From: Sphingobacterium sp. T2
Lineage (GTDB): Bacteria; Bacteroidota; Bacteroidia; Sphingobacteriales; Sphingobacteriaceae
Reading direction: 5' to 3'
Assembly (NCBI RefSeq): GCF_000814685.1
Contig: NZ_JXAC01000006.1
Coordinates: 1-41,985 of the forward strand
DNA: 41,985 bases
Shown here: positions 1 to 41,985 of the stretch, piece after piece
How positions within the stretch are numbered: the stretch's first letter is position 1
How the letters are laid out: the number at the start of each line of letters is the position of its first letter
Translations under genes and position numbers: made by a program
Notes under the pieces: model-generated
Databases searched by the model: none
What the model was told of the DNA's origin: nothing
The model's input: only the letters and a program-made list of their open reading frames with translations

Positions 1-49
1 GATGTACGCGCCTGCGGAGGAGTATAAAAGATTCTCAAAATTTACTGTC
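1..49 (+). other. Unresolved tail upstream of first SusD
   Basis: This short stretch precedes the first SusD gene, where the end of its SusC partner would be expected. I cannot recognise a SusC C-terminus in any of the three frames. Because the next 150 bases contain four apparent single-base insertions, this segment may also be corrupted. Confidence 0.2.
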
Positions 50-1430
50 ATGAAAAATATACATAAAACATATCATATACACTACACTGACAGCTTCCTT
101 GCTGTCAGGAGCCTGCAGCTCAAAGTTGGACATAGAACCAAAACAATACTATTTCTACTTGAATTAGCTCTTTACTTACCCCCTCATGACGCTACGAAAT
201 GCTCTTATCGGTGCCTATACCGTGATTGCTGAAGGAGCTCTCTACGGGACCAACCTTGTCATGGTACCAGACCTTTATTTCAACTCCAATTATGTTGGAT
301 GGACAGGAACTTTCTCCTCTTACAGAGAAATCTTCAACCATAATATTGTCAATACCAACGAGGAGGCTTCCCGCACGTGGACACATGCTTATGAAGCTAT
401 CAATATCGCGAATACCGTGCTGTCTGCATTGGATATCATCAATGATCCGGATGAAAAAGATGAAATAGAAGGAAGAGCTTTATTTATCCGAGGTATAATG
501 CATTTTGAGCTGGTACGTCTGTACGGCATCCCCTTCGACAATACGGGTTCCAACAACGGTTTGGGAGTACCTATCATCACCCAAGCAGTCAAATCGGTAT
601 CGGATGTAAATAATTCTGTAACTAGAAACTCAGTAGCGGAAGTTTATACGGCTGTAGAAAATGATCTTACCACAGCAATTTCCAAACTTCAAAATTCATC
701 TCACCTCTATGCTGCTCAAGGTATGTTGGCTCGTGTCTATCTGCAGCAAAGCAAATTCCAACAGGCCCGCGACATGGCACATGCAGTGATAAGCAGTGGC
801 GAATTTTCATTAGCAAGCAACCTGGAAGCTCCTTTCCGTGTGAAAAACTCCTCCGAAGGTGTCTTCGAAATCCAACAGACCGAACAAAGCAACGCCGGCT
901 CATCCAATGACGGACTAGCAACATTTTATTCGAGCTATAAAAATATCACCGGAGGCAACGTAGGCCGTGGAGACCTCAACGTCTCGGCAGCATATTATAA
1001 CTCTCTGGATGATAACGACAAGCGCAAAACTCAGATGATTTATGATGGTACTGGCCAAAAGTCAGGTTATTTTTCCAGAAAGTGGTATAATTACTATGAC
1101 AACATCCCTGTGGTACGTCTTACCGAACTGTATCTCACCCGCGCTGAATGTAATTTCCGTCTAAGTACCAATGTAGGAGATTCACCTCTAAACGATATCA
1201 ACACTCTTCGGGAGCGGGCAGGGCTGTCACCTCTAATGACACTGACATTAGAAGACATTCTCAACGAAAGGGACGTAGAGTTGGCTTTCGAAGGCTATAG
1301 ATTACACGATTACAAAAGAACCAAACGCTCCATAGGAGCGGTAGCCTGGAACGACCCTAAACTTGTTTTCCCGATTCCTTATCGTGAAATAGTGGTAAAC
1401 CCGAATCTTCAACAAAATACAGGATATTAA
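50..1430 (+). CDS. SusD/RagB-family outer-membrane lipoprotein (frameshifted near start)
   Basis: SusD-type lipoproteins sit on the outer membrane over a SusC TonB-dependent channel and capture glycans or other nutrients. The part from about position 198 on reads cleanly and ends in the family signature PIPYREIVVNPNLQQNTGY. The TPR-like core includes RGIMHFELVRLYGIPF and VRLTELYLTRAECNFR. Before it, the N-terminus is spread over three frames: a lipobox SLLSGAC with SSKLDIEPKQ at about 96-146, then ISTELAL at about 151-172, then PHDATNALIGAY at about 182-215. Single extra bases at about 53-57, 147, 160 and 197 explain all the jumps, and removing the four gives exactly 458 codons plus stop. The partner SusC should lie off the left edge. 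Substrate unknown. Confidence 0.85.
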
Positions 1431-1432
1431 AT

Positions 1433-1461
1433 AAAAAAGAGGGCGTATCGCCCTCTTTTTT
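1433..1461. terminator. Bidirectional intrinsic terminator
   Basis: Perfect 13-bp inverted repeat, AAAAAAGAGGGCG and its complement CGCCCTCTTTTTT, with a 3-nt loop. It serves the SusD gene on the plus strand and the convergent hydrolase gene, whose stop codon overlaps the right arm. Confidence 0.9.
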
Positions 1462-2830
1462 ATAATTCCTTAATCCACCTGACTATATCCTCCATTACCT
1501 TCTCATGAAATGTCTCCTCAAGCTGTGCATACTCGGACACCTTTCCTGTTTTGGCTCTTTGGAACAGATGGTTAAGTCCTTCATATTCCTTCAATACGGT
1601 TTTCGTATTTTTAGGAAGAAGGTCGTAATACCCCTTTAGATTTAACGTAGACGGAACTTGTAAGTCTAAAGTGCCGAATGCTCCAAAGACAGGAATATGT
1701 ATGTCTTTGATAAAATGCTGTGGATTGATACGTACGAAATAACGATACGCCGGTGCAAGCATGGCCAACACTTCCTTTCGCAGCGCAGCATTAGCATCTA
1801 CCTTATCTGCAATATTCATATTTTCAAGGAGCTTCTGATAGGCTTCTTCTGTTTTCAAGTTACTCTTTACCACTTGCAAAATTTTTTCTATTAATTTCTC
1901 GAGCCTGAGCTAGCTGTGCTTCGCTCATCCCTTCTGCCTTGCCTAAACTGTACAGCTGTTCTACCAAAAGCTCATCAATAGGAATACTTGGACCGGCAAG
2001 CGATACAATGAACGATAGGTTAGGCACGCCTTGCGCCGCTAACAGGGTAGCTATAAGGCCTCCTTCACTATGACCTATAATACCCACCTTATGGATGTCT
2101 ACATAGTCCTGCTGCTTCAGGAAGTCGAATGCCGAAATAGCGTCCTTGCTAAAATCTTCTATCGTACTTTGGTCAAAAGAGCCTTCACTCTTCCCTACAC
2201 CTCTATCGTCGTAGCGCAACACGACAATACCGTTTCGCGAAAGATAGTCCGCAAGTACCTTAAAAGGCTTATGACCAAAAAGAGTCTCGTCCCTATCTTG
2301 CGCTCCTGAGCCGCTAAGCAATACTACGGCAGGATATTTTCCTTTACCTTTCGGTTTGGTAACTTGTTCCTGCCAATTTAATCTTGTGAATAGGAATTAT
2401 TTATCGTCACATCCAAGGTGTCATAAGCATATGGAGGATGTGGCGTCTGATATCTATTTACTTTGGGAGCTTCCATCATCTTCTGCTCACTGCGGCTCAG
2501 CACCACAGGAATCGTAATGCCATTCTGCGAAAACGTTCCTACCAACTTATGATCACCCTGCACCTTAAGCCCCAACGCTATGCCCATACTGTTCTTGACA
2601 ACGACGGAGTCTCCTTTTACGACAATATCAAAGGGAATACCATAAGCTCCCTGGTCGGGGCTATCAGCCTTCGCTGTATATGTTCCGTTTTCTTCCTGTA
2701 TATGCAAAACAAACTTCAGCTTTTGAACACCAAAGTCCAAATTGCCAAGCCAGCTGCCTACAATAGATTGCGAATATCCTACACAAGATTGCAATACAAT
2801 AAATAATAGTAATGTTAAATATCTTATCAT
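1460..2830 (-). CDS. Secreted alpha/beta-hydrolase (frameshifted)
   Basis: An exported serine hydrolase of the alpha/beta fold. It has a signal peptide (MIRYLTLLLFIVLQSC...YSQS; LQSC could be a lipobox), an N-terminal beta-rich domain of about 110 residues that resembles the front part of many Bacteroidetes peptidase-like hydrolases, and then the hydrolase domain. The oxyanion region is LLSGSGAQDRDE, the nucleophile elbow is GHSEGG and the catalytic His is probably in EGLNHLFQ. Substrate cannot be named. The frame is broken twice: one base missing near 2380 and one extra A near 1895. The net length change is zero and the repaired protein has 456 residues. The start at 2830 overlaps the stop of the upstream gene (ATGA), so translational coupling is likely; it is the last gene of a four-gene operon. 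Confidence 0.8.
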
Positions 2831-3399
2831 ACAAATGGATTTATGATTTGCAACAACGTATTGACCACTAATCCTATAATAACCACAAGCAGCCCATCCC
2901 ATTTCTGCTTACTGTTAATCGCAATTTTCATACCTATTATGAGCCAATAGAAAAAGCCAACAATCAACAATAGCGACAGCCCTCCGAAAATTAAAAGGAC
3001 CAATAGTTCTTTCGTCGGTAACGCCACCACATCCAAGCTATTATGCTTCATAAGAGACTCCAGCTCAGAAAGGGATTCCTTAACAATAGGCAACGTTGCC
3101 AAATAAAGTGCAACGTACATGGGAATATGGCTCATCAACACCACATTAGAAACATCTATAAGCCTAGATTTTCTGTAGCGTACCTTGGCATAAGCAAAAT
3201 ATACTACAATATTTACCGATAAGGTTATTGCTACATTGAGCAGGGCACCAATGATACTCTGAGGATAACCGTGAACAATTTTCAAGGAGCCGAACAACAA
3301 AATATCAGACAGAAAAGAAACCAGCACCGTGAGCAACGCAAAAATAACTCCCGTAAAAAGGAGCAGCTGCTCCGAAAAATATTCGAAAGGTTTAACCAC
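2827..3399 (-). CDS. Integral membrane protein, Yip1-like
   Basis: A 190-residue polytopic membrane protein with about five hydrophobic segments (residues about 10-30, 50-70, 90-110, 130-155 and 165-185). The arrangement, a large amphipathic loop after the third segment and Gly-rich segments, resembles Yip1/DUF1282-type proteins, but no diagnostic motif is visible, so the family call is tentative. It starts 4 nt after the PH-domain gene and its stop overlaps the hydrolase start, so the three are co-transcribed. No function can be assigned from sequence alone. Confidence 0.6.
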   Translation of the reverse strand: MVKPFEYFSEQLLLFTGVIFALLTVLVSFLSDILLFGSLKIVHGYPQSIIGALLNVAITLSVNIVVYFAYAKVRYRKSRLIDVSNVVLMSHIPMYVALYLATLPIVKESLSELESLMKHNSLDVVALPTKELLVLLIFGGLSLLLIVGFFYWLIIGMKIAINSKQKWDGLLVVIIGLVVNTLLQIINPFV

Positions 3400-3403
3400 T
3401 TTT

Positions 3404-3875
3404 TCATGCGTTCCTATCGTTTAAGATTTCGTTGATAACCAACATCACCTCTTCCGGCTTTTGTGTTCCGACCAAAATCTTCTTGCCATTTTTCAATACC
3501 AGTTGCAGCCCATATTTACCTTTGGTTGTATAGGCCACCCCACCGAAGCTGACTCTATACCCCCAGCCACCATATTCTAATGCCGAATATTTTCTCACGT
3601 AGGCTTCCTGCACATCCTGCCAGGCAATAAGCTTCTGACGAATGAAAGGCATGAAGCGGATAAGAATACCCTGCTCATCAATCTGCGTTTTCAGTCGCAT
3701 CCATACAAAAAGACCTATTACAGCCAATATCAATACTACAGAAACATACGAAGCTTCATTTTCGGTCGTATCAACAAAAAAAGGATATGCGGTTAATATC
3801 ACCAACACCGCAAAAAGGATATACAGCCAAGGAGCAAAAAAAATTCTGTTCCTCCGAAAAAAACTTATTTCTCAT
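3404..3875 (-). CDS. Membrane-anchored bacterial PH-domain protein (frameshifted)
   Basis: The repaired protein has 156 residues: a short cytosolic start (MRNKFFSEEQNFF), two adjacent membrane segments (about 14-35 and 42-62), then a beta-rich domain with IDEQGILIRFMPF, IAWQDVQEAYVRKY and GLQLVLKNGKKILVGTQ. This is the pattern of bacterial PH (bPH/DUF304-like) membrane proteins. One extra T in an 8-T run (minus strand, near 3838-3845) splits the N-terminus from the rest; taking it out joins EEQNFF to APWLYILFAVLVIL. The start at 3875 overlaps the stop of the DUF2089 gene by 11 nt, which supports both the start choice and coupling. Role unknown; probably envelope-related. Confidence 0.65.
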
Positions 3876-4137
3876 CTTGCAGTTCTTTTACTTTTATTAT
3901 TAAATCATCCAATTTATTGCGAACCGTAGGATAACTCTTACCCATTTTGTTCGCCATTTCCTTTAAACTTCCTGAACTCAACAAAAATTCTATAATAAAA
4001 TCTTGCTCTTCCGCTGAAAGCTGCATAAATAAAGGCATATCATATTTTCCCATCACCTCCGTCTCACAGTTCTCACAACGCAATTTGGACACCACAAGCC
4101 TTGCATCGCAGCTAGGACACTGTACTGGTAACTTCAT
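3865..4137 (-). CDS. DUF2089-family zinc-ribbon/HTH regulator
   Basis: A 90-residue protein with an N-terminal zinc ribbon (CPSC at 8-11 and CENC at 21-24) followed by a helical region with a helix-turn-helix: LSAEEQDFIIEFLLSSGSL and KEMANKMGKSYPTVRNKLDD. This matches the DUF2089 family in length and layout. The HTH resembles those that read a sequential recognition helix (SYPTVRNKL), so DNA binding is likely, by inference. It is first in a four-gene minus-strand operon of membrane and secreted proteins and probably controls it. Confidence 0.8.
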   Translation of the reverse strand: MKLPVQCPSCDARLVVSKLRCENCETEVMGKYDMPLFMQLSAEEQDFIIEFLLSSGSLKEMANKMGKSYPTVRNKLDDLIIKVKELQDEK

Positions 4138-4268
4138 ATTATCTCAGATTAACCTAAACAAATATAATAAAATTTTTAACAATTTTAAAACAACATTAAA
4201 CATTATTAAAACAAAACTTCATATTACACAAGAAATATCTCAGATTCTGCAGTACACCGTAATATGTT

Positions 4269-4276
4269 TATATTTG
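4269..4276 (+). promoter_or_regulatory. Bacteroidetes -7 element for plsC
   Basis: TATATTTG matches TAnnTTTG and lies 24 nt upstream of the acyltransferase ATG, in the AT-rich divergent region 4138-4300. No convincing -33 TTG at the usual distance. Nothing else is recognisable in this intergenic space. Confidence 0.45.
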
Positions 4277-4300
4277 CTAAATTTTAATTTGCAGCAAACG

Positions 4301-5039
4301 ATGAGAAAGATTTTAGGATTTATATTGTCCCCTATTTTTTATATAATGTTTGGTTTATTTCTTTTAATATTCCATCCTATTCAATGGATATGTCTTAAAT
4401 TAGGGGGATATAGTGCACACAAAAAAAAGCGTTGACATTCTGAATTACTTTCTCACCTCCTGCAACTACATTTTATTTAACAAGGTTACTTTTGTAGACA
4501 ACAAAAGTCTGCCACTGAATACGCCGTTAATTTTTGTAGCAAACCATCAAAGTACCTACGATATTCCGGCTATGATTTATTATTTGCGCCGCTTTCACGG
4601 AAAATTCATCTCCAAAATAGAGCTTGCTACCGCCGGAATTCCGAGCATTTCGTTCAACCTCAAACATGGTGGAGCAGCCAATATAGACCGTAAAGACCCG
4701 AAACAGTCTATCGCTGAGATATTGAAACTGGCCAACAACATGAAACAAAAGAATTGGTCTGCTTTCATCTTTCCGGAAGGCACCCGAACCAAGACAGGCA
4801 AGATGAAGAAATTTAATGTGGGAGGTATAGCTACTTTGTTGAAGAAAAACCCTAAAGCATTGGTAGTACCTGTAGCAATTACCGGCTCGTATGAGATGGT
4901 CCAATACGGTATGTTCCCCTTAAGACCCTTCACCCCTTTAAGATGGGAAGTGTTAGCCCCTATTGACCCTGAAGGAAAAACCGTAGAAGAAGTTGTACAG
5001 CTGGCGGAAGATGCTATACGCGAAAAGGTTGAAGGTTAG
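4301..5039 (+). CDS. plsC: 1-acyl-glycerol-3-phosphate acyltransferase, PlsC family (frameshifted)
   Basis: Transfers an acyl chain to lysophosphatidic acid to give phosphatidic acid at the inner membrane. The N-terminal hydrophobic segment (about 5-33) is followed by the two hallmark motifs: NHQSTYD (HX4D, repaired residues 81-87) and FPEGTRT (about 157-163). A further conserved region is VVPVAITGSYE. One extra A in the 8-A run near 4421-4428 breaks the frame; removing it joins GGYSAHKK to SVDILNYF and gives 245 residues, usual for the family. The shorter reading from 4413 would lose the membrane anchor and is not preferred. The stop codon shares TTAG with the convergent glycosyltransferase gene. 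Confidence 0.88.
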
Positions 5040-6168
5040 TGTACCTTTCTTCCTTTCCAGTTATATTTTCCCGTATTGCCAGCTACGCCGATATACACCA
5101 AATAAAAAGTGTGTATCACCGAAAGAAAGGGCAAATATTTCAATAGTTCCGTACGCTGTGCAAAACGCAATACCGGAATCATAAAGCAAAGCTCCACAAC
5201 AATCTTTAAAACGAAAGAAGTAAGTAGAAGCCAGTTAAGCTGCGATAGCAACACAAAAAAAGTTACCAGCGAACCTATACAAAGCTAAAATTAAAAAGCC
5301 ATATAGCTACCCCTAAAGCAACCACCTTTTTGTCTTTGTATTTGGTGCTCTTCGAGGCCCAGCGCTTCCGTTGGCTGATAAAGGACGCTAGGTCCGGCTT
5401 AGCATCTGTGAAGACCACAGCATCACGAGACTTGCAAAAACCTATTTTATGAGCATACTTTTCCGCAACCTTGTGCAGAAAAAGCTCATCATCTCCAGAG
5501 GCTAGGTTGTCAATTCCCTTGAAACCTCCCATTTCAAAAAATACGTCCCTGCGATAAGCTAGGTTTGCGCCATTGCAGGTAGTAGGGTTGCCATTGCCTA
5601 TTCCCGCAGCTCCCAACCCTATCAGATATAGAAATTCTAAGGTCTGTAGTTCCTCGAAAAAAGATTTCTCTTCGGAATATATTACAGGAGAAGACACAAG
5701 GTAACTGTCATGCTCTTCAAAATACTGCATCACCGTCTTCACCCATTTAGGTCCCATGCGACAGTCGGCGTCCGTAGTCACTATAATTTCTCCCGAAGCC
5801 GCATCAATTGCTTTGGTAATAGCATATTTCTTATACGAATTCAGCTTGTCTCCCACCCTTAGCTGCAAAAGTTTTACACCCTGCCCCGCATAAGAGCGGA
5901 CAATTTCTGCAGTACGATCCGTTGAATGGTCATCCACAACAATCAGCTCCAACAAATCTTGAGGGTAATCCTGCTGCAGGATACATTCTATCGTCCTGCC
6001 GATATTTTCTTCCTCATTACGAGCTGCAACAAGGATAGAAACTTTCTTTGAAGGCTGCGATTGCGAGGTAAAATAAGGTAACTTGGACCACCCTTTACGT
6101 AAGTAAAGCACGATCAATACATACACGCAAGCACTTATAATCAGACAAATATTAAGAATCTGTATCAC
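5036..6168 (-). CDS. Family 2 glycosyltransferase, membrane-bound (frameshifted)
   Basis: An inner-membrane GT-A glycosyltransferase. An N-terminal TM (3-23) precedes the GT2 domain: VSILVAARNEEENIG (43-57), VVDDHSTDRT with the nucleotide-binding Asp pair at 79-80, TTDADC (131-136, DXD-like) and QRKRW (266-270), the QXXRW motif of processive enzymes. Two or more C-terminal TM helices follow, but the frame changes near 5266-5280 (one base missing or two extra). The C-terminal piece reads SLVTFFVLLSQLNWLLL and ends GKYNWKGRKVH. Repaired length is about 377 residues. The start overlaps the YbhN-like gene by 17 nt, so the two probably work together on a surface glycolipid or polysaccharide; the product is unknown. 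Confidence 0.82.
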
Positions 6169-7129
6169 CGAAATAATTTACATTCCAAACAAAAACTGAC
6201 CCTATGATTGCGGGAAGGATCAGATTGACAAACCATATGAAGGATACAATGGCCATGACCGCCAGCTCCTGCGTCGTAATATACGCATATAGATTACTTG
6301 CCACAAAGCTACGTACACTGAAATCAAAAATATCCAAGGTTGGCAATGCTGACTGCACAAAAAACAAAATAAATATCATCATCACCATAGGGAAAACAGG
6401 CAGCTGCGGCAACATCACCACCATCAGAATAATATACTGAGAGGTAAAGATTATAAAGCGTGTGAAAGAAATGAACAGCACCACGGCAAGCTGCCTTAAG
6501 GACACTGCCCTCAACACATCAAAAAAAGGCTGTATCTTCTTCAGCCACCGAACCTTGCCCACCAAATAGTCCACCCAATGCACATTAAAATAAAGAAACA
6601 CAAAGGCTAAACCATAAATAAATGCCAGAAGCCATACTCCAAATTTTACCGCCGTAGGAGTGTCCAGAAAGGACGATACAAACCAAGCTATGGCTATTGC
6701 TCCAAAAAGGCTGGTCAGCACCAGCTGTGCAAACAACCCTACTCCCATGAGCACCGCACCCCGCGCCCTATGCGAGGGCTGCAAAAACAAAACCCTACCG
6801 CCGTACTCTCCTATCCTATTCGGCGTGAAAATGGCCCACGTCAGTCCACAAAAGACAGACTTCACCGCCTTCCACAAACTGATAGCTTCTACCTCACGCA
6901 CCAGATAATGCCACTTCACCACTTCAAAAAACCAATTTAGAAACATCAGGAAAACTACAATTCCAATAGCCCAGTAAATTTCCGTAGAATCTATTCCTGT
7001 AATAAGTTTTTTGAACTCCCTTAAATTCTGTTGATTGCTGACCTTCTCGTAAATAAACCAGAACGCCAAACCGACAATTGTCAATTTAAGTCCATAATTG
7101 AGATATTTCTTATTCTGTCTGCTCAACAT
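6152..7129 (-). CDS. YbhN/UPF0104-family (LPG-synthase-like) membrane protein
   Basis: A 325-residue protein with about eight TM segments and the family motif TPNRIGEYGGR (compare P-X-G-X-GE-X in lysyl-phosphatidylglycerol synthase TM domains). Members are proposed lipid flippases or polar-lipid modifying proteins; no catalytic synthase domain is fused here. I chose the ATG at 7129 (MLSRQNKKYLNYG); an upstream GTG at 7186 is in frame but would add 19 charged residues. It is the first gene of a two-gene operon with the GT2 enzyme and is divergent from ruvC. A role in moving or anchoring the GT2 product is inference. Confidence 0.75.
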   Translation of the reverse strand: MLSRQNKKYLNYGLKLTIVGLAFWFIYEKVSNQQNLREFKKLITGIDSTEIYWAIGIVVFLMFLNWFFEVVKWHYLVREVEAISLWKAVKSVFCGLTWAIFTPNRIGEYGGRVLFLQPSHRARGAVLMGVGLFAQLVLTSLFGAIAIAWFVSSFLDTPTAVKFGVWLLAFIYGLAFVFLYFNVHWVDYLVGKVRWLKKIQPFFDVLRAVSLRQLAVVLFISFTRFIIFTSQYIILMVVMLPQLPVFPMVMMIFILFFVQSALPTLDIFDFSVRSFVASNLYAYITTQELAVMAIVSFIWFVNLILPAIIGSVFVWNVNYFGDTDS

Positions 7130-7207
7130 GACGTGTTCTGGTCGCACAATTTTAGCAATTATTTTATGGAATTCAATTGCCAACACAAAAATGCGTATTT
7201 AAATATG

Positions 7208-7215
7208 TAATTTTG
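7208..7215 (+). promoter_or_regulatory. -7 element directly before ruvC
   Basis: TAATTTTG matches TAnnTTTG and ends only 4 nt before the ruvC ATG. If used, transcription would begin at or next to the start codon, giving a leaderless or nearly leaderless message. No TTG at the expected -33 spacing. Confidence 0.4.
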
Positions 7216-7219
7216 CTTC

Positions 7220-7783
7220 ATGTTGAAACAAAAAGCCAAAGAGCGCATCATACTAGGAATTGACCCGGGAACGGTAGTGTTGGGGTATGGTGTGGTAATA
7301 GAGATTGGCAAAAAGGTGCAGCTGCAGACCTTGGGCGTGGTAAAATTAGGACATCTGGACGACCATGGACTTAAATTGCAACGTATCTTCAAAAAGGTAC
7401 TTGCCCTCATCGACGAATACAAACCGGACTGTGTAGCACTAGAATCTCCTTTCTACGGTAAAAACGTGCAGGTGATGTTAAAACTAGGACGAGCACAAGG
7501 TGTGGCCATGGCCGCAGCACTAAGCAGAGACATCCCCATTTTCGAATATTCACCTCGCAAAATCAAGCAGTCGGTCACTGGCAACGGTAACGCCAGCAAA
7601 GAGCAGGTTGCTGCCATGTTGCAGACACTTCTCAACTTCAAGGAAACCCCCGAATTTCTGGATGCTACAGACGGTCTTGCCGTGGCCGTATGCCACTCCT
7701 TCCAACAAAATTCGACCACAGGCAACAAAAGCTATTCGGGATGGGAAGCCTTCGTCAAAGACAATGAGGACCGCATCCGTTAG
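7220..7783 (+). CDS. ruvC: Holliday junction endodeoxyribonuclease RuvC
   Basis: Resolves Holliday junctions by paired nicks, together with RuvAB, in recombination repair. The 187-residue protein has the RNase H-like fold signature and all four acidic metal ligands in order: D15 in GIDPGT, E75 in ALESPFYGKN, D148 and D151 in LDATDGLAVAVCH. The basic loop SPRKIKQSVTGNGNASKEQV is also typical. It is intact and of family length. No ruvA or ruvB is nearby. Its stop shares TTAG with the convergent unknown gene. Confidence 0.96.
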   Translation: MLKQKAKERIILGIDPGTVVLGYGVVIEIGKKVQLQTLGVVKLGHLDDHGLKLQRIFKKVLALIDEYKPDCVALESPFYGKNVQVMLKLGRAQGVAMAAALSRDIPIFEYSPRKIKQSVTGNGNASKEQVAAMLQTLLNFKETPEFLDATDGLAVAVCHSFQQNSTTGNKSYSGWEAFVKDNEDRIR

Positions 7784-8823
7784 ATTTTCACCGAACGGAT
7801 CACATTTTTGACATTAAGCTCCACAATATCCGTCATGGTCTTGCAGCGATAGTACGAATCGTCCTTATAAAACTTAGCATAACCCTCCCTCAACATGCGG
7901 ATATTCTCCGGAGTAGAGAGCTGCTGCTCTCGTGAGGCATCCCGCAAATCTTTGATACGATGTCTTTCGCTACGTACCCTATGCACTATCGACGAACGCT
8001 CCTCCTGTTGGTATTGCAGTACAGTCTTCTCGTTGAGATGCTCCATACATAGCTTCACATAAGGGAAACATTCTTTGAAAAACTGAGGCATATAAACTTT
8101 CGGATTGCCCTCGTAAAACTGCTGGTCAAAGTCTATTGCACGTATGCGAAACTGGAAATCGTCAAAATCGGGAGTGATCTGCATTACAAAATTGTAAGCC
8201 CTCATATCCCCCAGCAAGGCTATGGTACATCGCTCGTTGAACTTTACAAACTCCTTAGCGATACGCGTAGGGTTATAATCCGGATTTTTCATCTGAGACT
8301 TGCAGAAAAGATCTCCCGGAATTCCAACAATATGTTCTTCCACCAATGTTTCGAAATCATATAGATAATTTACCTGGTTGGGTGATAAAATTTCCTCCAG
8401 CTCCAGCCCATAAATACGTGAAGCATCCGCCTGCTTGATATAAAAATAGTCATATACATCGTTCAGTCTGTTGATGATGCGTACACGGAAAGGCCGCGTA
8501 TTGCCGAAAGCACAATACTCGATTCGGTCAATAATCTTGTGCTGCACGATACGTGTGTTGCCCGACGCTTTAAGCTTGGCATAAATCACCTTGAGTCCGT
8601 CATACAGTTGATCCTGCAAATAAGGCGGATACAGTGGCGTTTCCCACAGCGTGTCATTGCCGTACTTATCGATAACCGGAACCGTCTCCTGAAAGTTCAG
8701 CAGGTCGAAATACGAGATAGGCAGCTTAGCCTCCCGCTGATAAAACCTCAAATATTTGGCTAAGCCCGGACTCACCGGATAAATAGGTTTTTTACGTGAA
8801 ATGACTACATCCCCAATTTCCAT
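7780..8823 (-). CDS. Conserved protein of unknown function with kinase-like motif
   Basis: A 347-residue soluble protein without signal peptide or TM segment. I do not recognise a named family. One region looks like the catalytic core of kinase-fold enzymes: GDMRAYNFVM (about 206-215) followed, after a beta hairpin, by IRAIDFDQQF (about 229-238). The spacing recalls HGDxxxxN...DFD of APH/choline-kinase-like proteins, but the His of the catalytic loop is absent here and no glycine-rich loop is obvious. The last 90 residues are strongly basic and helical (VHRVRSERHRIKDLRD). It stands alone between ruvC (overlapping stops) and an AT-rich gap. Confidence 0.7.
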   Translation of the reverse strand: MEIGDVVISRKKPIYPVSPGLAKYLRFYQREAKLPISYFDLLNFQETVPVIDKYGNDTLWETPLYPPYLQDQLYDGLKVIYAKLKASGNTRIVQHKIIDRIEYCAFGNTRPFRVRIINRLNDVYDYFYIKQADASRIYGLELEEILSPNQVNYLYDFETLVEEHIVGIPGDLFCKSQMKNPDYNPTRIAKEFVKFNERCTIALLGDMRAYNFVMQITPDFDDFQFRIRAIDFDQQFYEGNPKVYMPQFFKECFPYVKLCMEHLNEKTVLQYQQEERSSIVHRVRSERHRIKDLRDASREQQLSTPENIRMLREGYAKFYKDDSYYRCKTMTDIVELNVKNVIRSVKI

Positions 8824-9113
8824 AATTCCCCCTTATCTAACCTTATGAATTCTATTATATGGTCACTATATATAAATATGACAATTTTTGTTTGTTTTTA
8901 ATCAAAATTGGCGAATAAAATATCAAAATTTGTTACTAATTTTGTAAAAGAATCAGAAGATGTTACAGTTTGGGGGATGATGATAGAAGAGAAAGATTCG
9001 ACAGGACGCTACAAATCAATTATAAATCTAAACAAAAAAGAACTTAAGGTTTTATTTGACATATTAATCAGCTGTTGTCCATATCAATAGCCAGCTGTAA
9101 AATTTGAATTACT
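8824..9113. other. AT-rich intergenic region, 290 bp
   Basis: Separates the divergent kinase-like unknown and the AsnC-type regulator. It holds a TAnnTTTG match (TAATTTTG, 8937-8944) and one weak reading frame, listed separately. No RNA gene or strong hairpin is seen. Confidence 0.5.
8908..9090 (+). CDS. Possible small protein, 60 residues
   Basis: An open frame starting with TTG two codons after an in-frame stop: it begins ANKISKFVTNFVKESEDV and ends KVLFDILISCCPYQ. The composition is protein-like (alternating charged and hydrophobic residues), but there is no ribosome site and no recognisable family. Given the indel rate in this window it could also be part of a damaged longer gene. Weakly supported. 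Confidence 0.25.
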   Translation: MANKISKFVTNFVKESEDVTVWGMMIEEKDSTGRYKSIINLNKKELKVLFDILISCCPYQ

Positions 9114-9586
9114 ATGGAAAAAAATTATTCTAAACTACGATTTAGACAATCTTGATATTCAGATTCTATCTATATTGATGCAAGATGCGTCAATTCCATA
9201 CACAGAAATCGCAAAAAAAATTAATCGTTTCTGGAGGAACCATCCATGTCCGTATGAAAAAAATGGAAGAGATGGGCATCATCCACGGCTCGAACCTTAT
9301 CATCAACCCGCAGAAAATCGGATTTGACATTACAGCGTTTTTAGGTATTTACCTAGAAAAAGGTTCTCAATATGCCGATGCTGTAGAGCAACTTAAAAAC
9401 GTGAAAGAAATCGTAGAGCTACATTACTGCACAGGACAATACAGTATGTTTGCTAAAATCATATGCCGTGACACAGCACACCTTAGAAAGGTGCTAAATG
9501 AAGATATACAAAGCCTTAAAGGCATTCAGCGCACAGAGACTATCATCTCCTTGGAAGAAAGTATCAGACGTCAAATCACTTTATAG
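9114..9586 (+). CDS. Lrp/AsnC-family transcriptional regulator (frameshifted)
   Basis: A feast/famine regulator: an N-terminal winged HTH and a C-terminal RAM (ligand-binding, oligomerisation) domain. In repaired form: NYDLDNLDIQILSILMQDA, SIPYTEIAKKLIVSGGTIHV (HTH, about 24-43), VRMKKMEEMGIIHG, then the alpha/beta RAM domain with VKEIVELHYCTGQYSMFAKI. Two extra A bases, in the runs 9118-9124 and 9213-9220, break the gene in the first 35 codons. Removing both gives 156 residues, the normal size. The effector is probably an amino acid, from the family. It is followed by a strong terminator, so it is a single-gene unit. Confidence 0.87.
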
Positions 9587-9603
9587 TTTTTTAGGGCATC
9601 CAT

Positions 9604-9640
9604 AATAAAAGAAGGCAACGGAATGTTGCCTTCTTTTATT
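9604..9640 (+). terminator. Intrinsic terminator after AsnC-type regulator
   Basis: A 16-bp perfect stem, AATAAAAGAAGGCAAC with its complement, around a 5-nt loop; the right arm ends in a T-rich tract. It separates the regulator from mutL. Confidence 0.88.
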
Positions 9641-9684
9641 ATTTTAATATGGCCACCAATAAAGGCAGAGCCTTTAATTTTTTG

Positions 9685-9692
9685 TAACTTTG
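9685..9692 (+). promoter_or_regulatory. -7 element directly before mutL
   Basis: TAACTTTG matches TAnnTTTG and ends 7 nt before the mutL ATG. Start of transcription at the expected distance would leave almost no leader. No clear -33 TTG. Confidence 0.45.
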
Positions 9693-9699
9693 TGTTTGT

Positions 9700-11578
9700 A
9701 TGTCGGATATCATTCAATTACTTCCTGAAGCGGTTGCTAATCAGATAGCAGCGGGAGAAGTGGTTCAACGGCCAGCTTCAGCTGTCAAAGAACTGATAGA
9801 AAACGCTATTGACGCGGGTGCGGATCGTATAAAAGTCATCGTCAAAGATGCGGGAAAAACATTATTGCAGGTAATAGACAACGGCTGTGGAATGAGTGTG
9901 ACAGACGCCAGACTTTGCTTTGAGCGTCACGCCACCAGTAAAATCCGCAAGGCCGAGGACCTTTTCGCCATAAGAACGATGGGTTTCCGTGGTGAGGCGA
10001 TGGCCTCCATCGCCGCCGTAGCACAGGTAGAGCTAAAAACACGACGTGTCGAAGATGAACTGGGCACCGTCGTACAGATCGAAGGCTCAAAAATCGTCAA
10101 CCAATTTCCGGAAGCCGTGCCAGCCGGAACAAGTGTGGCAGTAAAAAACCTTTTTTACAACATCCCTGCACGACGCAATTTCCTGAAAAGCAACTCCGTG
10201 GAACTACGCCACATCATCGACGAGTTCCAACGGGTAGCATTGGCACACCCCGACATCTTTTTCAGCTTACATAGCGACAACAACGAGCTCTTTCACCTTA
10301 CTCCGGGAACACTGAAACAACGTATCGTCCACATTTTTGGAAATAACTACAACCAAAAACTGGTTCCTGTGGAAGAAGATACGAGCATCATCAAACTCAA
10401 AGGATTTATCGGTAAGCCGGAGTATGCCAAGAAAACTAGAGGAGAACAGTTTTTCTTTGTCAACGACAGGTTTATCAAAAATCCGTATCTTAACCATGCG
10501 GTCATGGATGCCTACGAAGAGATATTGCCGCCGGAAACTTATCCGCTATATATCTTATTCATCGACATTGATCCTGCAAGGATTGATATCAATGTCCATC
10601 CTACCAAGACAGAAATTAAATACGAGGACGATAAGGCTATCTATGCTATCATACGTTCTGCCGTCAAACGTTCGTTGGGACGCTATAACATTACACCCTC
10701 ATTGGATTTCGATCAAGATACCAGTTTCAGCCAGTTTATAACAACAAAACCGACTGGAAGAGATTCAAGTTCCAACCATCAACTTCAATCCGAATTTCAA
10801 TCCGTTCGAAAATGAGGTTGGTGCACTGAAGCCTAAATACACCTCTCGCTCGTACGACTACAGTTCCAAATTTGAAAGAGAAGCTGTCCCACAAAACTGG
10901 GAATCGCTATACAAAATCACTGAACAAGCAGACCAGATACAGCTGCCCCTGCTTGGCGATGATCTCTCTACTGAGGATGAGACATCAGCAGAACCTTCGG
11001 TAGAAATAAAAAAGAATTTCTTCCAGATCCATAACCGTTATATCATCACGCAGATACATTCTGGAATGATGATTATTGATCAGCAGGCAGCACACGAAAG
11101 AATTCTCTTCGAGCAGTATAAAGAACAGCTGGTCAACAATCAGGGAAGCAGCCAACAGAGCCTCTTTCCTACGACAATAGACCTTTCGGTGGCAGACTTC
11201 GAGCTGATGAACGAAATCCTTCCCGAATTACAATCGTTAGGATTTCAGCTCCGACCTTTCGGAAAAACTACTTATATTGTAGATGGTATTCCAGCAGATT
11301 TGGGGAATAACATTAACGAAAAGCAGATTATCGAGCAGCTACTGGAAGATTATAAACAGAACCGAGCAGAGCTGAAAGTGGACAAAAGGGACAACATAGC
11401 AAGGTCCTTAGCAAAAAGTGCTGCCATCAAGGCAGGCACCCCCCTGGATAATGATGCTATCGCCGAACTTATTGACAGACTGTTCGCCTGTGAAAGCCCT
11501 AACGTGTCAATTCACGGAAAGCCGACGGTAATCACACTGACACTCTCAGATTTGATGGAAAAATTTGATAAAATTTAG
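9700..11578 (+). CDS. mutL: DNA mismatch repair protein MutL (one frameshift)
   Basis: Couples mismatch recognition by MutS to strand removal. The GHKL ATPase domain is complete: [10 protein letters not shown] (31-40), DNGCGM (60-65), RHATSKI, GFRGEA (95-100) and [17 protein letters not shown]; then VNDRFIKN and [13 protein letters not shown]. The C-terminal dimerisation domain has [16 protein letters not shown], matching the DQHA(X)2E(X)4E endonuclease motif except His to Gln. One extra C at 10750-10751 breaks the frame inside the variable linker; without it ITTK continues [14 protein letters not shown] and the protein is 625 residues, normal for the family. It is first in a run with two rhomboid genes and an EEP gene. 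Confidence 0.95.
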
Positions 11579-11592
11579 ATTTTGAAAAACCG

Positions 11593-12300
11593 ATGAACAA
11601 CATATTAGGAAATTTAACCCCTGTAGCAAAAAACCTTCTTATTCTAAATATCATTTGTTTTGTGGGGAGCATTATCTCGCCACAGGCATCACGCTTATTA
11701 GGGGTTTTCTATCCGGATTCTCCATTTTTTGAAGTATGGCAACCCTTTACGTACATGTTTATGCATGCCAACTTTTCTCATCTTTTTTTCAACATGTTTG
11801 CTCTGGTGATGTTCGGTCCTATTATCGAAAGTATGTTCGGATCCAAGCGTTTCCTGCAATACTACGTCATCACGGCATTGGGAGCTTTGGTACTCCAATA
11901 TGGTGTGCAAGCCTACGAGATCTACAGCATCACCGGAACATTGCGGGCCTCGCAGTTTCTCACATTTGACTATTTTGCTGGAACTATAAGCACTAATCTG
12001 TCACTTAGCCAGTCGGATTTCGATACTGTAGCTTCTATCTACGCCACCAGCATCGTTGGAGCCTCCGGTGCAATTTTCGGATTGCTATTGGCCTTCGCCT
12101 ATTTTTATCCAAACATGCCGCTTTTTCTGATGTTCGTCCCTATCCCTATCAAAGCAAAATATTTTGTCACCGCATATATCCTTATAGAAATCTACTTAGG
12201 ATTCAATTATTCCGGTTCATCGATAGCGCACTTGGCTCATGTGGGCGGCGCCCTCTTCGGCTATCTGATGATAAAAATATGGGGCTTTAGAAAAGGTTAA
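11593..12300 (+). CDS. Rhomboid family intramembrane serine protease
   Basis: A 235-residue inner-membrane protein with six TM segments. It has the full active-site set: HANFSHLFFNMFAL (oxyanion His and Asn), GASGAIFG with the nucleophile Ser, and AHLAHVGGALFGYL with the catalytic His. A long loop follows the third TM. It cuts TM substrates near the periplasmic face; targets are unknown. It starts 14 nt after mutL and precedes a second, divergent rhomboid. Confidence 0.92.
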   Translation: MNNILGNLTPVAKNLLILNIICFVGSIISPQASRLLGVFYPDSPFFEVWQPFTYMFMHANFSHLFFNMFALVMFGPIIESMFGSKRFLQYYVITALGALVLQYGVQAYEIYSITGTLRASQFLTFDYFAGTISTNLSLSQSDFDTVASIYATSIVGASGAIFGLLLAFAYFYPNMPLFLMFVPIPIKAKYFVTAYILIEIYLGFNYSGSSIAHLAHVGGALFGYLMIKIWGFRKG

Positions 12301-12322
12301 TTACTAATAATTAATCAAAATA

Positions 12323-12330
12323 AGGAGGGA
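12323..12330 (+). promoter_or_regulatory. Strong Shine-Dalgarno before second rhomboid gene
   Basis: AAGGAGGG lies a few bases before the ATG at 12334. Such a near-perfect site is uncommon in Bacteroidetes and fixes the start of this gene. Confidence 0.6.
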
Positions 12331-12333
12331 ATT

Positions 12334-13230
12334 ATGAAGGAAAATGTTTTTAAATCTTTCGTGAGAGACACCTTTGTTCTCAACCATTCTGTAATTCCCT
12401 ATTTTATTACCATCCAAGCGGTAGGATTTGTATTGCTCTGCATCTTCGACCTGTTGACATTTTCCGATATTACATCGCTTAATATCTATAGTTTTATAAT
12501 AGAAAAATTAAGCCTGCCTAACGATTTCGGTGATTTCATTTCCCAGCCTTGGTCTTTAATAACTCATATATTGGTATATGAAAGTCTTTGGGCTCTACTT
12601 TTCGACTGCCTATGGCTCTACTGGGTGGGCAACCTATTCTTAAACCTTCTTAACAAAAGGCAATTCAACACGGTATTTTTCGGAGGATGGCTATTGGGAG
12701 CTATTCTGTATGTGGCTATCGGAAGCACCAATTTGACCCAGCAAAACACCATGTGGAGCAGCTCTGCCTTCGGGATTGCGGCATTGATAAGCACCTTGGC
12801 TATATTGATTCCCAACACCACGATACGGTTATTTCTAATAGGCAATGTTCGATTTAAGATTGTGGCCATAGCGTATCTGGCATTAGAAGCTACCTATTAC
12901 TTTTTTATGGACCTTACCGCCTTGGCAACACATATAGTCGTCATCCTCTTGGGAATTCTATTTACCTATCAGCTGGAAAATGGCCGTGACTGGAGCAAAC
13001 TTTTTGCCCGCCGAAAACAAATGCATAAAAATACCGCTGTACAGGACGAAGATTTCATTTATATAAAATATCGGACACCCGTTTATACCAACAATAAAAA
13101 GGAAAAAGACGAATTTCCTGATCAGGAACAAATCGATCAAATATTGGACAAAATTTCGCTGTATGGCTATGAAAGCCTAACTTCGCAAGAAAAGGCTATA
13201 CTCTTTAGGGCAAGTAAAAAGCAAAATTAA
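12334..13230 (+). CDS. Rhomboid-like membrane protein with C-terminal cytosolic extension
   Basis: A 298-residue protein with about six TM segments in rhomboid order plus a soluble tail of about 85 residues. Compared with its neighbour, the nucleophile position is kept in a changed context (WSSSAFGIAAL) and the catalytic His is kept (LATHIVVILLG). The oxyanion motif is altered: VYESLWALLFD has Tyr and Asp where the neighbour has His and Asn. Activity may be reduced or changed. The tail ends in IDQILDKISLYGYESLTSQE, a short helical motif common at the end of Bacteroidetes rhomboids (DUF6576-like, from memory). Its stop overlaps the next start (TAATG). Confidence 0.82.
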   Translation: MKENVFKSFVRDTFVLNHSVIPYFITIQAVGFVLLCIFDLLTFSDITSLNIYSFIIEKLSLPNDFGDFISQPWSLITHILVYESLWALLFDCLWLYWVGNLFLNLLNKRQFNTVFFGGWLLGAILYVAIGSTNLTQQNTMWSSSAFGIAALISTLAILIPNTTIRLFLIGNVRFKIVAIAYLALEATYYFFMDLTALATHIVVILLGILFTYQLENGRDWSKLFARRKQMHKNTAVQDEDFIYIKYRTPVYTNNKKEKDEFPDQEQIDQILDKISLYGYESLTSQEKAILFRASKKQN

Positions 13231-14351
13231 TGGCAGACAGCTCGTATTTACGTAAGAAAAAGCTCGGCTACTTCAGCAAAACCGTGTTCACCGCAAATAT
13301 TTTTGCTGTGCTGGCACTGCTGTTGAGTTATGGTGCCTCCTTCATCGACCCTAAAAGTTTCTGGCCTTTGGCCTTTTTCGGTTTGGGATATCTACCTATC
13401 CTGCTCATCAACGGTGGATTTATCGTCTACTGGCTGCTCCGCCGCAAACGCTTTGCTCTTGTGAGTATCACCGCCATCCTATTAGGCTGGCCGCTTCTCA
13501 TCAAACATATAAATTTCAGAAATGACAATGAAAAAATCTTGGTGAAAGCCGATTCTGTTTTAAGGGTGATGAGCTACAATGTACACCTTTTCCAACGATA
13601 TGATGACAGCAAGGATAATTTCCGTGCCGAAACCATAGAATTCATCAATACCTTGAACCCAGATATTGTATGTTTTCAGGAGTTTTATAGCCGTCTGCGA
13701 GGCACCAAACAGTTCACAAAAAAACTTAAAGAGAAAGGTGATTTCGAAGATTATTACTTTGAACCCTTCCAACAAAATGACTATGAAGGATATGGTCAAG
13801 CTATATTCTCCCGATATCCCATTATCAACAAGGGAACGATCACGCAAAACAGCTTCGGCTTAAACCGCATCATCTTTGCCGATATAAAAAGAGCCGGAGA
13901 CACCATAAGAGTCTATAACGTACACATGCGGTCTTTTGCACTACAGGATGAAGATAAAGACTTCATCCAAAAGTCTCCTTCTGAGCAGATGAAAGACGAG
14001 AAACAGACCATCCGTCTCGGCCGTAAGCTCAAAAGGGCCTTTACCAGCCGCAGCGAACAGGCCAAGACACTCCTAAATCATATCCAAAATAATTGCCCTC
14101 ACCGCTACATCATCATGGGAGATTTCAACGATACCCCTATGTCATATAGTGTCAATCTGGTGAGTAAAAACATGTTAAACGCCTTTGCGGAAAAAGGTTT
14201 CGGCTGGGGAGTGACACATTTTGGAGTCCTTCCCATCTTTCAAATCGACTATATCCTTGCCGACAAGAAACTGAAAGTAAACGATTACGGAATCATCAAG
14301 GAGAAACTGTCTGACCACTACCCTATCTGGGCGGACCTATCCTTGCATTAA
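13230..14351 (+). CDS. Membrane-anchored endonuclease/exonuclease/phosphatase family protein
   Basis: A 373-residue protein: three N-terminal TM segments (about 18-35, 43-62, 70-88), then an EEP domain. Visible motifs: MSYNVHLFQRY, DIVCFQEFYS (catalytic Glu), VYNVHMRS, MGDFNDTPMSY (Asp and Asn) and LSDHYPIWADL (catalytic Asp-His). EEP enzymes cleave phosphate esters in nucleic acids, phospholipids or inositol phosphates; the substrate is unknown. The start overlaps the rhomboid stop (TAATG). The stop overlaps the convergent protease stop by 4 nt (TTAA). Confidence 0.88.
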   Translation: MADSSYLRKKKLGYFSKTVFTANIFAVLALLLSYGASFIDPKSFWPLAFFGLGYLPILLINGGFIVYWLLRRKRFALVSITAILLGWPLLIKHINFRNDNEKILVKADSVLRVMSYNVHLFQRYDDSKDNFRAETIEFINTLNPDIVCFQEFYSRLRGTKQFTKKLKEKGDFEDYYFEPFQQNDYEGYGQAIFSRYPIINKGTITQNSFGLNRIIFADIKRAGDTIRVYNVHMRSFALQDEDKDFIQKSPSEQMKDEKQTIRLGRKLKRAFTSRSEQAKTLLNHIQNNCPHRYIIMGDFNDTPMSYSVNLVSKNMLNAFAEKGFGWGVTHFGVLPIFQIDYILADKKLKVNDYGIIKEKLSDHYPIWADLSLH

Positions 14352-15957
14352 GAAGGTCTTTTCACCTGAAGTATCTCTAAAGACTTATCGATAAAGTCGT
14401 CATATCGGTTTTTCACCTTGAAATAGGCCTCCCTACCAAAGTAATAGCGGGCTACAATAGCTTCAATATCAGATTGTATCAGCTTCAATAAGTCCTTTTT
14501 CTTACGCTCGGAGACCATCAGCCCTCGCTCGTTGAGATAAGCGATAAACTTGTCGTACTCCTGCTGCGGTAACCTATATCCCTGAAGAAAATTCTCTATA
14601 GAATAGGCCGGCGACCTTTTGGTGAAACGCTCGTAAACAAACTGCTCTACCAAGCTGGATTTCAAAATATCCTGATACAGCAAGCTCACCGCATTAGAGT
14701 CTACCTCTACACGTACATCGGGATTGATGCCACCACCACTCAACAGCTGCTTGCCGGCCAAAGTCTTGAAAATCTCAGCCCCCGTATAGGTGGTATCCAA
14801 AGTCCACAACCCTCTGTACATGGTAACATAGTTCATCATGTTAGACCAGTTGGCTGTATATTTTCGCTGTATAGAACGGCCTAATGGCGTATAGTAGCGG
14901 GCGATACTCAAGTTGATACGAGAACCGTCTAAAAAGTCGAACTGTTCCTGCACTATACCTTTACCGTAGGACCTGCGCCCCACGATGGTAGCTCTATCCC
15001 AATCTTGCAGAGCGCCGGCAACAATCTCGGAAGCCGATGCCGACGACTCGTTGATTAGCACCACAAGCTTGCCATCAGCAAAGACACCCTTGCCATCGGA
15101 AAAGTATTCCCTACGTGGCTCATGCGCCCCCTTGGTATATACCAGCAATCTTTTATCGGCAAAAAACTCGCTGGCAACCTTGATAGCGATATGGAAATAG
15201 CCTCCCCCATTGTCCCGAAGATCCAAGATCAGCTGATTAGCACCCTGCTTTTTAAGTTCCAACAAAGCTGTCCTAAACTCTTCCGCCGTCTTGAGTCCGA
15301 AACGACGTAGCTTAACATACCCTGTACGAGGTTCCAGCAAGTAGGACACATCGATAGAACTTACGTTGATCTGATCCCTACGTACTTTGAAAAGCTGGTT
15401 CATGTGCAGGCTATCTCTATACACATAAAGGTTAACGACAGAACCTTTAGTACCACGCATCAGACGATCCACGACCTTCTGTCCTATATTTCTTCCGGCA
15501 ATCTGTGTGGTGTCAATCTTGGTGATGCGATCACCTACACGCAATCCAGCCTTTTCCGCTGGGCCGTTGCGGACAAGGCCCACGACCATCAACGTATCGT
15601 TGAAGATTGAAAAAATCAAGACCAATACCTTCGAAAGTACCTTCCAGCACCTCATTTTGATTTTTAGTTCTCATTCGGCAGCAGATAGCTCGAATAAGGA
15701 TCCAAATGGGAAATAATATGGTTTATCGCTCCATTTTGAAGAGAGTCCAAGTCTAGGCTGTCCACATACGAGTTGGACAGTAAGTCCAAGACCTGCTGAA
15801 TTTTGTACGAGTTATCAGACAGTCCTATAGGCACTAAAGAAACCCCTGGGTTGTTATTCTGTTGGTCCACATAATTCTGGCCAAGAATAAGTCCAAGCAT
15901 CAATGTAGCGGCATAGGTTGCTGCCACAAAAATATTTCTACCAGTACCCTTCTGCAT
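14348..15957 (-). CDS. C-terminal processing peptidase, S41/CtpA family (two frameshifts)
   Basis: An exported serine protease with a PDZ domain that degrades or trims periplasmic proteins. The N-terminus has a signal anchor (NIFVAATYAATLMLGLILG), then LSNSYVDSLDLDSLQ and HLDPYSSYLLPNE. The PDZ region reads GIGLDFSIFNDTLMVVGL and GPAEKAGLRVGDRI. The catalytic region has LDLRDNGGGY, the nucleophile Ser in SSASASEIVAGALQD and the general-base Lys in RRSYGKGIVQEQF. The frame is broken by an extra base near 15655-15662 and an extra T in the run near 15608-15613; with both removed the protein has 535 residues. The start at 15957 (MQKGTGRNIF) is preferred to one 7 codons upstream. Confidence 0.92.
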
Positions 15958-16096
15958 GGAAAGTAATTGCGAAAGCAAAAATAAGAGTTAATTCAAATTC
16001 TTTTACAGATATTTCAATATTTGTCGAAACAAATTGTATTCCAAATTCTTTATTATCAATAAATAATTGGTCATATTTGAAAATTAATTGACAACC

Positions 16097-16666
16097 ATGC
16101 ACGAGATAGAACCTTTCTACAACTGGAGACATGACTATATTGCAGCGGAGGACAAAAAGTCGCCCTTCTATGGCACTATATATAACGAGTTTGAATTCGA
16201 TAAGCAGGTATACAACTACTTGTTGCATCCCCAATGGGATGACTTCGGCTCACAGACGCTATATCTGAAGGTTCTGTTCGCAGATTACGACAAGCATTAC
16301 GCCATCATCGAATTTATCGGCGAGTGGAACGATGCCCTCTACAATGACATTATGGTCCTCAAACGCGAAGTGATTGACCTGATGATCCAAGAAGGAATTA
16401 CCAAATTCATCATTATCGGTGAAAACGTGCTCAACTTCCATAGTTCGGATGATTCCTATTACGAAGAATGGTTTCACGACATCGAAGACGGCTGGATTGC
16501 TGCGCTTCACTTCCGTGACCACGTCGTGGAAGAGTTCCAAAACCAAAACATAGATTATTATATCAATTTCGGCGGATATCTCAACGAAATTCCATGGCGT
16601 ACGCTGAAGCCCATACAGCTATTTCATCACGTGGAACAATACCTCCAACGTCGCCTCGAAATGTAA
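16097..16666 (+). CDS. Conserved protein of unknown function
   Basis: A soluble, acidic 189-residue protein, very rich in aromatic residues (FYNWRHDYIAAEDKKSPFYG, HPQWDDFGSQTLYLK, GGYLNEIPWRTLKP). I know no named domain for it; such proteins look widely conserved in Bacteroidetes, but that is from memory. Secondary-structure pattern suggests an alpha/beta fold (YAIIEFIGEWND, ITKFIIIGENVLNF). I chose the ATG at 16097; a TTG at 16088 is also in frame. It is divergent from the S41 protease and lies 98 nt before fumC. Confidence 0.75.
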   Translation: MHEIEPFYNWRHDYIAAEDKKSPFYGTIYNEFEFDKQVYNYLLHPQWDDFGSQTLYLKVLFADYDKHYAIIEFIGEWNDALYNDIMVLKREVIDLMIQEGITKFIIIGENVLNFHSSDDSYYEEWFHDIEDGWIAALHFRDHVVEEFQNQNIDYYINFGGYLNEIPWRTLKPIQLFHHVEQYLQRRLEM

Positions 16667-16699
16667 ATTGACAAACAAACAACATATTTTTGATACACT

Positions 16700-16726
16700 T
16701 GAATTCCCTATTCCATATAGAATTCA
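16700..16726 (+). promoter_or_regulatory. Inverted repeat just upstream of fumC promoter element
   Basis: TGAATTC (16700-16706) and GAATTCA (16720-16726) form a perfect 7-bp inverted repeat with a 13-nt spacer. The half-site centres are 20 bp apart, about two helical turns, and the right half abuts the -7 element. This is the geometry of an operator for a dimeric regulator; a chance match of AT-rich sequence is possible. Confidence 0.35.
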
Positions 16727-16727
16727 G

Positions 16728-16735
16728 TAACTTTG
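16728..16735 (+). promoter_or_regulatory. -7 element for fumC
   Basis: TAACTTTG matches TAnnTTTG and sits 29 nt before the fumC ATG, leaving a normal short leader. Confidence 0.5.
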
Positions 16736-16764
16736 TCACATAAAAGAAATAAAACTTTACTAAC

Positions 16765-18162
16765 ATGTCATTCAGAATAGAAAAAGATACTATGGGTGAA
16801 GTTCAGGTGCCTGCAGACAAATACTGGGGAGCACAAACCGAACGTTCACGTAATAACTTTAAAATTGGTCCTGCGGCATCCATGCCGAAAGAAATCATCG
16901 AAGCTTTCGCGTACCTTAAGAAAGCAGCAGCATATGCCAACTGCGACTTAGGCGTATTGCCTGTAGAAAAGCGCGACGCCATCGCTGCTGTCTGCGACGA
17001 AATATTAGCGGGTAAGTTGGATGACCAATTTCCATTGGTAATCTGGCAAACAGGTTCAGGAACACAGTCCAACATGAACGTTAACGAGGTTATCGCTAAC
17101 CGCGCTCAAGTGTTGGCCGGTCGTAAAATCGGAGTGGATGAACCTATCTTGAAACCTAATGACGACGTCAACAAATCACAATCTTCTAACGACACTTTCC
17201 CTACAAGTATGCACATTGCTGCCTATAAAGCTGTAGTGGAAAAAACCTTGCCAGGAGTAGAAAAGTTGCGTGACACCCTACAACGCAAGTCGGAGGAGTT
17301 CATGCACGTTGTAAAAATCGGCCGTACACACCTTATGGACGCTACTCCTTTGACTTTGGGTCAGGAGCTTTCAGGCTATGTAGCACAGCTGAACTACGGC
17401 ATCAAAGCCGTAAAGAACACGTTGTCACATCTTTCGGAACTGGCTCTGGGAGGTACTGCCGTAGGTACAGGACTTAACACTCCTAAAGGCTATGACGTGT
17501 TGGTAGCTAAATACATCGCCGAATTTACAGGATATCCTTTTGTGACAGCACCTAATAAATTCGAGGCTTTAGCTGCTCACGACGCTATCGTTGAGACACA
17601 CGGCGCCTTAAAACAACTTGCCGTATCATTGAACAAGATCGCTAACGACATCCGTATGTTGGCATCAGGCCCTCGCTCAGGTATCGGCGAAATTTTGATT
17701 CCTGAAAACGAGCCGGGTTCTTCCATCATGCCGGGAAAAGTTAACCCTACACAATGTGAAGCATTGACTATGGTCGCTGCTCAGGTGATGGGTAACGACG
17801 TCGCTATCACTATCGGCGGTACGCAAGGTCATTACGAGCTGAACGTATTCAAGCCATTGATGGCCGCCAATTTCTTGCAATCGGCCCGTCTTCTAGGTGA
17901 TGCATGTGTGTCGTTTGAAGAACACTGTGCTTCAGGCATCCAACCGAACTATCCTCGTATCAAAGAATTGCTTGACAACTCATTGATGCTGGTAACAGCC
18001 CTAAATACCAAAATCGGCTATTACAAAGCTGCTGAAATTGCTCAGACAGCACACAAAAACAACTCTACATTGAGAGAAACTGCTATAGCATTAGGATATG
18101 TTACTGCTGAGCAGTTCGACGAATGGGTAAAACCGGAAGATATGGTTGGAAATTTGAAGTAA
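16765..18162 (+). CDS. fumC: Class II fumarate hydratase
   Basis: Converts fumarate to L-malate in the TCA cycle without an iron-sulfur cluster. The 465-residue protein is intact and of standard length. Signature regions: [48 protein letters not shown] (catalytic base His about 188) and the flexible loop [11 protein letters not shown] with the catalytic Ser (about 319). It has its own -7 element. A small lipoprotein gene starts within its stop codon (TAATG), so the two are probably translated together. Confidence 0.97.
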
Positions 18163-18723
18163 TGAAACACAACTTTTCAAACATATATCATTTTCATAAA
18201 ACATACCTATCTCTTCTGATAGGTATTGTTTTTATTTGCTGTGGTAGGGTGCCAACGCAATTCCGACATGCAGTCTGAAGGGGTAAAAGAACTGCAAGGT
18301 GTCTGGGTGCAGGATTCCGTAGCGAATCAAAAGGCACTACTCTCCTACACCTTACATACTTTCACCTTCCGTTGTGATTCCCTCTATGTCACGATGGACG
18401 TCCATGCCAAGAAGAAAACCATTCCCGATTCCTGCTACAACAACGGCAACTGGAAAGAGTACGCCAAAGCCGTCTACGTACAACGTGGCGACAGCATCAT
18501 CGTAGAAGGAATCTACACCAAAGAAAACGGCAAACAGAAAATATCAGGATGCTATAAAAACGGCCAATATATTCCGCGCTTTAAAGTAGTGAGCCTCTCC
18601 AAAGATACCGTAGTACTACAAAATAAATACGAATCTACACCTATTACTCTAAGAAAAGTTCAGGACATCACTTGCGTCCCTAAAAAGCGGCTGGGAAATG
18701 TAAAAAGCAAATTCAAATGCTGA
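18162..18723 (+). CDS. Predicted lipoprotein of unknown function (frameshifted)
   Basis: The start overlaps the fumC stop. The signal peptide reads YLSLLIGIVLFAVVGC once an extra T in the run 18229-18233 is removed, giving lipobox VVGC and 186 residues. The mature part (about 155 residues) looks like a small beta-rich lipocalin-type or copper-resistance NlpE-like domain: LQGVWVQDSVANQK, YTLHTFTFRCDSLYV, GNWKEYAKAVYVQRGDSIIV and YKNGQYIPRFKVV. The repeated pattern of a GVW/GNW start followed by strands is typical of lipocalin-like domains, but I cannot name a family. Confidence 0.65.
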
Positions 18724-18762
18724 GAATTTTTAGCATCTTTATTCCAAACTAACCAATCATCA

Positions 18763-19715
18763 ATGCATAAAAGCCTTCTTATCTTTTTTCACTGTTGTTC
18801 AACTTCTGCTATGGACAATTAGGTGTCGATTCTACAACTAGGGTGAACCTTATCACTTACCTTTCCAAAGGTGACACGCTGAAATACACCGTCGTAAAAA
18901 CTGTTACGGACTCTTCTACCACAAAGGAGCCTTCTAAAAGTGAAGTAACATTTGACTTCACCATCACTGTGCGAGACTCCACGGATAGCAGCTATATCTT
19001 TTCATACTCACGAAAGTTAGAGTCACTGACGCCTGAGTTGATGAACCTACCCATTAAATTACAGAAAAGCCTGACAGCGCTGACAGACCTCCAGGTAGAT
19101 TACGAAACCGACGAATATGGTTGCTTCAAGGCGGTACTTAATACTGAGCAGCTTACCCATAAATTCGAGCAGCAAAAAAGCACTGTACTGGAACTTATCA
19201 ATCAAAGCGACCTACAAAAAGATTATATCGATAAAATGGAAGAAGTAATAAACTCCATCGAAGCGGAATCCCTTATTTCTTCCTACACACAGGACATCTT
19301 GGCCTTACATTATGCTCTCGGAAGCTCTTTTATGATTTCCGATACCACAGCCTTCGATGAAGACATAAACATTCCTATTTTCGATATTCCGATGAGCTTC
19401 TCCGGAATTATATACTGCGACGAATACGATAGTGAAAACAGCTTTATATCTTTTATTGAGGAGAAAAAAATAAACGGAGATTTCAGAAAACAGATGCTCG
19501 ACCTACTTCAAAGTTTATCTTCCGATCAGGTAACTGCCGAGACGGAAGAAGAGATCAAGAAATTAGATATGGACCTATATTTGATTAACAATTATCAGTA
19601 CAATACTTCTTACGGTGTTCCGCTTTATATTTCGCTGAATAAGGTAGTGTATGTGAACAGTGAGTTAGGTAAGCATAAGAGGATAGAAACATATAACATT
19701 TCATTGATAGAATAA
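18763..19715 (+). CDS. Exported protein of unknown function (frameshifted at signal peptide)
   Basis: With one T restored in the run 18784-18789 the start at 18763 gives MHKSLLIFFSLLFNFCYG, a clear signal peptide, and 317 residues in total. The mature protein starts QLGVDSTTRVNLITYLSKGD and is rich in Ser, Thr and acidic residues, with beta segments such as KYTVVKTVTDSSTT and VTFDFTITVRDSTDSSYIF and a helical middle. No enzyme motif is visible. It lies 39 nt after the lipoprotein gene and ends within a terminator. Confidence 0.65.
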
Positions 19716-19739
19716 AAGCCGCTTAAAGCGGCTTTTATT
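19711..19739. terminator. Bidirectional intrinsic terminator
   Basis: AATAAAAGCCGCT and its complement AGCGGCTTTTATT flank a 3-nt loop. The stop codons of both convergent genes lie inside the arms. Confidence 0.9.
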
Positions 19740-20837
19740 TTATAAGTCTTGTCTCATCAGAGGATTTAAGTAGATGTTGTTTAAGCTCATTCTCCGACTG
19801 AAGGAGTTCTTGCTCTACGACCTTTCGTTTCTCGCGTCCTTCGCGCTGAATCTGCAACACCTGTTCTATAGTCTCTATGATGTCGTTATTGGCCTTTTTA
19901 ATGGTTTCAATATCCACGATACCACGTTCCGTCTCGCGTGCTACATTGACCGTAGAATCTTTCAGCATCTCAGAATTTTTGCGCAACAGCTCATTGGTCG
20001 CATCGGTTACGGCCTTCTGTGCTTCAAGAGCACGCTGCGCATGTGCTATCCCTAGGGTCAACACCATTTGGTTTTTCCATAGCGGAAGGGTATTTACTAT
20101 GCTGGACTGAATCTTTTCCATCAACGAGGAGCTGTTGCTCTGTATCATGCGTATCTGCGGAGCTGTCTGCAGCACCACCATGCGCGTAAGCTTAAGATCA
20201 TGTATCTTACGTTCGAAACGTACAACCTGCTGCTCCATGTCCTTATAGGTTGAATCTTGTGCTGGTCTCCTGACTCTTCGGCCTCTTTCTTCAATTGAGG
20301 TAAAATGACATTGTGCGCTTCCGCTAGTTTCTCTTCTCCAGCAGCTATATGCAAAGAAAGATCCTTGAAATAATTTTGGTTTTCTTCAAAAAGCTTGTCA
20401 AAGATGTTAACATCCTTAAGCAGGTTCTTATAATGTCCTTCCAGCTTAAGTTCAATTTGATGGATATTTTTTTCCACGGAAGCATATTCTGTCCGTAGTC
20501 GCTGTATTTTCTTCTTCATGGAGTCGAAGAAAGGAATAAGAGGCTTCTTGTTGAGCTTCTCATCAAAAGATTTTATGTTGGAACGCAGATTCAGCAGGAT
20601 ATCTTCCGCACCTCCCATATCTTTGGTACGCACCTGCTTTAATATCTCGTTAGCAAAGTTGCTTACCTTCACCTGACTCGCCGTTCCGTATTGTATGATG
20701 TCTGTAGTAGATTGTAAGTTTATCTTTTCTTTATATTGTTGGATTAAGGCCTTCTCTTCATCGGTGAAGTTTACCTGCACATCCTGTCCTTTCTCTTCAT
20801 TTGGGTCGTCGTAAGTAGTCAAATCCATGATGCTCAT
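19735..20837 (-). CDS. TelA-family (toxic anion resistance) protein (frameshifted)
   Basis: A cytosolic, largely helical and coiled-coil protein. The sequence MDLTTYDDPNEEKGQ, then LRSNIKSFDEKLNKKPLIPF and the C-terminal ALEAQKAVTDATNELLRKNS and RGIVDIETIKKANNDIIETI are typical of the TelA/YaaN family, first linked to tellurite resistance but often of unclear function in stress response. One base appears to be missing near 20255-20262; restoring it joins ESGDQHK to DSTYKDMEQQVVRFERKI and gives 367 residues. It lies 4 nt after the membrane protein gene and forms an operon with it. Confidence 0.85.
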
Positions 20838-20841
20838 ATCA

Positions 20842-21618
20842 TTAATGGTTAAGTAGTTTTTTATTTTTCAATGTTTGCAAATAGACATCGGTCTCAGCCG
20901 AAACATCCAAAAGTCTATACTGAATTAAGGTCGTAATATCTTGTTCTATTGCTGCGGAAGCCTGCACCAAGACAGATTCCAACTTGTTCTTCGACTCTAT
21001 GGTAATTGCATTATTAAGACTCGTGTTTTCCAAATCGTGATATTCCCGCAAGATGTTTACTACCGTACCATGACGCACCAAGAACTTTTCGGCTTCCTGC
21101 ATGTCCCTTTGCTCGATAAGCTGAAATAGACGCAAGATCTTGTCTATATGCATCTTCAAGGTGGTATTGTGTATGACTTTCTTGTAAAACACCAACTTCG
21201 TGACGAAGGTTTGCGGTGTCTCTATTTCTACGGTGGACAGTGCTAGACGACGTTGTTCCGCTATGCTATTGATCCATGTTAGGGGGCGTATTTCCGCCAT
21301 CTCCAGCCGCTGCAGATAGGGCTTAGACTGCCTCAGCAGTAAGCCATTACCAACAATATAAGAAGCAATATAGGCACAGACCATAGCCAGTAAACCCGAG
21401 GACATGGCTCCCGCAAAATAGAAAAATCCATAAATGATTCCACACTGAACAAATAACAGCAGCCAAGCCAAGAAATACCAAGAGCGAACCTTGCTCTTGG
21501 AAGCTTGCGACATCATGACGAAAGGATGTATTGGAGGCACAAAAAGCAAAACGGATAAAAAAGTCCATTTCAGCTTACTAAGCTCCCAGCGTTTACTCTT
21601 ATTTGTCGCAAATCCCAT
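20842..21618 (-). CDS. Membrane protein paired with TelA (XpaC-like position)
   Basis: A 258-residue protein. Three hydrophobic segments (about 18-36, 46-68, 73-95) are followed by a helical cytosolic domain of about 160 residues that ends VYLQTLKNKKLLNH. The context, just upstream of a telA gene, is like the xpaC-yaaN pair of Bacillus, where XpaC is also a membrane protein with a helical C-terminal half. The resemblance is in layout and neighbourhood; I cannot show sequence homology by eye. Confidence 0.6.
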   Translation of the reverse strand: MGFATNKSKRWELSKLKWTFLSVLLFVPPIHPFVMMSQASKSKVRSWYFLAWLLLFVQCGIIYGFFYFAGAMSSGLLAMVCAYIASYIVGNGLLLRQSKPYLQRLEMAEIRPLTWINSIAEQRRLALSTVEIETPQTFVTKLVFYKKVIHNTTLKMHIDKILRLFQLIEQRDMQEAEKFLVRHGTVVNILREYHDLENTSLNNAITIESKNKLESVLVQASAAIEQDITTLIQYRLLDVSAETDVYLQTLKNKKLLNH

Positions 21619-21738
21619 GTACGTTATATTTTATTGACAGTTCTAAAGATAATCATTTACAACGATTAATCCACCTGTTTACTAGGGTTTTAACAGAAAT
21701 ATTCACTTTTATAATTCAAGAATCGATAAATTTACATA

Positions 21739-22754
21739 ATGACACCCCAAAACAACGCTATAAGTTATACGCGAGCCGTAGCCACCGTATTTGTCATACT
21801 GATTCATGCCAGCACGGGATTCCTCAACCGCTTTCATGCGGAAGGGTTTGACTGGAATTTTGCTAACTGGATTAATGCGGCCACACGGTGTTCCGTTCCG
21901 CTCTTTGTTATGATTTCCGGAGCACTCCTCCTGTCCAAAGAAGAAGAAACCTTCTCTTTCTATAAGAAAAGGCTTCCCAAATTGTGCTGGCCTTTCGTCT
22001 TCTGGACCGTCATCTATATGATTTATTATTTCTATCGATACACGCATTTCTCAACACTATCGAGCCAAAAAATCATTGCCATCATTCAGGATAAAATACT
22101 ACATGGAGCAAATGCACATCTCTGGTTTATGTATATGATCATAGGAATGTATCTGGCAATTCCCTTTGTTAAGAAGATCGTTCGCCAAGCGTCCCTGCGT
22201 GAGATAGAGCTTTTCCTTGTATTGTGGGCCGTAGCCATGTTCATCACCAACAAATTTTATTATCCCTATACCTTAAGATTGACATATCTTTCTTTTCGGG
22301 CTATATTGCTATCTCATCCTAGGCTATTACCTCAGCATAAAAGATTTCAAAGTAAAATTCTGGTGGTATCTGTTAGGATATGTAGCTATCTTAATTTTTA
22401 CGGCAGTGATGACCTATATGTGGAGCTCGCAAGAGCGCCACGTTTAACCCACACTGGTATAATTATGTGCATCTTCCAAATACAGCCTTAGCTGCAATAT
22501 GCCTTTTCATGCTGTTGCAAAAAACCGTATCCCAAGATAGACCTTTACCGCTCTGGGTACAGCTCACAGACAAATACAGCTTCGGCATCTATCTAGTACA
22601 TATTCTTCCATTGAACTACATACATCCCATGCTATCAAAACATATGAATACACTATGGGTGATTCCTCTAGCGACATTGCTTACGCTGCTAAGCTCTATA
22701 GGGATTATCATCTTGTTGCGTAAACTGCCTTACGGTAAATATGTAAGCGGATAA
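21739..22754 (+). CDS. Acyltransferase 3 family membrane protein (two frameshifts)
   Basis: A multi-pass inner-membrane acyltransferase of the OafA/WecH type, which O-acylates surface sugars or lipids. The N-terminal signature is ISYTRAVATVFVILIHASTG (conserved Arg and His), then WINAATRCSVPLFVMISGAL and AHLWFMYMIIGMYLAIPFV. Extra bases near 22283-22295 and in the T run 22443-22445 move the reading frame twice; the middle piece reads GYYLSIKDFKVKFWWYLLGY and the end reads KYSFGIYLVHILPLNYIHPM. Repaired length is 337 residues. The acceptor is unknown. It stands alone. Confidence 0.85.
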
Positions 22755-22762
22755 AAAAACAA

Positions 22763-22786
22763 AAGCTACCCCAGGCGGGATAGCTT
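22763..22786. terminator. Intrinsic terminator between convergent genes
   Basis: AAGCTACCC pairs with GGGATAGCTT (one bulged A). On the minus strand the hairpin is followed by TTTTGTTTTTTT, so it mainly ends the DUF3127 transcript; in the plus direction the T tract is weaker. Confidence 0.7.
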
Positions 22787-22812
22787 CTTTATTTCAAAAA
22801 TTCAGGTCGCAA

Positions 22813-23187
22813 TTAGAATGGTAAATCATCGTCATCCGCACCCGAATTGCTGATGTCTACCGGTGCCGGAATGTTGTCTGCATAAGAAGGCGCCGACGCT
22901 GCTGTATTAGCCAACTTGGTTACTCTCCATGCTACCAACGAATTAAAGTACGTTGTCACTCCTTGTGGATTAGTCCACGGACGACCACGAAGATTGAACG
23001 ATACTTCTACCTCATCTCCTACAGCCAAATTATCAAAAATGCTAACTCTATCTTGTGTTGCTTCAAATCTGATATACTCTACAAACTGTGGGTTTTCTGC
23101 GTAAGCCACAATTAAATCTCTTTTCTTGAAAGTCTCAGTAACCTGTTGTACAGCACCTATTTCGTGAACTTTTCCTCTGATTTCCAT
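22813..23187 (-). CDS. DUF3127 OB-fold protein with SSB-like acidic tail
   Basis: A 124-residue protein. The first 90 residues (MEIRGKVHEIGAVQQVTETF, KKRDLIVAYAENPQFVEYIRF, GDEVEVSFNLRGRPWTNPQG) match the DUF3127 family, which has a single-stranded-DNA-binding-like OB fold. A linker of about 25 residues ends in the tip ADDDDLPF, close to the DDDIPF tail through which bacterial SSB recruits repair and replication proteins. A role in nucleic-acid binding is likely from family and tail, and is not proven. It is divergent from rlmL. Confidence 0.8.
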   Translation of the reverse strand: MEIRGKVHEIGAVQQVTETFKKRDLIVAYAENPQFVEYIRFEATQDRVSIFDNLAVGDEVEVSFNLRGRPWTNPQGVTTYFNSLVAWRVTKLANTAASAPSYADNIPAPVDISNSGADDDDLPF

Positions 23188-23241
23188 ATCATTATTCGTA
23201 TTAAACTGTAAAATTACACATTTTTTGCATGGAAGATTAAT

Positions 23242-23249
23242 TAACTTTG
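23242..23249 (+). promoter_or_regulatory. -7 element directly before rlmL-type gene
   Basis: TAACTTTG matches TAnnTTTG and ends 7 nt before the ATG, as at mutL, so the mRNA would have almost no leader. Confidence 0.45.
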
Positions 23250-23256
23250 CACAAAT

Positions 23257-24421
23257 ATGAAAGAAGTTTTCAACACCCCCGGCAAAGTGATAGTAACTTG
23301 CTACAAGCGTCTATCCCCTTACCTCCAAGAAGAAATCTGCGCGCTAGGATTCGAAATAAAGAGGACCTTCAGCACAGGCATAGAAACCACTGCATCTGTC
23401 AACGAATGCATACGCTTAAACCTTAATCTGCGGACAGCAGGTCAGGTTTTGTACGAAATTGGCGCTTTTCGGGCTAGAAACGCCCAAGAGCTGTACAACG
23501 CCTTGGTAAAAATAAGCTGGGAAGATCTTATTCCCGTTGATGGTTACTTTTCGGTAACATCCTTCGTAAACAATGAAACCATAACGACTCCACTGTACGC
23601 CAATGTCAAAGTAAAAGACGCCATCGTCGATAGAATAAAAGATAAGAAAGGGAAACGTCCTAATTCAGGGGCAGACCTTTCCAAAGCGGTAATCCACCTA
23701 CACTGGGTGGAAGATAGAGCGGAGATTTTCCTAGACACCTCAGGAGAGACATTGTCCAAACATGGATACCGTAAGCATCCCGGCAAAGCCCCTATGTTGG
23801 AAGCGTTGGCGACCTCTACCATCATGGCCACACAGTGGGACAGAAAGTCTCCTTTTGTGAATCCTATGTGTGGCTCCGGCACCTTAGCCATTGAGGCGGC
23901 ACTCATAGCAGCAAAACCGCACGCCAGGCTTGCAACGCATGAATTATTCGTTCATGCACTTCAACGGTTACGACGAATCGGTGTTCTTCCAAGAGAGAAG
24001 ACTACTGAAAGAAAAGACCAACAAGTCAAATATACCGACGATCATTGCTTCGGACATTTCCGAACAGGCCGTTGAAATAGCACGCCTGAATGCCAAAGCC
24101 GCCGGCGTAGAACACCTCATACAATTTGCCGTGTGTGATTTTGCAGAAACATCCATTCCAGAAACTCCAGGAGTGATCATGTTTAATCCGGAATATGGCG
24201 AACGCCTAGGCACACACACTAAGCTGGAAGCTACCTACAAACGTATAGGAGACTTCATGAAACAGCGCTGTAAAGGCTACCGCGGATACGTTTTTACTGG
24301 AAATCCGGACCTTGCCAAAAAAATTGGTTTAAAAGCTTCTAGGAGAATTGAATTTTTTAATGGTAAATTAGACTGCAGATTATTACAATACGAACTTTAC
24401 GAAGGAACAAAAGAAAAGTAA
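23257..24421 (+). CDS. THUMP-domain class I RNA methyltransferase, RlmL-type (frameshifted)
   Basis: Predicted 23S rRNA guanine-N2 methyltransferase acting at the RlmL (m2G2445) position. It has an N-terminal THUMP region (VTCYKRLSPYLQEEICALGF to about 160), SAM motif I NPMCGSGTLAIEAAL (about 208-222), IIASDISEQAVEIARLNAK for motif II and the catalytic MFNPEYGERLG (NPPY-type, with Glu as is usual in Bacteroidetes). One extra T at 23930-23931 breaks the frame; removing it joins AKPHARL to QRMNYSFMHFNGYDE and gives 387 residues. It matches only the RlmL half of Escherichia coli RlmKL. The HD gene follows 4 nt later. Confidence 0.88.
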
Positions 24422-24425
24422 CACT

Positions 24426-25073
24426 ATGCAAAACGTCATTGATTTAACTATAGCATTCGTTCAAGACAGACTTAAATTTGCTGAAGCAGGCCACGATTGG
24501 TGGCATATACAAAGGGTGTGGAACAACACCAAACTTATACTCCAGACAGAAAAGGCTGACCCACTCGTATGTGAGCTAGCCGCCCTATTGCATGATATCG
24601 CCGACAGCAAATTCCACAATGGTGATGAAACCATAGGCCCCCGAGTAGCAGGCGAATTCCTAGAATCCATAGGTGTCAACCAAGAGGTCATCGAGCACGT
24701 AAAACAGATTATCCTCAATATGTCCTTCAAAGCTTCGCTCGGAGATGTAAACTTCCATTCCAAAGAGCTTGAAATCGTGCAAGATGCTGACAGACTTGAC
24801 GCCATAGGCGCAATAGGCATAGCAAGAGCCTTCAACTTCGGCGGACATAAAAACCGTGAGATGTATAATCCAGACATCAAACCTAGAACAAACCTCACCA
24901 AAGAAGAATATAAAAACTCTTCCGTACCTACCATCAATCACTTCTACGAAAAGTTGCTCCTGTTGAAAGACAAAATGAATACGCAAACAGCAAAACGTAT
25001 TGCAGAAAAAAGACACAAATTCATGGAAGACTTTCTGCAACAATTTTATGATGAATGGAATGGAATAGCCTAA
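24426..25073 (+). CDS. HD-domain phosphohydrolase
   Basis: A 215-residue cytosolic metal-dependent phosphohydrolase of the YedJ/YpgQ type. The HD metal ligands are present: H27 in GHDWWHIQRVW, H56-D57 in LLHDIADSK and D120/D122 in QDADRLDAIGAIG. Substrates of this subfamily are probably nucleotides, by family knowledge only. The gene starts 4 nt after the rRNA methyltransferase, so they share a transcript, and is followed by a hairpin terminator that reaches into the next gene. Confidence 0.88.
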   Translation: MQNVIDLTIAFVQDRLKFAEAGHDWWHIQRVWNNTKLILQTEKADPLVCELAALLHDIADSKFHNGDETIGPRVAGEFLESIGVNQEVIEHVKQIILNMSFKASLGDVNFHSKELEIVQDADRLDAIGAIGIARAFNFGGHKNREMYNPDIKPRTNLTKEEYKNSSVPTINHFYEKLLLLKDKMNTQTAKRIAEKRHKFMEDFLQQFYDEWNGIA

Positions 25074-25107
25074 ATCAATTCTATATTTATAAGAAGATAT
25101 GTAAATT

Positions 25108-25144
25108 AGGCAGTAATTATGAAAAATATTACTGCCTTTTTTTT
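25108..25144 (+). terminator. Intrinsic terminator overlapping the next gene's start
   Basis: AGGCAGTAAT and ATTACTGCCT form a perfect 10-bp stem with the 10-nt loop TATGAAAAAT, followed by seven more T. It ends the HD gene transcript, but the ATG of the following glycosidase gene (25119) lies in the loop and its first codons lie in the right arm and T run. Confidence 0.8.
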
Positions 25145-25945
25145 ATACCTAATCCTCGCCCTTAACCACTTATTGCCAACAACTTGTCAGCAATAATGAT
25201 TCGGCTACTTTTACCAACTTCTCGTGGCAAAATGAACATATCGCCAAAGGGGTAGTATGGAGAAGCGGACATTTTAACTCTCTTTTCAATAGCAAGCAGT
25301 TTATCAGCATTTTAGAAATAGACCTTTCCAAGAGGAACAAGAAGCTGGGCATTGTAGCATTACCCCAGCAGCTTGAACATACCTCTACCCTAGCCCGGCA
25401 TGCCAAAGCTCTCGCCGCCATAAACGGAGGTTTCTTCCATATGAAAAACGGAAGGAGCTGTCAACTATATAAAAGTTAAAGGTAAGGTGATCACCTATTC
25501 CAAATCAAAAGGTACTCATGCCAATGCCTTCTTCGCCTTTGATAGGAAGAAGACCATTATCACCTCGGACTCTGTAGCAGCTACCGCACTGCCCAACGTA
25601 ATGTTGGCAGGACCTCTCCTCCTAGAAAACAATAGGACGGTAAGTCTTGCGGACAACGCCTTTAATAAAAATAGGCACCCAAGAACAGGGGTTGGCTTGG
25701 CAGGCAACAAATTATATCTAATCACGGTAGACGGTCGCAACAGCATGTCTCAAGGCTTCTCTCTGGCAGAATTCACCAACATCTTCAGATGGCTGGGATG
25801 TACTGACGCCATGAACCTAGACGGAGGAGGAAGCACTGCCATGTACATCGAAGGAAAAGGCATAGTAAACCATCCATCCGACAACAAGAAGTTTGACCAT
25901 CAAGGAGAAAGAAAAGTTGCTAACATCATTTACATCAAAAAATAA
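25119..25945 (+). CDS. Exported phosphodiester glycosidase (NAGPA-like domain; two frameshifts)
   Basis: The C-terminal two thirds match the phosphodiester glycosidase family named after the human uncovering enzyme NAGPA: LAAINGGFFHMKNG, VITYSKSKGTHANAFFAF, PRTGVGLAGNKLYLITVDGR and MNLDGGGSTAMYI (the hallmark). Such enzymes release sugars from phosphodiesters. Extra A bases at 25164-25165 and 25452-25453 break the gene; without them the start reads MKNITAFFLYLILALTTYCQ (signal peptide, possible lipobox) and the protein has 274 residues. It is first of three exported phosphodiester-cleaving enzymes. The start codon lies in a terminator loop (see that entry). Confidence 0.83.
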
Positions 25946-25954
25946 TCAACAATT

Positions 25955-26716
25955 ATGAAAAAGATCCTAATCTTAACAGTACTATTATCAATCAATGCAG
26001 TGGCTTGGGCCCAAACCAAAATCGTTGCCCACCGTGGAGCCTGGAAAAATACAAACGCTCCTCAAAACTCTATAGCCGCCCTAAAACACGCCATAGACCT
26101 TAAGGTGTGGGGCTCGGAGTTCGACGTATCACTAACCAAAGATGATGTTCTTGTCGTAAATCATGACCAAGATTATCAAGGAATAGATATCGCCACAACA
26201 GATTATGCTACCTTAAGCCAAAAGAAATTGGACAAAACGGCGAAACAATTGCATACAGCAGAAGAATATCTTCGCGTAGGATTAAAACAGAAACGTACTA
26301 AAATGATTTTTGAAATAAAACCTAACCGTCTAGGGAAAGAGCGTACCATAGAAGCTGCCGAAAAATGCTACAACCTCGTCAAAAAGATGAAAGGACTCAA
26401 GAAGACAGTATTCATCTCCTTCAGCTATGATGCCTGCCTTCATCTGAAAAAGCTAGACAAAAAAGTACGCGTACAATACTTAGGAAGTGACAAATCTCCT
26501 ATAGACCTATACAATGACGGCTTCAGCGAAATGGATTTCAACTATTCGGTATTCAAGAAAAACCCTCATTACTTCCAAGATGCTAAAGAAAGAAAAATGA
26601 AAATCAACGTTTGGACAGTAAACAAGGAAGAAGATATGCGTTACTTTATCGACAACAAAGTGGACTATATCACCACTGACGAACCGGAATTACTTCAGAA
26701 AATTTTAGCTCAATAA
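25955..26716 (+). CDS. Periplasmic glycerophosphodiester phosphodiesterase
   Basis: Hydrolyses glycerophosphodiesters to glycerol 3-phosphate and an alcohol. The 253-residue protein has a clean signal peptide (MKKILILTVLLSINAVAWAQ) and GDPD motifs: HRG at 26-28, EFD with the metal-binding E55 and D57, H70 in VVNHDQD, then FEIKPN and INVWTVNKEEDM. TIM-barrel fold by family. It lies 9 nt after the glycosidase and 1 nt before the next gene. Confidence 0.93.
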   Translation: MKKILILTVLLSINAVAWAQTKIVAHRGAWKNTNAPQNSIAALKHAIDLKVWGSEFDVSLTKDDVLVVNHDQDYQGIDIATTDYATLSQKKLDKTAKQLHTAEEYLRVGLKQKRTKMIFEIKPNRLGKERTIEAAEKCYNLVKKMKGLKKTVFISFSYDACLHLKKLDKKVRVQYLGSDKSPIDLYNDGFSEMDFNYSVFKKNPHYFQDAKERKMKINVWTVNKEEDMRYFIDNKVDYITTDEPELLQKILAQ

Positions 26717-26717
26717 T

Positions 26718-27554
26718 ATGAAAAAGCTGCTATTAACCATTATAAGCTTCTTTAGCTTAGCCACAGCCCTGCAAGCCCAAGCTTTGCAGGTAGGCACATA
26801 CAATATACGTCAGCGAAACACCATAGATGAAGGAAATCTATGGCAAGACCGCAGAGAATATCTGTGTAAGCTCATCCGCTATCATGATTTCGACCTGCTG
26901 GGGATTCAGGAAGCTTTCAAAGACCAACTTGAAGACATGCTGAAGCTGCTTCCCAAGTATGGAGCAGTAGGTGTAGGTCGCGATGACGGAAAAGATAAAG
27001 GCGAACATTCGGCAATCCTTTACAAGAAAAGCCGCTTTACCCTTATCAAAAGCGACACCTTCTGGCTGTCGGATACCGACACAGAAAAGCCTAACAAAGG
27101 ATGGGATGCCGCACTGCCACGCATCTGCACTTGGGCAATCTTCGAAGATAAGGAAAACGGCAAGCGCTTCATCATGATGAATACCCATTTCGACCATGTG
27201 GGAAAGGTCGCAAGGACAGAAAGTGCTAAGCTGATGCTCCAAAAAGCGCACGAACTCGCCAAAGACCTTCCTCTCATCATCACTGGAGACCTCAACGTCG
27301 ACGAGAAGAGCGACGCCTACAATACGTTGGCTAGCTCACCTTACATTCAGGACACCTATGAGTTGGCTCCCCTAGTATATGAACCTAACTCCACCTTCAA
27401 CGGATGGGGTAAGTCTCTAAAAGCTAAAGAAAGAATTGACCACATTTTTATCTCAAAACCTTTTAACGTATTGAAATACGGCGTCTTAACGGACACCTAC
27501 ATGGGCAAATTTCCGTCCGACCACTTCCCAGTGCTGGTTCATATGGAATGGTAA
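26718..27554 (+). CDS. Secreted endonuclease/exonuclease/phosphatase family protein
   Basis: A 278-residue EEP enzyme with a signal peptide (LLLTIISFFSLATALQAQ). Motifs: VGTYNIRQRN, DLLGIQEAFKDQ (catalytic Glu), GEHSAILYKKSRF, MMNTHFDHVG, ITGDLNVDEKSD and FPSDHFPVLVHMEW (catalytic Asp-His). It ends right at the last motif. Likely substrates are phosphate diesters such as phospholipid head groups or extracellular nucleic acid; not decided by sequence. It is the third gene of the cassette. Confidence 0.9.
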   Translation: MKKLLLTIISFFSLATALQAQALQVGTYNIRQRNTIDEGNLWQDRREYLCKLIRYHDFDLLGIQEAFKDQLEDMLKLLPKYGAVGVGRDDGKDKGEHSAILYKKSRFTLIKSDTFWLSDTDTEKPNKGWDAALPRICTWAIFEDKENGKRFIMMNTHFDHVGKVARTESAKLMLQKAHELAKDLPLIITGDLNVDEKSDAYNTLASSPYIQDTYELAPLVYEPNSTFNGWGKSLKAKERIDHIFISKPFNVLKYGVLTDTYMGKFPSDHFPVLVHMEW

Positions 27555-27568
27555 TTCATTTGTTTTTT

Positions 27569-27576
27569 TAATTTTG
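27569..27576 (+). promoter_or_regulatory. -7 element for DUF4197 gene
   Basis: TAATTTTG matches TAnnTTTG and lies 19 nt before the ATG at 27596. It points to a separate promoter from the upstream phosphodiesterase cassette. Confidence 0.4.
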
Positions 27577-27595
27577 TATAACAAATTCAAAAGCA

Positions 27596-28357
27596 ATGAA
27601 AAAATTATCCTATTTGGCACTAAGCATCGCGGCTCTACCTCTGCTGTCAGGTTGTGAGGCTATGAGCCAGATGGCCAGCACCTTGCCGCAAGCTACCCCT
27701 GGCACTACAGCAAAAGGTTCTACGATAAGCCAAACAGAAGCTGTCAGCGGAATCAAGCAAGCCCTAAACAATGGCCTTCAAAACAGCATAAAAACCTTAT
27801 CCGCAACAAACGGTTTCTTTGGAGACGCCGTAGTGAAAATCTTGATGCCTCAAGAAGCACAAAAGGTAGAACAGGCCTTGCGCTCCGTAGGTATGGGCAA
27901 GCTGGTGGACAACTTTATCTTGAGTCTAAACCGTGCTGCAGAATCGGCAGTAAAGGAAGCTGCTCCCGTTTTTGTCAATGCTTTGACCAAAATGACAGTA
28001 ACCGACGCCTTCAACATCTTGTTAGGACCCCAGCAAGATGCAGCGACAACCTTCTTCAAACGCACCACCTCCAACGAGCTCACACAGAAGTTTAGCCCTA
28101 TAGTGGAGGCAGCCTTGGGAAAAAATAATGTAAGCACTTACTGGACACAGCTTACAACAGCGTACAACAACCTCCCTATCGCCACGACGAAAGTAGAGAC
28201 AAACCTCAACGCTTACGTCACCCAAAAAGCCATTGACGGCCTTTTTGTGAAAGTCGCCGATGAAGAACTAAAAATCAGACAAAATATAGGTGGTTCACGC
28301 AATTCCAGCATCCTGCAAAACGTTTTCGGATGGGTGGACCAACAAAAACAAAAATAA
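27596..28357 (+). CDS. DUF4197 lipoprotein
   Basis: A 253-residue lipoprotein with lipobox LLSGC (Cys at 20). The rest is helical: AVSGIKQALNNGLQNSIKTL, GFFGDAVVKILMPQEAQKVE, FILSLNRAAESAVKEAAPVF and the end ILQNVFGWVDQQKQK, all typical of DUF4197, a periplasm-facing family of unknown function. It lies 41 nt after the EEP gene with its own -7 element. Confidence 0.85.
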   Translation: MKKLSYLALSIAALPLLSGCEAMSQMASTLPQATPGTTAKGSTISQTEAVSGIKQALNNGLQNSIKTLSATNGFFGDAVVKILMPQEAQKVEQALRSVGMGKLVDNFILSLNRAAESAVKEAAPVFVNALTKMTVTDAFNILLGPQQDAATTFFKRTTSNELTQKFSPIVEAALGKNNVSTYWTQLTTAYNNLPIATTKVETNLNAYVTQKAIDGLFVKVADEELKIRQNIGGSRNSSILQNVFGWVDQQKQK

Positions 28358-28366
28358 TTTCTTAGA

Positions 28367-28390
28367 GAAGAGTTGCTCTTCCCTTTGTTT
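28367..28390 (+). terminator. Possible weak terminator after DUF4197 gene
   Basis: GAAGAG and CTCTTC form a short stem around TTG, followed by a broken T tract. The stem is only 6 bp, so the call is tentative. Confidence 0.35.
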
Positions 28391-28436
28391 TCCCATTTCT
28401 TGACACTAACGATACGCTAGGGAGTATTTCTTTTCC

Positions 28437-28444
28437 TACATTTG
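28437..28444 (+). promoter_or_regulatory. -7 element for pepT
   Basis: TACATTTG matches TAnnTTTG and lies 19 nt before the pepT ATG. Confidence 0.4.
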
Positions 28445-28463
28445 TAAAGCAATAATTTAAAAG

Positions 28464-29726
28464 ATGGATTTTTCTGTTATCAATGATATAAAAGATATGT
28501 CTGTTGCAGAGCGCTTTATGCGTTACGTGCAAATAGATACGCAATCGGATCCTAATTCTGCTACTTTCCCTTCTACAGCTAAACAGCTGAACCTTAGCAA
28601 AATGTTAGTGGAGGAGCTTACAGCTTTGGGAGCAAAAGACGTAGAACTAGATGAAAATGGATATGTCTATGCGACAATCCCTTCCAATACGGATAAAAAC
28701 GTTCCGGCAATATGTTTCTGTTCACATGTGGACACCTCTCCTGACTGCTCGGGAAAAGACGTAAAACCTATCGTGCACCGCAATTACCAAGGTCAGGATA
28801 TCGTACTTCCCGATGATAAGAGCGTGGTTATCCGTTACGCCGAACATAAAGACCTTGCCGAACAAATCGGCAACGACATCATTACGGCCTCAGGCACTAC
28901 GCTGCTAGGTGCTGACGACAAGGCTGGCGTGGCAGAAATCATGGAAGCCGCAAAAATATTGCTGCAAAACCCTCATATAAAACACGGTGACATCAAAATC
29001 CTCTTCACTCCGGATGAAGAGATAGGACGTGGTGTCGACTTCGTTAATCTCGAACGTGTGGGTGCAAAGTTCGCCTATACGATGGATGGTGAGAAAGCCG
29101 GCACCATAGAAGATGAAACATTTTCGGCGGATGCCGTCACATTGACCATACATGGTGTTTCGGTACATCCCGGCTTTGCTAAAGGGAAAATGCAAAGCGC
29201 CATTAAAATTGCAGCAAAAATCATTGAAGCGCTGCCAAAAGATCGTCTATCGCCGGAAAGTACTTCCGATAAAGAAGGATTTATACACCCTACCAATATC
29301 TCGGGATCGGTAGAGAAAGCTACGATAAACTTTATCGTCCGGGATCATGTGACTGCCAACCTGGCACGCCATGAAGCAGAACTGGAAAGCATAGCCCAAA
29401 AGATTTTAGCACAATATCCGGGCTGTTCCTATACATTCGAAACAAAAGAGCAGTACCGCAATATGAAAGAAGTGCTGGATCAATATCCGGAAATCATGGA
29501 AATAGGGCTTGAAGCTATCAGAAGAGCAGGCATGACACCCGAACGTCGCAGTATACGCGGAGGCACCGACGGCTCACGCCTCTCATTTATGGGTTTACCT
29601 TGTCCTAACATCTTCGCTGGTGGACATGCCTTCCACGGAAAAATGGAATGGGTAAGTATCCAAGATATGGAAAAAGCCGTAAAAACAATACTGCATATCG
29701 CTGCACTTTGGGAAGAAAGAGCTTAA
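28464..29726 (+). CDS. pepT: Peptidase T (tripeptidase)
   Basis: A cytosolic M20 di-zinc aminopeptidase that removes the N-terminal residue of tripeptides. It is intact, 420 residues. Metal and catalytic residues are in place: H88 and D90 in FCSHVDTS, bridging D151 in LLGADDKAG, E185-E186 in FTPDEEIGRG, D208 in YTMDGE and a C-terminal His in FAGGHAFHGKMEW. The substrate-binding RGGTDGSRLSFMG is also present. It has its own -7 element and is followed 10 nt later by a nitroreductase gene. Confidence 0.96.
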   Translation: MDFSVINDIKDMSVAERFMRYVQIDTQSDPNSATFPSTAKQLNLSKMLVEELTALGAKDVELDENGYVYATIPSNTDKNVPAICFCSHVDTSPDCSGKDVKPIVHRNYQGQDIVLPDDKSVVIRYAEHKDLAEQIGNDIITASGTTLLGADDKAGVAEIMEAAKILLQNPHIKHGDIKILFTPDEEIGRGVDFVNLERVGAKFAYTMDGEKAGTIEDETFSADAVTLTIHGVSVHPGFAKGKMQSAIKIAAKIIEALPKDRLSPESTSDKEGFIHPTNISGSVEKATINFIVRDHVTANLARHEAELESIAQKILAQYPGCSYTFETKEQYRNMKEVLDQYPEIMEIGLEAIRRAGMTPERRSIRGGTDGSRLSFMGLPCPNIFAGGHAFHGKMEWVSIQDMEKAVKTILHIAALWEERA

Positions 29727-29736
29727 ATAATATACT

Positions 29737-30300
29737 ATGTCAAACGAAGTTTTAAATGCAATAAAATTCCGTAGAACTGTATCACAAAACAGTTTTACAG
29801 ATCAAGATATTTCCAAGGAGGATATCCTCACCATCTTGGAAGCTGCAAATGCAGCACCAACACATAAACGTACTCAACCGTGGCGGTTTGTCATCTTCCG
29901 CAAGGAAGGTCTTCAACGTTTGGGAAATGAGCTGGCACGCATCTACAGACAGGTTACCCCTGCCGATAAATACACAGAGCAGGGAGAACAAAACATGGCT
30001 AAGAAGGCAACCATGTCAAACGTGGCCATAGCCATCATCGTCAACTACACTGGAGATGTGCCTGAGTGGGAAGAGTTGGCAGCCACAGCTTGTGCTGTAC
30101 AGAATATATGGCTATCAGCACATTCCTTAGGAATAGGTGGTTACTGGGCAACACCTGGACTTATCAACCACTTAGGAGAATTCCTAAGACTTAAAGAAAA
30201 CCAGAAATGTATAGGTATCTTCTATATGGGACACCACAATATGGACACTCGTGAGCCCGTACGCGGAAGTATAGAAGATAAGATCCGCTGGGAAGAATAA
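29737..30300 (+). CDS. Nitroreductase-family FMN oxidoreductase
   Basis: A 187-residue NAD(P)H-dependent flavoprotein. Family hallmarks: FRRTVSQNSF (FMN phosphate-binding Arg), AANAAPTHKRTQPWRFVIF, TACAVQNIWLSAHSLGIGGY and IGIFYMGH. The physiological substrate is not known; members reduce quinones, nitro compounds or flavins. It probably shares the pepT transcript, which ends at the long inverted repeat. Confidence 0.9.
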   Translation: MSNEVLNAIKFRRTVSQNSFTDQDISKEDILTILEAANAAPTHKRTQPWRFVIFRKEGLQRLGNELARIYRQVTPADKYTEQGEQNMAKKATMSNVAIAIIVNYTGDVPEWEELAATACAVQNIWLSAHSLGIGGYWATPGLINHLGEFLRLKENQKCIGIFYMGHHNMDTREPVRGSIEDKIRWEE

Positions 30301-30302
30301 TA

Positions 30303-30361
30303 AGAAATGTCATTTCGAGTACGTATAGGAATATTACCTATACGCTTGAAATGACATTTCT
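30303..30361. terminator. Long inverted repeat, bidirectional terminator or REP-like element
   Basis: AGAAATGTCATTTC (30303-30316) pairs with GAAATGACATTTCT (30348-30361), and inside it CGTATAGG pairs with CCTATACG around a 7-nt loop. Only a few bases between the stems fail to pair. It separates the nitroreductase and the convergent anti-sigma-like gene, whose stop codon touches the right arm. The arms are far longer than in the other terminators here. Confidence 0.8.
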
Positions 30362-30983
30362 ACTTTTTGGCATTGACCTTCAGAGAGAATACAGCTTCCT
30401 TACCCTTCCATTCCTCCTCTTCAAAAATTTGATTTAGCAGCCCATTTCTCACGTTAGAAACTGTAAGCTTCCCTCTCTCATCAAAAAGTAAGCGAACATG
30501 CTTCTCTCCCTCCTCAACAATATTATTTTCTAACCCTTTAGCAATACGTCCTTCAAGATGCTGCCACCCTTGCACCGGCTGGGCGTCACCGGCAGAAGGT
30601 ATAACCTGTACCACATACTCTTTGACCGACATAATCTCTACTTCCGTCAAGTCCGCCGTATTTTGGTTAGGTAGATATCGCATCAATATCAAGATACAAA
30701 CTATCAAAAACATAACACCGGCAGCCATACCCACAGCAAGGCGCTGCCAGCTATAGAAGCGCTTGCTGCGTTCCCCAGCCAAGGAGTCTACACGCGCGGC
30801 AAGCCGCTGCTGCAGCAAACTCAGCTGCTTGGCATCTACTCCCTGCTGCATCCTATACCCGTCTATCGCATCCTGCAAAAAAGGGTCTTCCAATGCCTCG
30901 CGTTCTAACGCATGCATCTCCTCCCGACTCATCAAGTCGTGGATGTAATTGTGAATACGAGATAATTGGTAGTTATTTTCCAT
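30360..30983 (-). CDS. Single-TM protein coupled to ECF sigma factor (probable anti-sigma)
   Basis: A 207-residue protein. The cytosolic N-terminus (about 1-80) includes IHDLMSREEMHALEREALED, then a TM segment (LAVGMAAGVMFLIVCILILM) and a periplasmic domain of about 110 residues. The C-terminal part HVRLLFDERGKLTVSNVRNG weakly resembles TonB C-terminal domains. The start overlaps the sigma gene by 11 nt, the usual arrangement of sigma and membrane anti-sigma genes. No zinc-binding ZAS motif is visible, so the anti-sigma role is inferred from context. Confidence 0.65.
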   Translation of the reverse strand: MENNYQLSRIHNYIHDLMSREEMHALEREALEDPFLQDAIDGYRMQQGVDAKQLSLLQQRLAARVDSLAGERSKRFYSWQRLAVGMAAGVMFLIVCILILMRYLPNQNTADLTEVEIMSVKEYVVQVIPSAGDAQPVQGWQHLEGRIAKGLENNIVEEGEKHVRLLFDERGKLTVSNVRNGLLNQIFEEEEWKGKEAVFSLKVNAKK

Positions 30984-31523
30984 GTTTTCTGTTCTCCATA
31001 CATATTTTGAGGTTGCGCTTGCCATTCTGGATGGCACTCTTCACCTTCCCTAAGTCCAACCCCGTCTCCTCGGCTATATCCTTATTAACATTTTTGCTCT
31101 AGGTAAGAAAAGACGTACGCAACGCTGCTGATCCGCATTCAACATTTCAAGACAATATTCCAGCATTTCAAAATCATGCTCTTCCCATTTTGTCTCCCCC
31201 TCAGCACTTAGCTTTCTCTCGCTTTCATAAAGGTTATCTTCAATATCTACCTGCTCAAACCTTTTGTCTTTACGTAGCTGCATTAGACAAAAGTTTTTAG
31301 CATATACATAAAGCCAGCTTTTAAAACTTTTTACTTCGTGTGTCCTTAACTTATCTATTAACTCTTCAAAAATTTGCATCACCGCATCCTGACTGCGCTC
31401 GGCATCCTGCAGATACTTATAACACACACCGTAAAGCAACGACATATAAGGAGCATACAGCTTGCCCAACACTTCTACACTTCCTGTAGCACGGTATCTG
31501 TCCAATAACTCCTTTTCGCTCAT
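30973..31523 (-). CDS. ECF-type RNA polymerase sigma factor (two frameshifts)
   Basis: Region 2 reads LGKLYAPYMSLLYGVCYKYL, SQDAVMQIFEELIDKL and KSFKSWLYVYAKNFCLMQLR. Region 4 starts LEMLNADQQRCVRLF; it then breaks, and with extra bases near 31104-31105 and 31084-31088 removed continues as CYKDIAEETGLDLGKVKSAI, a standard HTH. Repaired length is 182 residues. It lies 49 nt downstream of the YeiH-type exporter on the same strand and overlaps the single-TM partner. It may govern the operon it ends, or be read by a promoter of its own. Confidence 0.87.
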
Positions 31524-31572
31524 ATATGCTTTATGTATTATGAAGATGTCCCAACATGGCTATTTCCATAAA

Positions 31573-32826
31573 TTATCTAAACAAAATTAGCGCCACAAGA
31601 AGCGTAATGACAATATTAAAAGACTGCGCTATCAAAAACGCATATAAAGGCTTTTTGTTGCTTTGTTGAAACAGATCCTTGAAGTTTGTCTCCAGACCTA
31701 TAGAGGTAAAGGCCAGCACAAACCAAAGATTTTGTAGACTCTTCAGGCTGTCTTTAACCTGATTCGTAGTCTCCGGAGAGATTACGAAGGAGAAAAGTAA
31801 GGAGGCAAAGACAAACCCCAAAACAAACTTGGGAAAACGTTCCCAGATTACACGCAAGGTAGGTTTATCTTTCTTCGTCTCCTCGTCCACAGACTTAGAA
31901 TAAGTCCAATAGATACTGATGGCAAAGGCTGCTATTCCCAACAACACATTTTGAGAAAACTTCACTATAGTACTAATCTTCAAAGCTTCATCTCCTACCA
32001 AAGAGCCGGAAGCCACTACAGCTCCCGTAGTATCTATGGAACCTCCCAACCACGCTCCTGTCACTGCCTCGGATAGCCCCATCCATTCTGCTAGGTATGG
32101 CATTCCTATCATCATAGGTATCGCTGTTATAAGCACCAAAGAAATAACATAGGATAGTTTCTTGCTGTCCCCCTTTATAGCTCCGGAAGTAGCAATAGCT
32201 GCCGACACGCCACAAATAGATACAGCACTAGCCAACATCAGAGACATCTCCTTGTCTATCTTTAGCTTCTTACATACCCAAAAGGCGAAATACCATACCG
32301 AAAGCACTACCACTAGCGCCTGTATCAATCCCAAAGCCCCGGCTTTCAAAATATCCCCAAAGATGACTGTAGTGCCCAACAGGACCAACCCTATCTTAAC
32401 ATACATCTCCGTGTTGAGAGCCTCCCTAAACCAAGAAGGCAAAGAAAAAATATTACTAATAAGCAGCCCTATGGCCAAAGCAAAGATGACAGCTTCCAAA
32501 TTATAATCTTTCACTGTACTGTTTCCTGCCAGCAACAAGGCTAACACCGTCAGCACCGCTACCGAAGGAAACACTACAAGCAAAGATTTTACCGACTTAC
32601 CAAGCAATATAGCCCCAAGCAGTGCTATGGCATATACTGCTCCAAACTGAGTAAGTAAGTTGATGATGTTTTGAGCCGAAAAAATCTTCTCACTTAATTC
32701 TGTCCAGGAGGACCAACTGAAGGTAGGCTTCGGAACGATAATTCCTGCCAAAGCTAAAAAAATCGTTCCCAACCCCAAGATGACAACAACCCAATCTTCT
32801 GTAATGACAATCTTCTTTTCTGACAT
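31573..32826 (-). CDS. YeiH/UPF0324-family putative sulfate exporter
   Basis: A 417-residue inner-membrane protein with about eleven TM segments. Family motifs: CGVSAAIATSGAIKGD, MPYLAEWMGLS, GAWLGGSIDTTGAVVASGS and KFSQNVLLGIAAF. Family members are annotated as putative sulfate exporters, partly because they occur with sulfonate or sulfite metabolism genes; direct evidence is thin. It is the last metabolic gene of a run that includes a sulfite dehydrogenase, which fits sulfate export. It starts 3 nt after the SDR gene. Confidence 0.85.
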   Translation of the reverse strand: MSEKKIVITEDWVVVILGLGTIFLALAGIIVPKPTFSWSSWTELSEKIFSAQNIINLLTQFGAVYAIALLGAILLGKSVKSLLVVFPSVAVLTVLALLLAGNSTVKDYNLEAVIFALAIGLLISNIFSLPSWFREALNTEMYVKIGLVLLGTTVIFGDILKAGALGLIQALVVVLSVWYFAFWVCKKLKIDKEMSLMLASAVSICGVSAAIATSGAIKGDSKKLSYVISLVLITAIPMMIGMPYLAEWMGLSEAVTGAWLGGSIDTTGAVVASGSLVGDEALKISTIVKFSQNVLLGIAAFAISIYWTYSKSVDEETKKDKPTLRVIWERFPKFVLGFVFASLLFSFVISPETTNQVKDSLKSLQNLWFVLAFTSIGLETNFKDLFQQSNKKPLYAFLIAQSFNIVITLLVALILFR

Positions 32827-32829
32827 AAT

Positions 32830-33750
32830 TTAGTGTATATGTTTAGTTAGTTCTAAAAATGCTTCTTTAATCGTTGGAAATTTAAAAACAAACCCTTCAC
32901 GTACTGCTCTGCTGGAAGATACTGCATTAGTCTGTAAAATCATGTCGCTCTCTACCCCCTTAAAGTAGGCACCAACTTTGGCTAGAAAGGCCGGCAAAGG
33001 CAGTCCAAAAGAAATTTTATTAGCACGTTGCAGTTCCTTCATGAAGATTTTATTGCTTACCGGCAGAGGAACACAAGCATGATAGAGCGACGACGGATCC
33101 CGATGATGGATAATCCATAGCACCAAATTTATTAGGTCCACCTCATGGATCCAGCTTATCAACTGTTTTCCGTTTCCCGCCTTACCCCCCAATCCGAATC
33201 TTGTCAGCAGATTCAATTCCTTGAACATGCCAAAATCCTTGGACAACACGGGACTCAGCCGCAAACAAACCTGCCTTGTGGCGGGCAAGTGGAACATAAA
33301 AAAAGTCTTTTCCCATTCCTTGACAAGGTTGGCTAAGAAAGTATCTGCAAAACGAGTGCTCTCCTCATCGCTAAGCTGCTCAAGGCCCTCAAAAATAGAA
33401 GTTCCGGAAATGTTTATCCATAATCGCGGAGGTTCTTTCAATCCTCGAATGGCCTCTCCCAAGATGTATGTAGGCTTTATGCGTGAAGAGGTTAACGTCC
33501 TTCTGTTCTTCTCGGTAAACCTACATTGGATACTTTGCCCTGAAAGATTGATTAAAGTATCGCTCCCTTCCAATACCGACATCCATTCCCCCAACTGTTC
33601 ACCATCCCAAAGCACGTAAGAGAGGTTCTGGCGGTTGGAAGATTTAGTCGTGCGACTCAGTATAATGACTTCATAACCTTGCCTCAGAAGCTCCTCACTG
33701 AGCACTCTGCCGACGTTCCCTGTACCTCCGGCCAATATTATCTTTTTCAT
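32830..33750 (-). CDS. TIGR01777-family SDR/epimerase-like protein
   Basis: A 306-residue extended SDR with the Rossmann signature GGTGNVGRVL at the N-terminus, then LINLSGQSI, RIKPTYILGEAI and VCLRLSPVLSKDFG, and a C-terminal DUF1731-like end (AFLAKVGAYFKGVESDMILQ, VREGFVFKFPTI). Members are YfcH-like, with no agreed substrate. The start at 33750 is 1 nt after the upstream stop; an in-frame codon nine residues earlier would overlap that gene. Its part in this operon is unclear. Confidence 0.88.
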   Translation of the reverse strand: MKKIILAGGTGNVGRVLSEELLRQGYEVIILSRTTKSSNRQNLSYVLWDGEQLGEWMSVLEGSDTLINLSGQSIQCRFTEKNRRTLTSSRIKPTYILGEAIRGLKEPPRLWINISGTSIFEGLEQLSDEESTRFADTFLANLVKEWEKTFFMFHLPATRQVCLRLSPVLSKDFGMFKELNLLTRFGLGGKAGNGKQLISWIHEVDLINLVLWIIHHRDPSSLYHACVPLPVSNKIFMKELQRANKISFGLPLPAFLAKVGAYFKGVESDMILQTNAVSSSRAVREGFVFKFPTIKEAFLELTKHIH

Positions 33751-33751
33751 A

Positions 33752-35189
33752 TTAAGGCAAATTAATGATGATACCAAAATGATCTTTTAGTGCTGTTCGT
33801 GCAGCATGAAATCCACACATACCATGAACACCTCCTCCGGGAGGGGTGGCTGACGAACATATGTATACCGAACTGTCCGCAGTGCGGTAAGGTGTCAACG
33901 AGCGTGTCGGTCGTGTATAGAGCTGACCTATATCCATTATACCACCATTAATGTCTCCTCCTATGTAGTTGGGATTGTAGGCTTCCAACGCCTTAGGGCC
34001 GTACGTATGGCGTGCCAAAATAGTATCCTTAAAGCCAGGAGCAAAACGCTCGATCTGATTTTCAATAATGTCGGTGTAATCATATTCTGTTCCATTGGGA
34101 ACGTGACAGTAAGCCCATCCTGTATGTTTGCGTTCTGGAGCCCTACTTCGGTCAAACAGACTTTGTTGGGCAAAAAGCACAAAAGGGCGATCCACAACCT
34201 TTCCAGCGTGAGCTTCACGCTCCGCACGGGCAACATCAGCAAAAGTATTGCCTATGTGTACTGTGGCTGCCTGTCTCGCTCGTAAGTCCGTAAAGGGAGT
34301 AGGCTCCGACAAGGCCCAATCCACCTTAAACACCCCCATCCCTTGTCTATATTTCCTGAGTTGACGCTCATAAGAGGATGTAAAATTCAAACCCTTGATG
34401 GAAAGTATCTGCTTAGGGGTGAGATCTAGAATAAGAAGTCGATGATCGGGTAGTGCGGCACGGTCCTTCACCCACACCTCTGTCTGAATCTCTCCTCCCA
34501 ACTTGAGGTAATAGGTCGCTAAGGCATCAGCTATGCTCCTGAGATCCCCCGACAGGAATAGCCCAACCAAACCTATGCCCTACCGCCATCAACACCATCC
34601 CTATGGCCGACGTGGTCCAGTTGCTGAGCGGTTGAATACCGTGGGCCGCCATGCCTGCCCACAAAGCTTTAGCTCTCTCCGTCTTAAATCGTGAAGCGAC
34701 CCATGAGGCAGGTAGCACAGCCTTCCATCCAAACGATGCCAACAGTATAGGATCCTTCGGAAACCGTAGAGGACCCATTGTATCTTCTGCTAATATTTCC
34801 CAGCGGTCTACAACATCTTGTATGAGGCTACGGTAGAGCTTCCCATCATCACCAAGCTGTTGTATGGTCTCTTCCAGATTTCTGGATAGCACGGCCCCGG
34901 TTTCCCTTAATAGGGGATGAGCCGCCTCATATCTGGCAAAGGTGAAAGACAACCCATACTCCTCTAAAGGTAAAGACCGCATGAAAGGAGATGCCATAGC
35001 CATGGGATGTATAGCCGAACAGACGTCATGCTTATACCCCGACAGGGTAAGTTCTTTCGTGCGCAGCCCCCCTCCTATGGTGTCCGAACCCTCGACAAGC
35101 AATGTCGATAGCCCTTGCTGCTGCAAGGTTATTGCAGCTGCAAGTCCATTGGGGCCACTGCCCACTATGACCGCATCGTATTTTGCCAT
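33752..35189 (-). CDS. FAD-dependent oxidoreductase, phytoene-desaturase-like (frameshifted)
   Basis: An amine-oxidase/phytoene-dehydrogenase fold flavoprotein. The N-terminus has the FAD Rossmann motif VIVGSGPNGLAAAITL, then the Glu of the ribose-binding VEGSDTIGGGLRT; the C-terminus has SSVYICSSATPPGGGVHGM, the second FAD signature. One extra base at 34538-34539 breaks the frame; without it WAIPVGGSQ continues SIADALATYYLKLGGEI and the protein is 478 residues. No signal peptide, so cytosolic. It lies between the sulfite dehydrogenase and SDR genes. Members often act in carotenoid or retinoid chemistry, but nothing here supports that role. Confidence 0.85.
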
Positions 35190-35211
35190 TATATAAAAAT
35201 AATCAAATTCT

Positions 35212-36460
35212 TCATTTTATATCTTTTACGTCAGCCAAGAAAACTTCTCCTGACTTTTCTATATCCCAACCCACTATAGGATTGAAATGATTGCCTCCTT
35301 TTGAGTCTCTAGCTTTCACCAGTTGGCTATAGGTGGGCTGAATATATCCTGTTTCGTCAATGGCCTTGCTTAGGATACGAGTAGGTTTTCCATCCCAGTT
35401 CCACATGTATCGAAAAGCGGTATGTGCTTTCTCCAGAACAGGTCCCTGCAAGTGCGCCTCATTCCACTTACGACCATTATCCGTACTTATGAGCACCTTT
35501 TTTATTTTTCCTCTTCCACTCCAGGCAATGCCCCTTATTTCGTGCCATCCTTTTTCTATCTTTTTATGGATAGGCAGGATAGGTTATAATAGATCGCGCA
35601 TCCATGACAAGGCTGAACATCCTGATCTTACCCTTTGCTATCTTTTCTGTGTACTTTGATGTTTCTTCCCTTGTCATAAAAGGCTTTTCAGAAAGTTCTA
35701 TTCTCCTCAGCCATTTTATCTGTGTATTTCCTTCGAACCCCGGAATCACTAATCGCATAGGGTAGCCTTGCTGCGGTCGTATCGGCTCTCCATTCTGTGC
35801 ATAAGCTATCATCGCTTCTGCCAAAGCTTCTTTGAGCGGTACACTACGGGCCATCAAAGCGCCATCTGCTCCCTCAGCAAGAAACCATTCCGCTTGAGGC
35901 TTAATACCGGCTTCCTCAAGGATGGTAGAGAGTAACACCCCGGTCCATTCACTCTGGCTGGTAAGCCCACAAACTTCCTGTGGTGTCATTTCCCTTTTTC
36001 CATATCTAAAATTCCCCGAACATTCTATAAAACAAATGCGTGTTACCGAAGGATATCTTTTTAAATCTTTCAGCTTCAACACCAAAGGTTGTTCTACCAA
36101 GCCGTGAATGAGGAGCTCGTGCTTTTCTGGATCTATTTCCGGTATTCCGGCATGATGCCTTTCGAAGTGAAGATCTGAAGGTGTAATGGTGCCATACAGA
36201 TCCTGAAGTGGTGTACGGGCCGCTGTTGTCGATGTAATCTTCTGCAGACGTTCATATTTAGAGCGATAACCTGCCTTATCAGGGCCACGCCCCTGCACCT
36301 TCGAGGGATCCAACACAATTTTGGTGTCCTTGTCTGGTTCGATGATTCGGTTGTTCCACATTTTTACCACTACAAAAGCTACTGCTACGCCCAGCAGAAC
36401 ACCCACCATCCAACGCTTAAAAAGCCTTCTCCAATATACTTTTGTGTCCATTCTAATCAT
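35212..36460 (-). CDS. SoxC-like molybdopterin sulfite dehydrogenase (frameshifted)
   Basis: A sulfite-oxidase-family enzyme that oxidises sulfite to sulfate in the periplasm. The start holds a twin-arginine-like RRLFK (11-15) and a hydrophobic anchor (about 17-34). The Moco domain has the ligand Cys in FIECSGN (C147), SEWTGVLLSTILEEAGI, then RPQQGYPMRLVIPGFEGNTQ and IKWLRRIEL, which are typical of SoxC. The dimerisation domain follows, with IRGIAWSGRGKIKKVLISTD. One extra C at 35568-35569 breaks the join; repaired length is 415. The cytochrome c gene ends 1 nt upstream, which matches SoxCD or SorAB pairs. Confidence 0.9.
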
Positions 36461-36461
36461 A

Positions 36462-37073
36462 TTATTTGATTTCGTTTCCTCCTCTACGGTCGTCCAGCAC
36501 AAAACGAGACTTTGCAGGCATCTCGATCTGGGGAAGGGTATTGGCATTCACAGGATATTCTTCCTCAATAATCTTATTCCGATATAAAAGGTAGGCAGTC
36601 ACATCATAGACCTCTTGGTCACTAAGGGAGCCGGGAGCATTGAAAGGCATAGCTCTGCGCACATAATCGAATATTGTTGTAGCATAAGGCCAATAATTAC
36701 CAATGGTATTGCGCTTGGAAGTGTCTGTAACGACAAGTTGATCATATGGTCCTTCATGACCGTTTTTGCCATGGCAGGAAGCACATTTAGCCAAATAAAT
36801 TTCCTTTCCTCTGCTCGCTAGTCCCTCTCCTTTTGGCAACCTCTCCCCCTGCGGATTGACATCGATATCCCATTTTTTTATCCTTTCCTTGGAAGCTTGC
36901 CTGCCAATACCGAACTTTTGAGGCCATGTTTTCTGATAAAGGTCCAGATTTTCTTTCCACTCTCCTTCTCCGGAAGGAGCAGCATAAGATACATTCTCTG
37001 CTTGCCGGTCTGAACAGCTTATCGCCAAAAGTAATGCCCCTACGACAAACAAGAACGAAGATATCTTATTCAT
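36462..37073 (-). CDS. Lipoprotein c-type cytochrome, electron acceptor of the SoxC-like enzyme
   Basis: A 203-residue monohaem cytochrome c. Signal peptide with lipobox LLAISC (C20), haem-binding CASCH (C97, C100, H101) and probable axial Met in RRAMPFNAPG (M142). The C-terminal DVTAYLLYRNKIIEEEYPVN is typical of SoxD/SorB-like cytochromes. It likely takes electrons from the sulfite dehydrogenase encoded directly downstream. I chose the ATG at 37073, which overlaps the upstream stop (ATGAATAA); an alternative start lies 4 codons earlier. Confidence 0.92.
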   Translation of the reverse strand: MNKISSFLFVVGALLLAISCSDRQAENVSYAAPSGEGEWKENLDLYQKTWPQKFGIGRQASKERIKKWDIDVNPQGERLPKGEGLASRGKEIYLAKCASCHGKNGHEGPYDQLVVTDTSKRNTIGNYWPYATTIFDYVRRAMPFNAPGSLSDQEVYDVTAYLLYRNKIIEEEYPVNANTLPQIEMPAKSRFVLDDRRGGNEIK

Positions 37074-38702
37074 ACTGTCCAGCAACTAATTTTCCCGGAG
37101 AAATCTTGTAATCTTTTTTTACCCTATCCAACACCACATACAAGGAATCTCTATTTTCATCAACACCACGTAAAATTACTCGCTCCCCATCATTTTGTAT
37201 GGTATAGCGCACGACGAATCGTTGTCTTATCTCTCTTTTTGCCAATTCATCCGCTTTAGCAAATTCACGCAGCCTACGTGTGGTTCGGGCCTTAGGATGA
37301 ACATAATCTGCCTCATTTCCTAAACGCCGCTTCACCTCGGCCGGAATCCACTCTTCCAATGATATGGTAGGACCATATATCTTCACATCATTCAGGGATA
37401 TATAGTTACGTACCCCTCTGTCTCCTCCTGAATCTGCCGTCTTATTGCGCTCATCCGGAATGGGCTTGTACTTATCCTCAAGGTAAAGTGTTTGGGTTAC
37501 TGTATCTATATAATAGTGAAAAGCTCTTTGACCACCCGCCACTCCCGAAATTTCGAAAGTACGGTTGACATCTCTTTTAGGATCACCGCCACCGTTGGAT
37601 AAATCCAAAGGCAGAGGACGGTGAACTTTGAAGGTCAACGTAGACCATTTTTCAAAGGTGGCTGACTGCCATCTTACAGTATCCAGAGGATCGTAAGGGT
37701 GTTCTACACCGTTGAGCTTAAACTCACTAACAGCATAATTGCCGCGGAAGGCCTTATATCCTGCCGTGGAGGGCTGCTTATAAGGATCATAACGGAAATC
37801 CAAGTATTGCAGATAAAAGAAAACACCAATGAATAAGAAGATAGTTAGCGCCTTTAAGCTATATCTAACAACCTGCAAGGGCGTAGCAAAGACAGGAAAA
37901 AATAACGATACCTGCGCAGGAATCTCTTTGACGAAAACCTTATAGAAAGGCTTATAGTAGGGTACAAGGAGGAAAAGACTTAACAGCACGAAATAGGAAC
38001 TATAAACGTGCACACCACCATCGTAGGCAAAGTTTACGACCACTATGGCTCCCAAGGCCCCCACAAGTAATGCCGCTCCTATTGCTACGGTTCTGCGGAA
38101 AAACAACAACGCTCCCGCACCAACCTCCAATACTCCAGCAAACACTTGGTACCACGGCACTATCCCAAAGGACAACCAGAAAATTTTCTGGGCTGTCAAG
38201 TCACCATAATCCGTATCTAATAATCCCAAAGAAGGATAAGGCATCTGCACAGGAAACAGCTTCGTAAAACCAAAGCCTATAATCCCTAGCCCCGCACGGT
38301 AACGGACAATAACATTAAGCCAGTAGTATAACCTCTCGTATTCCTTACGCTCCCTTTTAAGAATTTTGACTATGAGAGTCCATAAAAGACCTGCTATCGT
38401 TGCAAAGATCAAGGTGTTCACCCATATGCTGTAACCGAGCAGACGTGCTCCAAACGTAGTGGTGCCGAAATAATTGACTCCCGAACCAAAACGACATATA
38501 TCATACAAATCGCGGTAGTCCAGATTCCACCAGTCTATATTCACACATGGGTATACCAATGGGGATTATTGGGGATAGCAATAAGAATGAAAAATATAAA
38601 GCTTATGCGAAACAATATACGTTGCCATTGTGGCCACTGCTTCCTGTCGACATAAGAAGTGTCATGATTAATTACTGCTGTATCTATTTTTTTCTTAGAC
38701 AT
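37066..38702 (-). CDS. DoxX-family membrane protein with C-terminal unknown domain, copy 1 (frameshifted)
   Basis: About 545 residues once one missing base near 38541-38551 is restored. The start reads MSKKKIDTAVINHDTSYVDR, then about ten TM segments. A DoxX-type core with GIIGFGFTKLFPVQMPYPSL, YQVFAGVLEVGAGALLFFRR and YDGGVHVYSSYFVLLSL is followed by a periplasmic or cytosolic domain of about 200 residues with AFRGNYAVSEFKLNGVEHPY and ERVILRGVDENRDSLYVVLD. DoxX relatives include the thiosulfate:quinone oxidoreductase subunit DoxD, but most have unknown function. The next gene upstream is a paralogue. The stop overlaps the cytochrome start. Confidence 0.8.
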
Positions 38703-38723
38703 AACTTTACAGATTTGATTTGG

Positions 38724-40065
38724 TTAGAGTTTATACCCTACTTTTCTTCTTCCTACTTTCTTGACTTCTTCCAATAAATATTTCTTTTTTGCATCTACCA
38801 GAAGAACTTGCAGGGAGTCCCCTCGACCGTTGGTTCCTCTTAGTAGTACGGCATTGCTGTCGGGCTGTGACAGCTGTAATCTATAGCTACCAGCGATATA
38901 ATGCTTATTTCTATTAGCTAGAGTAAGTATGGAATCCTGCTCACTAAATTGAAAAGTATAATACAGCCGGTCACCCACCTGTGTATATTCGTAATTGCGT
39001 AGGCTGTCTTGACGCGGCCACAATCTACTTGCCGGCTCCTCGACCACGATGCTTTCGTTCACACGAATACTCAATGTATTCCACCTTTCGAAGACCACAT
39101 CTTTCCACCTTCCATTCTCAAAAGGTGAAGGAGCTATGGTATCTCCGTTCAGTACAAAGTCTTTCACCCAATATTTTCCTACAATGCCTTCCAAACCTTT
39201 ATGTTGAGGGTAAAAAAGGTTTTGCTGCTGCCGAAAGGCAGAATAACTTTTGAATCCCACCACAAAGAAAAAAACCACTGCAAAGGAGATCTTACCCACA
39301 ACCCTTACCTTCTTCCATCGCGAATGATTCCACTCCAAATGCCAAGCTGCAGGCTGCGTAAAGGCCTTATGGTAGATCAACCTTCCAAGACGCCCCAAAT
39401 CATACACAAACACGGGCAACGACAGCAGTACTATATAGGTAGAAACAAGAAAATCACCACCTTCATACGCCAGATCTGCCAAGAAAACATTGCCATAAAA
39501 GGGGATGATGAAGATTACGCCAAGAAATGCTGTCCTTCGAAATAATAAAAGGATGGCCGCAGCAACCTCCACAATGCCGAGGAAGACAAGATAGGCTGGA
39601 GCGGCAGACAGACTCAACAACAGATGCTTCCAATGCTGAAAATAGCCATAGCCAGTGTTAAGATGGCTCAGAGAAATCTCCGGAACATACAGAGGAAAAA
39701 CTTTCAGAAAGCCTGCAACCAATAGAATCGAAGCAAGTTTATATCGCGAAAAAATGCGTAGGTAATAGTACCACTTGTTCAATTCCAGATGAGGCTGCCT
39801 GCTTCGCCACAACAAGGCCAGTGCCACAGCTATGCCTAGATAGATAGTCCAATCCAATATCGTGGAGTTCTTGTCAAAAAAATGAGGAAGAAAGGTGACC
39901 AAGATTATAAAAATCTATCAAAAGATACTGCCAGCTCAAGCTTAACAGGATAGAATAAAAGTCCTGCTGGATAGGGATACTCAGCAATACTATCCACAAC
40001 AAAGATATCCGTAAAAGGATGTCTTTAAAACTATTACTTGCGTATATTTTTTTTACTCGTGACAT
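38724..40065 (-). CDS. DoxX-family membrane protein with C-terminal unknown domain, copy 2 (frameshifted)
   Basis: A shorter paralogue of the downstream gene: 446 residues once an extra base at 39901-39902 is removed, so that LLIDFYNL continues VTFLPHFFDKN. Matching segments include YKLASILLVAGFLKVFPLYV, VEVAAAILLLFRRTAFLG and AYEGGDFLVSTYIVLLSL in the membrane part, and EGIVGKYWVKDFVLNGDTIA, VVFERWNTLSIRVN and VLLRGTNGRGDSLQVLLVDA in the C-terminal domain. It starts 12 nt after the SusD stop. Function unknown; quinone reduction or substrate handling is inferred from DoxD and the neighbours. Confidence 0.8.
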
Positions 40066-40077
40066 AGGTATTGTTTT

Positions 40078-41406
40078 TTATAGTGAGTAACCGGGATTTT
40101 GCTTCAATACATGGTCTGCAAGAATCTGACTATAAGGAATAGGAAGCAGCAGCTTATAATCTTCGGTAAAACCCAAGACGCTCTTAGCTCTTCCTGTACG
40201 CACTAGGTCGAACCATCTATGTGCTTCCAAGGCGAATTCCAAGCGTCTTTCCTCCTCGATAGCTATGAGCAGATCCTCCTTGCTCTCAAAGTTCAATGGT
40301 TGAAGCTGAGCTCTACTTCTAACCCTATTCAGATCTTGCTGCGCTACCTCAATCTGGTTCAGCTGTGCCAGAGCTTCCGCACGGATAAGGAAGAGCTCTG
40401 CTATACGTACGATATAAGTTGGGTCTGTGGCCGGACTGCGATAATAGAGGTTTCCATACCATCGGTCTTGGTTATCCTTGGCGATTAAAGCACTACGTGC
40501 TCCTCCCTTGGTTGGGTCGTTCAACAGTGTCACCAAAGCGGCATTAGGAGCCCACTGCCGCGTACCGCCATTATTCTGGGGCTGCCACTGTCCGCGATGA
40601 GGATTTAATTCATTAGCACTGTAAAACAGTTCAAAAACTGATTCTTTTGTTCCTACTACATTGTCGACAAAAAAATTATAATAAGGATTTACCAACTCAT
40701 ACTCCGGATCATCAATAAGCAGAGAAGCATAAGCTTGTGCTTGCTGCCACTCCTTACGATAGAGAAAATAGCGGGCCTTAAGTGCCTGAACGGTCTTTTT
40801 GGTAATGCTGAAGCGATCGGTAGTTGAGGGGAGCAGCCCTTCCGCTTCATTAAGGTCGGACAGGACCTGTAAGTATGTTTCTTCTGCCGTAGCCCTCGGA
40901 ATCCCTACATTTTGCCCTACCCTATCTGTCGGTTCTGTAATGATAGGTACCCCACCCCATACACGTACCAAGTCAAAGTAAGCCAATCCTCGTATGGCCA
41001 ATGCTTGCCCCAGCACCTGATTTCTTACTGTAGTGGATATACTTTCTGACGAGATGGTCTTCAACGTTTTGATGATACTGTTAGCTCTGTTGATAGTCTT
41101 ATAGATTCCTGACCAAGTGGAAGAAATGGTTGGATTCTCAGGCTTCACACGGTGATTGATAAATTCCTGCACTTGCGATTGGGAGCCTGTCCATTCTATG
41201 TTGTCGCCAGATAAATAAGCGATAGACTGATAGTTTACGCTATAATAATCACGAAGGGCACTGTATGCTCCGTTCAATGCCGCCTTGGCAGATGTTTCGT
41301 CCACGATAACAGATTCTCCTGAGATCGAGGATTTGGGCTCTACCTCTAGGAAGGAAGTGCAAGCGGTCAACCCAAACAAAAAGAATATGTAGATAACGTT
41401 TTTCAT
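40078..41406 (-). CDS. SusD/RagB-family outer-membrane lipoprotein
   Basis: Intact, 442 residues. Signal peptide with lipobox GLTAC (C16), then FLEVEPKSSIS, AALNGAYSALRDYY, ALAIRGLAYFDLVRVWGGVP, RIAELFLIRAEALAQL and the C-terminal LLLPIPYSQILADHVLKQNP, all standard for the family. It lies 4 nt after a SusC C-terminus. The usual role is ligand capture for SusC; the genes behind it suggest a sulfur-containing ligand instead of, or attached to, a glycan. That is inference. Confidence 0.95.
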   Translation of the reverse strand: MKNVIYIFFLFGLTACTSFLEVEPKSSISGESVIVDETSAKAALNGAYSALRDYYSVNYQSIAYLSGDNIEWTGSQSQVQEFINHRVKPENPTISSTWSGIYKTINRANSIIKTLKTISSESISTTVRNQVLGQALAIRGLAYFDLVRVWGGVPIITEPTDRVGQNVGIPRATAEETYLQVLSDLNEAEGLLPSTTDRFSITKKTVQALKARYFLYRKEWQQAQAYASLLIDDPEYELVNPYYNFFVDNVVGTKESVFELFYSANELNPHRGQWQPQNNGGTRQWAPNAALVTLLNDPTKGGARSALIAKDNQDRWYGNLYYRSPATDPTYIVRIAELFLIRAEALAQLNQIEVAQQDLNRVRSRAQLQPLNFESKEDLLIAIEEERRLEFALEAHRWFDLVRTGRAKSVLGFTEDYKLLLPIPYSQILADHVLKQNPGYSL

Positions 41407-41410
41407 TTCA

Positions 41411-41985
41411 TTATAATGTTAGATTAACACCTAGTTGAAAACTGCGAGGCTGAGGTGGCGTTCCCAAGTCTATACCCTGTTGGTTAGCACTTGCATTAGC
41501 TGCCGATTCCGGATCCAGTCCGCTATATTTCGTCCACAGAAATAGATTATTGGCTTGTAGATATATTCTGAGTTTGCCGAATGGCAGCTTAGGATTTTTA
41601 TTTTTACTAAAATTATATCCTAGGCTAAGTGTTCTAAAGCGCAAGTAAGAGCCGTCTTCCAACCACCGTCCACCACCATCCAAGTAATTATTTACATTTA
41701 CGCCATCGCTTTTAGGAATATCGGTAATGTCACCAGGCTTCTGCCAACGTGCCAGGTTAGAAGCGAAGATAACACGTGCCGCATCTCTGGCACCGCCTCC
41801 CTCTCCGAAAAACCTATTATGATTATACACTTTGTTACCTACCGAAAAAGAGAAGAAGGCATTAAGGTCAAATCCTTTATAATTAAAGCTGTTGGAAAAT
41901 CCTCCGAAATAGTCTGGCCATATGCTGCCTAAGATCTGACGATCATCCGTAGTGTATTTTTCCATCTTTATTCACATTACCTTCG
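41411..41985 (-). CDS. SusC/RagA TonB-dependent outer-membrane receptor, C-terminal part
   Basis: The last about 190 residues of a TonB-dependent channel; the rest is beyond the right edge. Typical C-terminal features: EGNVNKDGKYTTDDRQILGS (the calcium-loop-like motif), PDYFGGFSNSFNYKGFDLNA, LEDGSYLRFRTLSLGYNFSK, LRIYLQANNLFLWTKYSGLD and the final strand PPQPRSFQLGVNLTL. One extra A on the minus strand (T run 41957-41961) breaks the frame just after KDG. It probably begins the whole minus-strand operon. Confidence 0.93.

Follow-up and report, generated by a model that had tools for sequence, protein, structure and literature searches.

The gene pair and its surroundings

Near one end of the window, that is, the whole stretch of 41,985 nucleotides of Sphingobacterium sp. 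T2 DNA that was analysed, two neighbouring genes, DX-A and DX-B, are found among the genes listed in Table 1. The initial annotation described them as sharing membrane motifs and a long extra-membrane domain, and this was borne out: the quoted motifs are present in both minus-strand ORFs, whose main parts encode 392 aa (DX-A) and 497 aa (DX-B) in the ORF listing of the window, and BLASTP aligns them with 30% identity over 306 residues (E 5e-31), plus a second C-terminal segment. Judged from sequence, DX-A and DX-B are diverged paralogs, with a similarity far beyond chance. The length difference of about 100 residues is also real; the longer chain is that of the downstream gene, DX-B, and the insert is located inside its C-terminal barrel.

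Table 1. Coordinates of the DX pair and neighbouring features in the window.
Feature	Position	Strand	Remarks
YeiH-type putative sulfate/sulfite exporter	31573..32826	minus	PF03601
TIGR01777 epimerase-like protein	32830..33777	minus	
CrtO/phytoene-desaturase-like FAD oxidoreductase	33752..35189	minus	two frames
SoxC-type sulfite/sulfane dehydrogenase	35212..36547	minus	two frames; intact relative L004:12104-13351 passes TIGR04555
Cytochrome c, lipoprotein-like N-terminus	36462..37085	minus	overlaps DX-B end
DX-B, DX-A paralog with ~60-100 aa insert within barrel	37066..38702	minus	main ORF 37066-38559, frame broken near 38.55 kb
DX-A, leading gene of the pair; DoxX-superfamily protein with seven TM helices and a lipocalin-like barrel at its C-terminus	38724..40065	minus	main ORF 38724-39902, frame broken near 39.88 kb
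SusD-like outer-membrane lipoprotein	40078..41406	minus	immediately upstream of the pair
SusC-like TonB-dependent transporter, C-terminal end	41411..41985	minus	cut by contig end

Both window ORFs are shortened by frameshifts, the missing N-terminal helices and start codons (40065 for DX-A, 38702 for DX-B) being in another frame; their intact relatives at locus L004 have 448 aa (DX-A) and 549 aa (DX-B). Frameshifts also interrupt the SoxC and CrtO-like genes and two more genes, at 31.1 kb (a sigma-factor gene) and at 23.9 kb, and an apparent one in SusC at 41.96 kb is read from few bases. Since other genes of the window are struck too, assembly error appears likelier than decay of the DX locus, and the idea that the pair are pseudogenes was set aside. 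Against TIGR04555 (cut-off 420), the intact SoxC relative at L004 scores 475.9 bits and the broken window gene 333.

The DX pair looks old and undescribed, and a literature search confined to open-licence papers found no description of a SusCD–DoxX sulfur locus. The one annotated copy examined, from Hymenobacter, carries only the labels 'DoxX family protein', given to its DX-A, and 'hypothetical protein'.

Superfamily links and predicted architecture

Searches with the pair against Pfam, NCBIfam and PDB sequences gave no family above cut-off, and PDB-sequence matches to seipin and polo kinase were attributed to chance (E at least 0.56). The cut-off of the DoxX family (PF07681, 23.6 bits) was not reached by DX-A of L004 (14.3 bits), and neither DX-B of L004 nor the window ORFs matched it. 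The earlier designation as DoxX proteins therefore stands at the superfamily level, although neither chain passes the Pfam DoxX cut-off. Clan-level membership of the TM core in the DoxX superfamily was found via short homologs, with the conserved lysine and glutamate aligned. These short homologs match single DX proteins with E 3e-24 in profile comparison, and 10 of the 10 scanned match at least one of the DoxX, DoxX_2 and MauE models at E ≤ 0.051. Their best scores are 2.6e-5 for DoxX (over cut-off), 1.8e-5 for DoxX_2 and 4e-5 for MauE (both under cut-off); the one short homolog over the cut-off, L244, reaches 25.2 vs 23.6 bits with DoxX.

By itself, the direct comparison of DX with DoxX gives a weak sequence link. 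Long DoxX proteins (381–465 aa) gave E 0.065–0.17 in three runs, 0.0015–0.0016 in two and 1.6e-5 with short homologs; some unrelated controls gave 0.07–0.14, so that the long-DoxX values of 0.065–0.17 are no better than these, and reversed profiles gave 0.2–0.7. Profile links to HTTM and DoxX/DoxD ranged from E 6e-5 to 4e-2. The 'DoxD' profile contains one clear DoxD among 20 rows, is mostly DoxX-like and is not specific for closeness to thiosulfate:quinone oxidoreductase. With the L004 chains, no match to DoxA (PF07680) or DoxD (PF04173) was listed at E up to 10, in a search whose HMMER filters drop many weak matches.

PF05090 (HTTM/VKGC) gave no match in the genome of the window at E 0.001, and none was listed for the two chains of L004 up to E 10. 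In profile comparison, the DX lysine (176/177) aligns with an HTTM lysine (39/39) in a weak match (E 6e-5, probability 65%, reversed control 0.53). With narrower profiles, E lay between 7e-4 and 4e-2, and the best local match of alignment A1 excluded the lysine. The HTTM profile first had 20 rows, including one wrong-frame ORF that was later removed, and finally 39 length-filtered rows. The motif lysine of HTTM presumably corresponds to Lys218 of the human gamma-carboxylase. According to PMC9146348, gamma-carboxylase Lys218 initiates catalysis together with reduced vitamin K. At the profile level, DX appears to resemble vitamin-K-carboxylase-like (HTTM) proteins more weakly than it is bridged to DoxX/DoxX_2/MauE.

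Profiles and tree are based on 129 of the 143 cluster members (380–640 aa; duplicates and window excluded). Alignment A1 comprised DX-A of 12 of the 13 loci (L015 excluded), the window ORF and 11 paralogs, and alignment A2 comprised DX-B of all 13 loci, the window ORF and 10 paralogs. In the tree, first-position genes (54/54) and later-position genes (60/60) form separate clades, and the grouping of the two pair clades against single genes has a support of only 0.334. Two distinct, order-fixed subunit types would fit a possible heteromer, such as the heterodimer proposed initially. Full-length relatives of DX also exist as single genes in Bacteroidota, and the earlier term 'large fusions' is a loose one.

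DX-A and DX-B are each predicted to contain seven TM helices and a lipocalin-like beta-barrel, which is placed in the periplasm because of the excess of Lys/Arg in loops placed inside (7 in A and 15 in B, against 2 and 5 in those placed outside, with TM ends set by hand). The alignments show that the membrane core keeps the pattern R...G..K...E...R/T, as in the DoxX superfamily. Its lysine is near-invariant (176/177 in the broad DX family; A-K125 in DX-A). Since the loop that follows it (A 143–159) has pLDDT <50, the supposed pocket is absent from the model. In none of the three gene groups tested does a cysteine reach 60% conservation, and histidine reaches at least 60% only at B-H233 (47/55 last genes) and at two positions in single genes (9/15); conservation this sparse reveals no site that would hold a metal, a haem or a persulfide.

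The DX-A barrel is modelled with pLDDT 83–93, except for residues 341–370, and adopts the eight-stranded meander of the lipocalin/calycin type, with Z up to 9.6, a value only modestly above the 7–8 usual for models without a clear match. In VIA, it scored Z 9.6 to a designed barrel and 9.0 to lipocalins, including Bacteroides 4qrl; its best Foldseek match had E 0.0019. The DX-B barrel reached Z up to 7.7. Foldseek with the whole models of both chains, in which the barrel dominates, gave no match at E 0.001. The C-terminal domain did not fall into a known family of unrelated function: no Pfam (lipocalin profile included) or NCBIfam family matched this domain, and the predicted lipocalin-like fold fixes no function. 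For the TM core of DX-B, the top VIA match was NACHO (B 124–252, Z 7.8, rmsd 4.0, 113 aligned). Gamma-carboxylase tops the Foldseek results for DX-B, but with E 0.05, and is missing from the VIA list, an absence that excludes nothing.

Conserved neighbourhood of the pair

Flanking sequence was retrieved from 39 of the 47 pair genomes (40 stretches), from further relatives (20 stretches) and from short-homolog or divergent loci (20 stretches), picked by score and not at random. After dropping five duplicates (L077–L081), 53 distinct pair loci remained; a gene counts as 'near' if it is no more than 10 kb away and falls in the fetched stretch. SusC is near the pair in 52/53 loci, a CrtO-like gene in 42/53, YeiH in 34/53, SoxC and cytochrome c in 27/53 each, an MBL-rhodanese (metallo-beta-lactamase/rhodanese) gene in 7/53 and a TIGR01777 epimerase-like gene in 13/53. 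SusC and SusD adjoin each other and the pair, directly upstream in 49/53 loci and near in 52/53; the locus without SusCD, L082, is at a contig end and carries a sulfatase and FGE. The CrtO-like members listed begin directly in the nucleotide-binding motif, with no signal peptide.

The sulfur-oxidation neighbourhood noted initially is supported by SoxC being within ~10 kb of the pair in 25 of the 26 genomes that have both. Strong SoxC genes (E 1e-95 or better) occur in 28 Sphingobacteriaceae genomes, 26 of which carry the pair (both counts by hand), and in seven further genomes the SoxC-like gene is weaker (E 1e-60 to 1e-68) and in no case stands beside a pair. A specific partnership with cytochrome c–SoxC finds no support in the form proposed, given that these genes are near only 27/53 pair loci and that seven others have MBL-rhodanese instead. 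SoxC and MBL-rhodanese never occur together in the 53 loci, and 19 have neither, so SoxC/cytochrome is one of several exchangeable parts and not a fixed partner of the DX pair. As to whether the pair is widespread without sulfur-oxidation genes, it does occur without SoxC, yet SoxC, MBL-rhodanese or YeiH is present in 46/53 loci; the seven with none are L011, L013, L016, L047, L092, L097 and L103, of which L097 has cysteine-dioxygenase-like and rhodanese-repeat genes (also found in L115) and a sodium:sulfate symporter. The sulfur context of the DX pair is real.

YeiH lies within ~11 kb of the pair in 37/47 pair genomes and is also present in 27/33 pairless genomes tested. Pair-linked MBL-rhodaneses have an RR-type, Tat-like N-terminus in 7/7 cases and, for this reason, probably act on the same side as the barrel. 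At single-DX loci, MBL-rhodanese was found in 4/16, in all four without a Tat-like start. SusC/SusD is directly adjacent in 0/16 of the single-DX loci viewed, and a few genes away in L054 and L058.

Proposed role and comparison with known systems

The pair, its duplication, its predicted architecture, its neighbourhood and its superfamily link are computational results. They form the basis of a proposal in which the DX pair belongs to a conserved nutrient-import cluster, found in relatives of Sphingobacterium, whose probable role is the uptake and oxidation of a sulfur compound. In its fuller form, to which we give a probability of roughly 0.35, DX-A/B would be a two-subunit inner-membrane complex at the core of a SusCD-fed sulfur-utilisation island performing menaquinone-linked oxidation. 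We infer for DX-A/B a heteromer, quinone use, a substrate and a direction of electron flow as follows. The island core in Sphingobacteriaceae would consist of DX-A, DX-B, SusC/SusD and usually the CrtO-like flavoprotein. SusC/SusD would bring a sulfur-containing substrate across the outer membrane. In the periplasm it would be bound by the two lipocalin-like barrels and handed to the 7-TM cores, where A-K125, with Glu170 and Arg180, may line a menaquinone-binding pocket. Oxidation or activation of the substrate by the complex would send electrons to the quinone pool, as in thiosulfate:quinone oxidoreductase. An exchangeable periplasmic module, either SoxC with cytochrome c or an exported persulfide-dioxygenase-like/rhodanese protein, would complete the oxidation of sulfur, and YeiH would move sulfite or sulfate out. 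Against this proposal, the superfamily includes non-redox proteins, e.g., the assembly factor NACHO, and inorganic sulfur anions are small enough to enter without SusCD.

Another possible, if doubtful, reading makes DX-A/B the inner-membrane translocator for substrate imported by SusCD: the barrels would catch it in the periplasm and the paired 7-TM domains would carry it into the cytoplasm. There it would be acted on by the CrtO-like flavoprotein and, at some loci, by an enzyme resembling cysteine dioxygenase, and YeiH would export the sulfite. The constant neighbours agree with it, being an outer-membrane importer (SusC, 52/53) and a CrtO-like protein with no signal peptide (42/53), as does YeiH near 34/53 loci. 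PMC11582611 suggests that YeiH exports cytoplasmic sulfite for periplasmic oxidation, and sulfur would therefore reach the cytoplasm. MFS carriers are near only 3/53 loci and a sodium:sulfate symporter was noted at L097, both in favour of translocation; yet some loci have an MFS carrier of their own, Pfam assigns the pair to no transporter family, and both MBL-rhodanese (7/7 Tat-like) and SoxC appear periplasmic.

An accessory or maturation complex for SusC/SusD or for an exported enzyme of the locus, MauE-like or NACHO-like and with neither catalytic nor transport role, is considered unlikely. MauE is a maturation factor and is among the nearest Pfam families of the short homologs (E 4e-5, under cut-off), NACHO heads the VIA matches of the DX-B core, and the pair is strictly linked to SusCD, whereas none of the 16 single-DX loci has SusC/SusD directly adjacent (L054 and L058 have it a few genes off) and the barrel suggests ligand binding. 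It seems improbable, too, that the sulfur link is incidental, the island importing a non-sulfur substrate such as a peptide with the sulfur genes as passengers. An S51/cyanophycinase-like gene is near 11/53 loci (between SusD and DX-A in 10 of them), seven loci have no SoxC, MBL-rhodanese or YeiH, the copy on a Hymenobacter plasmid is followed by carbonic anhydrase and bshB1, and YeiH is common in pairless genomes as well (27/33). On the other hand, the same place is held by different sulfur enzymes in different genomes, and SoxC stands beside the pair in 25/26 genomes with both.

SusC/SusD systems are known chiefly from the uptake of glycans and peptides. If the oxidising, SusCD-fed sulfur island is true, it would point to an unrecognised use of reduced or organic sulfur in Bacteroidota. 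The DX pair also lends itself to examining whether a single quinone-handling membrane core is common to DoxX proteins and gamma-carboxylase, because one lysine appears to be kept in both. A more specific version is speculative and rather doubtful: a new two-subunit quinone-dependent enzyme, cousin of DoxX/DoxD and of vitamin K carboxylase, which would keep the hallmark lysine, bind substrate with its lipocalin barrels and receive sulfane or organic sulfur from a dedicated SusC/SusD, in a modular Bacteroidota locus with interchangeable oxidising ends.

Among known systems, DoxX, DoxX_2 and MauE (PF07681, PF13564, PF07291) share with the DX membrane core the R, G..K, E, R/T pattern, whereas DX has additional helices flanking the core at either end, a periplasmic barrel and a fixed A/B order. 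The thiosulfate:quinone oxidoreductase DoxDA (Acidianus, Acidithiobacillus, Bacteroides) resembles the pair in its sulfur setting, in having two kinds of polypeptide or domain and in the same broad superfamily membrane core (E 1e-4 to 5e-3, with a profile of mostly DoxX-like proteins); DX differs in having no Pfam DoxA/DoxD match, another C-terminal domain and a SusCD link. HTTM/vitamin K-dependent gamma-carboxylase-like proteins (PF05090) are similar in size in Bacteroidota (~430–470 aa), and their TM core and G-x-x-K lysine align weakly with those of DX in profile comparison, but no PF05090 match was found in the genome of the window and the C-terminal domain appears different. The small barrels of the Bacteroides lipocalin-like proteins 4qrl and 5byp are comparable to that of DX-A (Z 9.0 over 95 and 8.0 over 94 residues); DX is, however, membrane-tethered, has no Pfam lipocalin match and, in DX-B, has a large insert (Z 7.0 and 6.4). 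Finally, the SoxC equivalog, cytochrome c and YeiH of SoxC and YeiH systems recur at DX loci, where, unlike in those systems, they are joined with SusCD and the DX pair.

The paired genes and their reading frames

The initial annotation had described two paralogous genes in this region, and both their presence and their paralogy were confirmed: the open reading frames of DX-A, the first gene of the pair, and DX-B, the second, align over 306 residues at 30% identity (E 5e-31). Both frames are truncated in the window, the start codons and first helices being found in a different frame, at 40065 for DX-A and at 38702 for DX-B; the intact pair of a relative (L004) encodes 448 and 549 aa. A search of genome contigs found both genes in 13 loci of Sphingobacterium and Olivibacter. 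Compared with intact homologs, six window genes of several operons are broken (at 39.88, 38.55, 35.56, 34.54, 31.09 and 23.89 kb), and SusC has a further apparent frameshift, perhaps at 41.96 kb. Since frameshifts also affect neighbours and more distant window genes, the broken DX frames are probably an assembly error.

A FastTree phylogeny of 129 sequences, rooted on 15 single genes (full-length relatives occurring alone), separates the pair genes by position: one clade (support 0.996) contains every first-position gene (54 of 54), the other (1.0) every last- or middle-position gene (60 of 60), and the node uniting both has a support of just 0.334. The median gap within pairs is 16 bp, and the second gene is the longer in 52 of 53 loci. 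Judged from these sequences, the pair is old, and the separate, order-fixed clades, the short gap and the longer second gene fit two non-interchangeable subunits. Runs of three or four tandem genes were observed in L115, L109, L111 and L015; the five middle copies of these runs group with the DX-B clade.

Superfamily relationship and predicted architecture

The earlier naming as DoxX proteins stands in part: short homologs bridge to DoxX, DoxX_2 and MauE, but both chains themselves score under the DoxX cut-off in a Pfam scan. Fifteen homologs of 137–253 aa, a length that leaves no room for the barrel, were retrieved with a DX profile and align with the single-gene family at E 3e-24. All 10 of those scanned match DoxX, DoxX_2 or MauE at E ≤ 0.051, the best values being 2.6e-5 (the sole match over a cut-off), 1.8e-5 and 4e-5, respectively. 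The broad DX profile gave E 6.7e-4 (probability 27%) against DoxX, 1.3e-4 (54%) against a "DoxD" set with one clear DoxD among its 20 rows, and 6.1e-5 (65%) against the vitamin-K-carboxylase-like family HTTM, compared with 0.34–0.53 for the reversed profiles and 0.07–0.54 for five unrelated families. Narrower DX profiles gave weaker values, and long DoxX proteins at times equalled the controls.

One lysine is found in 176/177 broad DX members and 39/39 HTTM members, at positions that align in the profile comparison; in HTTM we take it to be Lys218 of gamma-carboxylase. Among the 129 members, Glu170 is invariant and Arg180 occurs in 128, while no cysteine is conserved at ≥60% in any of the first-, last- and single-gene groups. 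The role of gamma-carboxylase Lys218 is described in PMC9146348.

AlphaFold models of DX-A (pLDDT 79.8) and DX-B (73.0) both have seven transmembrane helices followed by a beta-barrel at the C-terminus; the DX-A loop following the conserved lysine (143–159) has pLDDT < 50. With helix ends placed by the analyst, basic residues in inside-predicted loops outnumber those on the other side (7 vs 2 in DX-A, 15 vs 5 in DX-B), and this bias favours a cytoplasmic N-terminus and a periplasmic barrel. The DX-A barrel (residues 294–430) resembles small lipocalin-like barrels, with VIA structure-comparison Z of 9.6 to a designed barrel and 9.0 to the Bacteroides lipocalin-like 4qrl; VIA re-examines Foldseek's own ranks, and these values are just modestly above the 7–8 typical of models without a clear match. 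The modelled match would give the fold, not the function. The DX-B barrel matches more weakly (Z up to 7.7) and is interrupted, by a median of 84 residues (range 22–126) in last-position genes versus 22 at the same place in first-position genes. Foldseek ranks gamma-carboxylase top for DX-B, yet at E 0.05.

Neighbourhood and distribution

Adjacent pairs were found in 53 distinct loci (58 minus 5 duplicates). SusC and SusD lie near 52 of them, directly upstream in 49, followed in frequency by the CrtO-like flavoprotein (42), YeiH (34), SoxC and cytochrome c (27 each), TIGR01777 (13), an S51/cyanophycinase-like peptidase (11) and an MBL-rhodanese (7). SoxC and MBL-rhodanese share none of the 53 loci, and YeiH is near none of the seven with MBL-rhodanese. 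One MBL-rhodanese is similar to PDB entry 3tp9 (E 5e-60), with weaker similarity to BpPRF and the persulfide dioxygenase ETHE1. A Tat-like RR motif starts 7/7 pair-linked MBL-rhodaneses and 0/4 in single-gene loci, the latter lying inside 20 kb around the single genes of L055, L056, L059 and L063.

Cysteine-dioxygenase-like and rhodanese-repeat genes occur in L115, where the rhodanese has four domains, and in L097; L082 carries a sulfatase with its FGE, L092 an aminotransferase, and L009 molybdenum-cofactor genes, then cytochrome c and SoxC. The S51-like gene, between SusD and DX-A in 10 of 11 loci and with a secretion-type N-terminus in most members listed, hints at a peptide-linked substrate. 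The sigma-70-family gene and its partner could regulate the island.

Coordinates of the features
Feature	Locus	Positions	Strand
DX-A	window	38724-40065	-
DX-B	window	37066-38702	-
Sigma-70-family (ECF-type) gene and ~225 aa partner, after YeiH	window	30360-31523	-
Same arrangement in relatives	L006	17340-18519	
Same arrangement in relatives	L104	12932-14111	
Second, distant SusD-like gene, other contig end; 27% to the operon's SusD	window	186-1430	+
Tandem DX genes	L115	7138-12756	
S51/cyanophycinase-like gene (also 10 other pair loci)	L091	7524-8465	
Extra TonB-dependent receptor, 690-719 aa, between SoxC and CrtO-like gene (some Sphingobacterium loci)	L010	13358-15430	
SusC-SusD-DX-A-DX-B module, Hymenobacter volaticus plasmid unnamed6	L259	5879-16556	

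By hand count, 47 of 201 Sphingobacteriaceae genomes carry the pair. Strong SoxC (E 1e-95 or better) occurs in 28, 26 of them with the pair (G551 and G581 lack it) and, in 25 of these 26, within ~10 kb; in G428 it is on another contig. Seven further genomes have weaker SoxC-like genes only, in no case next to a pair. Of the 47 pair genomes, 37 have YeiH no more than ~11 kb from the pair, 7 at another place and 3 not at all; it also occurs in 27 of 33 pairless genomes. The co-occurrence counts ignore kinship between genomes; physical proximity is the stronger argument. Phylum-wide, the DX-A-based profile A1 hit 37 of 395 genomes (E 1e-10), and profile A3 hit 51 of 345 in the class (E 1e-8), both counts lumping paired genes together with single full-length genes and short homologs. 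The plasmid collection yielded the Hymenobacter module, plus partial membrane-core matches on one Deinococcus and one Streptomyces plasmid. Downstream of the module lie carbonic anhydrase and the bacillithiol gene bshB1, and its SusC annotation is in pieces.

Possible function of the pair

The pair and its locus are real and conserved. The constant part is SusC/SusD with the pair, mostly with the flavoprotein, whereas the sulfur-oxidising end varies; the pair is therefore more plausibly read as an inner-membrane centre for the import or initial conversion of the substrate than as a component devoted to SoxC. The cytochrome–SoxC partnership suggested as possible initially fits less well, with SoxC and cytochrome c each near only about half of the loci and MBL-rhodanese in others. 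For the activity itself, a quinone-linked enzyme is narrowly favoured by analogy, since thiosulfate:quinone oxidoreductase (DoxDA) hands electrons to quinones (PMC6335251) and gamma-carboxylase works with reduced vitamin K. Close behind comes a transporter role, in line with the suggestion in PMC11582611 that YeiH exports cytoplasmic sulfite ahead of periplasmic oxidation. No published description of the pair or locus was found in the literature searched; new to that literature, the DX locus is a variant with parts of known kinds.
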